The notes beneath the pieces are model-generated. The model was not told the origin of the DNA. It saw only the letters and a program-made list of their open reading frames with translations, and did not search any database. The translations under genes and the position numbers were made by a program. Shown here piece after piece: positions 1 to 64,000 of a stretch of 64,000 bases of DNA (the stretch's first letter is position 1; the number at the start of each line of letters is the position of its first letter). This DNA comes from Frigoribacterium sp. PvP032. GTDB lineage: Bacteria; Actinomycetota; Actinomycetes; Actinomycetales; Microbacteriaceae. The stretch is from the NCBI RefSeq assembly GCF_017833035.1, contig NZ_JAFIBM010000001.1, positions 1,116,001-1,180,000 on the forward strand, in the 5' to 3' direction.

Positions 1-1052
1 TGCTTGTCGAAGATCCGGCCGACGAACGGAGAGAGCACGCCCTGCAGCAGGCCGCCGGGCAGCAGGAGCAGGCCGGTGGCGAGCGGGTCGAGGCCGTGGA
101 CGTTCTGCAGGTAGATCGGCAGCACGATCAGGGTGCCGAAGAGGGCGATCATGCCCACGCCGAGCACGAGCACCGAGGTGGTGAAGGTGCGCGAGAGGAA
201 GGTGCGGAGATCGAGCAGCGCCTTGTCGTCACGCTGCAGGGCGCGCTGACGCAGCACGAAGGCGAGCAGGGCGACGACGCCGACACCGATGGGCAGCCAG
301 GCCGGCACGGCCGCCTCGGCGCCCTCGCCGATCGAGCTGAGCCCGAACACGATGCCGCCGAACGCGAACGCGGACAGGATCACCGAGAACACGTCGAGCG
401 GCACCTTGCGGGGGGTGGTCACGTTCTTGACGCGCGCGGCGCCGAGGGCCAGGGCGCCCAGTGCGATCGGCAGCACGAGGATGAACATGAAGCGCCACTC
501 GAAGACGCTGAGGATGATGCCCGAGATGGTGGGCCCGATGGCGGGAGCGACCGAGATGACGATCGAGATGTTGCCCATCGTGCGTCCGCGGGTCGCCGCG
601 GGCACGAGCGTGAGCACGGTGGTCATCAGCAGCGGCATCATGATCGCCGTGCCGGACGCCTGCACCACGCGGCCGAGCAGCAGCACGCCGAAGCCGGGCG
701 CGATCGCCGAGATGGCGGTGCCGAGGCTGAACAGGCTCATCGCCGTGATGAAGACGGGGCGCGTGTTGAAGCGCTGCAGCAGGAACCCGGTGATCGGGAT
801 GACGACCGCCATGGTCAGCATGAAGCCGGTCGTCAGCCACTGGCCGGCGGTCACGGTGATGTCGAGGTCGCGGGTCAGGCTCGGCAGGGCCACGCCCATG
901 ATCGTCTCGTTGAGGATGACGACGAAGGCGCTGACGAGCAGCAGGCCGATGACGAGCTTGTTGCGGGCCGCGAGGGCGGTGTCGTCGTCGCCGTCGGCGG
1001 CGCGGACGGAGCCGGTGTCGGCGGCGGTGGACGCGGCGGTGTCGCTCGTCAT
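1..1052 (-). CDS. MFS multidrug exporter, DHA2 type (3' end outside window)
   Basis: Partial gene; the reading frame stays open to the left edge, so the C-terminus is missing. The translated product begins MTSDTAAST, has a short acidic cytoplasmic N-terminus (about 35 residues) and then continuous hydrophobic segments. An antiporter motif C-like stretch (APAIGPTISGI, about residue 170) and a GRVVQASG segment after TM4 match EmrB/QacA-type proton-driven drug exporters of the 14-TM family. The window covers about 350 residues of a usual 480-550. It lies downstream of an ABC pump on the same strand but is separated from it by a strong hairpin, so it is probably transcribed separately. The substrate cannot be inferred. 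Confidence 0.85.
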   Translation of the reverse strand, partial: MTSDTAASTAADTGSVRAADGDDDTALAARNKLVIGLLLVSAFVVILNETIMGVALPSLTRDLDITVTAGQWLTTGFMLTMAVVIPITGFLLQRFNTRPVFITAMSLFSLGTAISAIAPGFGVLLLGRVVQASGTAIMMPLLMTTVLTLVPAATRGRTMGNISIVISVAPAIGPTISGIILSVFEWRFMFILVLPIALGALALGAARVKNVTTPRKVPLDVFSVILSAFAFGGIVFGLSSIGEGAEAAVPAWLPIGVGVVALLAFVLRQRALQRDDKALLDLRTFLSRTFTTSVLVLGVGMIALFGTLIVLPIYLQNVHGLDPLATGLLLLPGGLLQGVLSPFVGRIFDK

Positions 1053-1161
1053 GTGATCTCCCTGGAGGGGCTGGCGGGTGGCGGTGGCGGTGTCTCGCCG
1101 TCGAGACACCGGTGCAGCGCCCGGGAGGCGTCGTTCATTCCCGATCCGAGGTGAACGGCAA

Positions 1162-1193
1162 GGGCCGACGCGACCAGGTGGTCGCGTCGGCCC
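1162..1193 (-). terminator. Hairpin terminator after ABC permease
   Basis: A perfect 15-bp inverted repeat (GGGCCGACGCGACCA with its complement, 2-nt apex) lies about 30 nt past the permease stop codon. There is only a weak T-run (TTGCC), like the U-poor terminators common in high-GC actinobacteria. Confidence 0.6.
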
Positions 1194-1221
1194 CTGCCGT
1201 CGAGGAGGCGCGGCTGCGGAC

Positions 1222-2100
1222 TCAGACGTCGCGTCGCTTCACAAGGGCGAGCGCGATCGCGAACAGCACCACGACCCAGCCGACCAGCACGAGCAGCGCC
1301 TGCCACGGCTCGAGCACGAGCGAGCCGTCGAAGCTCGGCATCGCGGTGAGCGACTGGCCGCCGACGGGGTAGTCGTAGACGCGGCTGGCGGCCTGCGGCG
1401 GGATGAACTCGTAGAGCGAGTAGATCCACGACTTCGCGATCAGCGCCTGGCCGATCGAGAAGATGATCGGCAGCACGAAGACGATGCCGATCGCGGAGGC
1501 GATGGCGCCCGCCCCGTTGCGGATGATCGCGCCGAGGCCGAACGCGATCATGGCGATGAACCCGATGGTCGCGGCGCCGCCGAGCATCGACAGCCAGATG
1601 CGGCCGTCGGCGAGGTCGGTGTCGACGCCCGAGCTCGAGAGCAGCGGCGTGGACACGAGCAGCGCGACGGCCAGCGCGAGGGCCGACACGACGAAGGTCG
1701 AGACGCCGATGAGGAGCACCTTGGCGACGAGCGCCGGCGTGCGGCGCGGCACGGCCGCGAAGGTCGAGCGGACCATGCCGGTGCCGTACTCGCCCGTGAT
1801 GACCAGGGCGCCGAGCACGGCGGCGACGAGCTGCGCGAACGGCACGCCGATCGTGGCGACGCTGACGGCGAGCGACTGCTGCTGCTCGTCGGTCGCCGGC
1901 GCACCCTCGAAGCCGGACGCGAAGGCGCCGAACAGCAGGGCGAAGCCGATCAGCAGCACGACGATGACGGCGAAGCACCAGGCGGTCGAGCGGAGGCTGC
2001 GGAGCTTGATCCACTCCGAGCGGAGCACGTGGGCGAACGAGACCCCCGAGCCCGCCGTGTGGGCGTGGGTCGTCGGGCGGGGCGTGGTGGTCGTGGTCAT
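1222..2100 (-). CDS. ABC-2 type transporter permease
   Basis: 292 aa. A Thr-rich start is followed by SEWIKLRSLRST, the amphipathic entry helix typical of ABC-2 permeases that work with BcrA/NatA-type ATPases, then six hydrophobic segments (about residues 40-62, 85-105, 125-150, 165-185, 195-215, 262-285). TGEYGTGMVRSTFAAVPRR between TM2 and TM3 is the usual family motif. Its ATG overlaps the TGA of the upstream ATPase gene by 4 nt (ATGA), so the two are translationally coupled and form one exporter. The substrate is unknown; drug, peptide or lantibiotic export are typical for the family. Confidence 0.85.
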   Translation of the reverse strand: MTTTTTPRPTTHAHTAGSGVSFAHVLRSEWIKLRSLRSTAWCFAVIVVLLIGFALLFGAFASGFEGAPATDEQQQSLAVSVATIGVPFAQLVAAVLGALVITGEYGTGMVRSTFAAVPRRTPALVAKVLLIGVSTFVVSALALAVALLVSTPLLSSSGVDTDLADGRIWLSMLGGAATIGFIAMIAFGLGAIIRNGAGAIASAIGIVFVLPIIFSIGQALIAKSWIYSLYEFIPPQAASRVYDYPVGGQSLTAMPSFDGSLVLEPWQALLVLVGWVVVLFAIALALVKRRDV

Positions 2101-3056
2101 CGCGTCGCTCCCGACGTCGTGGCGGCTGCGGAGTCGGCGGCTGCAGGGGCGCCTCCTGCGTGATATTCGACCGAGTCCTGGGTCAGGGTCATGTAGGCCT
2201 CCTCCAGCGAGCGGACCAACGGGGTGAGCTCGTGCAGGACGATGCCCTGCGCCGCGGCGGCCTCGCCGACCTGGGCGGCGGTGACGCCCCGGAGGTCGAG
2301 CGCGCCGTCCTCCGTCGTCGTGACGACGACCTCGGTGCGGCTGCGGAGCAGGTCGGACAGCTGGGCGAGGTGCGGGCTGCGGACGCGGACGCCGTCGCCG
2401 GAGGCCTGGGCGATCACGCTGCTGACGGGCGCGTCGGCCAGGACGCGGCCCCGGCCGAGGACGATGAGGTGGTCGGCCGTCTGGGCCATCTCGCTCATCA
2501 GGTGCGACGAGAGGAAGACCGTGCGGCCCTCGCTCGCGAGGTGACGTGCCAGGGTGCGGACCCAGACGACGCCCTCGGGGTCGAGGCCGTTGACGGGCTC
2601 GTCGAAGATCAGGGTCGCCGGGTCGCCGAGCAGGGCGGCCGCGATGCCGAGGCGCTGGCCCATGCCGAGCGAGAAGCCGCCGACGCGCTTCTTGGCCACG
2701 GACTCGAGCCCGGTCAGGGCGATGACCTCGCGAACGCGGGCCTTGCCGATGCCGTGGGTGGCGGCCATGGCGAGGAGGTGGTCGTGGGCGCTGCGGCCGC
2801 TGTGCACGGCCTTCGCGTCGAGCAGCACGCCGACCTCGCGGAGCGGCGCGCGGTGGTCGGCGTAGGGACGGCCGTTGACCGTCACGGAGCCCGAGGTGGG
2901 GCGGTCGAGCCCGACCACCATGCGCATCGTGGTCGACTTGCCGGCACCGTTCGGGCCGAGGAACCCCGTGACGACGCCGGGCCGCACGGTGAAGCTGACG
3001 TCGTCGAGCGCCACCTTCGAGCCGTATCTCTTCGTGAGTGATCGAGCTTCGATCAT
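2097..3056 (-). CDS. ABC transporter ATP-binding protein
   Basis: 319 aa, starting MIEARSLTKRYG. Walker A GPNGAGKST (about residue 38), signature FSLGMGQRLG (LGMGQ in place of LSGGQ, as in many BcrA/CcmA-like ATPases), Walker B LIFDEPVNGLD and a switch His in LSSHLMSEM. A C-terminal extension of about 100 residues after the nucleotide-binding domain is normal for the drug-export subfamily. The ATG at 3056 was preferred to a more upstream start because similarity begins there and a GAGAGGC Shine-Dalgarno precedes it. The stop overlaps the permease start. It energises the permease encoded next to it. Confidence 0.88.
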   Translation of the reverse strand: MIEARSLTKRYGSKVALDDVSFTVRPGVVTGFLGPNGAGKSTTMRMVVGLDRPTSGSVTVNGRPYADHRAPLREVGVLLDAKAVHSGRSAHDHLLAMAATHGIGKARVREVIALTGLESVAKKRVGGFSLGMGQRLGIAAALLGDPATLIFDEPVNGLDPEGVVWVRTLARHLASEGRTVFLSSHLMSEMAQTADHLIVLGRGRVLADAPVSSVIAQASGDGVRVRSPHLAQLSDLLRSRTEVVVTTTEDGALDLRGVTAAQVGEAAAAQGIVLHELTPLVRSLEEAYMTLTQDSVEYHAGGAPAAADSAAATTSGATR

Positions 3057-3241
3057 GGGTGGTGCCTCTCGTCGTCGTGCGGGTGTCGTCGCCCCGGGCA
3101 CGCACCGTCGCGTGCGGGGGCTGCCGACCTGCGTCGAGACTAGGAGAGAGGCGTCCCCGCCGACATCCGCCGACCGGACGACACCCGCGGGCGGCGGCCT
3201 GCGACCACCGGGGGAGGAGGCACCTCCGACGAGGCTGTCGT

Positions 3242-3253
3242 TACACTCGCCCG
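3242..3253 (+). promoter_or_regulatory. Leaderless -10 box of DedA gene
   Basis: TACACT at 3242-3247 ends 6 nt before the GTG start, leaving no room for a leader or Shine-Dalgarno. Confidence 0.6.
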
Positions 3254-3925
3254 GTGACGACAGCCACCCTCCTCGCCTCCCTGCCCCTCGCCTCCGGCGG
3301 CTTCCTGCTCTTCGATCCCGAGGCGCTGCTGCCGGCGCTCGGGCCCTGGGCGCTCGCGGGCATCTCGCTGATGGTGTTCATCGAGTCGGGCGTGCTGTTC
3401 CCCTTCCTCCCCGGCGACTCGCTGCTCTTCACCGCCGGGCTGCTGCACGAGGCGCTCGAGCTGCCGGTGTGGCTGATCGCGCTCTGCGCCTTCGCCGCCG
3501 CTTTCCTCGGCGACCAGGTGGGGTACTTCCTCGGCAACCGCTTCGGCCGGCGCTGGTTCAAGCCCGACGCCCGCGTGCTGAAGACGGCCCACCTCGCCAA
3601 GGCCGAGGCCTTCTTCGCGAAGTACGGCGGCCTCTCGCTTATCCTCGGCCGCTTCGTGCCCATCGTCCGCACCTACGTGCCGCTCGCCGCGGGCACGGCC
3701 GGCTACCGCTACCCGGCCTTCCTCGCGTTCAACGTCATCGGCGCGTTCCTGTGGGCAGTGGGCCTCACGGTGCTCGGCTCGCTGCTCGGCGGCGTGCCGA
3801 TCATCGCCGACCACATCGACGTCTGGGCGATCGTGATCGTGTTGATCTCGGTGCTGCCGATCCTCATCACGGTGCTGCGCAAGGCGATCTCGTCGCGGCG
3901 CGCGACGCCCACGCCCGGCGCCTGA
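3254..3925 (+). CDS. DedA family membrane protein
   Basis: 223 aa. It carries the DedA/SNARE-associated signature: ESGVLFPFLPGDSLLF (E and PGD re-entrant motif, about residue 50), GDQVGYFLGNRFG and GRFVPIVRTYVPLAAG (Arg and Pro residues conserved in the second half). DedA proteins are inner-membrane proteins linked to lipid-carrier (undecaprenyl phosphate or phosphatidylethanolamine) flipping and envelope stress. The GTG start is chosen because a TACACT -10 box sits 6 nt upstream, implying a leaderless transcript. The stop is 10 nt before the next gene, so both are probably co-transcribed. Confidence 0.85.
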   Translation: MTTATLLASLPLASGGFLLFDPEALLPALGPWALAGISLMVFIESGVLFPFLPGDSLLFTAGLLHEALELPVWLIALCAFAAAFLGDQVGYFLGNRFGRRWFKPDARVLKTAHLAKAEAFFAKYGGLSLILGRFVPIVRTYVPLAAGTAGYRYPAFLAFNVIGAFLWAVGLTVLGSLLGGVPIIADHIDVWAIVIVLISVLPILITVLRKAISSRRATPTPGA

Positions 3926-3935
3926 GGCCCCGGCC

Positions 3936-4565
3936 GTGCCGCTGAGCCTCGACGACGCGGTCGCGCAGGTCGCCGTCCTCCGTCTCGCGGGCCGACGCGT
4001 CGTGGTCGGCCTGGCGGGCGAGCCGGGCAGCGGCAAGAGCACGACGGCCACAGCGCTGAGGGAGGCGCTCGTCGCGGCCGGCACGTCCGCCGTCGTCGTG
4101 CCGATGGACGGCTTCCACCTCGCCGGCTCGACCCTGGCCCGCCTGGGCAGGCTCGACCGCAAGGGCGCCGTCGACACGTTCGACGCCGCGGGCTGGCTCG
4201 CCCTCCTCCGCCGCGTCCGCCGGGCCGAGCCGGACGAGACGGTGTGGGCGCCCGACTACGTCCGGGGCCTCGAGGAGGCGGTCGCCGGCTCGATCGAGGT
4301 CGCCCCCGACGTCGAGGTGGTCGTCGTGGAGGGCAACTACCTGCTCGTCGACGACGAGCCGTGGCGGAGCGCCCGCGCCGAGCTCGACCTCGCCTGGTGG
4401 GTGGAGGTGCCCCAGGCCGAGCGGCTGCGACGCCTCGTCGCGAGGCACGTGCGGCACGGCATGGCCGAGGAGGCGGCGCTCGCCTGGGCGACCGGACCCG
4501 ACGAGCGCTCGGCCGCGCTGGTGCGTGCCACCCGCCCCCGTGCCGACGGCGTGCTCGCCGGCTGA
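3936..4565 (+). CDS. Nucleoside/nucleotide kinase family P-loop protein (YggC/CoaA-like)
   Basis: 209 aa with Walker A GEPGSGKS (residues 28-35) and the MDGFHLA motif, which in the uridine-kinase/pantothenate-kinase-like family supplies the catalytic Asp and substrate contacts. WAPDYVRGLEEAV and VVVEGNYLLV follow the order seen in E. coli YggC-type proteins. It probably phosphorylates a small sugar or nucleoside; the substrate cannot be told from sequence. GTG start, 10 nt after the dedA stop. Its length is normal for the family. Confidence 0.75.
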   Translation: MPLSLDDAVAQVAVLRLAGRRVVVGLAGEPGSGKSTTATALREALVAAGTSAVVVPMDGFHLAGSTLARLGRLDRKGAVDTFDAAGWLALLRRVRRAEPDETVWAPDYVRGLEEAVAGSIEVAPDVEVVVVEGNYLLVDDEPWRSARAELDLAWWVEVPQAERLRRLVARHVRHGMAEEAALAWATGPDERSAALVRATRPRADGVLAG

Positions 4566-4689
4566 CCCGGCACGCGTCCGCCGAGACCCGCGGAACCCGC
4601 GCGGACCCCGCTGCGCGCGGAAGGGTGCGCGCGGGTTCGAGGGGTGCGGCGGCGGAGGCCGGGCCCGGGGCGCTGTCGGCGGCCGACCG

Positions 4690-4703
4690 TAGGGTGGTGA
4701 GCC
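4690..4703 (+). promoter_or_regulatory. Leaderless -10 box of phosphatase gene
   Basis: TAGGGT (4690-4695) lies 8 nt before the ATG at 4704. Confidence 0.5.
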
Positions 4704-5372
4704 ATGCGCCTCTACCTCATCCGACACGGTCAGACCCCCGACAACGTCAGGGGCGAGCTCGGCACGACGGTGCCCGGCCCTGGCCTCACCGACCTCGGCC
4801 TCGAGCAGGCCGCCGCCCTGCCTGAGGCGCTCGCCGCGGCCGGCATCGGCACGCTCTCGACCAGCACCATGATCAGGACGCAGCTGACCGCCGCCCCGCT
4901 CGCCGCCTCCCTCGGCCTCGTGCCGACCGTCCGTGACGGCCTGCGCGAGGTCGAGGCGGGCGAGCTCGAGCTGCGTTCCGACCGGGAGGCCGTCGCGACC
5001 TACCTCGGCACCGTGCTGCGCTGGGTCGACGGCGACCTCGACGCGCGGGTCCCCGGCGCAGAGGACGGCCACGCGTTCTTCGCCCGCTTCGACGGTGCCG
5101 TCGGCGCCGCCGTCGACGAGGCCTCGGCGAGCGGCCACGACGTCCTCGCCCTCGTCAGCCACGGTGCCGCCATCCGCGGCTGGGCCGGGCGACGGGCCTC
5201 GAACGTCGACGCCGCGTTCGTGCGCGACCACCAGCTCGCGAACACCGGCGTGGTCGTCCTCGAGGGCAGCCCTGACAGGGGCTGGCTGCTCGTCGAGTGG
5301 GCCGACGAGCCCGTCGGCGGCGCCCTCCTCGACGATCCGTCCGCGAGCGACCCGACCGGCGAGCCCGTCTGA
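4704..5372 (+). CDS. Histidine phosphatase family protein
   Basis: 222 aa. The N-terminal LIRHGQT holds the phospho-accepting His, LSTSTMIRTQLTA the second Arg region, and LVSHGAAIRGW the second catalytic His near residue 152. This is the phosphoglycerate-mutase-like branch-1 fold, including phosphatases acting on sugar phosphates, nucleotides or cofactors; the true substrate is open. The ATG follows a TAGGGT box by 8 nt, suggesting leaderless expression separate from the kinase gene 138 nt upstream. Confidence 0.8.
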   Translation: MRLYLIRHGQTPDNVRGELGTTVPGPGLTDLGLEQAAALPEALAAAGIGTLSTSTMIRTQLTAAPLAASLGLVPTVRDGLREVEAGELELRSDREAVATYLGTVLRWVDGDLDARVPGAEDGHAFFARFDGAVGAAVDEASASGHDVLALVSHGAAIRGWAGRRASNVDAAFVRDHQLANTGVVVLEGSPDRGWLLVEWADEPVGGALLDDPSASDPTGEPV

Positions 5373-5419
5373 CGCGCGGCCGTCCCGCAGCTCCCGTCGG
5401 GGGACAAGATCAGGGGCTC

Positions 5420-5472
5420 GTGTGACTCGTGTGACTCCTGTCATGCAGTGTGACCCCAGCTCTGGGGGTCAC
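5420..5472. promoter_or_regulatory. GTGTGAC direct repeats and palindrome upstream of M23 peptidase
   Basis: GTGTGAC occurs at 5420-5426, 5429-5435 and 5448-5454. The last copy opens an 8-bp inverted repeat (GTGACCCC/GGGGTCAC, 5450-5472). The reverse complement GTCACAC resembles GTCACA-type boxes described for the response regulator MtrA in front of actinobacterial cell-wall hydrolase genes. Binding by MtrA here is an inference. Confidence 0.45.
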
Positions 5473-5524
5473 GGGGTGACAGGCGAACCTTCTACCTCGG
5501 GTTTACCCTCGCCCTCTTCCGCCG

Positions 5525-5530
5525 TAGGGT
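5525..5530 (+). promoter_or_regulatory. Probable -10 box of M23 peptidase gene
   Basis: TAGGGT in GCCGTAGGGTGG. It would give a leader of about 75 nt ending in a CAGGA Shine-Dalgarno ahead of the GTG at 5612. Confidence 0.4.
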
Positions 5531-5611
5531 GGTCACGCATCCGACCCCCGTGACGAGTCGCCGACAGGCAGCCGACGCAGGGTCGCCCCCCTCGAGTCAG
5601 GACACGATCAC

Positions 5612-6994
5612 GTGAGTTCGCCTCTGCCTGCACCGCTCCTGCCGGTCCTGCGCTCGCGCAGCGCGTTCGCCGTCGTCTCGACGATGCTCCTCGCGCTCGT
5701 CTTCGTCGTGGCCGGGGTCGTGGTCGGCGGGTCACCGGCTCGAGCCGTCTCCTACCCGTCCTGGGACGACGTCGTGGCCGCCCAGGCGAACGAGTCGTCG
5801 AAGCAGGCGCAGATCTCCGAGCTGCAGGGCCTGCTCGACCAGCTGCAGTCCGACGCCGTGAACGCACAGGCCGAGGCCGAGCGTCTGGGCGCCGCCTTCC
5901 AGGCCGCGCAGGACGCGGCCGACCAGGGCGCCGCGAAGCTCGCCGAGCTGCAGGCCCAGGTCGACGAGAAGAACGCGATCGCCGACGAGAGCGAGAAGCG
6001 CGCCGGCCAGGTGTCGGCACAGCTCGCCCGCACGGGCGGCGGCGACGTCTCGACCCAGCTGGTCGGCGACGGCGAGGCCGCCGGCGACCTGCTCTACCGT
6101 CTCGGCGCCATGAGCAAGCTCACCGAGCAGGCCGACGGCATCCGGCAGCAAGCCGTCTCCGACCGCAACGTCGCACAGTCGCTCGGCGACCAGGCGGCAG
6201 TCGCGAAGGAGGCGCTGGTCGGCCTCCGCGACACGGCCCAGGTCTCGATGGACGAGGCTCAGGCCGCGGCCGACGCCGCGACCGCCGCGGTGACCGCGCA
6301 GCAGGAGAACGAGTCGCGCCTGCAGGCCCAGCTCGCCGTGCTGCAGGACACGACCGCACAGACCCAGCAGCAGTACGAGGCCGGCGTGGAGGCCGAGCGC
6401 CAGCGCGTCGCCGCCGAGCAGGCCGCCCGCGCCGCCGAGGCCGCCCGCCAGGCGGAGGAGCTGCGTCAGCAGCGTGCCGCGGCCGCCGCAGCCGCCGCCG
6501 CGCGTCCGGCACCGAGCGCCGGCGCCCCTGCTCCTGCACCCGCGGCACCTCCTGCCTCGTCCGGCGGGGGCTCCGGCTCGGGCTCCGGCTGGGTCCGTCC
6601 CAGCGGCGGCGGCATCTCGAGCGGCTACGGCTACCGGGTGAACCCGGTGTCGAAGCAGTGGAAGCTGCACGACGGAGTCGACCTGGCACCCGGCTGCTCC
6701 ACGCCGATCTACGCGGCGGCATCGGGCACGGTCAACTACGCCGGTGCCTACGGCGGCTACGGCAACTACGTGCGCATCAACCACGGCGGCGGCCTCAGCA
6801 CGGCCTACGGCCACATCGTCAACGGCGGCATCAAGGTGCGCAACGGCCAGTCGGTCGTCGCCGGGCAGCTCATCGCCCTCGTCGGCTCGACGGGCAACTC
6901 GACCGGCTGCCACCTGCACTTCGAGACGCGCGTCAACGGCGCCTCGACCGACCCGGTGCCCTTCATGTCGGCCCGGGGCGTCAGCCTCCGCTAG
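5612..6994 (+). CDS. Secreted M23 peptidase with coiled-coil (murein hydrolase/activator)
   Basis: 460 aa. A signal peptide (hydrophobic residues about 19-40, cleavage near ARAVS) precedes a long Ala/Gln/Glu coiled coil (about 50-300), a Pro/Ala/Gly/Ser linker and a C-terminal LytM/M23 domain (about 325-455). The zinc ligands HDGVD (about 353-357) and HLHFE (about 434) are present, so it may be an active D,D-endopeptidase; similar EnvC/RipA-context proteins act in daughter-cell separation. GTG start preceded by CAGGA at suitable spacing. A cluster of GTGTGAC repeats upstream suggests cell-envelope control. Confidence 0.85.
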   Translation: MSSPLPAPLLPVLRSRSAFAVVSTMLLALVFVVAGVVVGGSPARAVSYPSWDDVVAAQANESSKQAQISELQGLLDQLQSDAVNAQAEAERLGAAFQAAQDAADQGAAKLAELQAQVDEKNAIADESEKRAGQVSAQLARTGGGDVSTQLVGDGEAAGDLLYRLGAMSKLTEQADGIRQQAVSDRNVAQSLGDQAAVAKEALVGLRDTAQVSMDEAQAAADAATAAVTAQQENESRLQAQLAVLQDTTAQTQQQYEAGVEAERQRVAAEQAARAAEAARQAEELRQQRAAAAAAAAARPAPSAGAPAPAPAAPPASSGGGSGSGSGWVRPSGGGISSGYGYRVNPVSKQWKLHDGVDLAPGCSTPIYAAASGTVNYAGAYGGYGNYVRINHGGGLSTAYGHIVNGGIKVRNGQSVVAGQLIALVGSTGNSTGCHLHFETRVNGASTDPVPFMSARGVSLR

Positions 6995-7009
6995 CTCGGC
7001 GGCCCCTGC

Positions 7010-7057
7010 CAGGGCGCGAGGGCGTCAGGGCGCGAGAGCCTCAGGGCGCGAGAGCGT
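7010..7057. repeat. 16-bp tandem repeat, three copies
   Basis: CAGGGCGCGAGRGCST repeated at 7010-7025, 7026-7041 and 7042-7057, followed by a decayed fourth copy. It occupies the gap between the M23 and GNAT genes. Confidence 0.8.
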
Positions 7058-7104
7058 CAGGCCACGACGTGCACAGCGTGCAGGGAGCGTCCGGGCAGGG
7101 ATGG

Positions 7105-7116
7105 CAGGATGTCTCG
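7105..7116 (+). promoter_or_regulatory. Leaderless -10 box of GNAT gene
   Basis: CAGGAT (7105-7110) ends 6 nt before the GTG at 7117. Confidence 0.4.
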
Positions 7117-7656
7117 GTGACGAACGCCGCCCCTCCTGCCCCCGCCGCTCCTCCTGCCCCCGGGGCGCTGCACGTGCAGCACGTCGCGTGGGACGACCCG
7201 CGGGCGCTCGAGCTGCGGGCGCGGATGGACGCCGAGATGAACGAGCGCTACTCCGATCCCGGGGTCGTCGAGGACCCGGCGGTCACCGCCGCCCGGGATG
7301 CCGCGCTCCGCGTCGACCCGGAGCGGGTCCACGCCACCGTGCTCGTCACGGACGACGCCGGCCGTGCCGTCGCGCACGCGGCGCTGCGCGACCTCGACGG
7401 CGAGTGGGAGGTCAAGCGCGTCATCGTCGACGCGACGGAGCGCGGTCGCGGCCTCGGTCGGCTGCTGATGGCCGAGCTCGAGACCGTCGCCAGGGAAGGC
7501 GGGGCACCGCGGCTGATCCTGCAGACGGGCGACCGTCAGCCGGAGGCGGTCCGCCTGTACGAGCGGGTCGGCTACCGACCGATCCCGACCTACGAGCCGT
7601 ACGTCGAGGCGCTGCCGAACTCGATCTGCTTCGAGAAGGTGCTGATCGGCGTCTAG
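7117..7656 (+). CDS. GNAT family N-acetyltransferase
   Basis: 179 aa. After an Ala/Pro-rich start of about 18 residues comes a GNAT fold. VKRVIVDATERGRGLGRLLM is the acetyl-CoA pyrophosphate-binding motif A (RGRGLGRLL, Q/RxxGxG/A type), followed by LILQTGDRQPEAVRLYERVGYRPI, the usual motif B. The substrate is unknown. The GTG at 7117 is chosen for its fit to a leaderless start. Its TAG stop forms the first half of the -10 box (TAGGCT) of the next gene. Confidence 0.75.
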   Translation: MTNAAPPAPAAPPAPGALHVQHVAWDDPRALELRARMDAEMNERYSDPGVVEDPAVTAARDAALRVDPERVHATVLVTDDAGRAVAHAALRDLDGEWEVKRVIVDATERGRGLGRLLMAELETVAREGGAPRLILQTGDRQPEAVRLYERVGYRPIPTYEPYVEALPNSICFEKVLIGV

Positions 7657-7666
7657 GCTGGGCGCG
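7654..7666 (+). promoter_or_regulatory. Leaderless -10 box overlapping a stop codon
   Basis: TAGGCT at 7654-7659 begins with the TAG stop of the GNAT gene and ends 7 nt before the ATG at 7667. Confidence 0.55.
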
Positions 7667-8026
7667 ATGATCACGCGACGAGACGCTGCCCTGCAGCTCG
7701 ACATCCCGCTCGAGATGGCGGTGCGGCACGGCATCCCCGCGAAGCTCACCCTCGACGAGCTGCTCGAGCTCGAGAAGTCGCCGCCCGCGTGGCTGCTGCA
7801 GTCCCGGGCGAACCGCACGGGCAAGCCGGTCTGGGTCGACCTCGCGTGCGTCGTGTGCGGCTACCACGAGGCCGCCCGGCCCAAGAAGTGGTGGCCGGAC
7901 TGGACGCACCTCAGCTGCGACGACCACGGCGTCGACGAGCTGCCCGAGCCCGAGCAGGGAACGGCGCGCAGCGAGGTCGCCGGTGTCGGCAGCCGCTTCG
8001 TCGCGGTCGTCGACGAACGGCCCTAG
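7667..8026 (+). CDS. Hypothetical protein with CxxC and CxxxH motifs
   Basis: 119 aa, not recognised. The N-terminal half is alpha-helical and amphipathic (LDIPLEMAVRHGIPAKLTLDELLELE). The middle has CVVCGYHEA and, about 25 residues on, LSCDDHG, a pattern that could bind zinc through C-x2-C and C-x3-H. The C-terminus is low complexity. Codon use matches its neighbours. The leaderless-type promoter just before the ATG supports a real gene. Confidence 0.6.
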   Translation: MITRRDAALQLDIPLEMAVRHGIPAKLTLDELLELEKSPPAWLLQSRANRTGKPVWVDLACVVCGYHEAARPKKWWPDWTHLSCDDHGVDELPEPEQGTARSEVAGVGSRFVAVVDERP

Positions 8027-8064
8027 CGGGGCCCCGTTCGGCGTCGGGCAGCGCGCCCGCCGTC

Positions 8065-8955
8065 TCAGTCGCGATAGCCGACCGACGCGGGGGCGTCGAG
8101 CCCGGCGACGAGGTGCACGAGTGCCTGTCGTGCGTCGTCGGCGAGCATCTGACGCTGGATGTGCTGGTCGTGCCAGTGCACGAGGTCGTCCGTGGTGACG
8201 CCTGACCTGCCGCCGTCCGTGTCAGCGGCCGTGTCGTCGACGACCACGTAGCGGAACGCCCAGGGCTCGCCGTGCTCGGCGAGGGTGGTGCGGTGCCCCA
8301 GCAGGCGACCCGTCTCGGCGTCGACGAGCACCTCGTGCCCGGGATCGCCCGGGTCGGGCAGCCGGACGTCGACCCGCCGGTGCGCGGACGTCGGGTCGGG
8401 CCCGGCCACCCGCGTGCCGAGGACGGCCGAGACGAGCGTCTCGTCCGCTCCTGCCCGTCGAGGAGGCGCACTCCGGTCGAGCCCCGACACCACGTCGTCG
8501 ACGACCCGGGTCACGGCGGCCCCGACGGCGTCGTCCTCCGCCGCGAGTCGTCTCGCAGCGTCCCGCAGCCAGTGCTCGAGCACGACCAGCTCGTCGGACG
8601 AGAAGGGATCGGGCTCGAGGGAGTGCACGGAGAAGTCCGCGGCCTCGACGGACCACTCCCACGAGAGGACGACGCGCACCATCGCGGTGCTGCGGGGGAG
8701 CAGGGCGAGCACGCCTCGTCGCAGGCCGGGGGTCCAGTGCAGCTCGGGGGCGTCGAGCAGAGGACGCACGAGGTCGGCCGACGTGCGCGCGGAGCTCAGG
8801 ACCACGAACTCGGCCACGACGTCGCGCCACGGGGTCGCGCGGTCCGGTGCGACGTCGTGCTCACGCCGCACGGTGAGGACGCTGGCCTGGTCGCCCCTGT
8901 CGGGCCAGGGTGCAGGGGAGAGGGGAGCGTCGGGCACGAGGAAGGATCTTGCCAC
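8065..8955 (-). CDS. Hypothetical protein
   Basis: 296 aa, not recognised; no signal peptide or membrane segment. The product is acidic with Trp/Asp-rich stretches (WSVEAADFSV, LVHWHDQHI). The GTG at 8955 is chosen over a GTG two codons upstream because GGAGGTG sits 5 nt before it, a near-perfect Shine-Dalgarno. It stands alone between a leaderless plus-strand gene and a nuclease gene, both with unrelated roles. Confidence 0.55.
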   Translation of the reverse strand: MARSFLVPDAPLSPAPWPDRGDQASVLTVRREHDVAPDRATPWRDVVAEFVVLSSARTSADLVRPLLDAPELHWTPGLRRGVLALLPRSTAMVRVVLSWEWSVEAADFSVHSLEPDPFSSDELVVLEHWLRDAARRLAAEDDAVGAAVTRVVDDVVSGLDRSAPPRRAGADETLVSAVLGTRVAGPDPTSAHRRVDVRLPDPGDPGHEVLVDAETGRLLGHRTTLAEHGEPWAFRYVVVDDTAADTDGGRSGVTTDDLVHWHDQHIQRQMLADDARQALVHLVAGLDAPASVGYRD

Positions 8956-9012
8956 GCGCACCTCCGGCCCCGCCGAGCGGCCGCGGACGCGTTCGCTCGG
9001 CGCGGGAGCTCC

Positions 9013-9885
9013 TCAGAACGTGAGCTGATCGGCCGAGTCGAGCGGCACCCACCCCTCGGGCAGGCCCGACGGCGGCCGGACCGTCGGCACGACCTGCAGG
9101 GAATCGGCCTCGGCCAGCTGTGCGAGCTCGAGCCCGGTCAGCGCGGCGATGTCGCGCACGGGCACCTGGAAGGTACGGTACGGCCCGAGCGGGGGCAGCT
9201 CGCCCTGGTCACGGGCGCGCAGAGTCGCGCGTCCGAGCTCGGCGTCGTCGAGCTGTGACGACTGGTCGAGCAGGTAGCCGGCCGTCCGCAGCGCGGCCCC
9301 GTCGCTCGTCGCCCACGCCGCGATCTTCCAGAAGCGCAGCGGCAGCTGGACGCCCCGGTAGGACGGGTCGTCGGGGTGCAGGACAGGGCCGGTCAGCACG
9401 GTGAGCCGCTGCTGGTGCACGGCCGCGTACTCGAGCACGAGGTCCTCGAGGCCGAGCCAGAGCTCGGACGACTGGTTGAAGTCGCCCACCTGCGGTGCGG
9501 CGTTCGTGTAGGTGAACGTGTCGAGGTTCGCGCGGGAGGCGATCGCCGGTGTGCCCCACACGGGGTCGCGACGCCGCACGAGGTGCCCGCGGTCGAGGTC
9601 GTTGCGGGCGTAGACCTCTGGCCCGCACTGCTCGCCCTCGGGGACCCTCTCGTCGAGGTGCCAGTCGTCGCCCCGCTCGAGGTCGACCAGCGCGGCGCCG
9701 TCGATGTTGACCGCGGTCGCCGCGGCGAGGCGCCGCCGCGGGTCGAGCAGCACGGTGAAGTGCGCGTAGGGCAGCTCGCGCACGGCACGGGGGCCGGTGC
9801 CGGGCAGCGGCACCTGCACGGCGAGGAACCCGGGGTCGTACCCGAGGGCAGCAGCCGCCTCCGGCTGGTCGTCTGCGATCGTCAT
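9013..9885 (-). CDS. DNA/RNA non-specific endonuclease (beta-beta-alpha metal, NUC1 type)
   Basis: 290 aa. The NUC1 catalytic motif DRGH is at residues 98-101 (NDLDRGHLVRR), followed by TYTNAAPQVGDFNQSSELWLGLED, which contains the Asn that binds Mg2+ and the conserved W..LE helix. No signal peptide is seen, so it would act inside the cell or be exported by another route; most characterised relatives are extracellular or mitochondrial. ATG start at 9885 with AGGAGG five bases upstream. No immunity-like neighbour is evident. Confidence 0.8.
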   Translation of the reverse strand: MTIADDQPEAAAALGYDPGFLAVQVPLPGTGPRAVRELPYAHFTVLLDPRRRLAAATAVNIDGAALVDLERGDDWHLDERVPEGEQCGPEVYARNDLDRGHLVRRRDPVWGTPAIASRANLDTFTYTNAAPQVGDFNQSSELWLGLEDLVLEYAAVHQQRLTVLTGPVLHPDDPSYRGVQLPLRFWKIAAWATSDGAALRTAGYLLDQSSQLDDAELGRATLRARDQGELPPLGPYRTFQVPVRDIAALTGLELAQLAEADSLQVVPTVRPPSGLPEGWVPLDSADQLTF

Positions 9886-9971
9886 CCGCGCCTCCTGCTG
9901 GTCGGTGGGTGGTCTGCGCCCATCGTGCACCGCACCTCCGACACCCGCCCGTGCCCCCGCACCGCAGCAGC

Positions 9972-11066
9972 TCAGCAGCGGGCGACGAGCGCGGTCTCGC
10001 AGAGCCGCCGCAGCTCGGCGGGGCCGCCGCGCCGCACCGCAGCGCGCTGGCGCTCGGCGCCGGTCCCGTCGGTCGTGACGCGGTCGAGCAGGGCGCGCGT
10101 CCGCTCGTGGTCGCCCGACGCGTCGAGAGCGTCGCCGACGTGCACGAGGAGGCGGTGCAGCACCTCGCGGGACCCGCGCAGCTCACCGGCCACCGGGTCG
10201 AGCAGCTCGCCCCCGAGCCCGTCGCGGGCGGCGTGCCAGAGGCCGGCGTCGAGCAGCTCGGGCTCGACCCGGAGCGGGGCGACGTCCGCCTCGGCCTCCG
10301 CGCGGGCCGTGTCGACGAGGGCGCGCACGAGGGTCGCGACGAGGAGGGCGCCGCCCGTGTCGAGCTGGGCGTCGGCGACGCGGACCTCGACGGTCGGGTG
10401 GTCCTCTGCGAGGCGGGCGTTCCACCAGATGGTCCGCGTGTCGTAGGTGCCGGCGACGCCCACCAGCCGACGGATCCGCCGGTCGTAGTCCGCTGCGTCC
10501 ACGAAGGGAGGCGGGCAGCCGCCGGTCGACCAGCGTCGCATGTGCATCGCGCGCCAGCTCGCGAAGCCGGTGTCGGCGCCGTGCCAGTACGGCGAGTTGC
10601 CGGTCAGGGCGAGCAGCGTCGGCAGCCAGGCGCGCACCCGGTTCAGCACGGCCACGCCGACGTCGCGCGACGGCACGCCGACGTGGACGTGCGTCCCGTT
10701 GATGAGGTGGTCGGTCACCAGGCCGCGGAACTCCTCCTCGACGCGGTGGTACCGCTCGGTGTCGGTCACCGCGGGCCAGCCGCTGCACATGAACGGCGTG
10801 CCGACGGCCGCGGCCACGACGCCCCGGCGTCGCGCCTGGGCGGCCAGGCGGGTGCGGAAGGTCACGAGGTCGGCCTCGGCCTGGTCCAGCTGCGTGAACA
10901 CCGGGCTCGATCGCTCTATCTGCGACGCCAGGAACTCGTGGCTGACGAACTTCGACTCGTGCGCCGAGCCGAGCAGCTCGGCGTGCACCGAGGCCGCGAC
11001 GTCGGCGGGCGTCAGGGCCACCGGGTCGACCAGGATGAACTCCTCCTCGATGCCGAACGTCGTCAT
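9972..11066 (-). CDS. Carboxylate-amine ligase, YbdK/GCS2 family
   Basis: 364 aa starting MTTFGIEEEFILVD, the ATP/Mg-binding start of glutamate-cysteine ligase type 2 proteins. HVHVGVPSRDVGV (about residue 130) and WWNARLAEDHPTVEVRVADAQ are further family motifs. E. coli YbdK has weak gamma-glutamylcysteine ligase activity, but actinobacterial members have varied or unknown substrates. A promoter with -10 TAGCAT (11089-11094) and an AGGGGG Shine-Dalgarno lies upstream. Confidence 0.8.
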   Translation of the reverse strand: MTTFGIEEEFILVDPVALTPADVAASVHAELLGSAHESKFVSHEFLASQIERSSPVFTQLDQAEADLVTFRTRLAAQARRRGVVAAAVGTPFMCSGWPAVTDTERYHRVEEEFRGLVTDHLINGTHVHVGVPSRDVGVAVLNRVRAWLPTLLALTGNSPYWHGADTGFASWRAMHMRRWSTGGCPPPFVDAADYDRRIRRLVGVAGTYDTRTIWWNARLAEDHPTVEVRVADAQLDTGGALLVATLVRALVDTARAEAEADVAPLRVEPELLDAGLWHAARDGLGGELLDPVAGELRGSREVLHRLLVHVGDALDASGDHERTRALLDRVTTDGTGAERQRAAVRRGGPAELRRLCETALVARC

Positions 11067-11173
11067 GCGGCCCCCTGTCGTCGGGGGGATGCTAGCGACC
11101 CGGTCGGAGAACGACCGGCGATCAGCCGAGAGCTGCCCGTGACGTCGGGGTACGCGCAGGGCGGGCACACGAA

Positions 11174-11209
11174 GGAGGCGCGGTGCAGGCGTGCCTGCAC
11201 CGCGCCTCC
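11174..11209 (-). terminator. Terminator hairpin after padR
   Basis: Perfect 17-bp inverted repeat (GGAGGCGCGGTGCAGGC and its complement, 2-nt apex), 34 nt beyond the stop of the PadR gene, with only a short T pair after it. Confidence 0.65.
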
Positions 11210-11243
11210 CGGGCGGTGTCCCTGCGACGTCCGGCGTCCGACG

Positions 11244-11897
11244 TCAGTCGGCGAGGATCGCGTAGAGCGCGCGCCGCGTCTCGTCGAGCTTGGCGGTGGC
11301 GGCCGCGCGCTGCGCGTCGGTCACGCCGGAGCGGAACTGCTGCACGACCCCGAAGAGCTTGCCGAGGCTCTCGCGGAACTCGTCGGAGGCCTCGTCGCCG
11401 GTCGTGGCGGCCCAGGCAGCCTCGACGGCGTCGGCGTGCTCGGCCACGTAGGTGCGGCCCGCCTCGGTCAGCGAGTACTCGCCCTTGGCGGCCTCGTCGC
11501 CGGCGACGATGAGCTCTTCGTCGACGAGCTGCTGCAGCGTGGGGTAGACCGAGCCGGGGCTCGGCTTCCAGACGCCGTCGGTGCGCTCGGCGATCGCCTT
11601 GATCAGGCCGTAGCCGTTCGAGGGAGCGTCGGCGAGCAGTGACAGCACGGCGAGGCGGACGTCGCCCTTGCGGGCACGGCCACGACCGCCGCGGTGGCCG
11701 CCGGGGCCGAAGCCGGGGAACCCGGGGAAGCCGCCGAAGGGGCCGGGGCCCCCGGGGCCGAAGCCGGGGCCGCCGGGCCGGCCGCCGCGGGCGAAGGGGC
11801 GGCCGAAGCGGCCCCCGCCGGCGAAGCGGTCGTGCTGGTCGCGGCGGTCGGAGTGGTCAGGGTGGTCGGGGTTCTGGTGGTGGTGTGCGTTGCCCAT
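11244..11897 (-). CDS. PadR family transcriptional regulator with His/Gly-rich N-terminus
   Basis: 217 aa. An unusual N-terminal tail of about 75 residues is His/Asp-rich (GNAHHHQNPDHPDH) and then Gly/Pro/Phe-rich. The PadR winged helix follows (DVRLAVLSLLADAPSNGYGLIKAIAER, VYPTLQQLVDEELI) with a C-terminal helical dimerisation part. The His-rich tail might bind metal; this is only inferred. Shine-Dalgarno GAGAGGA precedes the ATG. A near-consensus promoter lies upstream, and autoregulation is usual for PadR. No target gene is obvious next to it. Confidence 0.85.
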   Translation of the reverse strand: MGNAHHHQNPDHPDHSDRRDQHDRFAGGGRFGRPFARGGRPGGPGFGPGGPGPFGGFPGFPGFGPGGHRGGRGRARKGDVRLAVLSLLADAPSNGYGLIKAIAERTDGVWKPSPGSVYPTLQQLVDEELIVAGDEAAKGEYSLTEAGRTYVAEHADAVEAAWAATTGDEASDEFRESLGKLFGVVQQFRSGVTDAQRAAATAKLDETRRALYAILAD

Positions 11898-11952
11898 GGG
11901 GAACGTCCTCTCGATCTCATGTCTGTGTCGCGGTGGTTGTCGCGATGTGTCA

Positions 11953-11981
11953 AAGATATGTCGCTGACTATCGTCTGTCAA
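11953..11981 (-). promoter_or_regulatory. Near-consensus sigma70-type promoter of padR
   Basis: Reading on the minus strand: TTGACA (11976-11981), 17-bp spacer, TATCTT (11953-11958). It is AT-rich compared with its surroundings. Confidence 0.75.
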
Positions 11982-11991
11982 GAGGCGAGCC

Positions 11992-12027
11992 AAAAAAGGA
12001 GGCGCACCCTGGTGGGGTGCGCCTCCT
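11992..12027 (-). terminator. Rho-independent terminator after citE-like gene
   Basis: An 11-12 bp perfect stem (GGAGGCGCACC/GGTGCGCCTCC), 7-nt loop and a run of six T on the minus strand, 20 nt past the stop. It is the most classical terminator in the window. Confidence 0.85.
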
Positions 12028-12046
12028 CGGCCCTGCTGTAGGTCGG

Positions 12047-12955
12047 CTAGCTGGCCGGGGCGACGCCGAACGCGTTGGCGAGCTTCTCGATCTTCTGCGC
12101 GCGGCCGAGGCGCGGCAGGTCGCTGCCGTCGCGGATCACGCGGCCGCGGCCCTCGAAGTCGGCGAGGAAGTCCTGGGCCCAGGCGACGTCGGACGGCGTC
12201 GGGCTGATGACCTCGTTGATGACGGGCAGCTGCTCGACGTCGAGGCAGAGCTTGCCCGTCAGGCCGAGCGCGACGGCGACGCCCGCCTGCTCGCGGAGCA
12301 CGGGGTGGCTGCTGCCGACGGTCGGGCCGTCGATCGGGCCGGGCAGGCCGCCGATGCGGCTCGCCACGACCAGGCGGGAGCGCGGGTAGGCCATCGCGAG
12401 GTCGTCGGCGCTCGTGCCGGTGTCGCGGCGGTAGTCGCCGCTGCCGAACGCGAGGCGGAAGGCGCCGCGCGCCTTCGCGATCGAGGGGCTCTCCTCGATG
12501 CCGAGCGCGGACTCGACGAGTGCCAGGACGCGCACCGCGCCTCCCAGTCGGTCGAACGTCTCGGTCACGTGCTCTGGCGCCTCTGTCTTGGCGAGCATCA
12601 CGCCCTGCAGGCCCGGCAGGCCGAGGAGGGCGTCGACGTCGTCGGACCAGAAGTCGGTCGAGCGGTCGTTGATGCGGACCCAGGCCCGGCCGCCGGCGGT
12701 GAGCCAGGCGACGACGTCGTCGCGGGCCGCGGGCTTGCGGGCTGGGTCGACCGCGTCCTCGATGTCGAGCACGATCTGGTCGGCGCGCGAGCGCGCGGCC
12801 TGGTCGAAGCGCTCGGGGGCCGTGCCGGGCACGAGGAGCCAGGAGCGGGCGATGTCCGCCGGCGGCTTGGAGCGGCCGGTCGTGGTGCTGCTCGCGGTGC
12901 CCGCCGCGGACGGGGCGGCGTCGGGGGCGCCGGCGGTGGTGGTCGTGTCGGTCAT
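12047..12955 (-). CDS. HpcH/HpaI aldolase/citrate lyase family protein (CitE-like)
   Basis: 302 aa. A Thr/Ala-rich tail of about 35 residues precedes the CitE-like TIM barrel: RSWLLVPGTAPERFDQA, IVLDIEDAVDP (metal-binding Asp/Glu), WVRIND, VMLAKTEAPEHV (Lys and Glu), LVESALGIEE, FGSGDYRRDTG and LCLDVEQLPVIN. Stand-alone CitE-like proteins act as malyl- or citramalyl-CoA lyases or thioesterases; the substrate is not defined here. GAGGA precedes the ATG. No other citrate lyase subunits are nearby, which argues against true citrate lyase. Confidence 0.8.
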   Translation of the reverse strand: MTDTTTTAGAPDAAPSAAGTASSTTTGRSKPPADIARSWLLVPGTAPERFDQAARSRADQIVLDIEDAVDPARKPAARDDVVAWLTAGGRAWVRINDRSTDFWSDDVDALLGLPGLQGVMLAKTEAPEHVTETFDRLGGAVRVLALVESALGIEESPSIAKARGAFRLAFGSGDYRRDTGTSADDLAMAYPRSRLVVASRIGGLPGPIDGPTVGSSHPVLREQAGVAVALGLTGKLCLDVEQLPVINEVISPTPSDVAWAQDFLADFEGRGRVIRDGSDLPRLGRAQKIEKLANAFGVAPAS

Positions 12956-13216
12956 GGGACGTCCTCGTCTGTCTCGTCGTCGCGTGTCGCCGTGTCCCGC
13001 TCGTCGCGGGCGGCGTGCCCCACCACGCTACCGGCCCGCTCGGAGCGCGCGGTCGGCGGCGCGCAGCTGTGCGTCTCCGCGTGCCGGGCGAGGGCTCCCG
13101 CCCGGCGGCGGTCGTCGGGCGTACCGTTCAGGAAGACCACAGGCGACACCCGGGGTCACGGAGCACCGTCGACGTGCCCCCTGGGCGTCGTGAGGCCACG
13201 ATCACGAGGAGCTGCC

Positions 13217-14716
13217 ATGACCGACGCGAACACCCCGAGAGACCGCGCCGACGAGGGCGACGCCCGCGACCGCGCCCCGCGCGAGCCCGCCCGCGACCCC
13301 CTCGACGACGAGTCGCAGACCGCCGTCGACCGCGATGCCGCCGACCGCGACGCCGCCGACGGCCCGTCCGTCGACTTCGGCTCGCCCGCCGGCGCCGACC
13401 GGCCCGCCGTCGACTTCGGCGCACCCGCGGCGGGCCCTGCCGAGCCCGCGGTCGCCCCCGAGGACCGTGTCGACGATTCAGGTGTCGACGACGGCCGTGC
13501 CGCCGACGGCGCCTGGGCGGCCCCGGCCGCGCCGACGACGCCTGACTCCTCGACGGCCGACGACCGCCCGTCGGGTGCCGACGAGCGCGGCTCCTCTGAC
13601 CACGCCGACACGGAGGTGCTCCACGACCGTGTCGAGCCCGCTCCCCGCTACGACGCCGACGACGACCGCCGTGACGACGCCGACCGCCGTGACGACGCCG
13701 ACCGCCGTGACGACGCTGACCGCCGTGACGACGCTGACCGCCGTGACGACGCTGACGCTGACGCCGACCGCCGTGACGACGAGGCCCGGGTCGTCCCGCC
13801 CGTGGTCGCGCCGACGCCCCCGGCGTCCCGCGCCTGGTCCGCCGCGCCGCAGGACGACTCCGGTCGGCCCCTGCACGACGACGACGCCCTCCGTGCGGCC
13901 GAGGCGCACCGAGCCCCGGGCGACGACGCCGCGCGTGCCGCCGACGGGTCGTCGACCGACGCCGACCGTCGCGACGACTCGCCGACCGTGGTCGCCCCCG
14001 TCGCGTCGCCCGGCCGCGGCGACGACGCCCCCACCACCTCCTGGCGCACCGACGACGGCCGCGTGGCCGGTCGTCCGGGCGCCGGTCCGGCCACCGGGTC
14101 GCAGGCCTACCCGCTCGTGGCCGAGACCGCCGACCCCGTGGCCCTGCGCCGCGAGCTGCTCACGGAGCAGAAGCAGGAGTTCTCGGGCATGCGCTTCGGC
14201 GCCGGCCTCCTCGGCTGGTTCGCCGCGACGGGCTTCGGCGTGTCCGTGTTCGTGGTCTTCGCCGCGATCGCGTCCGCCGTCGTCGCCGCCTCGTCCGGCT
14301 CGAGCCCTGACGGCTTCCGCGGCTTCCTGGGCGACAATGCCGAGGTCCTCTCGATCACGACCGGGATCGTCGTGCTGGTGATCGTCTTCGCCGGGTACTT
14401 CGTCGGTGGCTTCACCGCCTCGCGCGTCGCCCGCTTCTCCGGCTTCAAGCAGGGCCTGGCCACCTGGTTGTGGGGCCTCGTCATCACGATCGTCGTCGGC
14501 GTGATCGGCGCCGTCGTCGGCGTGCAGGCCAGCGACCAGTCCGCGCCGAACCCGATGATCCCCTCCATGGACGACATGTCGTCGACCTCGGTCGAGTCGT
14601 TCGTCTTCCTCGGGCTCCTGGTGGTGCTGAGCTTCGGCGGGGCCGTCCTCGGCGGTCTCCTCGGCCAGCGCTGGCACCGCAGGGTCGACCGCTTCGTGCC
14701 CGAGCACCAGGTCTGA
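13217..14716 (+). CDS. Membrane protein with long acidic repeat-rich N-terminus
   Basis: 499 aa. Residues 1 to about 315 are disordered and rich in Asp, Ala, Pro and Arg, containing six copies of DRRDDA/E (about residues 150-189). The C-terminal part (about 325-490) has four hydrophobic segments (LLGWFAATGFGVSVFVVFAA, IVVLVIVFAGYFVGGF, LWGLVITIVVGVIGAVVG, FVFLGLLVVLSFGGAVLGGL), as in small four-TM proteins of unknown role. The disordered region is probably cytoplasmic. GAGGAG precedes the ATG. A TACCGT -10 candidate (13122-13127) would give a leader near 85 nt. Function unknown. Confidence 0.7.
   Translation: MTDANTPRDRADEGDARDRAPREPARDPLDDESQTAVDRDAADRDAADGPSVDFGSPAGADRPAVDFGAPAAGPAEPAVAPEDRVDDSGVDDGRAADGAWAAPAAPTTPDSSTADDRPSGADERGSSDHADTEVLHDRVEPAPRYDADDDRRDDADRRDDADRRDDADRRDDADRRDDADADADRRDDEARVVPPVVAPTPPASRAWSAAPQDDSGRPLHDDDALRAAEAHRAPGDDAARAADGSSTDADRRDDSPTVVAPVASPGRGDDAPTTSWRTDDGRVAGRPGAGPATGSQAYPLVAETADPVALRRELLTEQKQEFSGMRFGAGLLGWFAATGFGVSVFVVFAAIASAVVAASSGSSPDGFRGFLGDNAEVLSITTGIVVLVIVFAGYFVGGFTASRVARFSGFKQGLATWLWGLVITIVVGVIGAVVGVQASDQSAPNPMIPSMDDMSSTSVESFVFLGLLVVLSFGGAVLGGLLGQRWHRRVDRFVPEHQV
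13664..13783 (+). repeat. 18-bp in-frame tandem repeat (DRRDDA)
   Basis: Units GACCGCCGTGACGACGCY at 13664, 13682, 13700, 13718 and 13736, then a 12-bp interruption and a sixth unit at 13766-13783. The copies are near-identical at the DNA level, so expansion looks recent. Confidence 0.9.
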
Positions 14717-14723
14717 TCCACCA

Positions 14724-14757
14724 GGTCCTGACGGCCGGTCGTCCGGCCGTCAGGACC
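14724..14757 (+). terminator. Hairpin just after Asp-rich membrane protein gene
   Basis: Perfect 15-bp inverted repeat (GGTCCTGACGGCCGG and its complement) with a TCGT loop, 8 nt past the stop codon. No T-run. Confidence 0.6.
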
Positions 14758-14818
14758 GTCCGGTCGCCCCGGATCCGCGACACCGAACCACAGACACAGC
14801 CACACGCAAAGGACCCTC

Positions 14819-15535
14819 ATGCACCTCCTCGACCGCTCCTCCCTCGTCCGCAGCACCCTCGCGGTCGTCGCCGCCGGCACCCTCGTGCTCGGCCTCGCGG
14901 CCTGCTCGTCCACCTCCGACTCGGAGAGCAACAACACCGCGCCGACGCACCCCGTCAACGCGACCGAGCCCGCCGAGGAGTCGACGGAGGAGCCCCTCGC
15001 GACGATCCCGGCGCTCACCGGCGGCGTGGACACCCAGGTCGCCGTCGACGCCTCGTTCGTGGACGCGCTCGGCACCCTCGGCCTCACCCCCGGGGTCGTC
15101 GGCACCGCGACGTTCACCGACGGCACGTTCTCGTTCCCGATCACGGGCGGCAACGTCACGTACTACGACCCCGAGGGCGACGTCCGCCCGTACGTCCAGG
15201 GCAACATCGACCACGACGACTCGGGCCTGTCGCTGACCGCCGCCGACGGCACGGTCGTCGAGCTGAGCGACTTCCGCATCGACCCGGGCGAGAGCAAGCT
15301 CTACGGCACGGTCACCGCGAACGGGACGGTCGCGGCCCAGGACGCCTACCTCTTCACCCTCTGGGGCGGAACGCTCGAGCCCCTCAAGACCGAGGGGACG
15401 AACGCCGTCCTCGAGGGCACGACCGTGCACGTCAGCCCCGACGCCGCCGCCCTGCTGAACGCCACGTTCGACACGGACGCGGTCCAGGACCAGATGCTCG
15501 TCGGCGTCGCCAAGATCACGGTCGCCACGCAGTAA
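14819..15535 (+). CDS. Hypothetical lipoprotein
   Basis: 238 aa. Lipobox LAAC with the acylated Cys29 after a hydrophobic signal, then a Thr/Glu/Ser-rich spacer and a beta-rich domain (about residues 65-238) with FSFPITGGNVTYYDPEG, VELSDFRIDPGESKLYGTV and LFTLWGGTLEPL. This resembles surface beta-sandwich modules, but I cannot place it in a named family. AAAGGA precedes the ATG. It is probably anchored on the outer face of the membrane. Stop followed by a strong palindrome. Confidence 0.65.
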   Translation: MHLLDRSSLVRSTLAVVAAGTLVLGLAACSSTSDSESNNTAPTHPVNATEPAEESTEEPLATIPALTGGVDTQVAVDASFVDALGTLGLTPGVVGTATFTDGTFSFPITGGNVTYYDPEGDVRPYVQGNIDHDDSGLSLTAADGTVVELSDFRIDPGESKLYGTVTANGTVAAQDAYLFTLWGGTLEPLKTEGTNAVLEGTTVHVSPDAAALLNATFDTDAVQDQMLVGVAKITVATQ

Positions 15536-15578
15536 GGCCTGCCCGCGCACGCCGTCGACGTCCGTCGGCGTCCCCGCA

Positions 15579-15614
15579 GGAAGCCCCGTCCCGCAGCTGC
15601 GGGACGGGGCTTCC
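15579..15614 (+). terminator. 36-bp perfect palindrome, likely terminator
   Basis: GGAAGCCCCGTCCCGCAG is followed directly by its exact complement, 43 nt after the lipoprotein stop. There is no T-run, so it may act by stem strength alone. Confidence 0.6.
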
Positions 15615-15690
15615 CACGTCCGCCGGCCCGCGCCTCCTCCGTCGTGCGAACTTGTCGACGGCAGGGGTTTCGCGGTGCAGCAAGTGAAAG

Positions 15691-15704
15691 TTCGGCACGC
15701 CGAA
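15691..15704. promoter_or_regulatory. Candidate operator over the -35 region of mntH
   Basis: TTCGGC-AC-GCCGAA inverted repeat placed 7 nt upstream of the TAGGGT -10 box, overlapping the -35 position. Position and symmetry fit a repressor site, most simply a manganese-responsive DtxR/MntR-type regulator. That assignment is an inference. Confidence 0.4.
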
Positions 15705-15711
15705 ACCTGTG

Positions 15712-15723
15712 TAGGGTCGAGGC
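15712..15723 (+). promoter_or_regulatory. Leaderless -10 box of mntH
   Basis: TAGGGT (15712-15717) ends 6 nt before the ATG. Confidence 0.6.
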
Positions 15724-17004
15724 ATGGCGACGACACGACCCCGAGGCTCCGCCGTGCAGGAGGCGCCAGGCGGGCGCCCGGCACGACACCCGCACCCGAG
15801 GCCGCGAGGCACCCTGCTCGGCCCCGCGTTCATCGCGGCGATCGCGTACGTCGACCCGGGCAACGTCGCCGCGAACCTCACCGCCGGCGCGCAGTTCCAG
15901 TACCTGCTGCTGTGGGTGCTAGTCGCCGCGAACGCGATCGCGGTGCTCGTCCAGTACCTGTCGGCCAAGCTCGGCGTCGTCACCGGGCAGTCGCTGCCCG
16001 AGGTGATGGGCCGCAGGCTCCCTCGCCCGGCCCGGCTGGCCTACTGGGGCCAGGCCGAGGTCGTCGCGGCAGCCACCGACGTCGCCGAGATCATCGGCGG
16101 CGCACTCGCCCTGCAGCTGCTCTTCGGCGTCCCGCTCGTCGTCGGCGGCCTGATCACGGGTGCGGTCTCGCTCGGGCTGCTGATGCTCACGCAGTACCGC
16201 GGCGGGCACGTCTTCCAGTCGGTGATAATCGGCATGCTGGCGATCCTCACCGTCGGCTTCTGCGCCGGCCTCTTCTTCTCGCCCCCGTCGGGCCCAGGCA
16301 TGCTCGAGGGCCTGGTGCCCCGCTTCGAGGGCGCGCAGTCGGTGCTGCTCGCCGCCTCCATGCTGGGCGCGACCGTGATGCCGCACGCCGTCTACCTGCA
16401 CTCGGCCCTCGTCCGCGACCACCACGGCACCGTCACCGAGGGCGACGACCGTCGGCGCGTGCTGCGGGCCACCCGGTGGGACGTCGTGCTCGCGCTCGTC
16501 GTCGCCGGCGGCGTGAACATCTCGATGCTCGTGCTGGCTGCCTCGACGCTGCCGGGCCGGACCGGCACCGACACCATCCCCGGCGCCCACGACGCCATCC
16601 GCGATGCCCTCGGGCCCGTCGTCGGCGTGCTCTTCGCCGTGGGGCTGCTCGCGTCCGGTCTCGCCTCGACCTCGATCGGCTCGATGGCCGGCGCCGAGAT
16701 CATGCACGGGCTGCTCGAGGTGGAGGTGCCCTTGTTCGTACGCCGAGTCGTGACGCTCGTGCCTGCCCTGGTGCTGCTCGCGACGGGCATCAGCCCGACC
16801 TGGCTGCTGGTGCTGAGCCAGGTCGTGCTGAGCTTCGGGATCGCCTTCGCGCTCGTCCCGCTCGTCGTCGTGACGAGCGACGCGCGCCTGATGGGCACGG
16901 GCCGCAACGCGACCGGCACCCGTGTCGCCGCGTGGGCCGCGATCGCCGTCGTCATCGCGCTCAACGTCGCGCTGATCGTCCTGACGGTGTCGGGCGAGGC
17001 CTAG
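15724..17004 (+). CDS. mntH: Nramp divalent metal transporter (MntH-like)
   Basis: 426 aa with about 11 transmembrane segments. TM1 has the metal-binding DPGN (residues 44-47, in YVDPGNVAANL) and TM6 the MPH motif (ATVMPHAVYL, about 219-221), both diagnostic of proton-coupled Mn2+/Fe2+ importers. A consensus-like transport stretch is also visible after TM8 (STSIGSMAGAEIM). The ATG lies 6 nt after a -10 box, so the transcript is probably leaderless. An inverted repeat covers the -35 area. Its stop overlaps by 4 nt the end of the convergent hydrolase gene. Confidence 0.9.
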   Translation: MATTRPRGSAVQEAPGGRPARHPHPRPRGTLLGPAFIAAIAYVDPGNVAANLTAGAQFQYLLLWVLVAANAIAVLVQYLSAKLGVVTGQSLPEVMGRRLPRPARLAYWGQAEVVAAATDVAEIIGGALALQLLFGVPLVVGGLITGAVSLGLLMLTQYRGGHVFQSVIIGMLAILTVGFCAGLFFSPPSGPGMLEGLVPRFEGAQSVLLAASMLGATVMPHAVYLHSALVRDHHGTVTEGDDRRRVLRATRWDVVLALVVAGGVNISMLVLAASTLPGRTGTDTIPGAHDAIRDALGPVVGVLFAVGLLASGLASTSIGSMAGAEIMHGLLEVEVPLFVRRVVTLVPALVLLATGISPTWLLVLSQVVLSFGIAFALVPLVVVTSDARLMGTGRNATGTRVAAWAAIAVVIALNVALIVLTVSGEA

Positions 17005-18056
17005 GAGGTGCCCGACGCCTTGCCCTCGTCGTCGTCGTGCTGTCGCTCGGCGCGGTCGTGGGCCGCGAGCATCGCCTCCGCGTGCTCCGACTTGGCCTCG
17101 CCGATGGCGGCGTCGTCGCCGCGTGCGATGGCGATCCCCTCGCGCACGGTCGCCAGCATCGCCTTGGCCGCCTCCTCGGGGGTGAAGTCGAACTCGCCCC
17201 GCTCGGTGCCGTCGCCGGCGTCCGCGTAGTGCTGCAGCTCGCCGCCCTCTCCCGGGCGCGGCGGCTGCTCGGCGTGCTCGACGCAGAGCCGGGCGACCTC
17301 CTCGGCGTGGGCGTGCATGACGGAGTGGGCCGCGCCCGGCATCTCCCAGAGCCTCGACGACGGCACGAGCCGCCCGATCTGCTCGACCCAGCTGCGCGGC
17401 GCCACGGCGTCGTGCTCGCCGCGGATGACGAGCGTGTGCGCCCGCACCTTCGGCAGCTGCTGCTCGATCGGGTAGGTCATCATCTTCGGCAGGACCTGCG
17501 AGAACCAGTGCACGCCGCAGACGACGTACGCCCGGAGTGCGAGCACCTTGACCCTGCCTGGCTCGTGCCACGCGGCCTGCAAGAACCTGCGCGCCGCCAC
17601 GGTGACACGCCGCTCGGCGGGGTTCACGACGGGGCCGATCAGCACGAGCGTCGACAGCTCGGGACGGCGGGCCGCGAGGTCCGTGACGATCTGGGTGCCC
17701 ATGGAGTGCCCGACGACGATCGGGTCCTTCAGGCCGAGGTCGTCGATGGCGGCCCCGACGAGGTCGGCGAACTGGCGGATCGAGAGGGCCTTGCGAGGGT
17801 GCTTCACGCCCGCGAAGCCCGGCAGGTCGAGAGCGTGCACGGGGCCGAACGAGTTCAGGTTAGGGGCGAGCCGCTCGAAGTAGTCGGACGAGACCCCGAT
17901 GCCCGGCACGAGCACGAACGGGCGCTCGCCGGTCGTGCCGATGGTGCTGACCCGCACCCACAGGTCGCCGCGCTCGACGCGGCTGACGCGCACACGGGTG
18001 CTGGACTCGTCGCGACCTCGCTTGCTCGTGTGCCCGCGTGTGCGTGTGACGGCCAT
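17001..18056 (-). CDS. Alpha/beta hydrolase
   Basis: 351 aa. The alpha/beta-hydrolase core spans about residues 45-270: nucleophile elbow GHSMG, oxyanion HG-type region LVPGIGVSSDYF, acid in RGEHDAVAP and catalytic His in AAHSVMHAH. The C-terminal 80 residues are charged and probably disordered. The start is preceded by GAGGAGG. Substrate unknown; similarity is to haloperoxidase/esterase-like hydrolases. The gene ends inside the mntH stop region (tail-to-tail overlap). Confidence 0.78.
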   Translation of the reverse strand: MAVTRTRGHTSKRGRDESSTRVRVSRVERGDLWVRVSTIGTTGERPFVLVPGIGVSSDYFERLAPNLNSFGPVHALDLPGFAGVKHPRKALSIRQFADLVGAAIDDLGLKDPIVVGHSMGTQIVTDLAARRPELSTLVLIGPVVNPAERRVTVAARRFLQAAWHEPGRVKVLALRAYVVCGVHWFSQVLPKMMTYPIEQQLPKVRAHTLVIRGEHDAVAPRSWVEQIGRLVPSSRLWEMPGAAHSVMHAHAEEVARLCVEHAEQPPRPGEGGELQHYADAGDGTERGEFDFTPEEAAKAMLATVREGIAIARGDDAAIGEAKSEHAEAMLAAHDRAERQHDDDEGKASGTS

Positions 18057-18150
18057 GCGCCTCCTCGTCGGTGTCCGGGCCGCAGCGCTGCCGGGGCAGG
18101 CGGTGCGGGAGGGTGGGCGACCAGTCTCGCACCCTCGCCGAGGCTCGGGC

Positions 18151-18729
18151 TCAGCGGCCGAGGACCGGATCGAGAGCGCGCAGGTTGCGGTGCAGCAGGA
18201 GGCGCAGCGCGAGCCCGGAGGCCGGGCCGGCCAGGCGCATCCACCAGGCTCCCGGTCGCCAGACGACGCGGATGTCGAGGGTGACGCGGTCGTCGGGGTG
18301 GTGCGTGACGACGTAGCTCTCCCAGCCGCGCTGCGGGTGTCCGACCAAGGCGGCGTGCAGGAAGCCCGTCGCGCGGGGGAGCGACTCGTCCTCGGGCTCG
18401 CCGACCGGCTCGTCTGCCGGCTCGTCCTCGAGCACCCGGACGACGCGACAGGCCACGCGGGGGCGCAGCGGCCCGAACGGGATCGCCCACGTGCTGATCG
18501 CGCCGACCTGGACCCGGTCGGGCACCTGCAGCGGCACGAAGCCCGAGCCCCTGTGCACCTGCCAGCCGAGGACGGCGTCCCCGGCGATCCGTGCGTCGTC
18601 CTGGCCGTGGCCGACCAGGCGCGAGACTGCCGTCACGTGGAAGCCCTCCGGTACCGGGCCGGACAGCGTCGGCTCGCCCTCGAATGCCCACGCGTCGACG
18701 AAGCCGGGCGGGACGCTCTGTGACGACAT
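18151..18729 (-). CDS. DUF1990 family protein (UPF0548)
   Basis: 192 aa. GFHVTAVSRLVGHG, AVLGWQVHRGSG and WAIPFGPLRPRVACRVVRVLED correspond to the DUF1990 pattern, and the C-terminal GRAVSGL-like helix (WWMRLAGPASGLALRLLLHRNLR) is typical. The function of the family is unknown. The ATG lies 6 nt after CAGGCT (18736-18741), a leaderless-type start, back-to-back with a plus-strand hydrolase gene that has the same arrangement. Confidence 0.65.
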   Translation of the reverse strand: MSSQSVPPGFVDAWAFEGEPTLSGPVPEGFHVTAVSRLVGHGQDDARIAGDAVLGWQVHRGSGFVPLQVPDRVQVGAISTWAIPFGPLRPRVACRVVRVLEDEPADEPVGEPEDESLPRATGFLHAALVGHPQRGWESYVVTHHPDDRVTLDIRVVWRPGAWWMRLAGPASGLALRLLLHRNLRALDPVLGR

Positions 18730-18735
18730 GGGTCG

Positions 18736-18771
18736 AGCCTGGCACGTCCGACGGCGCCCCTCGGGCAGGAT
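18736..18771. promoter_or_regulatory. Divergent pair of leaderless -10 boxes
   Basis: Minus strand CAGGCT (18736-18741) serves the DUF1990 gene; plus strand CAGGAT (18766-18771) serves the hydrolase gene at 18778. Each ends 6 nt from its start codon. Confidence 0.4.
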
Positions 18772-18777
18772 CGGCGG

Positions 18778-19494
18778 ATGACGACGAGCGCGCCCGGGTT
18801 CCTGCTGCTGCACGGCTGGCAGAACAGGCGCCCCGTCGACCACTGGCAGCACCAGCTCGCCGAGGAGCTCCGCGGGCGGGGGCTCGCCGTGCGCTACCCG
18901 CAGCTGCCCTCGCCCGACGAGCCCGACCCGGCAGCGTGGGAGGCGGTGGTCAGGTCGGAGCACGCCGCCCTCGGTCCCGGCCCGGTGACGGTCGTCTGCC
19001 ACAGCCTGTCGACCCTGCTCTGGCTGCGGATCCAGGCCGGGGCCCGCCCGCTCGCGGCCGACCGGGTGGCGCTCGTGTCGCCTCCCTCGCCCGAGCTGAT
19101 CGCCGGGCAGGACGCCGTGCACGCGTTCGTCGACGGGGGCCGGGCTGCCGGTGGCGACGCCGTCGGTGCGGAGACCGCGAGCGCGGAGCCCGCGGGTGCG
19201 GAGGCGGCGGACTCGCCGGAGCCCGCGGGTGCGGAGGCGGCGGACTCGCCGGAGCCGCTGCTGTTCGACGGCCGCCTCCTGGGGACGGGTGCCGTCGGCG
19301 ACGCCGTGGTCGTGGCCGGCGACGACGACCCGTGGCTCCCGCTCGGCCTCGGCGACACGTGGCGCGGCCGCCTGGACGCCCGCCAGGTCGTCGTCCGCGG
19401 CGGCGGACACCTCACCCCCGACTCGGGCTACGGGCCCTGGCCGGCGATGACCGCCTGGGCCCTGGGCCAGCGAGGCGAGGTCGCGCTCGGCTGA
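18778..19494 (+). CDS. Alpha/beta hydrolase, RBBP9/YdeN type, with internal repeat
   Basis: 238 aa. LLLHGWQNRRPVDHWQHQL, VVCHSLSTLLWL (nucleophile Ser in CHSLS), a late Asp (AGDDDPWLP) and GGGHLTPDSGYGPWP (catalytic His) match the small serine hydrolases of the RBBP9/YdeN group. An insertion of about 40 residues (about 120-160) is Ala/Glu/Pro-rich and includes two exact copies of an 11-residue unit EPAGAEAADSP. The insertion is in a loop and may be phase-variable in length. Confidence 0.75.
   Translation: MTTSAPGFLLLHGWQNRRPVDHWQHQLAEELRGRGLAVRYPQLPSPDEPDPAAWEAVVRSEHAALGPGPVTVVCHSLSTLLWLRIQAGARPLAADRVALVSPPSPELIAGQDAVHAFVDGGRAAGGDAVGAETASAEPAGAEAADSPEPAGAEAADSPEPLLFDGRLLGTGAVGDAVVVAGDDDPWLPLGLGDTWRGRLDARQVVVRGGGHLTPDSGYGPWPAMTAWALGQRGEVALG
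19186..19251 (+). repeat. 33-bp exact tandem duplication inside hydrolase gene
   Basis: GAGCCCGCGGGTGCGGAGGC... repeated at 19186-19218 and 19219-19251 without change; keeps the frame. Confidence 0.9.
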
Positions 19495-19533
19495 CGTGCA
19501 GGGCGGCTGGCGGCCGCATGGCTGCGTCGGCAA

Positions 19534-19595
19534 GGCGGGCGGGTTCGTCCTGCACGGGCGCACCCGACGGCCCGCTGACGACGGACCCGCCCGCC
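19534..19595. terminator. Bidirectional hairpin between convergent genes
   Basis: 16-bp stem with one G-T wobble (GGCGGGCGGGTTCGTC against GACGGACCCGCCCGCC), 30-nt loop, between the hydrolase and M18 aminopeptidase stops. Confidence 0.45.
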
Positions 19596-19611
19596 CCGCG
19601 AGGACGAGCCC

Positions 19612-20904
19612 CTAGGAGGCGGGGGCCAGGAACGCGGCCGCGGCAGCCGAGAGCGAGGCCGGGTCGTCCACGCCGCAGAGCTCGCGTGCCGAGTGCATGC
19701 CGAGCAGGGGCACGCCGACGTCGATCGTGCGGATGCCGAGGCGCGTCGCGGTGATCGGCCCGATGGTCGACCCGCAGGGCACGCTGTTGCTCGAGACGAA
19801 CTCCTGGAACGGCACGCCGGCCTGCTCGCACGCCCGCACCCACTCGGCGGCGCCGAGGCCGTCGGTGGCGTAGCGCTGGTTCGCGTTGATCTTCAGCAGC
19901 GGCCCGCCGTTGACGACGGGCTGGTTCGCGGGGTCGTGGCGCTCGGGGTAGTTCGGGTGCACGGCGTGGCCGGCGTCGGCGCTGAGGCACCAGGAGGCGG
20001 CGAGTGCGCGTCGGTGGTCGGTCGCGTCGGCGCCGAGCCCGGCCGAGACCCGCGCGAGGACGTCCTCGAGGAACGGCCCGGCGGCGCCGGAGGGGGTGGC
20101 CGACCCGACTTCCTCGTGGTCGAACGCGGCGAACACGGCCACGTGGTCGAGGTCGGTGTCGGCATCGGCGTCGGCGACCGCGAGGAGGGCCGCGAGACCG
20201 GCGTGGGTGGACGACAGGTTGTCCATCCGGCCGGCCGCGAACAGCTCGCCCGAGAGACCGAGCACGGCGGGGGCGGCGGTGTCGGCGACGACCACGTCGT
20301 AGCCGACCACGTCGGAGCCCGAGAGACCGGCGAGGCCCGCGAGGTGACCCAGCACGTCGGCCTGGTCGAGCGGGCCGGCTCCCACCACGGGAGCGAGGTG
20401 GCGCTGGGGGTCGAGCTTGAGCCCCTCGGAGTTGACGCCCCGGTCGAGGTGCACGGCGAGCTGGGGGATGCGGAGCAGAGGACCCGTCCGCACCAGGTGC
20501 GTCTCGCCAGAGCGTGTCACGAGCCGACCGGCGAACTCCAGGTCGCGGTCGAGCCAGGAGTTGAAGAGCGGACCGCCGTAGACCTCGACGCCCGCCTGCA
20601 CCCAGCCGCGCGTGCCCGTCGTGGGCTTCGGCTTGAGCTTGAAGCCGGGGGAGTCGGTGTGCGCCCCCACGACCCGGAACGGCGTGGTCGACGAGGCCCC
20701 GCCCGGCTCGACCCACGCGATCACGGCACCGTCGCGGACGACGTAGCGTCGCCCGGGACCGGTGGGCCACCCGGCCGTCTCGTCGAGGGCCGTGAACCCG
20801 GCCGCGTCCAGCCGACGTGCGGCCTCGGCCGCGGCGTGGAAGGAGGAGGGGGACGCCTGGATGAAGGAGGCGAAGTCGTCGAGGTGCGCGCGCGAGGAAG
20901 TCAT
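19612..20904 (-). CDS. M18 family aminopeptidase
   Basis: 430 aa, full length for the family. Zinc ligands are visible in order: GAHTDSPGFKLK (His and base region), AGRMDN (bridging Asp), FDHEEVGS (catalytic Glu and ligand Glu), SADAGHAVHPNY (Asp/His) and LLGMHSARE (last His). It removes N-terminal acidic or neutral residues from peptides in the cytoplasm. The ATG at 20904 is used because the family starts near SSRAHLDDFASFI; a CAAGCT box (20912-20917) lies 7 nt upstream. Confidence 0.88.
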   Translation of the reverse strand: MTSSRAHLDDFASFIQASPSSFHAAAEAARRLDAAGFTALDETAGWPTGPGRRYVVRDGAVIAWVEPGGASSTTPFRVVGAHTDSPGFKLKPKPTTGTRGWVQAGVEVYGGPLFNSWLDRDLEFAGRLVTRSGETHLVRTGPLLRIPQLAVHLDRGVNSEGLKLDPQRHLAPVVGAGPLDQADVLGHLAGLAGLSGSDVVGYDVVVADTAAPAVLGLSGELFAAGRMDNLSSTHAGLAALLAVADADADTDLDHVAVFAAFDHEEVGSATPSGAAGPFLEDVLARVSAGLGADATDHRRALAASWCLSADAGHAVHPNYPERHDPANQPVVNGGPLLKINANQRYATDGLGAAEWVRACEQAGVPFQEFVSSNSVPCGSTIGPITATRLGIRTIDVGVPLLGMHSARELCGVDDPASLSAAAAAFLAPAS

Positions 20905-20958
20905 CCCCACCAGCTTGCACCATCCCGCCGACGGCACACCCGAGTCAGCATCGCGCCC

Positions 20959-21327
20959 TCAGCGCCCGCCGCTGCCGGTGACCTGTGCCCCGGGCTCGGC
21001 GCCGCTCTCGCCGCGGCCGTCCTCGTCGTCGGCCGTGAGGCCGGCCGTGCGGTCGCCCGAGACGCCCGCGGGGTCGACGGCGACGTAGCCGTCCTCGCCC
21101 GACATCGGACCGCCGAGACGCTCGGTGACGTCGCCGTCGGGCGTGACGTCCCTGCCCCTGGCAGGACGGCCCTGGGTGTCGGTGGCGCCGTCGGCGGGGT
21201 GGCCGGCCGTGCCGGCAGCGGCTGCCTCGTCGTGGGAGGCGAGGGCCGCCTCCTCGACCCGCCCCTGCAGGGCGCTGCCCCCGGTGGCGTGGTCGTCGGC
21301 GGAGTCGTGGTCGTGTGTGTCGCTCAT
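20959..21327 (-). CDS. Small hydrophilic acidic protein
   Basis: 122 aa, rich in Gly, Ala, Asp, Glu and His, with no hydrophobic segment (starts MSDTHDHDSADDHATGG). The composition suggests disorder. It is not recognised; stress-type hydrophilins look similar but this is speculative. GAGAGGACGAACCCC precedes the ATG, nearly the same leader as in front of the padR gene. Confidence 0.5.
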   Translation of the reverse strand: MSDTHDHDSADDHATGGSALQGRVEEAALASHDEAAAAGTAGHPADGATDTQGRPARGRDVTPDGDVTERLGGPMSGEDGYVAVDPAGVSGDRTAGLTADDEDGRGESGAEPGAQVTGSGGR

Positions 21328-21387
21328 GGGGTTCGTCCTCTCGTGGGGCGGATCGAGTCCGACAGTAGGCGTCGCGCGGACTGCGGG

Positions 21388-22302
21388 TCAGGGGACGGTC
21401 GGCAGGGCGTGCGACCACAGGTGGAAGAGCGCGTAGGCCCGCCACGGTGCCCAGGGCGCGGACGCGACCTCGGCCTGCTTCGTCGTGACGCCGCCCAGCG
21501 CCCGCCTGAGCACGAGGTCTCCGGCCGGGTAGGCGTCGCGGTCGCCCAGGGCGCGGACGGAGAGGTAGTCGACCGTCCAGGGGCCGATGCCGGGCAGGGC
21601 CAGCAGGGAGGCCCGCGTCGCCGCGCGATCGCCGTCGGGGGAGATGACGAGGCCCTCGGCCACGGCCTCGGCGACCGCGTGCAGGGTGCGGCCGCGCGCT
21701 CCGGTGACGCCGACGGCGGCCCGGAGCTCGTCGACGGGCAGGGCCGCGACGACGTCGGCCCGGGGGAACCTGCGGAGGCCCGTGCCTGCGACGTCGCTGC
21801 CGAGCGCCGTGACGAGCCGTCCCGCGAAGGTGCGGGCGGCCGCGAGCGAGACCTGCTGCCCCAGCACGGTGGTGACCGCCGCCTCCCAGCCGTCGGGGCT
21901 GCCCGTGATGCGGATGCCCGGTCGTGCGCGGACGAGCGGGCCGAGCACGGGGTCGTCGCCCAGGCCGGCGAGCACCGCGCCGGAGTCCGCGTCGAGGTCC
22001 AGCCACCGACGGACCAGCCGCTCGACCCGGTCGCGGTCATCTGGCGAGGCGGCGAGACCCGAGGAGGCGGTGGCCACGACGTCGACACCGCTCGGCTCGA
22101 GCCGCAGGTCGAGCCGCAGCACGCGGCTCGGTTCGTCGGCCGTGGCCACGTCGACGAGGCGCGAGTGCGTGCCCGCGGCGACGTCGGTCAGCTCGGCGCC
22201 CGGGACGGAGTGCGCCGCGAGCAGGCCGATCGCGTGAGCGGCGTCGTACGGGCCGTCGGTCTCGAGCCGCAGCTCGAAGGGGCGTGCCGCGAGGTCGGTC
22301 AC
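21388..22302 (-). CDS. alkA: DNA-3-methyladenine glycosylase 2 (AlkA-like)
   Basis: 304 aa, similar in length to E. coli AlkA (282). The N-terminal AlkA_N domain (FELRLETDGPYDAAHAIGLLAAH, about 8-120) is followed by the HhH-GPD domain: TTVLGQQVSLAAARTFAGRL, LPGIGPWTVDYLSVRALGD (helix-hairpin-helix) and AYPAGDLVLRRA with the catalytic Asp. It excises 3-methyladenine and other alkylated bases. GTG start overlaps the TGA of tag (GTGA), so it is the last gene of a coupled alkylation-repair operon. Confidence 0.88.
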   Translation of the reverse strand: MTDLAARPFELRLETDGPYDAAHAIGLLAAHSVPGAELTDVAAGTHSRLVDVATADEPSRVLRLDLRLEPSGVDVVATASSGLAASPDDRDRVERLVRRWLDLDADSGAVLAGLGDDPVLGPLVRARPGIRITGSPDGWEAAVTTVLGQQVSLAAARTFAGRLVTALGSDVAGTGLRRFPRADVVAALPVDELRAAVGVTGARGRTLHAVAEAVAEGLVISPDGDRAATRASLLALPGIGPWTVDYLSVRALGDRDAYPAGDLVLRRALGGVTTKQAEVASAPWAPWRAYALFHLWSHALPTVP

Positions 22303-22898
22303 GGGGTCGTGCTCCAGACGCCCGACGAGCCCCGTCGGTGGCTGTCGACCAGGTGGGTGTCGACGATGCCGGTGGCCTCCATCAGCGCGTGCATGGTCGT
22401 CGGGCCGACGAACGCGAAGCCGACGGCCTTGAGCGACTTCGAGAGCGCCACCGACTCGGGCGAGGTCGTCGGCACGTCGGCGAGCTCGACGGGGCGAGGA
22501 GTCTCGGCCGGCCTGTGCGACCACACGAGCTCGACGAGCCCGCCGTGCTCGCGCAGGGCCACGGTCGCGCGGGCGTTCGTGATCGTCGCGTCGATCTTGA
22601 GCCGGTTGCGCACGATGCCCGCGTCGGCGAGCAGGCGTTCTCGGTCGGCGTCGTCGAAGCTGGCCACCACGTCGGGGTCGAAGTCGCGGAACGCCGAGCG
22701 GAAGGCCTCGCGCTTGCGCAGGATGGTGGCCCACGACAGCCCCGACTGGAAGGCCTCGAGGCTCAGCCGCTCGAAGATCCCGCGCTCGTCACGGACGGGC
22801 ATGCCCCACTCGGTGTCGTAGTACTCGCGCATCAGCGGATCGACGGCTGCCCACGGGGGCCGGGCCAGGCCGTCGTCACCGACCACCACGCCGCTCAC
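22299..22898 (-). CDS. tag: DNA-3-methyladenine glycosylase I (Tag), atypical zinc site
   Basis: 199 aa. REYYDTEWGMPVRDERGIFERLSLEAFQSGLSW is the Tag core, with the conserved base-recognising Glu48 and Trp. TTSPESVALSKSLKAVGFAFVGPTTMHALMEATGIVDTHL matches the second half. The E. coli enzyme closes its termini with a zinc bound by Cys4, His17, His175 and Cys179; here there is no N-terminal Cys, His17 is Tyr27, and the final Cys is replaced in VDSHRR. GTG start overlaps the stop of ogt (GTGA), and its own stop overlaps alkA. Confidence 0.88.
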   Translation of the reverse strand: MSGVVVGDDGLARPPWAAVDPLMREYYDTEWGMPVRDERGIFERLSLEAFQSGLSWATILRKREAFRSAFRDFDPDVVASFDDADRERLLADAGIVRNRLKIDATITNARATVALREHGGLVELVWSHRPAETPRPVELADVPTTSPESVALSKSLKAVGFAFVGPTTMHALMEATGIVDTHLVDSHRRGSSGVWSTTP

Positions 22899-23557
22899 GA
22901 GCGGGCTCCCGACGCGAGCTGCGACTCGAGCCCGAGCAGGACCGCCTTCGCGGCCTCGCCGCCGCGGTACCGGCCGGGGGTGCCGTCGCTGCGCACTACG
23001 CGATGGCAAGGCACGACGACGGGCAACGGGTTCGTCGCGCAGGCTGTGCCGACGGCTCTGACCGCACGCGGGCTGCCGCTCGCCGTGGCGACCCTGGCGT
23101 AGCTCGCCGTCTCGCCGTAGGGGATCTCGGGCAGGTGCTCGAGCACCGTCCGCTGGAAGCCCCTCGACAGCCGGCGATCGAGCACGAGATCGAAGCCTCG
23201 TCGACGGCCGGCGAAGTACTGGTCGATCTCGACGGCGACGTCGTCCAGACGACGGGCGGACCGCAGCACCCGGGAGCCGACCTGGACGGCGACCCGGTCG
23301 AGCACCGCGTCGTGGTCCTCGACCTCGAAGGCGACACGGAGGAGGCCGACGTCCGTGGCGCAGAGCAGCAACGGCCCGACGGGCGACGGGACGGTCCGCC
23401 AGAAGACGTCGACGGTGCCGACGGCGGCCGCCTCGTCGGCGAGCCGGTCGCGGAGCAGGTCGAGGTGCTCGTCGAGGCGGGGGCCCGCCTCGGTGCCGGT
23501 CGCCTCGGCGAGACGGCGCTGCAGCGCCGTGTCGACGTCGGGTGCGGTGTCGGTCAT
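22895..23557 (-). CDS. ogt: Methylated-DNA--cysteine methyltransferase with N-terminal extension
   Basis: 220 aa. The MGMT/Ogt domain starts near residue 50 (VFWRTVPSPVGPLLLCATDVGLL); the acceptor Cys184 is in VVPCHRVV, with the Arg finger and Asn hinge in RAVGTACATNPLP. It transfers an alkyl group from O6-alkylguanine to itself. The first 48 residues are charged and helical (LDEHLDLLRDRLADEA) and are not part of the usual enzyme. ATG overlaps the sigma-factor stop (ATGA), the arrangement usually seen for a sigma and its regulator. Confidence 0.88.
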   Translation of the reverse strand: MTDTAPDVDTALQRRLAEATGTEAGPRLDEHLDLLRDRLADEAAAVGTVDVFWRTVPSPVGPLLLCATDVGLLRVAFEVEDHDAVLDRVAVQVGSRVLRSARRLDDVAVEIDQYFAGRRRGFDLVLDRRLSRGFQRTVLEHLPEIPYGETASYARVATASGSPRAVRAVGTACATNPLPVVVPCHRVVRSDGTPGRYRGGEAAKAVLLGLESQLASGARS

Positions 23558-24150
23558 CGCCGTGCTCCTTCTCGGGGCGTCGCGTGTCGGGGGGATGTCG
23601 GAAGGGAGAATTCCTCCCAGGCAGGGGCAGGGGCAGGGGCAGGGGCAGAGGCAGAGGCAGGGGCGGCGGCGGTCTCGTCGCCCGGGCCGAGCACCCGGCG
23701 GAGCGCGGCGACGCCGTCGGCGGCGGCGCGTCGACAGGCGGCGTGGCTCCGGCCCGTCAGCTCGGCGACCTCGAGGTGGCTGAGCCCGGTGAGGTGGTGC
23801 AGCACCACCGCGTCGCGTTGCCCCTCGGGCAGGGACCGGACTGCGCGGAGCAGTGCGTCATCGCGAGCCAGCAGCTCGTCGAAGGAGACCGGCGGCGCGG
23901 ACTCGGGCACCAGCTCGACGGGCTGGGGTCGACGGCTCTTGCCCCGGATGACGTCGAGTGCCTTGCGACGGGCGACGGTGACGAGCCACGCCTCGACGTT
24001 GACGTCTGCCGGCAGGTCTGGCCACGCGACGAGGGCGGCCAGGAACGTCTCGGACCAGGCATCGTCGGCGTCGGCCGCGTCGAGCAGGGCCCGGCAGACG
24101 CGGAGCACGGTGGTGCCGTGCAGCTCGACGACACGATCGAAGGGAGGCAC
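23554..24150 (-). CDS. ECF-type RNA polymerase sigma factor inside repair operon
   Basis: 198 aa. Region 2 (about 3-70: VLRVCRALLDAADADDAWSETFLAAL, WLVTVARRKALDVIR) and region 4 (about 105-155: LPEGQRDAVVLHHLTGLSHLEVAELTG, then the recognition helix) are those of sigma-70 family extracytoplasmic-function factors; regions 1 and 3 are absent. The C-terminal tail (about 162-177) is an Ala/Pro repeat made by a CAGGGG hexamer array. GTG start 1 nt after the stop of the preceding ogt gene, and its stop overlaps the next ogt. It probably directs transcription of an alkylation regulon, possibly this operon. Confidence 0.85.
   Translation of the reverse strand: MPPFDRVVELHGTTVLRVCRALLDAADADDAWSETFLAALVAWPDLPADVNVEAWLVTVARRKALDVIRGKSRRPQPVELVPESAPPVSFDELLARDDALLRAVRSLPEGQRDAVVLHHLTGLSHLEVAELTGRSHAACRRAAADGVAALRRVLGPGDETAAAPASASAPAPAPAPAWEEFSLPTSPRHATPREGARR
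23619..23664. repeat. GGGGCA/GAGGCA hexanucleotide array
   Basis: About seven consecutive 6-bp units encoding the (Ala-Pro/Ser) tail of the sigma factor. Length changes would keep the frame. Confidence 0.85.
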
Positions 24151-24151
24151 G

Positions 24152-24676
24152 TCAGAAGAGCCGACCGGAGCCGGACGCCGACGGGGCCTCGTGGTCGAGC
24201 AGGAACCGCTTGCGGTCGAGCCCGCCGGCGTACCCGGTGAGGGAGCCGGCCGAGCCGACGACCCGGTGGCACGGCACGACGATGCTCAGGGGGTTGGCCC
24301 CGTTGGCCGTACCCACGGCCCGGGCCAGCCTGACGTCGCCGAGGCCGAGCGCGAGCTGGCCGTAGGTACGCGTCTCGCCCCACGGGATGGCAGCGAGCTG
24401 CTGCCACACCCGCTGCCGGAACTCGGTGCCGACCGGGGCGAGGGGCAGGTCGAAGACGCGACGCTCGCCGGCGAACCACGACGCGAGTTGGCTCTCGACC
24501 TCGACGAAGTCGGAAAGCCCCGTGCCCACCGCCGATCTCGGACCGAACCCGGCCGGATCGGGCAGGCGGCGGTGCTCGGGGAACCAGAGGCCGGTCAGGC
24601 CGTCGTCACCGCCGACGAGGGTGAGGGTGCCCACGGGGCTGTCGATCGTCGTGTGGACGACGGAGATCGTGCTCAT
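24152..24676 (-). CDS. ogt: Methylated-DNA--cysteine methyltransferase (first gene of repair operon)
   Basis: 174 aa, normal MGMT length. IDSPVGTLTLVGGDDGLTGLWF is the N-terminal domain, FRQRVWQQLAAIPWGETRTYGQLA the winged helix that flips the damaged base, and NPLSIVVPCHRVVG the active site with Cys136. It repairs O6-methylguanine and O4-methylthymine stoichiometrically. AGGAG precedes the ATG. A TACCAT -10 box embedded in a TGATG-N5-CATCA palindrome lies 20 nt upstream, so this promoter probably drives all five genes (24676 to 21388). Confidence 0.9.
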   Translation of the reverse strand: MSTISVVHTTIDSPVGTLTLVGGDDGLTGLWFPEHRRLPDPAGFGPRSAVGTGLSDFVEVESQLASWFAGERRVFDLPLAPVGTEFRQRVWQQLAAIPWGETRTYGQLALGLGDVRLARAVGTANGANPLSIVVPCHRVVGSAGSLTGYAGGLDRKRFLLDHEAPSASGSGRLF

Positions 24677-24694
24677 GGGGGCTCCTGTCTCGGC

Positions 24695-24709
24695 TGATGG
24701 TACTCATCA
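24695..24709. promoter_or_regulatory. Palindrome over the -10 box of the repair operon
   Basis: TGATG-GTACT-CATCA. The minus-strand -10 candidate TACCAT (24697-24702) lies inside it. Candidate operator for a repressor or activator of the operon. Confidence 0.45.
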
Positions 24710-24970
24710 TGGAGACGCACGACGCGCCTCCTTTGTGAGGTGCGGGTGGTGAACCTGCGCGGGCTGCACCGATCGGAACATGAGCCGCGAGTCTCAGCGG
24801 ACGCCCCGGCGCAGCCTGGTACTACTGATGGCGCGCCCTTCGAGGGCGCCACCGGCCCGGTCCGGGGACTCCACGCTGTCGGGTGCGTGCGAGCACCCGG
24901 GCCGGGTCCTCTCGTCCGGGGCCGCGCAGGTCGGTGCCGGTGGGCGCGAGCCGGTGCCGGTGGGCACGGG
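24710..24970. other. Intergenic region with no gene seen
   Basis: Between the repair operon promoter and the acylphosphatase stop. It holds a duplicated CGGTGCCGGTGGGC near 24930-24960 and otherwise nothing I can name; both strands lack a convincing start or Shine-Dalgarno. Confidence 0.5.
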
Positions 24971-25249
24971 TCAGTGCCGCGTCTCGAAGCCGCCCTCGCC
25001 GGTGGGGGCGATCTCCTCCACGTCGACGCGCGACACGTCCGCGCCGGCGGGGCCCTCCTCGAGCCAGGCCAGCAGCTGCCCGACGGCCGCAGGCGTGCCC
25101 TCGACCTCCACCTCGACCGTGCCGTCCGGCCGGTTGCGCACGAAGCCGTCGACGCCGAGGCGGTCCGCCTCGCCCTCGGTCGAGAAGCGGTACCCGACGC
25201 CCTGCACGGTGCCGTGCACCAGGGCGCGCCGTCTGATCACGTCGTCCAT
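24971..25249 (-). CDS. acyP: Acylphosphatase
   Basis: 92 aa, the full length of the family. VHGTVQGVGYRF contains the phosphate-binding loop and catalytic Arg; GFVRNRPDGTVEVEVEG carries the catalytic Asn and the strand after it. It hydrolyses acyl phosphates such as carbamoyl or acetyl phosphate in the cytoplasm. The ATG lies 6 nt after TACGGT (25256-25261) on the minus strand, a leaderless-type start. Confidence 0.9.
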   Translation of the reverse strand: MDDVIRRRALVHGTVQGVGYRFSTEGEADRLGVDGFVRNRPDGTVEVEVEGTPAAVGQLLAWLEEGPAGADVSRVDVEEIAPTGEGGFETRH

Positions 25250-25255
25250 CGCTCG

Positions 25256-25261
25256 ACCGTA
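25256..25261 (-). promoter_or_regulatory. Leaderless -10 box of acyP
   Basis: TACGGT on the minus strand, 6 nt from the ATG at 25249. Confidence 0.55.
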
Positions 25262-25363
25262 CCCGCGCCTCCTCGGCTCGGCTCGTCGCGCGCCCCGCCA
25301 CGCGCCGCGCCTCGTGCCCGGCGACTCCAGCGCGACGAATTGCAGCTCTCGCACGTCGCGCGC

Positions 25364-25435
25364 TCGAGGGCGGGTCGACGTCGTCGAGGGCGGGTCGTCG
25401 CGGACCCGCCCTCGATGCAAGCGACCCGCCCTCGA
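25364..25435. repeat. Two direct and two inverted copies of TCGAGGGCGGGTCG
   Basis: TCGAGGGCGGGTCG at 25364-25377 and 25384-25397; the complement at 25403-25415 (13 nt) and 25422-25435. The four can fold into one long or two nested hairpins. They lie in the gap between acyP and the aldo/keto reductase gene. Confidence 0.85.
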
Positions 25436-25449
25436 CGGAAAACCGAGCA

Positions 25450-25533
25450 GGAGCAGCTACAGCAGCAGCTACAGGAGCAGCTACAGCAGCGACTGCAGCA
25501 GCAGCTACAGCAGCGACTAAAGCAGCGGCTACG
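25450..25533. repeat. 12-bp minisatellite, seven copies
   Basis: Units close to GCAGCAGCTACA at 25450, 25462, 25474, 25486, 25498, 25510 and 25522, ending 2 bp from the stop codon of the aldo/keto reductase. In the plus frame it reads as a Gln/Leu repeat using the rare Leu codon CTA, so it is unlikely to be coding. Confidence 0.9.
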
Positions 25534-25535
25534 AG

Positions 25536-26522
25536 CTAGCGGTCGATCGTCGACATGTCCGCGTAGCGATCGCCCTTCGGCGCCGCCACGTCGTCGAGCT
25601 GGTGCACCTGCTCCTCGTTCAGCTCGATCGCGTCGGCCGCCACGTTCTCGTCGAGGTAGGTGCGGCGCTTCGTGCCCGGGATCGGCACGATGCCCTCGCC
25701 CTTGGCGAGCAGCCACGCGAGAGCGACCTGGCCGGGCTTCGCGCCGACCTGGCGGGCGACCTCGTCGACCTGCTCGACGATGCGGACGTTGGCCTTGAGG
25801 TTGTCGCCCTCGAACCGCGGGTTGAAACGACGGAAGTCGTCGTCGGCCAGCTCGTCCACCGAACGGAGCGCGCCGGTGAGGAACCCGCGTCCGAGCGGCG
25901 AGTAGGGGACGAAGCCGATGCCGAGCTCACGCACGGTGGGCAGCACCTCGGCCTCCGCGTCGCGGCTCCAGAGCGACCACTCGGTCTGCAGCGCCGTGAT
26001 CGGGTGCGTGGCGTGGGCGCGACGGATGGTCTCGGGTGATGCCTCCGACAGCCCGAGGAACCGCACCTTGCCGGCCTCGACCAGCTCGCCCATCGCGCCG
26101 ACGGTGTCCTCGATCGGCACCAGGGGGTCGACTCGGTGCTGGTAGTAGAGGTCGACGTGGTCGATCCCGAGCCGCTTCAGCGAGCCGTCGATCGACTTGC
26201 GCACGTACTCGGGGCGACCGTCGATCGCCCGCTCGGCTCGCGCCTCCGGGTCGGTGACGTTGCCGAACTTGGTCGCGACCACTGCGTCGTCCCGACGGCC
26301 CTTGAGCGCCCGGCCGAGCAGCTGCTCGTTCGTGTGCGGGCCGTACATGTCGGCCGTGTCGAGCAGGGTGACCCCGCGGCCGAGCGCGGCGTGGATCACG
26401 CGGACCGACTCGTCGTCGTCGGTGCCGCTGCCGGTGTAGAAGGCGGACATGCCCATCAGGCCGAGGCCGATGCGGCCCACGTCGAGTCCGCCGTCGACGC
26501 TGCCGAGTGTGGTGTTCTTCAT
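25536..26522 (-). CDS. Aldo/keto reductase
   Basis: 328 aa. The AKR signature is complete: [31 protein letters not shown] (catalytic Asp and Tyr), VVATKFGN (catalytic Lys) and [10 protein letters not shown] (catalytic His). [26 protein letters not shown] and [14 protein letters not shown] belong to the AKR13/YakC-type group, NADPH-dependent reductases with broad aldehyde range. ATG start at 26522. The gene's 3' end abuts a 12-bp minisatellite. Confidence 0.9.
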
Positions 26523-26571
26523 GACGTCAGGCAACACCCGTGCGCTGTGCGCCGTCCGCAGGAGGCGCGGG

Positions 26572-28722
26572 TCAGCCCCGCGAGGAGCGCGCCTCCGCCA
26601 CCGTGGCCGGCGCCATACGACGACGCCGCAGCGCGGCGCTGGCGCCCACCAGGCCGAGACCCGCCGCCAGCAGCCCGCCGGCGAGGAGGAGCGGCTGGTC
26701 GACGTCGCTGCCGGTGAAGGCGAGCGGCCCGCGACCGCCGGCCGCGCCGGTGCTCGTGCTCGTGCCGCCGGTCCCGGGGCCGCCGGTGCCCGCACCGCCC
26801 GCAGGAGGTGTGCTCGGCGTCCCCGCACCCGGGTCGGTCACGGGCGGCTCGACCGGCGGCTGGACCGGAGGCACCTCGGCGGCGGCCAGCGTGAACGGCC
26901 CGATCGTCCGGCTCGCGTCGGCGACGACGGTGGCCGGCTGCAGCACGCCGTCGACGGTCAGCGTGTACTCGCTGCCGAACACCAGGCCGTCGAGCACGAA
27001 GCGCCCGAGGGAGTCGGTCGTCGCCGTGACCACGGGGTCGACCGGGGTGGTGGTGTCCACCGGCGTGGCGACGACGACGATGCCGGGTGCCGCCGCTCCG
27101 TCGGAGTCGAGCACGGTCCCGTCGATCAGCACCTCGGGAGCAGGCACGACGAGCTCGAACGGCGGGGGCGTCTCGCCGAGCGCGGGCGCCGTGAAGGGGA
27201 TCGGGTTCTCGGCGTCGTCGCCGACGACGATGACGTAGTCGCCGCCCGGCGTCAGCCCCTCGGCCTCGAAGCTGCCGTCGGGACCGGTCACCACGGACAC
27301 GTCAGGGCCCGTGGGCTGTGCGGTCGCGTCGTCGGGAACGGGGACGAAGTCGAGGGTCTCGTTCGCCGCGGGCGTGCCGTCGGCGTTCGTGATCGTGCCG
27401 CTGACCTCGACGGTCTCCGGGGCCGCGGGGATCGCGTAGACACGGTCGCTCGGCTGGTAGGCCACGTACGCGGTGCCCGAGGCCACGTCGACCACCGAGT
27501 AGAGGCCCTCGGGGTCGAGGCCGGGGACCGCGAAGCGGCCGTCGGCGCCGGTCGTCGTCGTGCCGAGGGGGTCGGTGTCCCCGTCCGCGAGCAGCTGGAG
27601 CACCCTGCCGGGGGCAGGCTGTCCGTCGACGGTCACGACGCCCGTCAGGGACGCGGTCACAGGAGGCGCGACGACGGTCGGGAAGGCGAAGTCCAGCCCG
27701 CCGAGGTCGCCGGTCGCGAGGGAGAACGGCAGCGGCGTGGCCGGCGCAGAGCCGTCCGGCTCTGCGATCGACACCGAGTAGCCGGGCGCGGCGACCAGGG
27801 CGCCGAACGAGTACGAGCCGTCCGGCCCGGTCTCCGTCGTCCCGACGACGTCGCCCGCGGCGTTCGTCACCGTCACGCGGGCGCCTGCGTACGGCGTCGC
27901 CGCCCCGCCCGTCCCCACTGTCGCCGTCCCCGACGCGCTGAACGTCTTCGTCGCGAACCAGGTCTGGTACACGGGGAACCCGGAGCGCTGCTGGTACGTG
28001 ATCGTCAGCGTCTCGAGCGGCACGCTCGGGCTGAACCAGCCGGCGGCGCCCTCGGTGTCGGCGGCGGCGGCGTTGCCGACCAGCGTCCTCGTGGCGGCGT
28101 CCCAGCGGGGCTGGTCGCCCGTGCCGGCGCTGTCGCACGACGGTGTGCCCGTGCCGGCGCAGTAGTTGTACGTGCCCTGGAAGCCGAGCTGCGCAGCAGA
28201 GACGGGCGCGCCTCCGACGCCCGTGGCGGTGATCGTCGCCTGGTCGGCGTCGATGTCGCCGAGCACGAACGACCAGCCAGACGAGGGCGTTGCCGACGCG
28301 AAGGCGTAGGTCGTCACGGCGGCACCGGCCGCGGTCGGCGAGTCCTGTGACGGACGCTGGTTCAGGTAGGGCAGCCCACGGCTCGTGCCGTACTGCGCGC
28401 CGGGCGGGGTCGAGGCTGCCTGCCAGGTGCTCGAGCCGCTCGGCACGGTCGCCTGTCGCGAGGTCGAGGTGAAGGTCGTGGCGGGGAACCCGCCGGCGAG
28501 GGTCATCGTCCCGGTGTAGGCGCGGGCCGAGCCGGAGACCTGGAACTCGCCCCAGGACGACCCCTGAGCTGCGGAGGCGCCGGTCGCGCCCCCGAGGGCG
28601 AGGGCCAGGGCGACGACGCCGGTGGTCGTCGCGGCGGCGAGGCCGCGGAGCGACGCTCGACGCGGCAGCCACGAGGGCCGAGCGGGACGAACGGCGGAGC
28701 TGATGGCGGAGCGGTCGTGCAT
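26572..28722 (-). CDS. Cell-surface protein with Cna_B/SdrD-like repeats and LAxTG anchor
   Basis: 716 aa. A twin-Arg-containing long signal sequence (cleaved near GASAAQG, about residue 52) precedes a unique domain of about 200 residues with one Cys pair ([10 protein letters not shown]), then four related beta-sandwich repeats (about 270-345, 355-430, 440-520, 530-620), each with a [11 protein letters not shown]-like turn typical of Cna_B or carboxypeptidase-regulatory-like domains. A Gly/Thr-rich spacer leads to LAFTG (667-671), a hydrophobic stretch and RRRR: a class E type sortase signal. It is probably attached to the wall as an adhesin. No sortase gene is seen in the window. Confidence 0.8.
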
Positions 28723-28762
28723 GCGGGCCTCACAGACGGGAGACCGTGGCGCCCCCGGCCTG

Positions 28763-28792
28763 AGGTTATTTCACGAAAGGCCCTCTTGTCAC
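28763..28792 (-). promoter_or_regulatory. Promoter of surface-protein gene
   Basis: On the minus strand GTGACA (28787-28792), 18-bp spacer, TAACCT (28763-28768); transcript leader about 35 nt with a GAGG Shine-Dalgarno. Confidence 0.5.
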
Positions 28793-28870
28793 CCGCTGGC
28801 CGCAACGCGACGAGACACGGCCCCTGCGGTCAGGGGGATCACGCTGCCGTGACGTCCCCCGACCGTCGGA

Positions 28871-29008
28871 CTAGCGCTTCTTGACGTTCGAGACCGCGTC
28901 CTCGGCGTGCGACGCGGAGCCGCTCTTGGCCTTCTTGTCCGCGCGCTTCTCCTTGAGGCTGCGGACGGCCACCTTCGCGGTGGTCTTCTTCGCTGATTTC
29001 TCTGCCAT
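28871..29008 (-). CDS. Small Lys-rich protein, 45 aa
   Basis: A short gene: MAEKSAKKTTAKVAVRSL at the N-terminus and AVSNVKKR at the C-terminus, 45 residues, strongly basic, no hydrophobic segment. GGAGGC sits 6 nt before the ATG, and codon use is that of the genome. Similar very small basic proteins are widespread in Microbacteriaceae without known function; nucleic-acid binding is a reasonable guess only. Confidence 0.7.
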   Translation of the reverse strand: MAEKSAKKTTAKVAVRSLKEKRADKKAKSGSASHAEDAVSNVKKR

Positions 29009-29104
29009 GGTGGTGCCTCCGTCGTCGGACCGAGCTGGTCCGGTGCGCGGAGCTTACGGCCACATCGTCCCCGCGCCTCCCTCACCGGGCACTCTCACGG
29101 CTCG

Positions 29105-29116
29105 TACACTGCGGGC
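29105..29116 (+). promoter_or_regulatory. Leaderless -10 box
   Basis: TACACT (29105-29110) ends 6 nt before the ATG at 29117. Confidence 0.6.
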
Positions 29117-30319
29117 ATGGCCCGCGCCTCCTCGACCGGCCCGCCGACCGGCCCGCCGACCGCAGCATCGAGCGGTCGCACCTCGACGGCGCACCTGCGC
29201 GACGTCGCCGTCGCCCGCACCGCGGCCCAGCGCATCAGCGTCCCGGGCGAGCCGACGGTCGCGGCGACCGCCAGGGCGATGCTCGGCACACAGGCGCAGG
29301 ACCTCGCCGCGGCGACCTGGAGCCTGGCGCTGCGCACGTCGGGCGCCGACGCGGCAGCGGTGCAGGCCGCGCTCGCCGACCGCAGCGTCGTGCGTGGCTG
29401 GCCTGCGCGAGGCACGCTCTTCCTGGTCGCGGCTGACGACCTGCGCTGGCTCACCGAGTTGCTGGCGCCGCGCTCGCTCGCCGCGAGCGCGGGCCTCTGG
29501 CGCCGGGCAGGCCTCGAGCCGCGGCACTTCGCCCTGGCCGAGGAGGCGGTGGTCGCGGCCCTCGCCGAGCACGGCCAGCTCTCGAGACCCGACCTGCTCG
29601 GGGCCGTCGCCCGTCACGGCGTCGACACCGCGGGCGAGCGGGGCTCCCACCTGCTGCGCTGGCTGAGCGCCCGGTGCGTGATCGTCTTCGCCGCGCCTCG
29701 GGGCACGCAGCAGCGCTTCGCCCTCTTCGAGGAGTGGATCCCCGCCTCCCGCCGCATCGACGACCGGGAGGAGGCGCTCGCCGAGTACGTCCGCCGGTGG
29801 CTGGCGCGGCGGGGCCCGGCGACGGTGCGCGACCTCGCGTGGTGGGGCGGGCTGACCCTCACCGAGGCGCGGCACGCGGTGTCCCTGGTCGACGACGTGG
29901 AGACGACCGTCGTGGGCGACGCGACCTGGATCGAGCGGGCGGACGCAGGAGCCGAAGGGGCTGGAGGAGGGAATGCCCGGCAGGCGCGTCCTGCACGAGG
30001 CGACCTCCGCCTCCTGCCGCCGTTCGACGAGCTGCTGCTGGGCTACGGGGCACGGGAGGCGTCGCTCGACCCGGCCGACGCCTCCCGTCTCGTGCCTGCC
30101 TCGAACGGCCTGTTCCTGCCGGCCGTCACCGTCGACGGTCGCGTGGTGGGGACCTGGCGGCGCACCGTCGCGCGCGGCACGGTCGCGGTCGAGGTCGATC
30201 CCTGGGTAGCGTGGACCGAACGTCGACGCGCCCAGGTGCGACGCCGGGCCGAGCAGTACGCGCAGCACCTCGGCCTCGCGCTCGCCGAGGGCTCCGCGTC
30301 GACGCCCACGCCGCCCTGA
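29117..30319 (+). CDS. Winged-helix DNA-binding protein, AlkZ/YcaQ (HTH_42) family
   Basis: 400 aa. ARAMLGTQAQDLAAATWSLALR contains the TQAQD element that in AlkZ/AlkX DNA glycosylases is the catalytic QxQ/QxD motif. VRGWPARGTLFLVAADDLRWLTELLAPR and several later winged-helix units (LSRPDLLGAVARHG, LPPFDELLLGYGAR) fit the family. Members excise bulky alkyl adducts or interstrand crosslinks; the activity of this one is inferred. It starts leaderless after TACACT. It is 4.5 kb from the alkylation-repair operon, not part of it. Confidence 0.72.
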   Translation: MARASSTGPPTGPPTAASSGRTSTAHLRDVAVARTAAQRISVPGEPTVAATARAMLGTQAQDLAAATWSLALRTSGADAAAVQAALADRSVVRGWPARGTLFLVAADDLRWLTELLAPRSLAASAGLWRRAGLEPRHFALAEEAVVAALAEHGQLSRPDLLGAVARHGVDTAGERGSHLLRWLSARCVIVFAAPRGTQQRFALFEEWIPASRRIDDREEALAEYVRRWLARRGPATVRDLAWWGGLTLTEARHAVSLVDDVETTVVGDATWIERADAGAEGAGGGNARQARPARGDLRLLPPFDELLLGYGAREASLDPADASRLVPASNGLFLPAVTVDGRVVGTWRRTVARGTVAVEVDPWVAWTERRRAQVRRRAEQYAQHLGLALAEGSASTPTPP

Positions 30320-30354
30320 CCCTGCGTCGTGCCGTCCTCAGCCCAGGAACCTCG

Positions 30355-31794
30355 ATGACCGACGACGTCACGCCCCCCACGCCCGGCACGGCCAGCACGG
30401 CCCCCGCTCCCGGTGCGCCGCACCCGCCCGGCGCGGCCCCGACCCGCACCGAGCGGCTCGACGAGCTGCCCTTCACGCGCAAGCACGGACGCCTGCTCGT
30501 CGGGTCGGGCCTCGGCTGGGCCCTCGACGCCCTCGACGTCGGGCTGCTCTCGTTCGTCATCGCGCAGCTCGCCGTCGTCTGGAGCAGCGACAAGGGCGCC
30601 CTCGCCTTCGTCGCGTCGGCCGGCTTCGCGGGCATGGCGATCGGCGCCGCGGTCGGCGGCTCGCTGTCCGACCGGCTCGGCCGCAAGACGGTCTTCGCCC
30701 TGACCTTGCTCGTCTACGGGCTCGCGACCGGTGTCAGCGCGCTCAGCTGGTCGGTCGGCGCCCTGCTGGTGCTCCGCTTCGTGGTCGGCCTCGGCCTCGG
30801 TGCCGAGCTGCCGGTCGCCTCGACCCTCGTCTCGGAGTTCTCGCCCCGCCGCATCCGGGGCCGCGTCGTCGTCCTGCTCGAGGCCTTCTGGGCGCTCGGC
30901 TCCATCGCCGCCGCGCTGGTGGGCTACCTCGTGATCCCGACGAGCGACGACGGCTGGCGGTGGGCGCTCCTGATCGGCGCGCTGCCGGCCCTCTACGCAG
31001 TGTTCGTGCGTCTGCGGATGCCCGAGTCGGTGCGTTTCCTCGAGTCGAGGGGTCGGCACGACGAAGCCGAGCGCACGGTGCGCGCGTTCGAGGAGGCGGC
31101 GGGCGTGACCCAGCCGGTCGCGGCACCGCGAGCGGCGGCCGCAGTGCCGTCCGCCCCTGCCGACGCCCGCCCCGCCGACGCGCCTCGCGCCTCCTCCGCG
31201 GCCGCGCTGCTCCGGGACGGCCTGCGCCGCCGCACCGTCGCGATCTGGGTCGTCTGGTTCATGACCAACTTCTCGTACTACGGGGCCTTCGTCTGGCTGC
31301 CCACGCTGCTGGTCGAGGCGGGCTTCCCGCTCGTGAAGTCGTTCGAGTACACGCTGCTCATCACGCTGGCGCAGCTGCCCGGCTACGCCGCCTCGGCCTG
31401 GCTGATCGAGAAGTGGGGCCGTCGCGGCACGCTCGCCGTGTTCCTCCTCGGGTCCGCGGTCGCGGCCACCGCGTTCGGCTTCGGCGCCGTGAGCGGCAGC
31501 GCGACGCAGATCGTCGTGTCGGGCATGTTCCTGTCGTTCTTCAACCTCGGCGCGTGGGGAGCGCTGTACGCCGTCACGCCCGAGCTCTACCCGACGCGGC
31601 TGCGCGGCACGGGCGCGGGCTGGGCCGCGGGAGTGGGGCGGATCGCGTCGATCGCGGCCCCGCTGACCGTGCCGCCCCTCCTCGTCCTCGGCGGCACGCC
31701 GGTGCTCTTCGCGGTGTTCGGCGGGGTGTTCGTCGTCGCGGCCGTGGCCGCGCTCGCCCTGCCCGAGCTGCGCGGCACGAGGCTGGCCGAGTGA
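30355..31794 (+). CDS. MFS transporter (sugar/acid porter type)
   Basis: 479 aa with 12 predicted transmembrane segments. GSLSDRLGRKTVFA is the loop 2-3 signature (GxxxDRxGRR-type), RFVVGLGLGAELPVAS follows TM4, and PELYPTRLRGTGAGWAAGVGR is the loop after TM10 seen in the AAHS/SP groups that import aromatic acids or sugars. A Pro/Ala linker of about 40 residues joins the halves. CAGGAA precedes the ATG. Its stop overlaps the next gene by GTGA. Confidence 0.85.
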   Translation: MTDDVTPPTPGTASTAPAPGAPHPPGAAPTRTERLDELPFTRKHGRLLVGSGLGWALDALDVGLLSFVIAQLAVVWSSDKGALAFVASAGFAGMAIGAAVGGSLSDRLGRKTVFALTLLVYGLATGVSALSWSVGALLVLRFVVGLGLGAELPVASTLVSEFSPRRIRGRVVVLLEAFWALGSIAAALVGYLVIPTSDDGWRWALLIGALPALYAVFVRLRMPESVRFLESRGRHDEAERTVRAFEEAAGVTQPVAAPRAAAAVPSAPADARPADAPRASSAAALLRDGLRRRTVAIWVVWFMTNFSYYGAFVWLPTLLVEAGFPLVKSFEYTLLITLAQLPGYAASAWLIEKWGRRGTLAVFLLGSAVAATAFGFGAVSGSATQIVVSGMFLSFFNLGAWGALYAVTPELYPTRLRGTGAGWAAGVGRIASIAAPLTVPPLLVLGGTPVLFAVFGGVFVVAAVAALALPELRGTRLAE

Positions 31795-32441
31795 GCCGCT
31801 CGACCGCGGCGTCGCGCCGCCGCACACGGGACCGGTCCCGCTCACGCGCCGGCGGTCGCCGTGCCCTGCTCGGCCTGGCCGTCGTCGCCGTCGGCGCCGT
31901 GGTCGTCATCGCTTTCCCGCAGCTGCTCGACGGGGGATCGCCGGACGGCTCCTCCGGCAGCGCGGGAACCTCGGCGTCGACCGGTGCGACCGCGTCCGTC
32001 CCCTCGAGCGTCCCGCCCGCAGCCGTGGCCGCGACCGTCGAGCGGGTCGTCGACGGCGACACGGTCATCGTGGTCACCGCAGCCGACGGCGCTCGCGAGC
32101 GCCTCCGCCTGATCGGCGTCGACACCCCCGAGACCGTGAAGCCCGACGCCCCGGTCGACTGCTTCGGCCCCGAGGCGAGCGCGTTCACGACCGACGCGCT
32201 GCCCGTCGGCTCGACCGTCTGGCTCGAGGACGACGCCTCGCAGGGCGACGCCGACCGCTACGACCGGCTGCTGCGCTACGTCTGGACCGAGGGGGGCAGC
32301 CTGCTGAACCAGCAGCTGGTCGCCGCGGGCCTCGGCACCGAGGACACCTACGACCAGCCGTACCGCTACCGGGACGCGTTCGTCGCCGCGGAGGCCGCCG
32401 CGCGCGACTCGGCCGCCGGCCTCTGGGGCGCCTGCCGCTGA
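31791..32441 (+). CDS. Secreted or membrane-anchored thermonuclease (SNase-like)
   Basis: 216 aa. An Arg-rich start and one hydrophobic segment (LLGLAVVAVGAVVVIAF, about 27-43) suggest a signal anchor, then a Ser/Ala linker and the SNase OB-fold: VVDGDTVIV (Ca2+ Asp), RLRLIGVDTPET (catalytic Arg and Glu), DRYDRLLRYVW (second catalytic Arg). All three catalytic residues are present. GTG start overlaps the MFS stop, so the two are translationally coupled, an unexplained pairing. Confidence 0.85.
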   Translation: MSRSTAASRRRTRDRSRSRAGGRRALLGLAVVAVGAVVVIAFPQLLDGGSPDGSSGSAGTSASTGATASVPSSVPPAAVAATVERVVDGDTVIVVTAADGARERLRLIGVDTPETVKPDAPVDCFGPEASAFTTDALPVGSTVWLEDDASQGDADRYDRLLRYVWTEGGSLLNQQLVAAGLGTEDTYDQPYRYRDAFVAAEAAARDSAAGLWGACR

Positions 32442-32453
32442 CCTGCCCGCCGC

Positions 32454-32509
32454 CGAACCGTCACGAAGTGCTCTCGCCGGCCGTCGGAAGAGCACTTCCT
32501 GCCGGTTCG
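32454..32509. terminator. Two-tier bidirectional hairpin
   Basis: Inner 10-bp arms GAAGTGCTCT/AGAGCACTTC (32465-32474, 32489-32498) and outer 7-bp arms CGAACCG/CGGTTCG (32454-32460, 32503-32509), between convergent SNase and MMPL genes. Confidence 0.6.
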
Positions 32510-32534
32510 TCCCGGCCGGGACGGGCGAGAGGCC

Positions 32535-34730
32535 TCAGATCCTCCGCTGGAGGGGCTCGGAGGTCGATCCGCGGCCTCTCGCCAGGTCCCGGCGAGCTGG
32601 CCGGCTCGGCCACCAGAACGCGTCGCCCGTGAGGAACACCAGCGCCGGCACCAGCACCGTCCGCACGACGAGCGTGTCGAGCAGCACTCCGATGCAGACG
32701 ATGACGCCGACCTGCGTGAGCGCGACGACGGGCAGCACCCCGAGCACCGCGAAGACGGCGGCGAGCAGCACGCCGGCGCTCGTGATGACCGCTCCGGTCG
32801 AGGACAGGGCGCGCACCATGCCCTCGCGGGTGCCGTGCCGCAGCCGCTCCTCCTTCGCCCTCGTCGTCAGGAAGATGTTGTAGTCGACCCCCAGCGCCAC
32901 CAGGAAGAGGAACGCGTAGAGCGTGACGCTCGTGTCGAGGGCCGGGAACCCGAGGAGGTGCGTGAACAGCCACGTCGCCGCCCCGAGGCTCGCCGCGAAG
33001 GTGGCGAGCACCGACGCGATGAGCAGCACCGGCGCCACGAGCGAGCGCAGCAGCACGGCGAGGATCGCGAACACGATCGCGAGGATGACCGGCGCGATCA
33101 GGCCGAGGTCGTGGGAGGCGGCGGTGCGCTCGTCGTAGGCGGTCGCGTCGGTGCCCCCGACGAGGGCGTCGGCCACCGCGCCTCCGTCGTCGTGCAGGGC
33201 GTCGCGCAGGGCCTGCACGGTCGTCGACGCCTCGTCGCTCTCGGGCTCGGCGTCGAGCTGGACGTCGACGCGGGTCAGGCCGTCCGCCTGCTCGCCGGCC
33301 GCGGCGCTGGCGACGCCGTCGACACCCTCCGCCACCCGCACGACGTCTGCGGCGGCGGTGGTCGGCGCGAGCACGATCGTCTGGCTGGTGAGCCCGGCCG
33401 AGAACGAGTCGTCGACGATGCGCTGGGCCGTCACCGAGTCGGGGTCGCCGAGCAGCTGGTCGGTCTGCGAGAGGCCGACGGCGTAGCCGCCGAGGCCGAG
33501 GCAGAGCACGCCGATGCCCGCGACCGCGGCGACGGCGACGCGGCCGGGACGGCGTTGGACGCCACGGCCGAGGCGCTCCCAGAAGCCCTGGCGGGGACGA
33601 GCGTGGCCCGCGTCCCCGGTGTCCGTGCCGATGCTCGAGGAGGCAGAGGCAGAGGCAGAGGAGGCAGAGGAGGAAGAGGAGAAGGCAGAGGAGGAGGAGG
33701 AAGAGGAGGCGCGGGGCACGAACGGCCAGAACAGCCCGCGTCCGCAGACCACGAGCGCCGCCGGCAGCACCACGAGCGCGAAGGCGATCGCGACGACGAC
33801 ACCGATCGCACACGCGAACCCGAGTGCGCGGTTGCCCGACAGCTCGGCGAGCAGCAGCGTCGCGAGGCTGAGCGCGACGGTCCCGCCGCTCGCGGCGATC
33901 GCCGGGCCGGCGCTGCGCACGGCCGTCCGCATCGCCTCGTGCCGGTCGGGCCGTGAGAGCAGCTCCTCGCGGTAGCGGGCGACCAGCAAGAGCGCGTAGT
34001 TCGTGCCGGCGCCGAAGACGAGCACGGAGAGGATTCCCGAGATCGACGCGTCGACGGTCACGCCGAACGGCTCGGCCAGCGCGGCGACCACCCGGCCCGC
34101 CAGGAAGTCGGCGACGCCGACGACGACCAGCGGCACGATCCACAGGACGGGGCTGCGGTAGGTGACGATCAGCAGCACGGCGACGACGACCACGGTGACG
34201 AGCAGGAGGCGGAAGTCCGCCCCCGCGAACGCGTTCGACACGTCGTCCTGGAACCCGACCGGCCCCGTCAGGTACGCGCTGAGACCGTCGGGCAGGCCGG
34301 CCGAGGCGGCCTCGCGGAGGCTCGTCGCGGTGCCGCTCACGTCGGCCTCGACGTCGGCGGCGGACAGCGGCACGGCGACGAGCGCGGCAGAGCCGTCGTC
34401 GCTCAGCTGCGGTCGGACGGCCTGCGGCGTGGTCGACTGCTCCGCGAGTGCGGACGCGGCCGTGTCGACCGCGGCGAGGTCGGCGCTCGACAGCTGCGCG
34501 CCTCCCCGGCTCCAGACCAGGATCCCCACGGTGGCGTCGGCCGACGGGAACTCGTCGAGCAGCGCGGTCACCTGCGCCGCCTCGCTCGAGTCGGGCAGGC
34601 CCGACGGCGGGAACGCCTCGTCGTCGCCCGAGGGCAGCAGGGCGAGCAGCAGGGCGACGACGACGAGCGTGCCGCCGAGCACCGCCCAGGCGGTGCGGTG
34701 TCCGCTGACGAGTCGGGCGAGTGCGCGCAC
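32535..34730 (-). CDS. MMPL family RND-type membrane transporter
   Basis: 731 aa, two halves each with a large extracytoplasmic loop and five to six transmembrane segments. VFGAGTNYALLLVARYREEL and LFLVALGVDYNIFLTTRAKEER are the paired MMPL signatures (GxDY-type proton-relay region; the first half has GTNY). The loop between halves has a Ser-rich stretch (about 341-364) encoded by a GAGGCA/GAGGAG array. Likely exporter of lipids or drugs. GGAGGG precedes the GTG at 34730. Divergent from a MarR gene with a palindrome between them. Confidence 0.85.
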   Translation of the reverse strand: MRALARLVSGHRTAWAVLGGTLVVVALLLALLPSGDDEAFPPSGLPDSSEAAQVTALLDEFPSADATVGILVWSRGGAQLSSADLAAVDTAASALAEQSTTPQAVRPQLSDDGSAALVAVPLSAADVEADVSGTATSLREAASAGLPDGLSAYLTGPVGFQDDVSNAFAGADFRLLLVTVVVVAVLLIVTYRSPVLWIVPLVVVGVADFLAGRVVAALAEPFGVTVDASISGILSVLVFGAGTNYALLLVARYREELLSRPDRHEAMRTAVRSAGPAIAASGGTVALSLATLLLAELSGNRALGFACAIGVVVAIAFALVVLPAALVVCGRGLFWPFVPRASSSSSSSAFSSSSSASSASASASSSIGTDTGDAGHARPRQGFWERLGRGVQRRPGRVAVAAVAGIGVLCLGLGGYAVGLSQTDQLLGDPDSVTAQRIVDDSFSAGLTSQTIVLAPTTAAADVVRVAEGVDGVASAAAGEQADGLTRVDVQLDAEPESDEASTTVQALRDALHDDGGAVADALVGGTDATAYDERTAASHDLGLIAPVILAIVFAILAVLLRSLVAPVLLIASVLATFAASLGAATWLFTHLLGFPALDTSVTLYAFLFLVALGVDYNIFLTTRAKEERLRHGTREGMVRALSSTGAVITSAGVLLAAVFAVLGVLPVVALTQVGVIVCIGVLLDTLVVRTVLVPALVFLTGDAFWWPSRPARRDLARGRGSTSEPLQRRI
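33639..33709. repeat. GAGGCA/GAGGAG simple-sequence array in MMPL gene
   Basis: Purine-rich repeat of 3- and 6-bp units on the plus strand, coding on the minus strand for a Ser/Ala-rich linker; similar to the array in the sigma-factor gene at 23619. Confidence 0.8.
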
Positions 34731-34770
34731 GGGGCCCTCCGAGGATGGTCGAGCAGGATGACATGGTTCG

Positions 34771-34800
34771 TCGACAAAGAGTCTTAGCAACTGAGACTAT
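34771..34800. promoter_or_regulatory. marR promoter with operator palindrome
   Basis: Plus-strand TCGACA (34771-34776), 18-bp spacer, GACTAT (34795-34800). The spacer and -10 contain AGTCTTAG-CAA-CTGAGACT (34780-34798), an inverted repeat with 7 of 8 positions matched, the size usual for MarR dimers. It could control both the MMPL gene and marR-sdaA. Confidence 0.55.
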
Positions 34801-34847
34801 GGCACACGAGACGCTCCGCGTCCGCGAGAATCAGACGAGGAGGCGCG

Positions 34848-35522
34848 ATGACCGACACGACGACGACGCCCGGCCCTCGAGGCGGCGGCACCGCAGCCGG
34901 CGGCGAGCACGGCACCGCAGCCGGCGGCGAGCACGGCGGCGTGCGCGCCGGTGCCCACGTTGGTGCCCACGACGACGTCGTGCGCCGTGACGTGGTCACG
35001 TCGATGCAGCGCCTGACGACCGAGTCGCAGCGCGTCGCCCAGGCGTTCGCGGGGCAGCAGGGCCTCGGCCACATCGATCTCGAGGCGCTGCTGCACGTGA
35101 TGCAGGCCGAGCAGCGCGGCGACCCCGTCACGTCGGGCCGACTCGGCGAGCTGCTCGGGGTCACCTCGGGCGCCGCGACCGGCGTCATCGACCGGCTCGA
35201 GCGCGCCGGCCACGTGAACCGCAGCCGCGACGACGCCGATCGGCGCCGCGTGCTGGTGCACTACTCGGAGGCGGCCCGTGCGGTCGCCGGCCAGTTCTTC
35301 GGACCCCTGGGCCGGCTCAGCGCGACGGTGATGGACCAGTTCGACGCCGCGGAGCTGCGCACCGTCCAGCGGTTCCTCGCCGACATGTCCCTCGCCATGG
35401 CCGAGCACGCCCGCGGCACGGGCGACCGCTCGGCGGGCGCCTCCGCCGCGGCCGCCGCGGCCGCCGTCGGCACGTCCGAGCCGACGCCAGCCTCCCCGAC
35501 AGCACCAGGAGCAGCACGATGA
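34848..35522 (+). CDS. MarR family transcriptional regulator
   Basis: 224 aa. The N-terminal 45 residues contain two exact copies of GTAAGGEH (24-bp repeat). The MarR winged helix spans about 50-190: LGELLGVTSGAATGVIDRLERAGHVNRSRDDADRRRVLVH is the recognition helix plus wing with the DxRR motif. The C-terminus is an Ala/Thr/Pro tail. GAGGAGGCGCG precedes the ATG. It is divergent from the MMPL pump, the common layout for MarR control of an exporter, and overlaps sdaA by ATGA. Confidence 0.85.
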   Translation: MTDTTTTPGPRGGGTAAGGEHGTAAGGEHGGVRAGAHVGAHDDVVRRDVVTSMQRLTTESQRVAQAFAGQQGLGHIDLEALLHVMQAEQRGDPVTSGRLGELLGVTSGAATGVIDRLERAGHVNRSRDDADRRRVLVHYSEAARAVAGQFFGPLGRLSATVMDQFDAAELRTVQRFLADMSLAMAEHARGTGDRSAGASAAAAAAAVGTSEPTPASPTAPGAAR

Positions 35523-36943
35523 CCGACTACGTCTCCGGCCTCGACCTCTTCTCGATCGGCATCGGCCCCTCGAGCTCGCACACCGTGGGCCCGATGCGCG
35601 CCGCCAGGCTGTTCCTCGAGACGGTGCGCGACGCCGGCCGGCTGGACGACGTCGCCCGGGTCGAGGTGGTGCTCTACGGCTCCCTCGCCGCCACGGGCCT
35701 CGGCCACGGCACCCCCTCGGCCGTGCTCGCCGGCCTCGCGGGCCTGGCGCCTGAGACGGGCGACCCCGCGACCATCTCGCGGATGCAGGAGGCGGTCGAG
35801 GCGGGCGGCGGCATCCGCCTCCTCGGCACCCACCAGATCGCCTTCGCCCGCGGCGACCTGCGGATGGCCCCGCTGACCCGGATCCCGCGGCACCCGAACG
35901 CGATGGGCCTCGAGGCCCTCGACGCAGCGGGGCAGAGCATCGCCCGCGACACGTTCTTCTCGATCGGCGGCGGCTTCGTCGTTCGCGACGGCGACGACGA
36001 GCACGCCGTGCCCGCCCGCGAGGCGCCGCTCGCGTTCCGCGACGCCGACGACCTGCTCCGGCTCTGCGACGCCGAGGGGATCGGCATCGCCGAGCTGGCC
36101 TGGCGCAACGAGGTCGCCCTGCACGGCGAGGAGGCGGCGCGGACCGGCCTCGACGCCCGCTGGGCCGCGATGGAGGCGTGCATCGACACCGGCCTCGCCA
36201 CCTCCGGCGTGCTGCCGGGCTGGATGAAGGTGCCGCGTCGCGCCCGCCAGGTCGCCGAGCGGCTGCGCCTGCAGGAGGAGCGGGCAGAGCGGTACGCCCT
36301 CTCCGGCACCGCGATCGAGCAGGGGCAGGCGTCGTCGCTGCTCACCTCCGACCTGCCCGCCCAGTGGCTGCAGGCCTACGCCATGGCCGTCAACGAGGAG
36401 AACGCCGGCGGCGGACGCGTCGTCACCGCGCCGACGAACGGCGCCGCGGGCATCGTGCCGGCCGTCGGCTACTACGCGATGCGGTTCCACGGAGCGACCC
36501 GCGCCTCCCTGGCTCGCGACTACCTGCTGACCGCCGCCGCGATCGGCTCCCTCTACAAGCGCAACGCGTCGATCTCGGGTGCGGAGGCCGGCTGCCAGGG
36601 CGAGGTCGGCTCGGCCTCGTCGATGGCCGCGGGCGCGCTCACCGGCCTGCTGGGCGGCACGCCGCGCCAGGTCGAGAACGCGGCCGAGATCGCGATGGAG
36701 CACCACCTCGGCCTCACCTGCGACCCGGTCGGCGGCTTCGTCCAGGTGCCCTGCATCGAGCGGAACGCCATCGCGGCCGGCACCGCCGTGGCCGCCGCGC
36801 GCATGGCCCTGCTCGGCGACGGGAGCCACGTCGTCAGCCTCGACACCGTGATCGAGACGATGCGCCAGACCGGGCGCGACATGGCCGACAGCTACAAGGA
36901 GACGAGCCGGGCGGGCCTCGCGGTCAACGTCGTCGAGTGCTGA
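35519..36943 (+). CDS. sdaA: L-serine ammonia-lyase (single-chain, Fe-S)
   Basis: 474 aa. [23 protein letters not shown] is the N-terminal signature of [4Fe-4S] serine dehydratases; cluster Cys residues are Cys359 ([12 protein letters not shown]), Cys401 (LTCDPVGGF) and Cys412 ([10 protein letters not shown]). The last residue is Cys474, matching the tail-in-mouth Cys that in type 2 enzymes occupies the active-site iron and gives substrate activation. It converts L-serine to pyruvate and ammonia. ATG overlaps the MarR stop, so regulator and enzyme are coupled. Confidence 0.92.
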
Positions 36944-36978
36944 GCGTCGTCGGGTGCTGAGCGTCGTCGGGTGCTGAC
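36928..36978. repeat. 17-bp tandem repeat over the sdaA stop codon
   Basis: CGTCGTCGRGTGCTGAG at 36928-36944 (contains the real stop TGA), 36945-36961 and 36962-36978 (last base changed). Two copies are extra, downstream of the stop. Confidence 0.9.
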
Positions 36979-37008
36979 GGAGGCGCGGGCTCTGTCGGAC
37001 CCCGCCGA

Positions 37009-37020
37009 TAGCGTGGTCGC
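37009..37020 (+). promoter_or_regulatory. Leaderless -10 box of pentapeptide-like gene
   Basis: TAGCGT (37009-37014) ends 6 nt before the ATG. Confidence 0.55.
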
Positions 37021-37716
37021 ATGACCCCGCCGCGCCGCCCCTCCGCCCGTTCCGTCGCCAGCGCGAGCGGCGGCACCGAAGCCCCGCGGCTCGACCCGCT
37101 CGACCCCCAGGGCCTCGTCGACATGGGGGCAGACCTGCTGGGGCCGCGCGACCACCGCGAGCTCGAGCGCTTCGTCGACGCCGACCTGGTCGACCGCGAC
37201 CTCGAGGGGTCGTCGTTCTCCGAGTGCGTGTTCGAGTCGCCGCGGCTCGGCGGCGCGCGGCTCCGCGGCACACGCGTCGTCGAGTCCGTCCTCTCCGACT
37301 CGTTCGCCCCCGAGCTCTCGTCTGCCAGGGCGACCTGGCGCGACGTCCGGGTCGAGCGGCCGCGCTGGGGCTCGGCCGAGCTGTTCGACGCCTCGTGGCA
37401 GTCGGTGCGGATCGTCGGCGGCAAGATCGACTACCTGAACCTCCGCGGCGCCCGGCTGACCGACGTCGTGCTCGAGGGCTGCGTGGTCGGCGAGCTCGAC
37501 CTGCAGGGGGCAGAGGCGCTGCGCGTCGCCCTCGTCGACTGCCGTGTGGGCACGCTCGACCTGACGGGCGCCTCCCTGGCCCACACCGACCTGCGCACCA
37601 CCGACCTCGACCGGCTCGACGGGCTCGACGGCCTCCGGGGCGCGACGATCGACCACCTCCAGCTCGCGTCGCTCTCGGGCGTGTTCGCCGCGCACCTCGG
37701 CGTCGTCGTCGACTGA
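37021..37716 (+). CDS. Pentapeptide-repeat-like protein
   Basis: 231 aa. From about residue 50 the chain follows an A(D/N)LxG-like five-residue periodicity with many Leu/Val/Ala at the central position (LVDRDLEGSSFSECVFES, LDLTGASLAHTDLRTTDLDRL), expected to form a right-handed quadrilateral beta-helix. No signal peptide. Some such proteins mimic DNA and protect gyrase, but the role here is unknown. Leaderless-type ATG. Confidence 0.7.
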   Translation: MTPPRRPSARSVASASGGTEAPRLDPLDPQGLVDMGADLLGPRDHRELERFVDADLVDRDLEGSSFSECVFESPRLGGARLRGTRVVESVLSDSFAPELSSARATWRDVRVERPRWGSAELFDASWQSVRIVGGKIDYLNLRGARLTDVVLEGCVVGELDLQGAEALRVALVDCRVGTLDLTGASLAHTDLRTTDLDRLDGLDGLRGATIDHLQLASLSGVFAAHLGVVVD

Positions 37717-37749
37717 GCGGCAGCCCCGCGGTGGCCATGGCGGCGGTGC

Positions 37750-37755
37750 TAGGGT
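37750..37755 (+). promoter_or_regulatory. Promoter -10 box of riboflavin operon
   Basis: TAGGGT; transcription would begin near 37762, just ahead of the FMN riboswitch. Confidence 0.55.
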
Positions 37756-37767
37756 CGCCGTGAGCAA

Positions 37768-37902
37768 CGCGCTCCGGGGTCAGTGCAAATCTGAACCGGC
37801 GGTCACAGCCCGCGAACCGGCACGACGCCCCTCGGGGAGTCGTCCGGCCGAACCGGTGGAACTCCGGTGCCGACGGTCACAGTCCGGATGAGAGGAAGCG
37901 CG
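37768..37902 (+). ncRNA. FMN riboswitch (RFN element)
   Basis: All conserved RFN blocks are present in order: CTCCGGGGTCAGTG, AACCGGCGGTCACAG, CCGCGAACCGG, a variable stem (near 37825-37850), CCGGTGGAACTCCGGTGCCGAC, GGTCACAGTCCGGATGAGAGGAAGCGCG. P1 is formed by CGCGCT (37768-37773) and AGCGCG (37897-37902). It binds flavin mononucleotide and lowers riboflavin-gene expression. Downstream, GTCTCCG (37914-37920) can pair with CGGAGAC (37975-37981), covering the Shine-Dalgarno of the small ORF that follows, which suggests translational control. Confidence 0.95.
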
Positions 37903-37985
37903 GGCCGGGCGTCGTCTCCGCGGAGCGCGCCCAGCCGAGCGACACTGCGTCGTCCCCCGGAGCCCCCTTCCGGACGGAGACCGAC

Positions 37986-38093
37986 ATGACCTCGCTGCAC
38001 CGCACCTCGTGCGCCCTCGACCCTGCCCTGCGGGCGACCGCTCGCGCGACGGCCCGCGCGGCCACCGCCCCGACCGCGACGGCGGGCCGCTGA
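37986..38093 (+). CDS. Candidate 35-aa small ORF between riboswitch and ribE
   Basis: ATG at 37986 preceded by GGACGGAG at 6 nt; 35 codons rich in Ala, Thr and Arg (starts MTSLHRTSCALDPAL, ends TATAGR). Its TGA shares one base with the ribE ATG (TGATG), and ribE has only a weak Shine-Dalgarno of its own, so ribE translation may depend on it. No known family. It is either a coupling leader peptide or a small protein; it could also be chance. Confidence 0.5.
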   Translation: MTSLHRTSCALDPALRATARATARAATAPTATAGR

Positions 38094-38713
38094 TGTTCAC
38101 CGGGCTCGTGGAGGAGGTCGGCGAGGTCGTCCGGATCGACGACGCCGGCGACAGCGTCCGCCTCACCGTGCGCGGACCGCTCGTCGTGGACGACGCCGGG
38201 CACGGCGACTCGATCTCGGTCAGCGGCGTGTGCCTCACCGTCGTCGACCGCAGCGAGGGCGCGTTCACCGCCGACGTCATGAAGCAGACGCTCGCCGTCA
38301 GCACCCTCGCGGGGCTGGGCGAGGGGTCGTCGGTCAACCTCGAGCGCGCCGCCCGGGTGGGCGACCGTCTCGGCGGGCACATCGTGCAGGGCCACGTCGA
38401 CGGCACGGCGTCCGTCGTCGAGATCGAGCCGGGCGAGGCCTGGCGCCGTGTCCGGCTGACGCTCGACGACGAGCTGTCGCCGTTGCTCGTCGACAAGGGC
38501 TCGGTCACCCTCGACGGGGTCAGCCTCACGGTCAGCGCGATCAGCGAGCCGCACGAGCAGCCCGGCTGGTTCGAGGTGAGCCTCATCCCCGAGACGCTCG
38601 CGGCGACGACGCTCGGCCAGGCGGTCGTCGGCAGCAGGGTCAACGTCGAGACCGACGTGGTCGCTCGGCACGTGCGCCGCATGCTCGCGCTCGGCGCGGG
38701 GGCGACGTCGTGA
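38093..38713 (+). CDS. ribE: Riboflavin synthase alpha subunit
   Basis: 206 aa. Begins MFTGLVEEVGEV, the invariant start of the family, and has two lumazine-binding repeats (about 1-95 and 96-195): SISVSGVCLTVVD and SVTLDGVSLTVSAI are the paired substrate-binding strands, and GHIVQGHVDGTA the junction. It dismutates two 6,7-dimethyl-8-ribityllumazine to riboflavin. Under an FMN riboswitch; its stop overlaps the ribB GTG start. Confidence 0.95.
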   Translation: MFTGLVEEVGEVVRIDDAGDSVRLTVRGPLVVDDAGHGDSISVSGVCLTVVDRSEGAFTADVMKQTLAVSTLAGLGEGSSVNLERAARVGDRLGGHIVQGHVDGTASVVEIEPGEAWRRVRLTLDDELSPLLVDKGSVTLDGVSLTVSAISEPHEQPGWFEVSLIPETLAATTLGQAVVGSRVNVETDVVARHVRRMLALGAGATS

Positions 38714-39444
38714 CCGGCGAGCACGGTGCCGCCGCCGCCGCCCCCACGGCGGCCGACGAGGCAGGCGCGCCCGGCGTTCCTCCCGTCACCGACCCGGGTG
38801 CCGCGGCCGAGGCGGCCGAGGCGACGGGCGCCTCCTCGATCGAGGCCGCCCTGGATCACCTGCGGCAGGGGCGTCCCGTGATCGTGGCCGACGACGCCTC
38901 ACGAGAGAACGAGGGCGACGTCGTGCTCTCGGCCGAGCTCGCCACCCCTGAGTGGCTCGCCTGGACGGTCCGTGTCTCGTCCGGCTTCGTCTGCGCGCCG
39001 ATGGCGGCGGAGATCGCGGACGCCCTCGACCTGCCGCCGATGGTCGCCCACAACGAAGACGCGCGCGGCACCGCCTACACGGTAAGCGTCGACGCGTCGG
39101 CCGGCGTCACGACGGGCATCAGCGCCTCCGACCGGGCGACGACGCTCCGGACGCTCGCCGACCCGGCGTCGGTCCGCGACGACCTTCGCCGCCCCGGGCA
39201 CGTGCTGCCCCTGCGCGCCCGTCCCGGCGGCGTGCGCGAGCGGAACGGGCACACGGAGGCGGCGGTCGACCTGATGCGCGCCGCGGGCCTCCGCCCCGTC
39301 GCGGCCATCAGCGAGATCGTGGCGGACGACGGCGAGATGATGCGCTGGCCGGGCCTCGTCGAGCTCGGCGCCCGCGACGGCGTGCCCGTCGTGTCCATCG
39401 CCCAGCTCGTCGTCTGGCTCGACGAGCGCGACCGCCAGGCCTGA
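38710..39444 (+). CDS. ribB: 3,4-dihydroxy-2-butanone-4-phosphate synthase
   Basis: 244 aa. An Ala/Pro-rich N-terminal tail of about 45 residues is followed by the DHBP synthase domain: [14 protein letters not shown] (acid loop with catalytic Glu/Asp), [12 protein letters not shown] and [16 protein letters not shown] (metal and substrate residues). The chain ends after this domain, so GTP cyclohydrolase II (RibA) is not fused as in many actinobacteria. ribD is also absent here, so both must lie elsewhere. GTG start overlaps ribE by 4 nt. Confidence 0.9.
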
Positions 39445-39538
39445 GCTCGACCGCGGCCCGATCACCGCCGGCGGCCACGCCGACCGCCGGGCCGTCGTCC
39501 ACCTACCCACCCGCACCACACCACCCGAGGAGACACAC

Positions 39539-40033
39539 ATGAGCGTCGAGGGCGCCCCCACCGAGATCGACGTCGACGGGACCGGCGTCCACGTCGCGAT
39601 CGTCGCCGGCACCTGGCACGAGACCATCACCGACGGGCTGCTCGCCGGTGCGCTCGCCACCGTGGAGCGGCTCGGCGCGACGGCCGAGGTGCTGCGCGTG
39701 CCCGGCAGCTTCGAGCTGCCCGTGGTCGCGAAGGCGGCGCTCGAGGCCGGGGCCGACGCCGCCGTGGCGCTCGGCGTCATCATCCGGGGCGGGACGCCGC
39801 ACTTCGAGTACGTCTCCGACGCAGCGACGTCAGGGCTGCTGCGCGTCTCGCTCGACACGGGCAAGCCCGTCGGCTTCGGCGTCCTCACCCTCGACGACGA
39901 GCAGCAGGGCCTCGACCGGGCCGGCCTGCCCGGCTCGAAGGAGGACAAGGGCGCCGAGGCCGCCCACGCCGCCGTCGCGACGGCCGTCCAGCTGCGGGCG
40001 ATCGCCGCGGGCGGCTCGGGCCACGTGGCCTAG
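39539..40033 (+). CDS. ribH: 6,7-dimethyl-8-ribityllumazine synthase
   Basis: 164 aa. [28 protein letters not shown] and [18 protein letters not shown] (catalytic His in TPHFEYV) identify lumazine synthase. It condenses the RibB product with the pyrimidine from RibD to make the RibE substrate; it usually forms 60-mers or pentamers. GAGGAG precedes the ATG; 94 nt separate it from ribB, with no obvious terminator. Confidence 0.95.
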
Positions 40034-40154
40034 GGGGCCTGCCTGGCCTCACGGTCGGCGAGTTCGGCGAGCCCGGCGTCGAGGGACCGGGTCTGCATGG
40101 GCCCACCCCGTCGCCGTCCCTTCTCCCCTGCGGGGAGCACGCGGCCGGTCGCGC

Positions 40155-40958
40155 CTAGAGCACCTCGTCGAAGAAGGCGCGCATCTGCGCCCACGAGCGC
40201 CGGTCGGCGACGGCCTGGTACTGGGCGCCGTGCTCGGGGGAGTCCGTGCCGGGCACCGCGAAGGCGTGCATCGCGTCGCTGTAGCTGACGACCTGCCAGT
40301 CGGGAGCGCCCGCGGTGCGGAGCTCGTCCTCGAAGGCGACGACGGCGTCGTCGGGCACGACGGGGTCGGCTGTGCCGGTCATGACGAGCAGCGGAGCCTG
40401 CACGGCGCCCTCCTCGGCGGGCAGCTGCGTGCCGAGGCCGCCGTGGAACGACGCGACCGCCGCGACGTCGGCGCCCGAGCGCGCGAGCTCGAGGGCGCCC
40501 GACCCGCCGAAGCAGTAGCCCATCACGGCGATGCGCGCGGGGTCGACGCCGGGCTCGGACCGCAGCCGCTCGAGGTTGGCCGCGAGTCGTGCCCGGAACG
40601 CGGGGACGTCCCCGTACCAGGCGCCTGCCTGCGCCGCCGCCTCCTCGGGCCCGGGGCGGACGCCCTGGCCGTAGACGTCGCCGGCGAGGGCGACGTAGCC
40701 GAGACGGGCGAGCATCACGGCCCGCACCTTGACGTGGTCGACGACGCCGAACCAGTCGTGCAGCACGAGCACCGTGGGGCGCAGCCCGTCGGGGCCGGCG
40801 GACGAGGCGGCGTCCGGGCTCGCGAGCCAGCCCTCGAGGGCCGTCCCGTCGTCGTCCCAGACGACGTCGCCGCCCTGGACGGTGCCGGTGTCGGGCACCG
40901 TGTCGAGCACGGTGCGGAGTTCGGGGGAGAGGTCGGGCAGCAGCTCTGTGGTGGTCAC
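40155..40958 (-). CDS. Dienelactone hydrolase family protein
   Basis: 267 aa. LVLHDWFGVVDHVKVRAVMLARLGYVALAGDVYGQG, IAVMGYCFGGSGALELARS (Cys nucleophile in GYCFGG), TGTADPVVP (Asp) and DAMHAF (His) make up the Cys-His-Asp triad of DLH enzymes. The substrate may be a lactone or ester; true dienelactone use is not implied. GTG start 7 nt after a TAGCGT -10 box on the minus strand. Confidence 0.85.
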   Translation of the reverse strand: MTTTELLPDLSPELRTVLDTVPDTGTVQGGDVVWDDDGTALEGWLASPDAASSAGPDGLRPTVLVLHDWFGVVDHVKVRAVMLARLGYVALAGDVYGQGVRPGPEEAAAQAGAWYGDVPAFRARLAANLERLRSEPGVDPARIAVMGYCFGGSGALELARSGADVAAVASFHGGLGTQLPAEEGAVQAPLLVMTGTADPVVPDDAVVAFEDELRTAGAPDWQVVSYSDAMHAFAVPGTDSPEHGAQYQAVADRRSWAQMRAFFDEVL

Positions 40959-40965
40959 GAGCGCG

Positions 40966-40971
40966 ACGCTA
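40966..40971 (-). promoter_or_regulatory. Leaderless -10 box of DLH gene
   Basis: TAGCGT on the minus strand, 7 nt from the GTG at 40958. Confidence 0.5.
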
Positions 40972-41042
40972 CTCCGGGCGGGGAGGCGAGGGCGCACCGA
41001 GGAGGGGGCGCCAGGAGGCGAGGGGACGCGAGGAGGCGCGGG

Positions 41043-41600
41043 TCAGCCGACCAGGCGCCTCACGGCCTCCTCCACGACGTCGCAGCGTCGCTCGTGCGGG
41101 CCGCCGTGCAGGTTCGTCGCGGACGGCGTCACGAACCAGCCGAGGACGACGCCGAACACCATCGTCAGGAGCTCGTCGGCGTTCCAGCCCGGCGCGATGT
41201 GGCCGGTCTCCTGCGCCTCCTGCACCGCGGCGCGTCGCGCCTCGAGCTGGGCGTGGTCGACCACGCCGGGGCTCGGCAGCGAGGCGCCCTCGATCTGGCC
41301 CCAGAGCAGCATGCGGGCGTCGTCGGGGTGCAGGGCCAGGTGGTCGTAGAGGCGCCGGGCCCAGCCGGGGAGGTCGTGCGCGTCGAACGGGATGGCCTGC
41401 ACCCAGCGGTCGATGCTCTCGCCGAGGACGGCGTCGAAGAGGTCGCGCTTCGTCGAGAAGTGCGCGTAGAGACGCTCCTTGCTCGCCTCGGCCTCACGCG
41501 CGATGGTGTCGATGCGGGCCCCGGCCAGGCCGGTGGCGGCGAACTCTCCCCTCGCGGCGGCGAGGATGCGCTCTCGGGGCGGGGTGGCACGGCGTTCCAT
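41043..41600 (-). CDS. TetR family transcriptional regulator
   Basis: 185 aa. N-terminal HTH (RERILAAARGEFAATGLAGARIDTIAREAEASKERLYAHFSTKRDLFDAV, residues about 9-57) is standard TetR; SKERLYAHF is the recognition helix. The C-terminal ligand domain resembles those with a TetR_C-type fold (WARRLYDHLALHPDDARMLLWGQIEG). ATG 6 nt after TACACT (41607-41612). No adjacent divergent gene; the DLH gene lies downstream on the same strand. Confidence 0.88.
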   Translation of the reverse strand: MERRATPPRERILAAARGEFAATGLAGARIDTIAREAEASKERLYAHFSTKRDLFDAVLGESIDRWVQAIPFDAHDLPGWARRLYDHLALHPDDARMLLWGQIEGASLPSPGVVDHAQLEARRAAVQEAQETGHIAPGWNADELLTMVFGVVLGWFVTPSATNLHGGPHERRCDVVEEAVRRLVG

Positions 41601-41606
41601 GGCCCG

Positions 41607-41612
41607 AGTGTA
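41607..41612 (-). promoter_or_regulatory. Leaderless -10 box of tetR-like gene
   Basis: TACACT on the minus strand, 6 nt from the ATG at 41600. Confidence 0.6.
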
Positions 41613-41666
41613 GGGCCGGCCGCGACCGGACGCGACGGTCCGGTCGCCGAACGGCCAGGGCCGCTC

Positions 41667-42152
41667 TCAGCGCGACGTCGCCGCTCGCGACATCGGCACG
41701 TGGGGGATGCCGTCCTCGAGGAACCCCGGGCCGTCGACGGCGAAGCCGAAGCGCGCGTACCAGCCCTCGAGGTGCGCCTGTGCGTCGAGGCGCACGAGGC
41801 GCCCGTCGGCGCGCTCGAGCGCGAGGCGCATCAGGTCGGCGGCGAGGCCGCGTCCGCGGGCGGCAGGCGCGGTGGCGACCCGGCCGATCCGCAGGGCGTC
41901 GTCACCGCCGTCGTCGACACTGTCGTCGTCACCGCCGTCGGCGTGGTCCACGAGCAGGCGCACTGTGGCGAGCACCTCGTCGTCCTCCTCGGCCCAGAGC
42001 ATCACCGCGTCGGGCTCGACGTCGCGTCCGTCGAGCTCCGGGTAGGCGCACTCCTGCTCGACGACGAAGACGTCGACGCGCAGCCGCAGCAGGTCGTAGA
42101 GGCGCAGGGGGTCGATCTGGGCGACGGAGGAGATGCGGATCTGGACGGTCAC
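41667..42152 (-). CDS. GNAT acetyltransferase, ElaA-like
   Basis: 161 aa. LYDLLRLRVDVFVVEQECAYPELDGRDVEPDA is the characteristic ElaA start, followed by [21 protein letters not shown] (acetyl-CoA motif RGRGLA) and LEGWYARFGFAVDGPGFLEDGIPHVPM, the ElaA C-terminal block. An Asp-rich insertion (DGGDDDSVDDGGDD) interrupts the sheet. Role unknown. GTG start 6 nt after TAGCCT (42159-42164). Confidence 0.85.
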   Translation of the reverse strand: MTVQIRISSVAQIDPLRLYDLLRLRVDVFVVEQECAYPELDGRDVEPDAVMLWAEEDDEVLATVRLLVDHADGGDDDSVDDGGDDALRIGRVATAPAARGRGLAADLMRLALERADGRLVRLDAQAHLEGWYARFGFAVDGPGFLEDGIPHVPMSRAATSR

Positions 42153-42158
42153 CTCACC

Positions 42159-42164
42159 AGGCTA
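42159..42164 (-). promoter_or_regulatory. Leaderless -10 box of ElaA-like gene
   Basis: TAGCCT on the minus strand, 6 nt from the GTG at 42152. Confidence 0.5.
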
Positions 42165-42200
42165 GGGCCCCGGGGCACCAGCGAGGGCCGGCGGACGCCG

Positions 42201-43655
42201 TCAGCGCGCCGGGACCGCCCGCACCGCGATCGTCTGCACGCGCGGCCTGCCCTCTGGCGTCAGCCGGATCTCGATCCGCAGCGATCCACGCCGTGCGGGC
42301 AGGTGCCAGACGCGGTGCGAGGGCACGGACGAGGAGGCGGCGGGCACGTCGGGCTCGTCGCGCACGATCGAGGGGGCGTCGGCCGGGGCACCCTGCGGGT
42401 CCGTCAGCCCGCCCAGCGACTCGACCGCCTCGCCCCAGAGCCGGCGTCGTCGTTCGAGCGGCACGTCGAGCTCGACGTTCTCGCTGAGCAGTCCGCCCGG
42501 GACCTCGCCGCCGCGCACGACGGCCTCGACGGCCTCGGCCGCCGCGAGCGTCTCGGGCCAGGGGCGCACGACGACCCGCGCCTCCTCGGCGTCGGTCATC
42601 ATGCCGTCGAGGGCGAGGCCCACGGGCACGGACACCTGCGCGTAGGTCGCGTTCTCGAAGCCGACGACTCCGAGCCCGGTGGCGGTCTGCCAGCGCATGT
42701 GCGCCGAGAACCCGGGGTAGCCGCCGCTGTGCGAGACGACCGTGCCGAGATCGGGGTAGTGCTCGACGACGAGGCCGAAGCCGTAGCCGGAGGGATGCGC
42801 CCCGAGGCCGGGCACGAAGCGCTGGAGCTGCTGCATCTCGCGACGGGAGGCGCGGCTCAGCACGCCGTCCACGTCGCCTCGCCCCTCGTCGTCGAAGGCG
42901 GACGCGAGCCAGCGCGCCCAGCGGGCGAGGTCGGTGGTCGTGCTGAACAGGCCGCCGATCGGCGAGAAGGCGCCCGGGCCCGAGAAGGGCAACGGCTCCC
43001 AGCCGTGGTCACCGCGTCGGTGCCCCACGGCGAGGCCGCCCGAGGCGTCGACGTCGCGGGTGAAGCCCGTCGACGTGAGGCCGAGCGGCTCGAGCACCGT
43101 GCGCTCGACGACCTCGCGGTACGGGCGGCCCGTGACCGTGGAGACGACACGTCCCAGCAGGGCCCAGCCGAGGTTCGAGTAGGCGAAGGCCGTGCCCGGC
43201 ACGCTGTCGAACCGGAGACCGCCGCGGAGCAGGGCGTCGAGCTCGTCGTCCGTGATCGACTCCTGTCGGTCGCCCCACGGGTCGTCGGTGGGGAGTCCGC
43301 CCGACATGGTCATCAACATCCGTACCGTCGGCACGGGGGAGTCAGGGGCGGGCAGCACGACGTCGGCGAACGCGGGCACGAAGTCCGTGACCGGTGCGTC
43401 GAGCACGAGCCGCCCCTCGTCGCGGAGCGCCAGCAGCGCGACGGCGGTGAAGCTCTTGGTGCACGAGGCGACGCGATAGGCCGTGTGCGGGCCGGGCACG
43501 GGGCCCGAGGGGGTGCCGTCGAGCGTGCCGCGGCTGCCGTGGTGGGTGACGCCGTCGTGGTCGAAGGTCGCGAAGACCGAGCTCGGCGCCTTCTCGTCGG
43601 ACTGGCGGGCGTCGAACACGGCGTCGACGCCGGAGGTGCGGGGCGAGCTGGTCAT
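42201..43655 (-). CDS. Serine hydrolase, class C beta-lactamase/esterase family
   Basis: 484 aa. SCTK (residues 64-67) is the SxxK nucleophile motif, YSN (about 158) the second motif and HSGG (about 300) the KTG equivalent, as in EstB-type esterases and D-aminopeptidases. A C-terminal beta-domain of about 130 residues follows. No signal peptide is seen, so it probably works in the cytoplasm, not as a resistance enzyme. GAGAGA precedes the ATG. The gap to the photolyase gene contains two copies of GGCGGCGTGCGTCAGG. Confidence 0.8.
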   Translation of the reverse strand: MTSSPRTSGVDAVFDARQSDEKAPSSVFATFDHDGVTHHGSRGTLDGTPSGPVPGPHTAYRVASCTKSFTAVALLALRDEGRLVLDAPVTDFVPAFADVVLPAPDSPVPTVRMLMTMSGGLPTDDPWGDRQESITDDELDALLRGGLRFDSVPGTAFAYSNLGWALLGRVVSTVTGRPYREVVERTVLEPLGLTSTGFTRDVDASGGLAVGHRRGDHGWEPLPFSGPGAFSPIGGLFSTTTDLARWARWLASAFDDEGRGDVDGVLSRASRREMQQLQRFVPGLGAHPSGYGFGLVVEHYPDLGTVVSHSGGYPGFSAHMRWQTATGLGVVGFENATYAQVSVPVGLALDGMMTDAEEARVVVRPWPETLAAAEAVEAVVRGGEVPGGLLSENVELDVPLERRRRLWGEAVESLGGLTDPQGAPADAPSIVRDEPDVPAASSSVPSHRVWHLPARRGSLRIEIRLTPEGRPRVQTIAVRAVPAR

Positions 43656-43717
43656 GGTGTCTCTCGTCGGGAGGCGGCGTGCGTCAGGCGGCGGCGTGCG
43701 TCAGGAGGTGCGGCGGG

Positions 43718-45112
43718 TCACGACGCGGCAGGCGGGGTGCGCCGCATCTTCTCGTAGGCGTCGAGCGCCTCGCGTCGGGACTGCTTCAGGTCGACCATCG
43801 GCTCGGGGTAGGCGTCGTCGTCGACCTCGGGGACCCACTCGCGCACGTAGCCGCGGTGCCCGTCGAACTTGCTGGCCTGCAGCTCGGGGTTGAAGACGCG
43901 GAAGTACGGTGCCGCGTCGGCGCCCGAGCCGGCCGTCCACTGCCAGTTCGCCGGGTTGTTGGCCTCGTCGGCGTCGACCAGGGTGTCCCAGAACCACTCT
44001 TCGCCCACACGCCAGTCGACGAGGAGGTTCTTGACCAGGAAGCTCGCCGTGACCATCCGCACGCGGTTGTGCATCCAGCCCGTCGTCCAGAGCTGGCGCA
44101 TGCCGGCGTCGACCAACGGGATGCCGGTCGTGCCGTGCCGCCAGCGCTCGAGGTCGGCCTCTGGCAGGTCCTCCCACGGGAACGCGTCGAACTCGGGCCG
44201 GTAGTTCTTCGTCGCGAGGTGCGGGTTCGCGAACAGCACGGTGTGGTTGAACTCGCGCCAGACCAGCTCGCGGAGGAACCCCTGCGCCTGCTCGCGGGAG
44301 GCGGCGGGCAGGTCGGCCTGCATGCGGTGCCAGACCTGGAACGGGCTGACCTCGCCCCAGCGGAGGCGGGGCGAGAGACGGCTGGTCGCCTCCTGCGAGG
44401 GGAAGTCCCGCTGGTCGTAGTCGGCGAGGTGACCCGTCGCGAACTCCTCGAGGACGTCGAGGGCGGCGGACTCGCCCGGCGTCCACGTCTCGCGGAGGCC
44501 CGCGGCCCAGTCGGGCTGCGTGGGCAGCAGCTGCCAGGAGTCGAGGTCGTCGCTGGCCGGTGCGGCGTCGGGCGGCGTGAGCTGCTCGGGGGCGGCGAGC
44601 GGCTCGCGCGGCTCTGGCCGGCTGAGGCAGGCGCGCCAGAACGGCGTGAACACCTTGAACGGCTCGCCCGACCCCGTCTGCACCGTCCACGGCTCGAACA
44701 TCAGCGAGCCCTGGAAGCTGTGGGCGTCGACGCCGTCGTCGTGCAGCGCCGTCTTGAGCGCCGCGTCGACCTCGCGGGCGGCGAGCCCGTAGCGACGGTT
44801 CCAGAACACGGCGTCGGCGCCGACCTCGGAGACGAGTGCCGGCACCTCTGCGGCGGCCGCGCCCCTGCGCAGCGTCAAGGAGACCCCCAGCTCGCGGAGG
44901 TCGTGGTCGAGCGAGGCCAAGCTGTGGTGCAGCCACCAGCGCGCGGCCCCGCCGAGGGCCCGGATGCCGGGCGACCGCTCGTCGAGCAGGTAGAGCACCA
45001 CGACGGGGCCGCCGTGCTGCACTGCCGCGTCGAGGGCCGGGTTGTCGGCGATCCGGAGGTCGTCGCGCAGCCAGACGATCGCCGGGCCGGTGGTCGAGGA
45101 GGCGGTGCTCAC
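43718..45112 (-). CDS. phr: Deoxyribodipyrimidine photolyase
   Basis: 464 aa, full length for class I CPD photolyase. N-terminal antenna domain (IVWLRDDLRIADNPALDAAV) and C-terminal FAD domain: FLRELVWREFNHTVLFANP, GIPLVDAGMRQLWTTGWMHNRVRMVTASFLVKNLLVDWR and WDTLVDADEANNPANWQW carry the FAD-binding and electron-transfer Trp residues. It repairs UV pyrimidine dimers with blue light. GTG start overlaps the stop of a MarR gene (GTGA), so the regulator is made first from the same mRNA. Confidence 0.92.
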   Translation of the reverse strand: MSTASSTTGPAIVWLRDDLRIADNPALDAAVQHGGPVVVLYLLDERSPGIRALGGAARWWLHHSLASLDHDLRELGVSLTLRRGAAAAEVPALVSEVGADAVFWNRRYGLAAREVDAALKTALHDDGVDAHSFQGSLMFEPWTVQTGSGEPFKVFTPFWRACLSRPEPREPLAAPEQLTPPDAAPASDDLDSWQLLPTQPDWAAGLRETWTPGESAALDVLEEFATGHLADYDQRDFPSQEATSRLSPRLRWGEVSPFQVWHRMQADLPAASREQAQGFLRELVWREFNHTVLFANPHLATKNYRPEFDAFPWEDLPEADLERWRHGTTGIPLVDAGMRQLWTTGWMHNRVRMVTASFLVKNLLVDWRVGEEWFWDTLVDADEANNPANWQWTAGSGADAAPYFRVFNPELQASKFDGHRGYVREWVPEVDDDAYPEPMVDLKQSRREALDAYEKMRRTPPAAS

Positions 45113-45609
45113 GCGGTGGCGTCCGTTCCGGGTGCGGAGACGGCACCCTCGTCGTCAGGCGCGGGCTCGTCGCCGGTCGATCCGGCGCGCAGCCGGGTGC
45201 ACAGGTCGGTGAGCGTGACGAGCTCGTCGTGGTCGAGGCTGCCGCCGACGCGTCGGGCGATCGCCGCGGCGTGGCTGACGGCGGTGCGGCGATAGAGGGC
45301 GGACCCTTCGTCGGTCATCGACACGATGATGCCGCGGCCGTCGCCGGGGTCGCTGTGCTTCACGACGATGCCACGGGACGCGAGACGGTCGACGAGACGG
45401 CTGATGCTCGGCTGCGTCAGGAGGAGGTGGCGGGTGAGGTCGCGGATGCGGGCGCTGCGGCCGGGCTGGTTCGAGAGGTTGAACAGCACGTCGTACTCGT
45501 TGAACGAGATCTCGTCCGTGGGGAACTGGGCGTTCAGCTCACGCATCACCGTGACCTGCGCTCGGAAGAGCGACTCCCAGGCGCCCACGGCCACCGCTGT
45601 CTCGCTCAT
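45109..45609 (-). CDS. MarR family regulator co-transcribed with photolyase
   Basis: 166 aa. MarR winged helix: ISFNEYDVLFNLSNQPGRSARIRDLTRHLLLTQPSISRLVDRLASRGIVVKHSDPGDGRGIIVSMT, with the DGRG wing in place of DxRR. The C-terminal 20 residues are acidic and flexible. GAGGAG precedes the ATG. Because it is coupled to phr by a 4-nt overlap, it may control photolyase expression; the signal is unknown. Confidence 0.87.
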   Translation of the reverse strand: MSETAVAVGAWESLFRAQVTVMRELNAQFPTDEISFNEYDVLFNLSNQPGRSARIRDLTRHLLLTQPSISRLVDRLASRGIVVKHSDPGDGRGIIVSMTDEGSALYRRTAVSHAAAIARRVGGSLDHDELVTLTDLCTRLRAGSTGDEPAPDDEGAVSAPGTDATA

Positions 45610-45707
45610 GCTGCTCCTCGTGCTCTCGGTCCTCTCGAGAGTCTAGGGAAGACCGCCGACACGGGGCCGACGGGGGCAGGGAGCCCTTCTCGCGAGCGGG
45701 AACGACA

Positions 45708-45736
45708 GAGGGCCGGTCGCTGAGCGACCGGCCCTC
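45708..45736 (-). terminator. Strong GC hairpin
   Basis: GAGGGCCGGTCG-CTGAG-CGACCGGCCCTC, a perfect 12-bp stem; on the minus strand followed by TCTGTCGTTC. Likely ends a transcript coming from 45800 or from the winged-helix gene. Confidence 0.6.
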
Positions 45737-45814
45737 ATTCCCTTGCACCAGAGTTGTCCTGCAATCACATCCTGCCTCGGCCGCCACAGCAAACGACCTC
45801 GACCCGCTCACGAT

Positions 45815-45855
45815 ATAACGACCAGGTAACGGTCGTCTAGTTATCGAAACGTTAT
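45815..45855. promoter_or_regulatory. Two opposed pairs of ATAACG boxes, 11-bp spacing
   Basis: Plus strand ATAACG (45815-45820) and GTAACG (45826-45831), 11 bp apart; minus strand ATAACG (45850-45855) and ATAACT (45839-45844), also 11 bp apart. An 11-bp direct-repeat spacing is typical of OmpR/PhoB-type winged-helix proteins, one of which is encoded next to it. Confidence 0.45.
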
Positions 45856-45937
45856 TTTCCTGGGAACTCTCCGCGAGCCGCCGGGAGGACTCCTGTACCC
45901 CGCCGCGTACCCCGAACGGACGACCCGGTCAGGCGCC

Positions 45938-46738
45938 TCAGAAGAGATCGGGCGACGGCGTCGACGCGTGCCGGATCGAGACGTCGGCGTGGCGGTCGAA
46001 GCGGTAGCCGGCCCCGCGCACGGTGCGCACGACGTCCTCGAAGGCTCCGAGCTTCGCGCGGAGGCGGCGCACGTGCACGTCGATGGTGCGCTCGTTCGGC
46101 ACCTCGTCGTCGCCGTCGCCGTCGGCCCAGAGCCCGCTGATGAGCTCCGACCGCTCGATCGTGCGGCCCTCGCGGAGCACGAGGTACTGCAGCAGCTCGA
46201 ACTCCTTGTACGTGAGGTTCGCGGCCTCGCCGTCGAGCAGGACGCGCTTGCGCGAGATGTCGACGACCACGCCGCCGCGGGCGCCGGGCTCCTCGGCCAC
46301 CTCGGCGGCCTGGCGGCGGGCGGCGACGGCCGACGGGTCCTGCAGGGCGAGGCGGACGACGTCGACGTCCCGGCCGCCGGCGCCGGTGGGGGCGATGGCG
46401 ACGGCGGCGTGCGTCTCGGCGGCGGGCGCGATCTGGGCGACGAGCGCCTTGATCTGGGCCACGATGTCGCCGAGCTCGGTGCCGGTCTGCGCGGCCGTGA
46501 CCTCGTCGATGCCGACGTAGAGGGCGAAGCCGCGGGCCTCGGTGCCCTCGGGGAGGGCGCGGGTCCGGGGAGCGGTCGGCTCGCCAGGGGCAGGTGCCGA
46601 GGCAGGGGCGGCGGACGTGGCAGCCGCGGCCGCGGCTGTCGTGGACGCGCGGCTCAGGGGAGCAGCAGCGGCCGAGGAGGTGCGGGCCGGCGAGACGGTG
46701 CGGGCGGCGGTGACGGGGCGGTCGAGGATGAGGGACAT
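45938..46738 (-). CDS. Winged-helix regulator (OmpR/PhoB-type output domain, no receiver)
   Basis: 266 aa. Residues 1-65 are Ala/Thr/Pro-rich. A middle domain (about 68-155: FALYVGIDEVTAAQTGTELGDIVAQIKALV...) is not a receiver: no phospho-Asp pocket is visible. The C-terminal Trans_reg_C domain (about 168-255) is complete: NLTYKEFELLQYLVLREGRTIERSELI, ERTIDVHVRRLRAKLG and VRTVRGAGYRFD. It should bind DNA as an 11-bp-spaced dimer. The signal input is unknown. AAGGA lies upstream of the ATG, with a long leader (about 270 nt) containing a small ORF. Confidence 0.8.
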   Translation of the reverse strand: MSLILDRPVTAARTVSPARTSSAAAAPLSRASTTAAAAAATSAAPASAPAPGEPTAPRTRALPEGTEARGFALYVGIDEVTAAQTGTELGDIVAQIKALVAQIAPAAETHAAVAIAPTGAGGRDVDVVRLALQDPSAVAARRQAAEVAEEPGARGGVVVDISRKRVLLDGEAANLTYKEFELLQYLVLREGRTIERSELISGLWADGDGDDEVPNERTIDVHVRRLRAKLGAFEDVVRTVRGAGYRFDRHADVSIRHASTPSPDLF

Positions 46739-47005
46739 GACAGGCGGGGTCCTTGCGGGAGGGCGGCAGGACGACTCCACGCCCGGCGTCGGCCGGGGAC
46801 TGGAGCGTCGTGCTCGATGTGTGACGGTGCTCGATCCCGCCGGCGATGGTGCCGTACGTCACGAGCAGTCGGTGCAGTGCACCGTCCGGACGCGCGTCGG
46901 GTGACGACGCGGATCGTCCGGGAGTCGATGACTCGACGTCCGGGTGGGGACGCGAGCTCAGCTGGCGGTGTCAGCAGCTGCGACTCGGCGAGGTGTGTGG
47001 CCGGG

Positions 47006-47104
47006 TCAGGCACACATTCGACACATGACCGCGTGCATCGGCATCATCATGCCGGCGCTCCCGGAGGCCTCGAGGGAGGTCGGAGCGAACACGTGGGAAG
47101 TCAT
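47006..47104 (-). CDS. Candidate leaderless 32-aa ORF ending in CxxC
   Basis: Starts ATG at 47104, begins MTSHVFAPTSLEAS and ends MHAVMCRMCA; Met-rich and mostly uncharged. The start codon lies 6 nt after GAGAAT, itself 18 bp from a perfect TTGACA, so the promoter is the best evidence. It precedes the winged-helix regulator by about 270 nt on the same strand and may be a leader peptide, for example sensing Cys or Met supply, or a small metal/redox protein. No family recognised. Confidence 0.5.
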   Translation of the reverse strand: MTSHVFAPTSLEASGSAGMMMPMHAVMCRMCA

Positions 47105-47110
47105 GGGGCG

Positions 47111-47140
47111 ATTCTCGGCCAGTGCCGTCGTCCGTGTCAA
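47111..47140 (-). promoter_or_regulatory. Promoter with consensus -35 for the CxxC ORF
   Basis: Minus strand TTGACA (47135-47140), 18-bp spacer, GAGAAT (47111-47116), then 6 nt to the ATG. Confidence 0.6.
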
Positions 47141-47230
47141 GACGACACGACGGAGCGCCCGATCCGTGCGCACGTCGCGAGGACGTGGCCGGTTCGGGCG
47201 CTCAGGAGGTGCTGGTCGCGACCGCGTCGC

Positions 47231-47863
47231 TCAGGCGAGGCCGTAGAGGCGGTCGCCCGCGTCGCCGAGCCCCGGCACGATGTAGCCGTTCTCGTCGAGC
47301 TTCTCGTCGACGGCGCCGAGGACGACGTGCACGTCGCGTCCCTCCATCGCGGCCTCGACGGCGGCAAGGCCCTCGGGGGCGGCGAGGATGCAGACGGCCG
47401 TGACGTCGACGGCCCCCCGGTCGAGGAGGTAGTCGATCGCGGCGATGAGCGATCCGCCCGTCGCGAGCATCGGGTCGAGCACGAAGCACTGGCGGTTCGA
47501 CAGGTCGTCGGGCAGGCGCTCGGCGTAGGTCGTCGGCTGCAGCGTCTCCTCGTCGCGGACCATGCCGAGGAACCCGACCTCGGCGGTCGGGACGAGCTTC
47601 GTCATGCCCTCGAGCATCCCGAGGCCGGCGCGCAGGATCGGCACGACCAGCGGGCGCGGCTGGCTGATCTCGAGGCCGGTGGCCGGGCCGACCGGCGTCT
47701 CGATGTCGACGTGGGTCGTCCGCACGTCACGGGTCGCCTCGTAGGCGAGCAGCGTGACGAGCTCCTCGGTCAGGGCCCGGAAGGTCGGCGACGGCGTGTT
47801 CTTGTCGCGGAGCACGGTCAGCTTGTGGGTGATGAGGGGGTGGTCCGCTACGTGCACTCGCAT
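47231..47863 (-). CDS. upp: Uracil phosphoribosyltransferase
   Basis: 210 aa. [29 protein letters not shown] is the typical start; [11 protein letters not shown] (flexible loop region) and [19 protein letters not shown] (PRPP-binding motif) are diagnostic, and the C-terminus has [16 protein letters not shown]. It makes UMP from uracil and PRPP. The ATG at 47863 is 7 nt after TACCGT (47871-47876), with GGAG also in that interval. Confidence 0.93.
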
Positions 47864-47870
47864 AGGCTCC

Positions 47871-47876
47871 ACGGTA
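47871..47876 (-). promoter_or_regulatory. Leaderless -10 box of upp
   Basis: TACCGT on the minus strand, 7 nt from the ATG at 47863. Confidence 0.5.
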
Positions 47877-47919
47877 GCGGAGTCGACCGGCCCGCGAGTC
47901 CCGTCCCAGGAGCGTCGCC

Positions 47920-48384
47920 GTGCCCCTCGTCCCGTCGCAGCTCGAGGCGTGGATGGGCGACGCGCTCGCCCAGGCCGAGGGCTGCCGCGTCTCCGGGGAC
48001 GTCCCCGTCGGCGCCGTCGTGCTGGACGCCTCCGGCGAGGTGATCGGCACCGGCCGCAACGAGCGGGAGCTGCTGCAGGACCCGACGGCGCACGCCGAGG
48101 TCCTCGCCCTCCGGGCCGCGGCCCGGCACACGGGCGACTGGCACCTGACCGGCACGACGCTGGTCGTCACCCTCGAGCCGTGCCCGATGTGCGCCGGGGC
48201 GATCCTCGCCGCGCGCGTGCCGAGGGTCGTCTACGGCGCCTGGGACGAGAAGGCAGGAGGCGCGGGCAGCGTCTACGACATCCTCCGCGACCGCAGGCTG
48301 CCGCACCGCGCCGAGGTGTTCGCCGGCGTGCGCGAGGCCGAGTGCCGGGCCCAGCTGGACGCCTTCTTCGCCGAGCGTCGCTGA
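47920..48384 (+). CDS. tadA: tRNA-specific adenosine deaminase
   Basis: 154 aa. Zinc deaminase motifs THAEVLALR (HAE with catalytic Glu) and [12 protein letters not shown] (PCxxC); [18 protein letters not shown] and the Arg-rich end match TadA. It converts A34 to inosine in tRNA-Arg. GTG start with AGGAG 7 nt upstream. Divergent from upp with a 56-nt gap. Confidence 0.92.
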
Positions 48385-48415
48385 CGAGCGCGGCCCCCGG
48401 CAGCCACTGCGGCCG

Positions 48416-49378
48416 CTAGTCGGCGGCCTTGATCACGATCGCGTCGGTGGGCGGGTCGACCCGGTCCGGCTCGTGCCAGACGTCGGGCTCGACGTAGATG
48501 ACCCGCGCGATCGGCACGGCCTCGCGGACGCGTGCCTCGATCGCGTCGATGGTCGCCGACACGTCGCGCAGCGCGGTGCGACCGTCCATGGCGACCTTCA
48601 CGGCGACGAGCAGCTCGTCGGGGCCGAGGTAGAGGGTCTTCATGTGCACGATCTGCTCGACCTCCGGGCCGGCGGTGATCGCGGTGCGGATGGCCTCGAC
48701 GTCGCCGGCGGAGGCGCCCTCGCCGACCAGCAGGCTCTTCGTCTCGATGCCCAGCACGACGGCGACGGCGACGAGCAGCAGGCCGATGGCGAGCGTCCCG
48801 ATCGCGTCGAAGACGCCGTTCCCGGTGATCCAGGTGAGGACGACGCCGATCATGGCGAAGCTGAGGCCGAGCAGCGCCGCCGCGTCCTCGAGCAGCACCA
48901 CCGGCAGCTCGGGCGCCTTGGCCCGGCGGATGAAGGCGGGCCAGCTCTGTGCGCCCTTGGCGGGGCGCGCCTCCTTGATCGCGGTGCGCAGCGAGAAGCT
49001 CTCGAGGCCCAGCGAGATCGCGAGCACGAGGACGGGCAGCCACGGCACGTCGAGGGGGTGCGGCTCGCGCAGCTTCTCGACGCCCTCGTACAGCGAGAAG
49101 ACGCCGCCGACGCTGAACAGGATGATCGAGACGACGAAGGCGTAGACGTAGCGCTCGCGGCCGTAGCCGAAGGGGTGCTCGGCGTCGGCGGCCTTGCGGG
49201 CCTGCTTGCCGCCGAGCAGCAGCAGCAGCTGGTTGCCCGAGTCGGCCAGGGAGTGCACGCCCTCGGCGAGCATCGACGACGACCCCGAGAAGAACCAGGC
49301 GACGAACTTCGTCACCGCGATCCCGAGGTTGGCGCCGAGCGCCGCGAAGATCGCCTTGTTGCCGCCGGACGTGCTCAT
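48416..49378 (-). CDS. Cation diffusion facilitator (CDF) transporter
   Basis: 320 aa. Six transmembrane segments in about 10-225. LAEGVHSLADSGNQ in TM2 (His/Asp metal site), HPFGYGRERYVYAFV after it, and VLLEDAAALLGLSFAMIGV (TM5 site) are characteristic; a cytoplasmic C-terminal ferredoxin-like domain (about 230-320) follows. It probably exports Zn2+ or Mn2+ by proton exchange; the TM2 His and TM5 pair favour zinc-like ions. Transcribed from a promoter that overlaps the proC promoter. Confidence 0.87.
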   Translation of the reverse strand: MSTSGGNKAIFAALGANLGIAVTKFVAWFFSGSSSMLAEGVHSLADSGNQLLLLLGGKQARKAADAEHPFGYGRERYVYAFVVSIILFSVGGVFSLYEGVEKLREPHPLDVPWLPVLVLAISLGLESFSLRTAIKEARPAKGAQSWPAFIRRAKAPELPVVLLEDAAALLGLSFAMIGVVLTWITGNGVFDAIGTLAIGLLLVAVAVVLGIETKSLLVGEGASAGDVEAIRTAITAGPEVEQIVHMKTLYLGPDELLVAVKVAMDGRTALRDVSATIDAIEARVREAVPIARVIYVEPDVWHEPDRVDPPTDAIVIKAAD

Positions 49379-49404
49379 GTGGAGGTCCCCTCGTGTCTGG
49401 GTCG

Positions 49405-49414
49405 ATCTTAGGAT
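49405..49414. promoter_or_regulatory. Overlapping divergent -10 boxes (CDF and proC)
   Basis: Plus strand TAGGAT (49409-49414) ends 6 nt before the proC ATG; minus strand TAAGAT (49405-49410) serves the CDF gene with a leader of about 20 nt. They share two bases, so they cannot be used at once. Confidence 0.6.
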
Positions 49415-49420
49415 GGCCCG

Positions 49421-50272
49421 ATGGTCACGACTCTCCCCGCCACCGCACTTCTCGGAGCCGGCTCGATGGGCGGCGCCGTCCTCGCGGGCCTGCTCGGCCC
49501 CGACGTCGTCGTCGAGGGAGGCATCCGGGTCACGAACCGCACCGAGGCCAAGGCGGGTCCGCTCCGTCAGTCGGGCGTCACGTCCCTGGCCACCGAGACC
49601 GACCGCGACGCCAACGCGGCTGCGGTGCGGGGCGCCCGCCTGGTGCTGATCGGCGTCAAGCCGCACATGGTCGTCGACCTGCTGACCGAGATCGCACCGG
49701 CGCTCGAGCCCGACGCCGTCGTCGTCAGCCTCGCCGCGGGCGTCACGACGGCCACGATGGAGGCAGCGGTGCCCTCGTCCGTCGCCGTCGTCCGCTCGAT
49801 GCCCAACACGCCCTCGCACGTCGGCCTCGGCGTCACCGGCCTGAGCGCCGGCTCGCGCTCGTCCGACGACGACCTCGCGCTCGCCCGCCGCCTCTTCGAG
49901 GTGGTCGGCGACGTGGTCGTCGTGCCCGAGTCGCAGATCGACGCCCTCAGCACCATCTCGGGCTCAGGGCCCGCCTACGTCTACCTGCTGGTCGAGGCCC
50001 TGCAGGAGGCGGCTGTCGGCCTGGGCTTCACGCCCGCCCAGGCGGCCACGATGGTCCAGGGCACCTTCCGCGGAGCCAGCGAGCTGCTCGCCACGAGCGA
50101 TCTGACCCCGGCCGAGGAGGCGCCCGCCGAGCTCCGCAGGCGCGTCACCAGCCCCGGCGGCACGACCGAGCGGGCCGTCGCCGTGCTCGAGCAGGGCGGC
50201 CTGGCCGACCTCTTCGGCCGCGCCGCGCAGGCCGCCCTCGCCCGCAACCGCGAGATCGCCGAGGGCCGCTGA
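49421..50272 (+). CDS. proC: Pyrroline-5-carboxylate reductase
   Basis: 283 aa. N-terminal Rossmann LLGAGSMGGAVLAGLL, LVLIGVKPHMV, VVRSMPNTPSHVG and the C-terminal ISGSGPAYVYLLVEALQEAAVGLGF and RRRVTSPGGTTERAVAVLE are all ProC signatures. It makes proline from P5C with NADPH. ATG directly after a leaderless -10 box. Confidence 0.93.
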   Translation: MVTTLPATALLGAGSMGGAVLAGLLGPDVVVEGGIRVTNRTEAKAGPLRQSGVTSLATETDRDANAAAVRGARLVLIGVKPHMVVDLLTEIAPALEPDAVVVSLAAGVTTATMEAAVPSSVAVVRSMPNTPSHVGLGVTGLSAGSRSSDDDLALARRLFEVVGDVVVVPESQIDALSTISGSGPAYVYLLVEALQEAAVGLGFTPAQAATMVQGTFRGASELLATSDLTPAEEAPAELRRRVTSPGGTTERAVAVLEQGGLADLFGRAAQAALARNREIAEGR

Positions 50273-50283
50273 GGCCCGCTGCC

Positions 50284-50333
50284 GGCCGCTGCCTGCCGCC
50301 GGGCCGCTGCCTGCCGCCGAGTCCTGCTGCTGC
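50284..50333. repeat. 18-bp tandem duplication and CTG run
   Basis: GGCCGCTGCCTGCCGCCG at 50284-50301 and 50302-50319 exactly repeated, followed by a CTG triplet run, just after the proC stop. Confidence 0.85.
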
Positions 50334-50353
50334 TGCTGCCGCGTCCGCGGGCG

Positions 50354-51025
50354 TCAGCCCTCGAGCGCCGCGAACTTCTCGATGGTGCGGCTGTCGCCCG
50401 ACACGATGATGAGGTCGTGGTTGCTGATGACCGTCTCGGGCGTCGCCTCCTTGAAGGCGCCTCCCGGGCTCTTGACGCCGACGACCGTCACGCCGTACTT
50501 GGTGCGGATGTTCGAGGCGGCCAAGGAGGCGCCCCGCACCGGCTTCGGCGGGTACATCTTGACGATCGCGAAGGCGTCGTCGAACTCGATGTAGTCGAGC
50601 ATGCGGCCCGAGACGAGGTGCGCGACGCGCTCGCCGGCCTCGCGCTCGGGGTAGATGACGTGGTTCGCGCCGATGCGGGCGAGGATCTTGCCGTGCGACT
50701 GGCTGATCGCCTTCGCCCAGATCTGCGGCACCTTGAGGTCGACGAGGTTCGCGGTGATGAGCACGCTCGCCTCGATCGACGAGCCGACGGCGACGACCGC
50801 GATCGAGAAGTCCTGGGCGCCGATCTGCTTCAGCGCGTCGATGCTGCGCGCGTCGGCCTGCACGGCGTGCGTGACGCGGTCGGCCCACTTCTGCACGAGC
50901 CCGGCGTCGGTGTCGACGGCGAGCACGTCACGGTCCTGTCGCTCGAGCTGGCCTGCGGTCGCGGCGCCGAAGCGGCCGAGGCCGATGACGAGCACCGGCG
51001 CGTCGTGCTTGATCTTGTCAACCAA
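50354..51025 (-). CDS. ktrA: Potassium uptake regulatory subunit (TrkA/KtrA)
   Basis: 223 aa. An RCK_N NAD(H)/nucleotide domain (VLVIGLGRFGAATAGQLE, GxGxxG, about 11-130) and an RCK_C domain (about 140-220). It gates the TrkH/KtrB channel. TTG at 51025 is taken as start, overlapping the end of ktrB by 8 nt; GAGGAG lies 10 nt before it. Paired with the channel in one operon. Confidence 0.87.
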   Translation of the reverse strand: MVDKIKHDAPVLVIGLGRFGAATAGQLERQDRDVLAVDTDAGLVQKWADRVTHAVQADARSIDALKQIGAQDFSIAVVAVGSSIEASVLITANLVDLKVPQIWAKAISQSHGKILARIGANHVIYPEREAGERVAHLVSGRMLDYIEFDDAFAIVKMYPPKPVRGASLAASNIRTKYGVTVVGVKSPGGAFKEATPETVISNHDLIIVSGDSRTIEKFAALEG

Positions 51026-52475
51026 CGATCGGTCGCTCCTCGGCTCTCGTGAACAGCTGGCGTCGCTGGCTGGCGGCCAGGGCGACGGAGAGCGTCACTG
51101 TACCAACGCGGCCCATCCACATGGTGACCGCCAGGATGTACTTCGCCGAGTCGGGCAGCCGGTCGGTGAGCCCCGTGCTGAGGCCTGAGGTCGCGAAGGC
51201 CGAGATGCACTCGAAGAGCACGTGGTCGAGCGGCTCCTTCGTGATGTGCATGATCAGGATGCTCGAGACGGCCACGATCGTCGCACCCCAGAGCACCACG
51301 CTGACCGCGAGGCGCAGCACGTCGCTGGGGATGCGGCGGCCGAACGCCTCCATCGAGCGCTGGCCGCGAGCCTCGGCGAAGGCGGCCAGGAACAGCACGG
51401 CCAGGGTCGTGACCTTGATGCCGCCCGCCGTCGAGGCCGAGCCGCCGCCGATGAACATGAGCATGTCGGTGACGAGCAGGGAGGAGCCGTTGAGGTCGGA
51501 GATCTGGATCGTCGAGAAGCCGCCCGACCTCGTCATCATGCTGAGGAACAGCGACTGGAAGACCGTGGGCCCTGCCTCGATGTCGCCGAACGTCTTCGGG
51601 TTGTCGAACTCGAGCACGATGTACAGGGCGGTGCCGACGACGATGAGGATCGCCGTCGTCAGGAGCGTGAGCTTGACGTGCACCGACCAGCGGCGGGGGT
51701 TCCGCGGGTTGCGGGCGAGCGCGTAGATCACGGGGAACCCGATGCTGCCGAGGAACACCCCGACCATGATCAGGCTGAGGAACCAGTAGTCGCTCTCGAA
51801 CGCGGCCAGCCCGTCGGCGTTCGGGGTGAAGCCCGTGTTCGTGAAGGCCATCGCCGAGTAGTAGAAGCTGTCGAGCACGGCGTCGCCGAGGGCGATCCCG
51901 TCGATGACCATCCGCGGGATCATCAGCAGCGCGATGACGAGCTGGATCACGAACGAGCTGAGGGCGACCGTGGTCAGCAGGCCGCCGATCTCGCCGAGGC
52001 GCACCGCCTGCCCCTCGGGCACGGGGCCCGCGTGGGCGCGGAGGGGGTTGCTGTCGCCCGCCGCCATCAACCGGGCCCGCAGTCCGAGCTTGCGCGAGAC
52101 GACGAGGCCCATGATCGACGCGAGGGTCAGCACCCCGATGGCGCCGATCTGCACGCCGACGAAGATCACGACGTGGCCGAAGAGCGACCAGTGCGTCGCC
52201 ATGTCGACCGTCGCGAGGCCCGTGACGCAGATGACGGACACCGCCGTGAAGAGGGAGTCGGCGAGCGGGGTGACCGTGCGCTCCGCGGAGGCGACGGGCA
52301 ACGAGAAGAGCACCGTGAAGACGAGGATCAACCCGGTGAAGATCAAGATGGCGAAGCGCGCCGGCGACTTGCGGCCGATGTCGTCGACCCAGTCGGAGAG
52401 ACGGTGGAAGACGCTCCGAGGGCCGGGGGAGGGTCCGCGCCGCGGCGCGACGGAGGCGCGCGTCACAGCCGTCAT
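51018..52475 (-). CDS. ktrB: Potassium transporter subunit (TrkH/KtrB)
   Basis: 485 aa with four M1-P-M2 repeats. Selectivity-filter-like loops are seen: VICVTGLATVD, AMAFTNTGFTPN, MTRSGGFSTI and ISAFATSGLSTGL. The gate segment GGGSASTAGGIKV in the third repeat is typical. It imports K+ (with Na+ or H+). Starts MTAVTRASV at 52475; the promoter region is shared with a divergent ArsR gene 34 nt away. Confidence 0.9.
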   Translation of the reverse strand: MTAVTRASVAPRRGPSPGPRSVFHRLSDWVDDIGRKSPARFAILIFTGLILVFTVLFSLPVASAERTVTPLADSLFTAVSVICVTGLATVDMATHWSLFGHVVIFVGVQIGAIGVLTLASIMGLVVSRKLGLRARLMAAGDSNPLRAHAGPVPEGQAVRLGEIGGLLTTVALSSFVIQLVIALLMIPRMVIDGIALGDAVLDSFYYSAMAFTNTGFTPNADGLAAFESDYWFLSLIMVGVFLGSIGFPVIYALARNPRNPRRWSVHVKLTLLTTAILIVVGTALYIVLEFDNPKTFGDIEAGPTVFQSLFLSMMTRSGGFSTIQISDLNGSSLLVTDMLMFIGGGSASTAGGIKVTTLAVLFLAAFAEARGQRSMEAFGRRIPSDVLRLAVSVVLWGATIVAVSSILIMHITKEPLDHVLFECISAFATSGLSTGLTDRLPDSAKYILAVTMWMGRVGTVTLSVALAASQRRQLFTRAEERPIVG

Positions 52476-52497
52476 GGTACATCCGGCCCGTCGTCGT

Positions 52498-52509
52498 TAC
52501 TGTGGCTGC
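52498..52509 (+). promoter_or_regulatory. Leaderless -10 box of arsR-like gene
   Basis: TACTGT (52498-52503) ends 6 nt before the ATG at 52510. Confidence 0.55.
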
Positions 52510-53028
52510 ATGCCCGACATCTTCGCCGTGATCGCCGACGGCACGCGCCGGGACATCCTCACCGTCCTGCTCGACGCCCACGTCTCTGCCGACTCGCGGA
52601 CCGGTGACGTCAGCGTCGGCGAGATGGTGTCGGCGCTCGGGCTGAGCCAGCCGACCGTCTCGAAGCACCTCCGAGTCCTCCGCGACTCGGGGCTCGTGCA
52701 CGTGCGCGAAGACGGTCAGCACCGCTACTACGGCATCGAGACCGGCCCGCTCGAGGCGGTCGACGACTGGCTCGTGCCTTTCCTCGGGGCCGACCTCGGC
52801 GACGGCCTCGACGCTGCCTCCGGGGCGTTCGCCGCCTGGGCGGGCGCCAGCGTGCCGGCGCCCATCCGTCGGGCCGCCGAGTCGCTGCCCGACGCGACCG
52901 ACGTGGCGAGCGGGCTGGGACGGGCCGTGGCCGACGCGCAGCACCGTGCCTCCTCGGCTCTGCACGACGCCCAGAGCGCCCTCGACGAGCGCGTGATCGA
53001 CCCGGTGCGCAAGCGGCTCGGGCGCTGA
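52510..53028 (+). CDS. ArsR family transcriptional regulator
   Basis: 172 aa. FAVIADGTRRDILTVLL starts the winged helix and VSVGEMVSALGLSQPTVSKHLRVLRDSGLVHVREDGQHRYYGIET contains the recognition helix and wing. No Cys metal site is present in the HTH, so it is not a classical arsenic sensor. The C-terminal 80 residues are amphipathic helices (AHRASSALHDAQSALDERV) of unknown role. Divergent from ktrB; could regulate it. Confidence 0.85.
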   Translation: MPDIFAVIADGTRRDILTVLLDAHVSADSRTGDVSVGEMVSALGLSQPTVSKHLRVLRDSGLVHVREDGQHRYYGIETGPLEAVDDWLVPFLGADLGDGLDAASGAFAAWAGASVPAPIRRAAESLPDATDVASGLGRAVADAQHRASSALHDAQSALDERVIDPVRKRLGR

Positions 53029-53195
53029 TCCCTCCACCTCTGCCACCAGGGTCGCCCCTGTCCACAGGTGGTCCTCGCGACCGTTGCACCCACGGCACGC
53101 GCGCCCCTAGAGTGACCACGAGTCACAGGAGCACCTCCTGCCGCTCCAGTCCCGGCGTCGACGTCGGGCCTTCCCCACCAGCGCCAGGAGGCGAC

Positions 53196-53390
53196 GTGAC
53201 CCACGATCTCTCGGACGTGAGGTTCCTCACCGTGGCCGAGGTGGCCGGCATGATGCGCGTCTCGAAGATGACCGTGTACCGGATGGTGCACTCGGGCGAG
53301 CTCCCCGCGATCCGGTTCGGCCGGTCGTTCCGCGTGCCCGAGTCTGCCGTCGCCGCCGTCCTGCAGAACGGCGTCGCCGACGTCGGCTGA
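53196..53390 (+). CDS. Excisionase-type helix-turn-helix protein
   Basis: 64 aa. RFLTVAEVAGMMRVSKMTVYRMVHSGELPAIRFGRSFRVPESAVAAVL is a MerR/excisionase-like HTH close to the mycobacterial Rv0500A type that lies next to the bS22 gene, as here. AGGAGG is 4 nt before the GTG at 53196. Probably a small DNA-binding regulator; no sign of a mobile element around it. Confidence 0.85.
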   Translation: MTHDLSDVRFLTVAEVAGMMRVSKMTVYRMVHSGELPAIRFGRSFRVPESAVAAVLQNGVADVG

Positions 53391-53398
53391 CCCCGTTT

Positions 53399-53427
53399 TC
53401 GACAATCACGGGTCGCCCTAGTACACT
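53399..53427 (+). promoter_or_regulatory. Promoter of bS22 gene
   Basis: TCGACA (53399-53404), 17-bp spacer, TACACT (53422-53427); leader about 65 nt with GAGG before the ATG. Confidence 0.7.
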
Positions 53428-53497
53428 GACCCGAGGCATTTTTCCGCGGTTCTGTTTCGGACCCGGTCGTCCGATCCATGAATCAGTGAGGTCCTCT

Positions 53498-53596
53498 ATG
53501 GGTTCTGTCATCAAGAAGCGTCGCAAGCGCATGGCGAAGAAGAAGCACCGCAAGCTGCTTCGCAAGACTCGTCACCAGCGTCGCAACAAGAAGTAG
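53498..53596 (+). CDS. 30S ribosomal protein bS22 (32 aa)
   Basis: A 32-residue gene: starts MGSVIKKRRKRMAKKKHRK and ends HQRRNKK. More than half of the residues are Lys or Arg, and the sequence matches the actinobacterial AURKAIP1/COX24-domain protein, found in mycobacterial ribosomes as bS22. GAGG precedes the ATG; a strong promoter and a terminator flank it, as expected for a highly expressed gene. Confidence 0.92.
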   Translation: MGSVIKKRRKRMAKKKHRKLLRKTRHQRRNKK

Positions 53597-53605
53597 AAGT
53601 TGCGT

Positions 53606-53644
53606 GAGATGTGCCCTCGGCCGTTCCGGTCGGGGGCACATCTC
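53606..53644 (+). terminator. Terminator after bS22 gene
   Basis: GAGATGTGCCC...GGGCACATCTC stem (about 18 bp, with wobble pairs in the upper part) followed by TTTG, 9 nt past the stop. Confidence 0.75.
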
Positions 53645-53737
53645 TTTGCCCGCCGTCCGCCCTCGCGCGACCTGTTCCCGTCGCTCCTCAGGCGCGCGCA
53701 GCCCGCAACTTGAGAGTCATCCGTCCCCTGGGCACCG

Positions 53738-53775
53738 CAGATCCGGGGCGGATGTGCCCCTGCCGAGCGGATCTG
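53738..53775. other. Nested inverted repeat in gap
   Basis: CAGATCCG (53738-53745) and CGGATCTG (53768-53775) enclose GGGGC...GCCCC. No protein gene is seen between 53597 and 53884; this may be a second terminator or a leader structure. Confidence 0.5.
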
Positions 53776-53871
53776 TCTCGGCTTGGGCGACCCAGCAGCG
53801 CCTGACCTGGCCCCGGCACCCACCGCGCAGGAGGCGGCGGCGCGACCCAGCACCTCCTCCGACCGCCGCGC

Positions 53872-53884
53872 TAGGGTCGAGGGC
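53872..53884 (+). promoter_or_regulatory. Leaderless -10 box of glutaredoxin-like gene
   Basis: TAGGGT (53872-53877) ends 7 nt before the GTG. Confidence 0.55.
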
Positions 53885-54151
53885 GTGCCCGTTCCCCGCA
53901 TCTCCCTGCTGACGAAGCCCGGCTGCCACCTCTGCGACGAGGCGCGCACCGCCCTCGACGCCGTCCTGGTCGAGCCAGAGTTCGCGGCGGCCGACCTCGC
54001 CTACGTCGAGACGGACATCCTCGGCGACGACGCCCTGCGCGCCGAGTACGCGGAGGAGATCCCGGTCGTCCTGCTCGACGACCGCGTGCACACCATCTGG
54101 CGCGTCGAGCCCGACCGCCTCCGCACCGCCCTCCGGAAGGCCCTCGCATGA
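53885..54151 (+). CDS. Glutaredoxin family protein
   Basis: 88 aa. ISLLTKPGCHLCDEARTALDAVL has a CHLC active site (Cys14, Cys17), and IPVVLLDDRVHTIWRVEPDRL the cis-Pro strand. This is the DUF836-type glutaredoxin-like group. The GTG at 53885 is chosen for the -10 box in front and because the fold begins immediately. The stop overlaps the next ATG by 4 nt. Confidence 0.85.
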   Translation: MPVPRISLLTKPGCHLCDEARTALDAVLVEPEFAAADLAYVETDILGDDALRAEYAEEIPVVLLDDRVHTIWRVEPDRLRTALRKALA

Positions 54152-54450
54152 CCGTCAAGCACATTGTCATCTGGAACCTCGTCGCGACCGACGACGCGTC
54201 GCGCCAGCACGCTGCCGCACGCATCGACGAGCTGCTGACCGGCCTGGTCGGCACCGTCGAGTCGATCCGGTCGCTCGAGGTCGTGCGCAACGTCGCCTAC
54301 CCCGAGACGAACGGCGACGTCGCGGTCGTCGCCGAGTTCGACGACGCCGCCGGCCTCGACGCGTACATCGTGCACCCGGCCCACCAGGAGGCGGCGGCCG
54401 AGATCCGCACGCTCGTCACCGGCCGCGGCGCCATCGACTACGAAGCCTGA
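54148..54450 (+). CDS. Dabb (stress-responsive A/B barrel) family protein
   Basis: 100 aa. VKHIVIWNLVATDDASR, SLEVVRNVAYPETNGDVAVVAEFDDAAGLDAYIVHPAHQEAAAEI matches the dimeric ferredoxin-like Dabb domain (conserved VHPAHQE). Exact activity is unknown; relatives act on polyketides or in stress. Coupled to the glutaredoxin gene through ATGA. Confidence 0.85.
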   Translation: MTVKHIVIWNLVATDDASRQHAAARIDELLTGLVGTVESIRSLEVVRNVAYPETNGDVAVVAEFDDAAGLDAYIVHPAHQEAAAEIRTLVTGRGAIDYEA

Positions 54451-54495
54451 CGCCCAGCGCGAGTAGGTCCGTGACTCAGGACGACCGCCTCCCGC

Positions 54496-54565
54496 GTTCC
54501 TGATCGGTGCACGGATCAGGAACACGAGTCCTCTCCCCGCAGGGATCAGGCAACAAGTTCCTGAA
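54496..54565. repeat. Cluster of TTCCTGATC inverted repeats between convergent genes
   Basis: GTTCCTGATC (54496-54505) and GATCAGGAAC (54514-54523) form a 10-bp hairpin; GATCAGG and TTCCTGA recur near 54545-54565. Likely bidirectional terminator between the Dabb gene and aspS. Confidence 0.65.
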
Positions 54566-54577
54566 TGAGGAGGAGAG

Positions 54578-55912
54578 CTACGGCGTGAGACGCGTCGGCC
54601 CGCGGAACAGGAACGTCACCTCGCGCAGGTTCGGCTGGTGCAGCATGAGCATCAGCACGCGGGCCAGGCCCATGCCGAAGCCGCCGTGCGAGGGCGCCCC
54701 GTAGCGGAAGAAGTCGAGGTAGCCGCCGAGCTCCTCCGGCTTCATGCCCTTCTCGCGGATCTGGGCCTCGAGCACGTCGACGCGGTGCTCGCGCTGGGCG
54801 CCGGTGGTGATCTCGGTGCCGTTGTAGATCAGGTCGTAGCTCTTGGTGAGCTGGGGGTCGTCGTCGTGGCGCATGTGGTAGAACGGCCGGATCGAGGCGT
54901 CGTAGTCGGTCAGGAACACGAAGTCGTGGTCGTGCGTCTCCTTGACCCAGGCCGCGATCTGTCGCTCGCCCTCGGGGTCCATGTCGGCGTCGGCACGGGG
55001 CACGACGTAGCCGCGGTCGGCGACGATCTGCTTGGCCTCGGCGAGGGGGATGCGGGGGAACGGCGTCGTCGGGACGGTCAGGTCGACGTCGAAGAGCTCC
55101 TTGATCTCCGTGCCGTGCTTCTCGACGACCGCCGTGAAGGCGGCGACGAGCAGTTCCTCCTGCATCTGCATGACGTCCTCGTGGCTGTCGACGTAGCTGA
55201 TCTCGGCGTCGACGCTCGTGTACTCCGTCGCGTGGCGCGAGGTGAACGACGGGTCGGCGCGGAACACGGGGGCGATCTCGAAGATCTTGCCGAAGCCGGC
55301 CGACTGCGCCATCTGCTTGAAGAACTGCGGGCTCTGCGCCAGGAACGCGCTGCCCTCGAAGTACTCGACCTTGAAGAGCTCGGCGTTCGACTCGCTCGCC
55401 GACGCCATGATCTTGGGGGTGTGCACCTCGATGTAGCCGCGCTCGACCCAGTAGGTGCGCATGGCGTGCTCGAAGGTGGTCTGGACACGGAAGATCAGCG
55501 CGTTGCGGGGGACGCGCAGGTCGAGGAACCGCCAGTCCATCCGCTTGTCGATGCCGCTGTCGGCGGCGATCGGGGTCTCGGGGTCGGCGAGGCTGTCGAC
55601 GGCGAGCCCGTCGATCTTCACCTCGATGCCGCCGAGCTTCACGCGCTCGTCGTGCTTGAGCTGACCCGTGACCGTCACGAACGAGCCCTGCGAGAGGCCG
55701 GAGATCGCGTCGGCGATCTCGTCGGTCTCGCCTGCCTCGGCGAGCACGTCGGCGGCCGTGCGGGGACGGACGAGCTGGACGGCGCCGGACTCGTCGCGGA
55801 GGACGACGAACTGCACCTTCTTCTGGTCACGGACCGTGTCGACCCAACCGGACACCGTCACGGGGCCGTCGGGGAGGGGCGAGAGGTCGCTGATGAGGGT
55901 GCGTTCGATCAC
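54578..55912 (-). CDS. aspS: Aspartate--tRNA ligase, archaeal/non-discriminating type
   Basis: 444 aa, about 150 shorter than typical bacterial AspRS because the GAD insertion domain is missing. The OB-fold anticodon domain (VTVSGWVDTVRDQKKVQFVVLRD) comes first; catalytic motifs follow: motif 1 near VEVHTPKIMASASE, motif 2 FRADPSFTSRHATEYTSVDAEI, motif 3 GGFGMGLARVLMLML. Such enzymes often also charge tRNA-Asn. GTG start 8 nt after TAAACT (55921-55926). Confidence 0.92.
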   Translation of the reverse strand: MIERTLISDLSPLPDGPVTVSGWVDTVRDQKKVQFVVLRDESGAVQLVRPRTAADVLAEAGETDEIADAISGLSQGSFVTVTGQLKHDERVKLGGIEVKIDGLAVDSLADPETPIAADSGIDKRMDWRFLDLRVPRNALIFRVQTTFEHAMRTYWVERGYIEVHTPKIMASASESNAELFKVEYFEGSAFLAQSPQFFKQMAQSAGFGKIFEIAPVFRADPSFTSRHATEYTSVDAEISYVDSHEDVMQMQEELLVAAFTAVVEKHGTEIKELFDVDLTVPTTPFPRIPLAEAKQIVADRGYVVPRADADMDPEGERQIAAWVKETHDHDFVFLTDYDASIRPFYHMRHDDDPQLTKSYDLIYNGTEITTGAQREHRVDVLEAQIREKGMKPEELGGYLDFFRYGAPSHGGFGMGLARVLMLMLHQPNLREVTFLFRGPTRLTP

Positions 55913-55920
55913 GGGGCCAG

Positions 55921-55926
55921 AGTTTA
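55921..55926 (-). promoter_or_regulatory. Leaderless -10 box of aspS
   Basis: TAAACT on the minus strand, 8 nt from the GTG at 55912; divergent from the box at 55982. Confidence 0.55.
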
Positions 55927-55981
55927 CCGCGACGTCGAGCTTTCGGCCTCCCGTGAGGGAGGTGGGAGTGCAGGCCCGATC

Positions 55982-55994
55982 TAGACTGGTGGCC
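55982..55994 (+). promoter_or_regulatory. Leaderless -10 box heading the cytochrome c maturation run
   Basis: TAGACT (55982-55987) ends 7 nt before the ATG at 55995. Confidence 0.55.
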
Positions 55995-56642
55995 ATGCCC
56001 GCCCAGCAGATCCACCTCGTGCGCCACGGCGAGGTGCACAACCCCGACCACGTGCTCTACGGCCGACTCGAGGGCTTCGGGCTCAGCGAGCTCGGTCACC
56101 GGATGGCCGCCTCCTCGGCCGCGATGCTGCAGGCGCAGGGCGCCCCGGTGGCTGCTGTCGTCGCCAGCCCCCTGCAGCGCACCCGCGAGAGCGCCGCACC
56201 GTGGGCCGCCGCGTACGGTCTCGACGTGCAGGTCGACGAGCGCCTGATCGAGCCGACGAACAAGTACGAGGGCCGTCGCTCCGACTTCACCGTCGCCAAG
56301 CAGCTCGCGGTGCCGGCCGAGTGGCCGTGGATCGTCAACCCGCTCAAGCCGAGCTGGGGCGAGGCCTACGTCAGCATCGCCGCCCGCATGCTCGCGGCCG
56401 TCGACGAGGCCTGGTCGAGCGTCGACTCGGGCGACGTCGTCCTGGTCAGCCACCAGCTGCCGATCTGGATGGTGCACCGCAGCGTGACCGGTGCCCGTCT
56501 CTTCCACGACCCGCGTCGTCGTCGCTGCTCGCTGTCGAGCATCACCACCCTCGAGCGCCACGGCGGCCGGTTCGTCGAGGTCGGCTACCAAGATCCGGCT
56601 GCCGACCTGCTCGAGCGAGCCGTCGACCTCGGAGCCGTCTGA
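55995..56642 (+). CDS. Histidine phosphatase family protein
   Basis: 215 aa. IHLVRHGEVHNPDHVLYGRLEGFGLSELG (phospho-His), VASPLQRTRES, and VVLVSHQLPIWMVHRS (second His) form the branch-1 histidine-phosphatase set. This type regularly precedes the ResA/CcdA/ResB/CcsB genes in actinobacteria. Substrate unknown. Its TGA shares a base with the next ATG (TGATG), so it leads a coupled operon to 60996. Confidence 0.87.
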   Translation: MPAQQIHLVRHGEVHNPDHVLYGRLEGFGLSELGHRMAASSAAMLQAQGAPVAAVVASPLQRTRESAAPWAAAYGLDVQVDERLIEPTNKYEGRRSDFTVAKQLAVPAEWPWIVNPLKPSWGEAYVSIAARMLAAVDEAWSSVDSGDVVLVSHQLPIWMVHRSVTGARLFHDPRRRRCSLSSITTLERHGGRFVEVGYQDPAADLLERAVDLGAV

Positions 56643-57250
56643 TGCGCCGCGCCTCCTTCGCCGTGGGGGCCGTCGCGGCGGCCTCCGCACTCGCGCTGGT
56701 CCTCACCGGCTGCACCGCCCAGTCGGACCCCCTCGCCGAGCAGTACCGCGCCGGCGGCACCGAGAACTACATCAGCGGCGCCGGCACGGTCACCGAGCGT
56801 CCCATGTCCGAGCGCACCGATCCGGTCGAGTTCACCGGCACGACCGACGAGGGCGACGAGTTCTCGCGCGCAGACCACGACGGCGAGGTCGTCGTGCTCA
56901 ACTTCTGGTACGCCAGCTGCCCGCCCTGCCGCAAGGAGGCGCCCGACCTGCAGCAGCTCAGCGTCGACTTCGCCGACCAGGGTGTCCAGTTCGTCGGCGT
57001 GAACGTGCGCGACCAGGCCGACACGGCCCGCGCCTTCGCCGAGAAGTTCGACATCACCTACCCGTCGATCGTCGACACCAACGACGGCGCGGTCCAGCTC
57101 GCCCTCGCGGGCACCATCGCCCCGAACGCGGTGCCGACGACGATCGTCCTCGACAAGCAGGGTCGCATCGCGGCTCGGGTGCTCGGCGGCCTCGACGGCC
57201 CCAGCACGCTCAAGACCCTGATCAGCGACGCCGTCGCCGAGCAGGACTAG
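56642..57250 (+). CDS. Thioredoxin-like lipoprotein (ResA/TlpA type)
   Basis: 202 aa. Lipobox LTGC (Cys24), then a thioredoxin fold with VVLNFWYASCPPCRKEAPDLQ (active-site CPPC, Cys93 and Cys96) and VPTTIVLDKQGRI (cis-Pro). It keeps apocytochrome c haem-binding Cys reduced outside the membrane, receiving electrons from CcdA encoded next. TGATG coupling with the gene before. Confidence 0.9.
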   Translation: MRRASFAVGAVAAASALALVLTGCTAQSDPLAEQYRAGGTENYISGAGTVTERPMSERTDPVEFTGTTDEGDEFSRADHDGEVVVLNFWYASCPPCRKEAPDLQQLSVDFADQGVQFVGVNVRDQADTARAFAEKFDITYPSIVDTNDGAVQLALAGTIAPNAVPTTIVLDKQGRIAARVLGGLDGPSTLKTLISDAVAEQD

Positions 57251-57252
57251 AG

Positions 57253-58050
57253 GTGTACCAGGGCAACCCCTTCTTCGAGGCGGTCGCGGGCGGCCAGCTC
57301 GCCGTCGCCCTGCCGGTCGCGCTGCTCGCAGGCCTGATCTCGTTCCTGTCGCCGTGCGTGCTGCCGCTCGTGCCCGGCTACCTCGGCTACGTCGGGGGCC
57401 TCGCAGGAGGCGGTCGTCGCGCCGTGAAGACGGCCCCCGCAGCCGACGCGGCCGCGACCACCGCCGCCCGCGACCGTCGCCGCATGGTCATCGGCGTCCT
57501 CCTCTTCATCGCTGGCTTCTCGCTGGTCTTCGTCGGCGGCAGCCTCGCCTTCTCGGCTGCGGGCTTCTGGCTGGTCCAGTGGCGCGACCTGATCGTGCGC
57601 CTGATGGGCCTGGTCGTGATCGCCCTCGGCCTCGTCTTCGTGGGCCAGTTCACGTTCCTCCAGCGGACGATCAAGCCCGGGTTCGCCCCGGCGACCGGCC
57701 TGGCCGGCGCCCCGCTGCTCGGCATCGTCTTCGGCATCGGCTGGACGCCGTGCATCGGCCCCACCCTCACCGCCATCTACGCCCTGTCGTTCACGAGCGG
57801 ATCGGCGACGTCGAGCGTGCTGCTCGGGCTCGCGTACTGCGTCGGGCTGGGCGTCCCGTTCCTGCTCGTCGCCCTGGGCTTCGGCTGGGCGACGCGCTCC
57901 ATCTCGTTCGTCAAGCGCCACATGCGCACGGTCAACATCGTCGGAGGCTCCATCCTGATCGCCATCGGCCTGCTCATGGTCACCGGACTCTGGTCCTCCC
58001 TCATGTCGCACCTCGGGGCGGTGATCGCGAGCTATGGCACGATCGTCTGA
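57253..58050 (+). CDS. ccdA: Cytochrome c biogenesis protein CcdA
   Basis: 265 aa, six transmembrane segments. FLSPCVLPLVPGYLGYVGGLAGG in TM1 and IGWTPCIGPTLTAIYALS in TM4 hold the paired redox Cys residues. It carries electrons across the membrane to ResA. GTG start 2 nt after the ResA stop, with AGAGG directly before. Overlaps resB by 17 nt. Confidence 0.92.
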   Translation: MYQGNPFFEAVAGGQLAVALPVALLAGLISFLSPCVLPLVPGYLGYVGGLAGGGRRAVKTAPAADAAATTAARDRRRMVIGVLLFIAGFSLVFVGGSLAFSAAGFWLVQWRDLIVRLMGLVVIALGLVFVGQFTFLQRTIKPGFAPATGLAGAPLLGIVFGIGWTPCIGPTLTAIYALSFTSGSATSSVLLGLAYCVGLGVPFLLVALGFGWATRSISFVKRHMRTVNIVGGSILIAIGLLMVTGLWSSLMSHLGAVIASYGTIV

Positions 58051-59926
58051 CCCCGAGCGCCGCGGCCCCGCCGACGCGATCGGCCCGGTCGACGCGACCG
58101 GCCCCGCCGACGAGACGGACGTCTCGTCCGACCCGCTCCGCCCGAGCGACCACTACGACTCGGCCCCCGCGCGCACCCCCGGCGACCAGGGCGCGGGCGC
58201 CGCCGACGTCGTGCAGCCGCGCCTCGGCCCCGTCGGCTACCTCCGCTTCTTCTGGCGGCAGCTGACCAGCATGAAGACGGCGCTCTTCCTCCTGATGCTG
58301 CTCGCCGTGGCGGCGATCCCCGGCTCGCTCGTGCCGCAGCGCACCTCCGACCCGAACGGCGTGGTCCAGTACCGCGCCGAGCACCCCGACCTGTTCCCGG
58401 TGCTCGACAAGCTCGGCGTCTTCGACACCTACTCGTCACCGTGGTTCTCGGCCGTCTACCTGCTGCTCTTCATCTCGCTGATCGGCTGCATCGTGCCGCG
58501 CACGAAGCACCACTTCGAGGCGCTCCGCTCGAAGCCGCCCAAGACCCCCGCGCGCCTGTCCCGGCTGGCGGGCTACCGCTCCGTGACGCTGCAGACCGCA
58601 GGAGGCGCGGCGGACGACGCGCTCGCCCCCGCCTCCGTCGTCGAGCAGGCCCGCGCGCAGCTGAGGCGCGCCGGGTACCGCACGCAGGTGTTCGGCGACT
58701 CGGTCAGCGCCGAGCGCGGCTACCTCCGCGAGACCGGCAACCTCGTGTTCCACACGGCGCTCGTCGGCGTGCTGCTGACGGTCGGGATCGGCGGCGGCTT
58801 CGGCTACACGGGCCAGCGCGTGGTCGTCGAGGGCCAGACGTTCACGAACGCCCTCGTGTCGTACGACTCGTTCAACCCGGGTCGCTGGTTCAGCGACGCG
58901 CAGCTCTCGCCGTTCAACATCACGCTCGACGAGTTCACGACCACGTACGAAGAATCGAACGCGGACGCGCTCGGACAGCCGCTCGACTACACGGCGGACG
59001 TCACGACGACGACCCAGTCGGGCGACACGAGCGAGCACGAGATCAAGGTCAACAGCCCGCTGTCGATCGGCGGCTCGAACGTCTACCTGCTCGGCAACGG
59101 CTACGCGGTCGACGTCACGGTGAAGGCGCCCGACGGCTCGGTCGCGTTCCGCGACACGATCCCGTTCCTGCCCCAGGACGCCAACCTCACCTCGCAGGGC
59201 GTCGTCAAGGTGCCCGACGGCCTGTCGGACCAGATCGGCATGATCGGCTTCTTCTACCCGTCGGCCGTCGAGACGGGCGACGGGTCGGGGATCCTCGCGT
59301 CGAGCTACCCCGACCTGCTGAACCCGGTGCTCAGCCTCAACGTCTACCAGGGCGACCTCGGCCTCGACGCCGGGGTGCCGCAGTCGGTCTACTCCCTGGA
59401 CACCGACGGGATGACGGAGATCGCCGGCGCCGCCGCCGACCAGTCCGCGCTGCAGCTCTCGCCCGGCACCACCGCGGACCTGCCCGACGGCCTCGGCACG
59501 GTGACCCTCTCCGACGTCAAGCGCTTCGCCTCCCTCGACGTGCACCACGACCCGTCACAGCTCTGGGTGCTGCTCTTCGCCGGGCTCGTCTTCGCCGGTC
59601 TGCTGACGGCCCTGTTCGTCCCTCGCCGACGCTTGTGGGTCAAGGCCAGCGCCACCGACGGGGGAGTGCTTCTCGAGTACGCCGGCCTCGCCCGCGGCGA
59701 GGACCCGACGCTGGCCCGTGCCGTCCGCGACATCGCTCGGACGCACCTCGCCGGGCTCGGCGTGCCCGCCGACGCAGCCCGCGCCGCGACGAGCGACGAC
59801 GACCCGAACGACGACGCCGGCGACGGCTCGAGCAGCGCAGGCGCCGCCGCGTCCGGCTCGACCTCGAACGACCCTGCCCGCTCGACAGAGGCGCCCAGCC
59901 GCGCCGGACGTAGGATGCGACCGTGA
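58034..59926 (+). CDS. resB: Cytochrome c biogenesis protein ResB
   Basis: 630 aa. A disordered acidic head (about 1-65), then FFWRQLTSMKTALFLLMLLAVAAIPGSLVPQR (TM1 signature), TM2 and TM3 around 140 and 240, a large extracytoplasmic domain, and a last TM near 520 (LWVLLFAGLVFAGLLTALFVPRRRLW). With CcsB it forms the system II haem exporter and lyase. The C-terminal 60 residues are Ser/Asp-rich and disordered. A -10 box for ccsB lies inside its last codons. Confidence 0.9.
   Translation: MARSSDPERRGPADAIGPVDATGPADETDVSSDPLRPSDHYDSAPARTPGDQGAGAADVVQPRLGPVGYLRFFWRQLTSMKTALFLLMLLAVAAIPGSLVPQRTSDPNGVVQYRAEHPDLFPVLDKLGVFDTYSSPWFSAVYLLLFISLIGCIVPRTKHHFEALRSKPPKTPARLSRLAGYRSVTLQTAGGAADDALAPASVVEQARAQLRRAGYRTQVFGDSVSAERGYLRETGNLVFHTALVGVLLTVGIGGGFGYTGQRVVVEGQTFTNALVSYDSFNPGRWFSDAQLSPFNITLDEFTTTYEESNADALGQPLDYTADVTTTTQSGDTSEHEIKVNSPLSIGGSNVYLLGNGYAVDVTVKAPDGSVAFRDTIPFLPQDANLTSQGVVKVPDGLSDQIGMIGFFYPSAVETGDGSGILASSYPDLLNPVLSLNVYQGDLGLDAGVPQSVYSLDTDGMTEIAGAAADQSALQLSPGTTADLPDGLGTVTLSDVKRFASLDVHHDPSQLWVLLFAGLVFAGLLTALFVPRRRLWVKASATDGGVLLEYAGLARGEDPTLARAVRDIARTHLAGLGVPADAARAATSDDDPNDDAGDGSSSAGAAASGSTSNDPARSTEAPSRAGRRMRP
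59911..59922 (+). promoter_or_regulatory. Internal leaderless -10 box for ccsB
   Basis: TAGGAT (59911-59916), within the end of resB, 6 nt before the ccsB GTG. Confidence 0.45.
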
Positions 59927-60996
59927 CCGAAGACCTCGCCAACTTCTCGCTCGTCGCCGTGTACTCGGCGATGGCGATCTACACGATCTCGTTCGTGGCC
60001 TTCGCCCTCGACCTGGCGAAGCGGTCCGGTGACGCGCAGCAGGCCCCGGCTCCGAGCGCGACCGCGACCGCAGGGCCCGAGGCAGGGTCCGTCCGCGGGG
60101 CCGGTCGCGGCTCCGCCCGAGCCGCGGTCTCCGGCGGCAGCACCATCGTGCTCGACCGCGAGGCCGCCACCACGGTGACGGCCGGCGACGGACGAGGCTC
60201 CGGCTCAGCCGGCCCCTCGGGTCCCGGCTCGTCCCGCCGCCGCCGCCGGGGGTCGAGCTTCGAGCGCGTCGCCACGGCGATGATGGTGCTCGGCCTGCTC
60301 GTCCACGTCTCCAGTGTCGTGACTCGCGGCATCGCCGCCGAGCGGGTGCCGTGGGCCAACATGTTCGAGTTCTCGCTCACGGGCACGGCGATCATCGTCG
60401 CGGTGTACCTGGTCGCCGGTCGCTTCGTCGACCTGTCGTTCCTCGGCGCCTACGTGATGGGCCTGAACCTCGTGCTGCTCGCCATCGGCAGCGTGAACTA
60501 CTACGTCGAGGTCGTGCCGCTCCAGCCCGCCCTGCAGTCGGCCTGGCTGGTCATCCACGTGCTCGTGGCGATCCTCGGCACCGGCTTCTTCGCCATAGCC
60601 GCCGGTCTGTCGATCGCGCAGCTGATCCAGACGAAGCGCGAGCAGGCCCGGCTGTCGGGGCTCCGCTTCATGGACACCCTCCCCGGCGCGGACCGCCTCG
60701 AAGATCTGGCCTACCGCGTGGCCCTCGTCGGCTTCGTCCTCTGGACCTTCACCCTCATCGCCGGTGCCGTCTGGGCCGAGCGTGCCTGGGGTCGCTACTG
60801 GGGCTGGGACACCAAGGAGGTCTGGACGTTCATCATCTGGGTCCTCTACGCCGGCTACATCCACGCCCGTGCGACCCGCGGATGGCGCGGTGCCCGGTCG
60901 TCGTGGCTGTCGATCATCGGCTTCGCCGCGGTGCTGTTCAACTTCGGCGTCGTGAACGTCTTCTTCAAGGGCCTGCACGCCTACTCGGGCCTCTGA
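59923..60996 (+). CDS. ccsB: Cytochrome c biogenesis protein CcsB (ResC)
   Basis: 357 aa. About eight transmembrane segments, with a cytoplasmic insertion of about 80 residues (Gly/Ala/Arg-rich, about 35-115) after TM1. AERAWGRYWGWDTKEVWTFIIWVLYAGYIHAR holds the tryptophan-rich WWD haem-handling motif and a conserved His; VPWANMFEFS is also typical. GTG overlaps the resB stop. Ends the operon 13 nt before convergent menC. Confidence 0.92.
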   Translation: MTEDLANFSLVAVYSAMAIYTISFVAFALDLAKRSGDAQQAPAPSATATAGPEAGSVRGAGRGSARAAVSGGSTIVLDREAATTVTAGDGRGSGSAGPSGPGSSRRRRRGSSFERVATAMMVLGLLVHVSSVVTRGIAAERVPWANMFEFSLTGTAIIVAVYLVAGRFVDLSFLGAYVMGLNLVLLAIGSVNYYVEVVPLQPALQSAWLVIHVLVAILGTGFFAIAAGLSIAQLIQTKREQARLSGLRFMDTLPGADRLEDLAYRVALVGFVLWTFTLIAGAVWAERAWGRYWGWDTKEVWTFIIWVLYAGYIHARATRGWRGARSSWLSIIGFAAVLFNFGVVNVFFKGLHAYSGL

Positions 60997-61009
60997 CGCA
61001 CTTCTGACC

Positions 61010-62044
61010 TCAGCGGGCGAGCAGCCCCCAGGAGGCGCGCACCCGACCCAGCCACCACTCGCGTCGGTCGTCGGGTGCCGCGTGCTCTCGCAGCAGGTCG
61101 ACGTCGACGTCGACCCGGCGCACGTCGATCGACCCGTCCACGGGGACGAGTGGTTCGCGCGTCACGTCGGCCGCCAGCAGGGCGGCCGTCCCCAGGCCGC
61201 AGTCGTAGGGGAGGTCGGGCAGGGCAGCCGCGAGGTACGCCCCCATGCTCAGCCCGACCGAGGTGTCGAGGGCGCTCGAGACGACGACGGGCAGCCCTGC
61301 CTCGGACACGATGCGGAGCGCCGACCGGATCCCCCCGAGCGGCTGCGCCTTGACGACGAGCAGGTCGGCCGCCCCGGCGCGGGCGACGGCGAGCGGGTCG
61401 GCAGCCTTGCGGACGCTCTCGTCCGCGGCGACCGGCACCCCGAGGTCGGCCGTGCGGCGTCGCAGCTCGGCCAGCTCGGGCACCGAGGCGCAGGGCTGCT
61501 CCGCGTACTCGAGACCGAACGGGGCCAGGGCTCGCAGCGCCTCCTCGGCCTGGTCGACGCTCCAGCCGCCGTTGGCGTCGACCCGGACGCGGCCCTCGGG
61601 GCCGACGTGCTCGCGGGCCGCGGCGACCCGGGCGACGTCGTCGGCGAGCGTCTGGCCGCGCTCGGCGACCTTGACCTTCACGGTGCGGCAGCCGGGGAAC
61701 CGGGCCAGCACACCCGCGACCTCGTCGGGCCCGACGGCGGGCAGGGTCGCGTTGACGGCCACGCGGGAGGCGCCGGGCGAGAGAGCAGGACCCCAGCCGA
61801 ACTCGACGGCCGCGGCCAGCCAGGCCGCCGCCTCCTCTGGCGCGTACTCGACGAAGGGGCTGAACTCGGTCCAGCCGCGGGGCCCCTCGACGAGGAGCGC
61901 CTCGCGCACCTCGATGCCCCTGAACCTCGTGCGGAGCGGCAGCTGCACCACGTGCGCACGGGCCAGCAGGTCGTCGAGCGGCGGCAGCTCGGTCCGGGGG
62001 AGGAGGGGCGTGGTCGGCTGGGCAGGCTCGGCGGGCGTCGTCAC
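61010..62044 (-). CDS. menC: o-Succinylbenzoate synthase
   Basis: 344 aa, enolase superfamily. TVKVKVAERG (the KxK catalytic lysine pair), RVRVDANGGWS (metal Asp), LEYAEQPC (Glu), VAADES (Asp-Glu) and LVVKAQPLGG (second Lys) appear in the correct order. It dehydrates SHCHC to o-succinylbenzoate in menaquinone synthesis. GTG start 6 nt after GAGACT (62051-62056) on the minus strand. menB and menE lie on the opposite strand. Confidence 0.92.
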   Translation of the reverse strand: MTTPAEPAQPTTPLLPRTELPPLDDLLARAHVVQLPLRTRFRGIEVREALLVEGPRGWTEFSPFVEYAPEEAAAWLAAAVEFGWGPALSPGASRVAVNATLPAVGPDEVAGVLARFPGCRTVKVKVAERGQTLADDVARVAAAREHVGPEGRVRVDANGGWSVDQAEEALRALAPFGLEYAEQPCASVPELAELRRRTADLGVPVAADESVRKAADPLAVARAGAADLLVVKAQPLGGIRSALRIVSEAGLPVVVSSALDTSVGLSMGAYLAAALPDLPYDCGLGTAALLAADVTREPLVPVDGSIDVRRVDVDVDLLREHAAPDDRREWWLGRVRASWGLLAR

Positions 62045-62069
62045 CTCGCCAGTCTCGCACCGCGCCCGC

Positions 62070-62083
62070 TAGGGTCGACCACC
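62070..62083 (+). promoter_or_regulatory. Leaderless -10 box of small membrane protein gene
   Basis: TAGGGT (62070-62075) ends 8 nt before the ATG. Confidence 0.5.
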
Positions 62084-62464
62084 ATGGCCGCGCCCGATCT
62101 GACCCCGTCCGACGACGCCGAGTCGCCCGCCGAGGGGCTCGCGATCTTCGACGACCAGACCCACGACGAGTCCGCCGCCCCGGCGCGCAGCTCGCGGCTG
62201 GGCGTCGTCGTGCTCGTGCTCGCCGTGGTCCTGCTCGCCCTCGACGGCGTCGCGATCGCCCTGCTCGCGGGCGACGCCGTCACCGCCGCGGCGTCGATCG
62301 CCCTCGTCACGATGCTCGCCTCGATCGGCGTCGGTGTCGTCGCCCTCGTGGCCGTCGCCACGCGCCGCGGCCGGTGGCAGGCCGTCGCCGCGGTGCTGCT
62401 CAGCGTCCTGGCCAACCCGTTCGTGTTCGTCTGGCTGCTGGGCGCCCTCGTCCCCTCCCTCTGA
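62084..62464 (+). CDS. Small hypothetical membrane protein
   Basis: 126 aa. An acidic head of about 35 residues (DDAESPAEGLAIFDDQTHDE) precedes three hydrophobic segments (about 40-60, 65-90, 98-123). Not recognised. It sits between menC and menB, and has its own leaderless-type promoter, so a role in menaquinone synthesis is not implied. Confidence 0.65.
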   Translation: MAAPDLTPSDDAESPAEGLAIFDDQTHDESAAPARSSRLGVVVLVLAVVLLALDGVAIALLAGDAVTAAASIALVTMLASIGVGVVALVAVATRRGRWQAVAAVLLSVLANPFVFVWLLGALVPSL

Positions 62465-62488
62465 CGCGCCGCCTCCTCGGCCCGGTCG

Positions 62489-62501
62489 TAGGCTGGTGGG
62501 C
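62489..62501 (+). promoter_or_regulatory. Leaderless -10 box of menB
   Basis: TAGGCT (62489-62494) ends 7 nt before the ATG. Confidence 0.55.
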
Positions 62502-63410
62502 ATGTCCGCCGCAGTGTCCGACCTGTTCGATCCAGCCGAGTGGCGAGAGGTGCCGGGCTTCGACGGCCTCACCGACGTCACCTACCACCTCGACGTCGAC
62601 GGCCGGGTGGCCCGCGTCGCGATCGACCGGCCCGAGGTGCGGAACGCGTTCCGGCCGCGCACCGTCGACGAGCTGTACCGCGTGCTCGACCACGCACGCC
62701 AGCAGAGCAGGGTCGGCGTCGTGCTGCTCACGGGCAACGGCCCGAGCCCGAAGGACGGCGGCTGGGCCTTCTGCAGCGGCGGCGACCAGCGCATCCGCGG
62801 CCGTGACGGCTACAAGGCCGAGGGCGCCGAGGCCAACGTGGCCGATCCTGCCTCGGCGGGGCGCCTCCACATCCTCGAGGTGCAGCGCCTCATCCGGTTC
62901 ATGCCCAAGGTCGTCATCGCGGTCGTGCCCGGCTGGGCGGCGGGCGGCGGCCACTCGCTCCACGTCGTCTGCGACCTCACGATCGCCAGCCGTGAGCACG
63001 GCAAGTTCAAGCAGACGGACGCCGACGTCGGCTCGTTCGACGCCGGCTACGGCAGCGCCTACTTCGCGAAGCAGATCGGCCAGAAGCTCGCCCGCGAGGT
63101 GTTCTTCCTCGCCGAGGAGTACAGCGCCGACCGCGCCCACGAGATGGGCGCCGTCAACCGCGTCGTCGCGCACGCCGACCTCGAGAAGGAGGCGCTGGCC
63201 ATGGCCCGCGTCGTCCTCACGAAGTCGCCCACCGCCATCCGCATGCTCAAGTTCGCGTTCAACGCCACGGACGACGGCATCGTGGGCCAGCAGGTCTTCG
63301 CCGGCGAGGCGACGCGCCTCGCGTACGGCACCGACGAGGCCGTCGAGGGGCGCGACTCGTTCCTCGAGAAGCGCGAGCCCGACTGGTCGCCGTTCCCGTG
63401 GCAGTACTGA
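62502..63410 (+). CDS. menB: 1,4-dihydroxy-2-naphthoyl-CoA synthase
   Basis: 302 aa, crotonase family. AFCSGGDQRIRGRDGYKAEG, VIAVVPGWAAGGGHSLHVVCDLTIAS and GSFDAGYGSAYFAKQIGQK are the MenB substrate and oxyanion motifs; the C-terminus EKREPDWSPFPWQY is diagnostic. It cyclises o-succinylbenzoyl-CoA. Leaderless ATG. menE follows 46 nt later. Confidence 0.95.
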   Translation: MSAAVSDLFDPAEWREVPGFDGLTDVTYHLDVDGRVARVAIDRPEVRNAFRPRTVDELYRVLDHARQQSRVGVVLLTGNGPSPKDGGWAFCSGGDQRIRGRDGYKAEGAEANVADPASAGRLHILEVQRLIRFMPKVVIAVVPGWAAGGGHSLHVVCDLTIASREHGKFKQTDADVGSFDAGYGSAYFAKQIGQKLAREVFFLAEEYSADRAHEMGAVNRVVAHADLEKEALAMARVVLTKSPTAIRMLKFAFNATDDGIVGQQVFAGEATRLAYGTDEAVEGRDSFLEKREPDWSPFPWQY

Positions 63411-63456
63411 CGCCGACGGGGCGCGCAGCAGGGCACGACACGAGGAGGCGCGGCGC

Positions 63457-64000
63457 GTGACCCGCCCCCTCCTCCCCGTCGACGCGCGACGCCCGCTCGA
63501 CGTGCTCGAGGCCCTCCGCGAGGCCCTGGCAGGTGGTCCCGCCGTCGCTCCGCGCACCGACGACCACGTCCCCGCCGACCTGCCCGGCTCGGTGCCGCAG
63601 CCCGTGGCGCTCGTCGTCGAGACGAGCGGGTCGAGCGGCGTGCCGAAGCGCGTGATGCTGCCGGCCGACGCCCTGCTCGCCGGCGCGGCCGCGGCCGACG
63701 GTGCGCTCAGCGGCCCCGGGCAGTGGCTGCTCGCACTGCCGGCGCACTACGTCGCAGGGACGAACGTGCTCGTGCGCAGCATCGCCGCCGACACCGAGCC
63801 CGAGGTCCTCGCCCCGGGGCACTTCGACCCGGTCGCGTTCGCCGAGGCCGCTCGTCGCCTCGAGCACCCCGTCCGCTACGCGTCGCTCGTGCCCGCGCAG
63901 CTCGCCGCGGTGCTCGACGCCGCCGAGCACGACGACGGCGTGGCCGACGCGGCGCAGAGCTTCGCCGCGGTGCTGGTGGGCGGGCAGGCGACGCCCGCCT
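63457..64000 (+). CDS. menE: o-Succinylbenzoate--CoA ligase, N-terminal part
   Basis: Partial, 181 codons in the window. VALVVETSGSSGVPKRVML is the AMP-binding P-loop motif, and LLALPAHYVAGTNVLVRSI and YASLVPAQLAAVLD follow the MenE order; the N-terminus is short, as in actinobacterial MenE. It activates o-succinylbenzoate for MenB. GTG start with GAGGAGG upstream. Continues past the right edge. Confidence 0.88.
   Translation, partial: MTRPLLPVDARRPLDVLEALREALAGGPAVAPRTDDHVPADLPGSVPQPVALVVETSGSSGVPKRVMLPADALLAGAAAADGALSGPGQWLLALPAHYVAGTNVLVRSIAADTEPEVLAPGHFDPVAFAEAARRLEHPVRYASLVPAQLAAVLDAAEHDDGVADAAQSFAAVLVGGQATPA

Follow-up and report, generated by a model that had tools for sequence, protein, structure and literature searches.

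How might alkylation repair be controlled in an actinobacterium that lacks Ada? The adaptive response to alkylation is the textbook example of a repair protein doing its own sensing, and in the excerpts of the literature covered here its regulators EcAda, AdaA and Cada2 all bind promoter DNA themselves. The locus described below, from a window of 64,000 nucleotides (the whole stretch of DNA that was analysed), raises the question because its repair genes accompany a sigma factor. The evidence points to another solution, working through the sigma subunit of RNA polymerase, which could explain the control of alkylation repair in Actinomycetota genomes without Ada and which supplies a likely function, promoter and partner for a kind of sigma factor not yet characterised.

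The operon and the distribution of Ada

The original prediction read the locus as an alkylation-repair operon with a sigma factor in the place of Ada. The gene order ogt1, sigma, ogt2, tag and alkA on which it drew was borne out (24676-21388, all on the minus strand; Table 1), as were the start of sigma 1 nt past the ogt1 stop and the coupling by 4-nt ATGA/GTGA overlaps, which are present at three junctions (sig-ogt2, ogt2-tag and tag-alkA). The sigma factor consists of sigma2 and sigma4 alone, with Pfam placing Sigma70_r2 at residues 8-74 and Sigma70_r4_2 at residues 98-149 and detecting no unrelated domain. The ogt1 gene is an accessory, variable member of the operon.

Table 1. Genes, junctions and promoter of the operon
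Feature	Position	Strand	Details
Sigma-type promoter CTCAC-N17-CGTC	24714..24739	minus	-35 CTCAC 24739-24735, -10 CGT 24717-24715; 38 nt before ogt1 start
ogt1 (O6-alkylguanine-DNA alkyltransferase)	24152-24676	minus	174 aa; PF01035 3.9e-33; PCHR present
sig (ECF sigma factor)	23554-24150	minus	198 aa; GTG start; Sigma70_r2 1.2e-11, r4_2 3.8e-10
sig-ogt2 stop/start overlap ATGA	23557-23554	minus	4 nt
ogt2 (alkyltransferase)	22895-23557	minus	220 aa; PF01035 2e-29
ogt2-tag stop/start overlap GTGA	22898-22895	minus	4 nt
tag (3-methyladenine DNA glycosylase I)	22299-22898	minus	199 aa; PF03352 2.1e-64
tag-alkA stop/start overlap GTGA	22302-22299	minus	4 nt
alkA (3-methyladenine DNA glycosylase II)	21388-22302	minus	304 aa; GTG start; AlkA_N 2.3e-14, HhH-GPD 3.9e-8

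The genome is a single contig of 3.33 Mb rated 100% complete. A profile search of it for the N-Ada zinc domain PF02805, positive in 6 of 14 control genomes, returned 0 matches, so the lack of an Ada sensor first noticed near the operon holds genome-wide. A Cada2-like fusion of AraC and Ogt is likewise absent from the complete genome, since its 4 PF01035 and 8 PF12833 places never coincide. Among 150 family genomes sigma and Ada are almost mutually exclusive, the former being found in 37, the latter in 82 and both in only 2.

The conserved pair, its probable promoter and putative regulon

Relatives retain the gene order in part. The sig-ogt2 pair is conserved and the full ogt1-sig-ogt2-tag-alkA order is not; ogt1, tag, alkA, alkB and PF09859 come and go, and the five-gene order was rejected as a conserved unit. 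Sigma adjoins ogt2 in all 30 family loci examined, this locus being one of the 30, and also elsewhere in the phylum, a recurrence beyond what chance would give. The next gene after sigma is ogt2 in 149 of 151 sigma loci, which come mostly from Actinomycetota; the other two loci lie near contig ends. Loci L123-L190 have ogt2 beside sigma in 66 of 68 cases, with the contigs of the two exceptions ending 30 nt (L137) and about 400 nt (L189) past sigma; further loci have it in 39 of 39. A start codon at the 4-nt sig-ogt2 overlap is available in 118 of 149 pairs under a start choice that favoured the overlap, and without that preference the overlap start is found in 36 of the 47 listed pairs. Among the genes after ogt2 that could be assigned, tag, alkA, alkB and the PF09859 oxygenase are the most frequent (44/152 loci). 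The four largest downstream gene clusters are all repair enzymes, and so the survey of downstream genes revealed no other conserved regulator.

The promoter is shared as well. TCAC-N17-CGT occurs in 85 of 112 upstream windows (shuffle mean 2.88, maximum 8), 17 being the only spacing that stands out; L043 and L044 carry the same motif at the same distance as the operon's own promoter, and the motif recurs in 31 of 39 new loci. The strict form gave 169 matches, compared with 5 in reversed sequence. Seven of the 112 upstream windows contain no usable motif, even upstream of ogt1 and before ogt2, and in L024, L027, L171 and L172 the motif is absent before sigma and present before ogt2. Within its own genome the operon site is the sole exact match to CCTCACR-N16-CGTCTMC, so that the regulon by exact motif is the operon alone; 9 other sites match at one mismatch, for which the backward control gives 1 site. 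A loose pattern was discarded as too unspecific, with 147 sites (64+83) vs 49 (27+22) in the backward control.

Elsewhere in sigma-bearing genomes, the strict motif precedes 7 of 16 stand-alone ogt1-class genes and is missing before the remaining 9, and it precedes 0 of 10 genes of another Ogt class. Stand-alone alkA was rejected as a member of the trans-regulon, since 0 of the 16 examined (18 listed) have the strict motif; a loose TCAC-N17-CGT near alkA of L272 and L279 was excluded from this count.

These patterns make it very probable that sigma controls the operon through the CTCAC-N17-CGT promoter. By reading this element before the operon, and before some unlinked ogt genes in relatives, it would drive expression of the repair genes and of sigma itself, as the sequence strongly suggests. 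In loci whose -10 element lies only 9-16 nt ahead of the sigma start codon, the transcript may begin at or close to that codon and so be leaderless. The proposal that sigma replaces Ada gains support from comparison, because the two almost exclude each other, because the motif also lies upstream of some unlinked ogt genes in relatives, and because tag, alkA, alkB and PF09859 are the commonest genes after ogt2; the regulatory role itself is putative.

Ogt2 as candidate sensor and the competing explanations

Where the original prediction saw no sensor, the near-invariant partner Ogt2 is the likely one, a repair enzyme that may double as the damage sensor of sigma. Its catalytic PCHR cysteine is C184. 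The PCHR motif is kept in 143 of 149 linked Ogts, and of the six without it two are cut off by contig ends, one contains a frameshift and one reads ACHR, with the cysteine kept; some unlinked Ogt relatives have lost the cysteine. In the alignment an N-terminal helix is present in 106 of 112 sigma-linked Ogt rows vs 0 of 62 unlinked rows, the six other linked rows failing to align there, and the divergent hold-out members L329-L331 differ in this region. AlphaFold places helices at residues 8-20 and 26-45 of Ogt2 (mean pLDDT 90.9), and matching PDB chains begin at residue 51 or beyond, one chimeric chain excepted. Pfam found no recognised anti-sigma domain in Ogt2, PF02870 and PF01035 alone exceeding the cut-off, and all 38 Foldseek matches at E<=0.001 are alkyltransferases, with no anti-sigma fold among them. 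Natural sigma-Ogt fusions, sought as proof of interaction, were not flagged among L123-L192.

Covariation of the two proteins was examined within each sigma clade, because mutual information over both clades pooled was dominated by columns that differ between them. Across 65 near-clade pairs, sigma residue 5 and Ogt2 residue 36 combine as E-H in 36, D-R in 17, E-R in 6, D-H in 0 and otherwise in 6; the position pair was picked from a scan, and at discovery its z was 6.41, within the range of the permuted maxima (max 6.65). In a tree-aware scan of 4224 pairs it comes 2nd by |phi| and shares 2nd place for joint changes, and of 11 inferred sigma E-to-D changes 10 fall in lineages where R36 is seen and one (L153) where Ogt2 has G36. 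The hold-out of 34 pairs gave E-H 20, E-R 8, D-R 4, D-H 0 and other 2 (one-sided p=0.014, from just 4 D cases); the test ignores kinship, and some genera of the hold-out also occur in the discovery set. Among the 42 far-clade pairs these two positions are not prominent; the neighbouring s16-o35 and s8-o36 come 3rd and 5th, both inside the range of the permutations. The covariation of sigma D/E5 with Ogt2 R/H36 hints at a contact between the proteins, and Ogt2 is probably a direct regulatory partner of sigma.

Our main reading, to which we assign a probability of roughly 55%, is a self-contained, autoregulated alkylation response in which Ogt2 would act as an anti-sigma factor that lets sigma go on being methylated itself. 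Translationally coupled to sigma, Ogt2 would bind it through the extra N-terminal helix, as the covariation suggests, and presumably keep it off RNA polymerase. C184 would accept the methyl group from O6-methylguanine, leaving Ogt2 irreversibly changed; as alkylation destabilises alkyltransferases and disrupts contacts between their N and C domains, according to an excerpt of PMC10779285, sigma would be released and the operon would fire. Once the lesions were gone, new unmethylated Ogt2 would recapture sigma. Each repaired lesion would thereby be counted, with one anti-sigma spent per methyl group, and the sigma-Ogt2 switch would stand in for Ada. Taken on its own, the claim that Ogt2 inhibits sigma until it is methylated is an even bet.

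The same partnership could work with the opposite sign, methylated Ogt2 binding sigma or RNA polymerase and turning transcription on in the manner of Ada and Cada2. In the part of PMC10957082 drawn on here, Cada2 does turn transcription on once its PCHR cysteine is methylated, probably through RNA polymerase. The pairing, helix and covariation fit such an activator and an inhibitor equally well. We nevertheless consider co-activation unlikely, as an autoregulated sigma factor with nothing to restrain it would be prone to staying on, and sigma/anti-sigma pairs are typically coupled in translation. Ogt2 might instead be a mere repair enzyme within the regulon, the pairing reflecting operon conservation and sigma being set by transcription, proteolysis or another sensor. 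Its retained catalytic motif, the repair genes that most commonly follow it and the four loci where the motif precedes ogt2, like any ordinary target, would all suit this account, which is made rather improbable by the near-invariance of Ogt2 while ogt1, tag, alkA, alkB and PF09859 vary, by the extra helix that linked Ogts have and unlinked ones do not, and by the lack of another conserved regulator in the downstream survey. Titration, in which Ogt2 holds sigma and is drawn away by binding lesion DNA and not by cysteine methylation, accommodates the same comparative data, and alkyltransferase-like proteins lacking the cysteine do bind lesions; the intact PCHR of 143 of 149 linked Ogts, while some unlinked relatives lost the cysteine, leaves it a slim prospect.

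Relation to known systems and spread

A sigma-Ogt association is already catalogued, as ECF122. The excerpt of PMC8999054 describes an ECF sigma factor with conserved neighbouring 6-O-methylguanine DNA methyltransferases, represented by WP_057211282.1 of Cellulomonas sp. Root930, and lists the mechanism as unknown. Compared by description only, our sigma shares its sigma2 + sigma4 architecture and its conserved methyltransferase neighbour and is not known to differ from it; that description, in the part seen, gives no promoter motif, regulon, Ada exclusion or N-helix. Apart from this mention of ECF122, the matches listed in the literature searched include no paper on a sigma-Ogt response to alkylation, and none gives a promoter, a regulon, an exclusion of Ada or a model of the sensor for such a pair. 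Cada2 of Caulobacter, as described in the excerpt of PMC10957082, resembles Ogt2 in having an Ogt-domain PCHR cysteine as switch (presumed here) and no four-cysteine A-box domain, but it has its own sequence-specific DNA-binding domains, whereas Pfam shows none in Ogt2, whose partner is an ECF sigma. An Ogt domain with a PCHR cysteine is shared with EcAda-like regulators. Like E. coli Ada, the system combines an ogt/alkA/alkB-type repair gene set with a suicidal methyl acceptor as presumed sensor and presumed positive autoregulation; unlike it, the system lacks the N-Ada zinc domain and any fusion of an AraC HTH to Ogt, and the presumed output is a separate sigma gene.

SigR-RsrA and SigE-ChrR are soluble cytoplasmic anti-sigma pairs, in which, as here, an ECF sigma and its partner share one coupled operon with an autoregulated promoter; unlike their partners, Ogt2 has no recognised anti-sigma domain. 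We tentatively suggest an alkyltransferase that is an anti-sigma consumed by its own repair reaction, hence a stoichiometric lesion counter, a new anti-sigma class and an Ada stand-in in many genomes of the family. Should Ogt2 prove to be the switch, this would be, to our knowledge, the first anti-sigma consumed by reaction with damaged DNA.

The viral contigs searched contained no Ogt2 relative. Plasmids were rejected as the main vehicle of spread, as just 3 plasmid records carry the module. On a Rhodococcus plasmid, a lone Ada_Zn protein follows the sigma-ogt2 module.

Organization and conservation of the sigma-ogt2 pair

The original prediction described a minus-strand alkylation-repair operon of five genes, and this order was borne out, with a 1-nt gap between ogt1 and the ECF sigma factor gene and 4-nt overlaps at the three other junctions. 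The host genome is a single 3.33-Mb contig with a completeness rating of 100%. The proposed absence of an Ada-type sensor holds throughout it, as we found neither a match to the Ada zinc domain PF02805 nor an AraC-Ogt fusion. Two more alkyltransferase-like genes are present (G000:C1:1710058-1710306, fetched as L011 and L283, and G000:C1:3132081-3132284, fetched as L012), and no sigma-type motif was found upstream of the L283 gene.

Features of the alkylation-repair operon and its surroundings (window positions)
Feature	Positions	Strand
ogt1	24676-24152	minus
sigma	24150-23554	minus
ogt2	23557-22895	minus
tag	22898-22299	minus
alkA	22302-21388	minus
122-aa hypothetical protein	20959-21327	minus
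CCTGCC-type repeat	23615-23670	minus
GCTGCTGTAGCTGCTCC-type repeat, 5' of acylphosphatase gene	25440-25540	minus

The CCTGCC-type repeat (Pro/Ala) lengthens the C-terminal tail of sigma; in Frigoribacterium relatives the whole protein measures between 155 and 208 aa. The hypothetical protein, with no Pfam or NCBIfam match, also lies downstream of alkA in four Frigoribacterium loci (L043-L046), and Ogt2 of two of these (L043, L044) is 88-90% identical to that of the window, in keeping with an origin of the window in this genus or close to it.

Judged from sequence comparison, the conserved unit is sigma together with ogt2. A search for the gene order across the genome samples recovered this pair at 149 of 151 sigma loci, whereas the genes after ogt2 vary. 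Sigma orthologs are sharply bounded (37/150 family genomes at E <=2e-32; next match 1.1e-15), and an ogt2-type gene adjoins sigma in all 30 fetched family loci, one of them the window's own. A phylum sample of 396 genomes yielded 72 matches at E <=5.9e-26, and we examined 63 of them together with the 7 remaining family loci. Among loci L123-L190, where L133 represents the window itself, Ogt2 lies downstream of sigma in 66/68; in the two exceptions the contig continues for 30 nt (L137) or about 400 nt (L189) after sigma. Loci L191 and L192 have no Ogt2 despite room, and their sigma scores are 90 and 92 bits versus at least 93 for the others. A third sample of 394 genomes, from which three new partial matches were excluded (two in G633, one in G809), gave the pair in 39/39 further loci. 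The total counts Ogt2 matches beginning <=700 nt after sigma, may count some species twice and includes one Chloroflexi MAG (L074).

In 118/149 pairs ogt2 can start at a 4-nt overlap with sigma when start choice favours overlap; without that preference this holds for 36/47 loci among the matches listed. The PCHR motif is retained in 143/149 linked Ogt2 proteins. The exceptions are two sequences that stop at contig ends (L151, L186), a frameshift (L062), an ACHR variant (L136), the Chloroflexi MAG, which has lost the active-site stretch, and L167.

Downstream genes were surveyed at 152 loci after removal of 11 repeats, and the counts are lower bounds because flanks are short at many loci. A chained downstream gene is present in 102. 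In 44 of these the first such gene is tag (14), a PF09859 oxygenase (12), alkB (11) or alkA (7), and 34 of the 44 could overlap ogt2 by 4 nt, the length favoured by the script; with later genes included, the totals are 19, 12, 12 and 8, respectively. First genes at the other 58 loci are mostly singletons, with no further cluster of >5 members. On a Tsukamurella plasmid (L334 3480-6438) the order is ogt1-sigma-ogt2-PF09859-alkB; neighbouring genes overlap by 4 nt as far as PF09859, with 1 nt before alkB. On a Rhodococcus antarcticus plasmid, a lone 100-aa Ada_Zn_binding protein follows sigma-ogt2-PF09859 oxygenase (L332 5882-6184), so a second methyl sensor may have joined that module.

Candidate promoter and distribution of Ada

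Of 112 upstream regions, each 300 nt long, 85 carry the motif TCAC-N17-CGT, against an average of 2.88 and a maximum of 8 in dinucleotide-shuffled controls; other spacings from 11 to 23 occur in 0-11 of the same regions. Among the 27 without it, 14 carry the motif before an upstream ogt1, 2 near sigma with another start and 4 before ogt2, and 7 have no countable motif. New loci of the third sample carry it in 31/39 cases, and the strict form (C/T)TCAC(A/G)-N16-CGT(C/T) has 169 matches across 149 loci versus 5 in reversed sequence. In 62/85 the distance from the end of the CGT to the start codon is 9-16 nt, which suggests a leaderless mRNA.

The window promoter site (24739-24714) is the sole exact CCTCACR-N16-CGTCTMC match in the host genome. 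A strict-pattern scan of 150 family genomes returned 22 sites, 13 of them inside the sigma operon (one, in G080, before ogt2). Four are extra sites in sigma-bearing genomes, two of these before stand-alone ogt genes, and none of the five in sigma-less genomes lies before a gene with a match to any repair protein of the window. Across the 37 sigma-bearing genomes the strict motif precedes 7/16 stand-alone ogt1-class genes, including both ogt genes of the scan, and the same-strand gene that follows is tag in two of the seven and alkA in two. It was found before 0/16 stand-alone alkA genes examined (of 18) and 0/10 examined genes of the other Ogt class (of 22). At L128 and L129, ogt1 is divergent from sigma and has its own motif copy. 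Amycolatopsis saalfeldensis has a sigma-ogt2 pair (L047) and, elsewhere and with no adjacent sigma, the motif followed by a Vsr-domain gene and a second helix-bearing Ogt (L051 3461-4558).

Within the family, the 150 genomes indicate that sigma and Ada largely exclude each other: sigma is present in 37, PF02805 in 82, both in 2 and neither in 33 (Fisher p=5e-13, kinship uncorrected). By genus, in hand-read counts, Ada occurs in some sampled genome of 5/23 sigma genera versus 45/62 others (p=4e-5), and genera g9, g21 and g71 have Ada in one species and sigma in another.

Ogt2 architecture and a possible sigma switch

Ogt2 is a special ALKYLTRANSFERASE in which about 50 residues precede PF02870 and PF01035. 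An AlphaFold model (46-row alignment, mean pLDDT 90.9) predicts helices at 8-20 and 26-45, a first strand at 51-56 and a fold resembling solved alkyltransferases (1sfe, 4wxd and others), whose sequence matches begin at residue >=51 except for one chimeric chain. With a linked-Ogt profile, the N-terminal helix (approximately L..L(H/R).RL...A...G.LDVAYR) aligned at profile position <=24 in 106/112 linked rows versus 0/62 unlinked. The counts are of alignment rows, a few of them repeats; linked rows <165 bits were dropped to exclude ogt1 copies, 44 of the 112 built the profile and the 39 hold-out loci stood outside this scoring.

In a mutual-information scan of 65 near-clade pairs, sigma residue 5 and Ogt2 residue 36, inside the N-terminal helix, ranked top (z 6.41); maxima of 30 permutations averaged 4.54, the highest, 6.65, exceeding the observed value. 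The combinations are E-H 36, D-R 17, E-R 6, D-H 0 and other 6, so that the longer acid goes with the shorter base and vice versa. The 34 hold-out pairs from new loci, which share some genera with the discovery set, gave E-H 20, E-R 8, D-R 4, D-H 0 and other 2 (one-sided Fisher p=0.014, kinship uncorrected). A tree of 98 pairs, which includes discovery data and was computed with both tested columns removed, gave 11 reconstructed E-to-D changes at sigma 5, 7 on an R36 background (one, L153, actually has G36, R being a reconstruction) and 4 with H-to-R; the sole D-to-E change coincides with R-to-H. In 3000 simulations of independent change, a correlation as strong as the real one never arose, and a D-H pair was absent from 6. 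Of the 4224 usable column pairs, the sigma 5-Ogt2 36 pair ranks second by correlation and tied second by joint changes; in the far clade it does not stand out. The covariation is suggestive of sigma-Ogt2 contact and is not proof.

The sequences show the pairing, the coupling, the intact catalytic motif, the extra helix, a dedicated promoter motif that is present in trans as well and the family-level exclusion of Ada. In the mechanism we propose, sigma would read the TCAC-N17-CGT promoter and so drive its own gene, for which logic calls for a brake; Ogt2 would bind and inhibit sigma, and methylation of its PCHR cysteine, C184, would free it. This release is proposed by analogy with alkyltransferases, whose fold is destabilised and whose N/C-domain contacts are disrupted on alkylation (PMC10779285), and with the Caulobacter AraC-Ogt fusion regulator Cada2, which PCHR cysteine methylation activates and whose C267G form is constitutively on (PMC10957082).

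The window sigma is very probably a member of ECF122, a group with 6-O-methylguanine DNA methyltransferase neighbours whose mechanism is listed as unknown in a 2022 review (PMC8999054). In the literature searched, where matching papers were partly covered, we found no study of the promoter, regulon or sensor of such a sigma. Because the group is already catalogued and these three features had no study in that literature, we rate the module as a variant form of the adaptive response and not a categorically new system.

Eight sigma-unlinked Ogt2 relatives (L063, L065, L067, L071, L076, L077, L081, L090) have PVHR or PAHR in place of PCHR and have lost the methyl-accepting cysteine. An opposite-strand frame of 1238-1456 aa lies beside the Ogt gene in the inspected loci L063, L065, L067, L071, L076, L077, L083 and L122.
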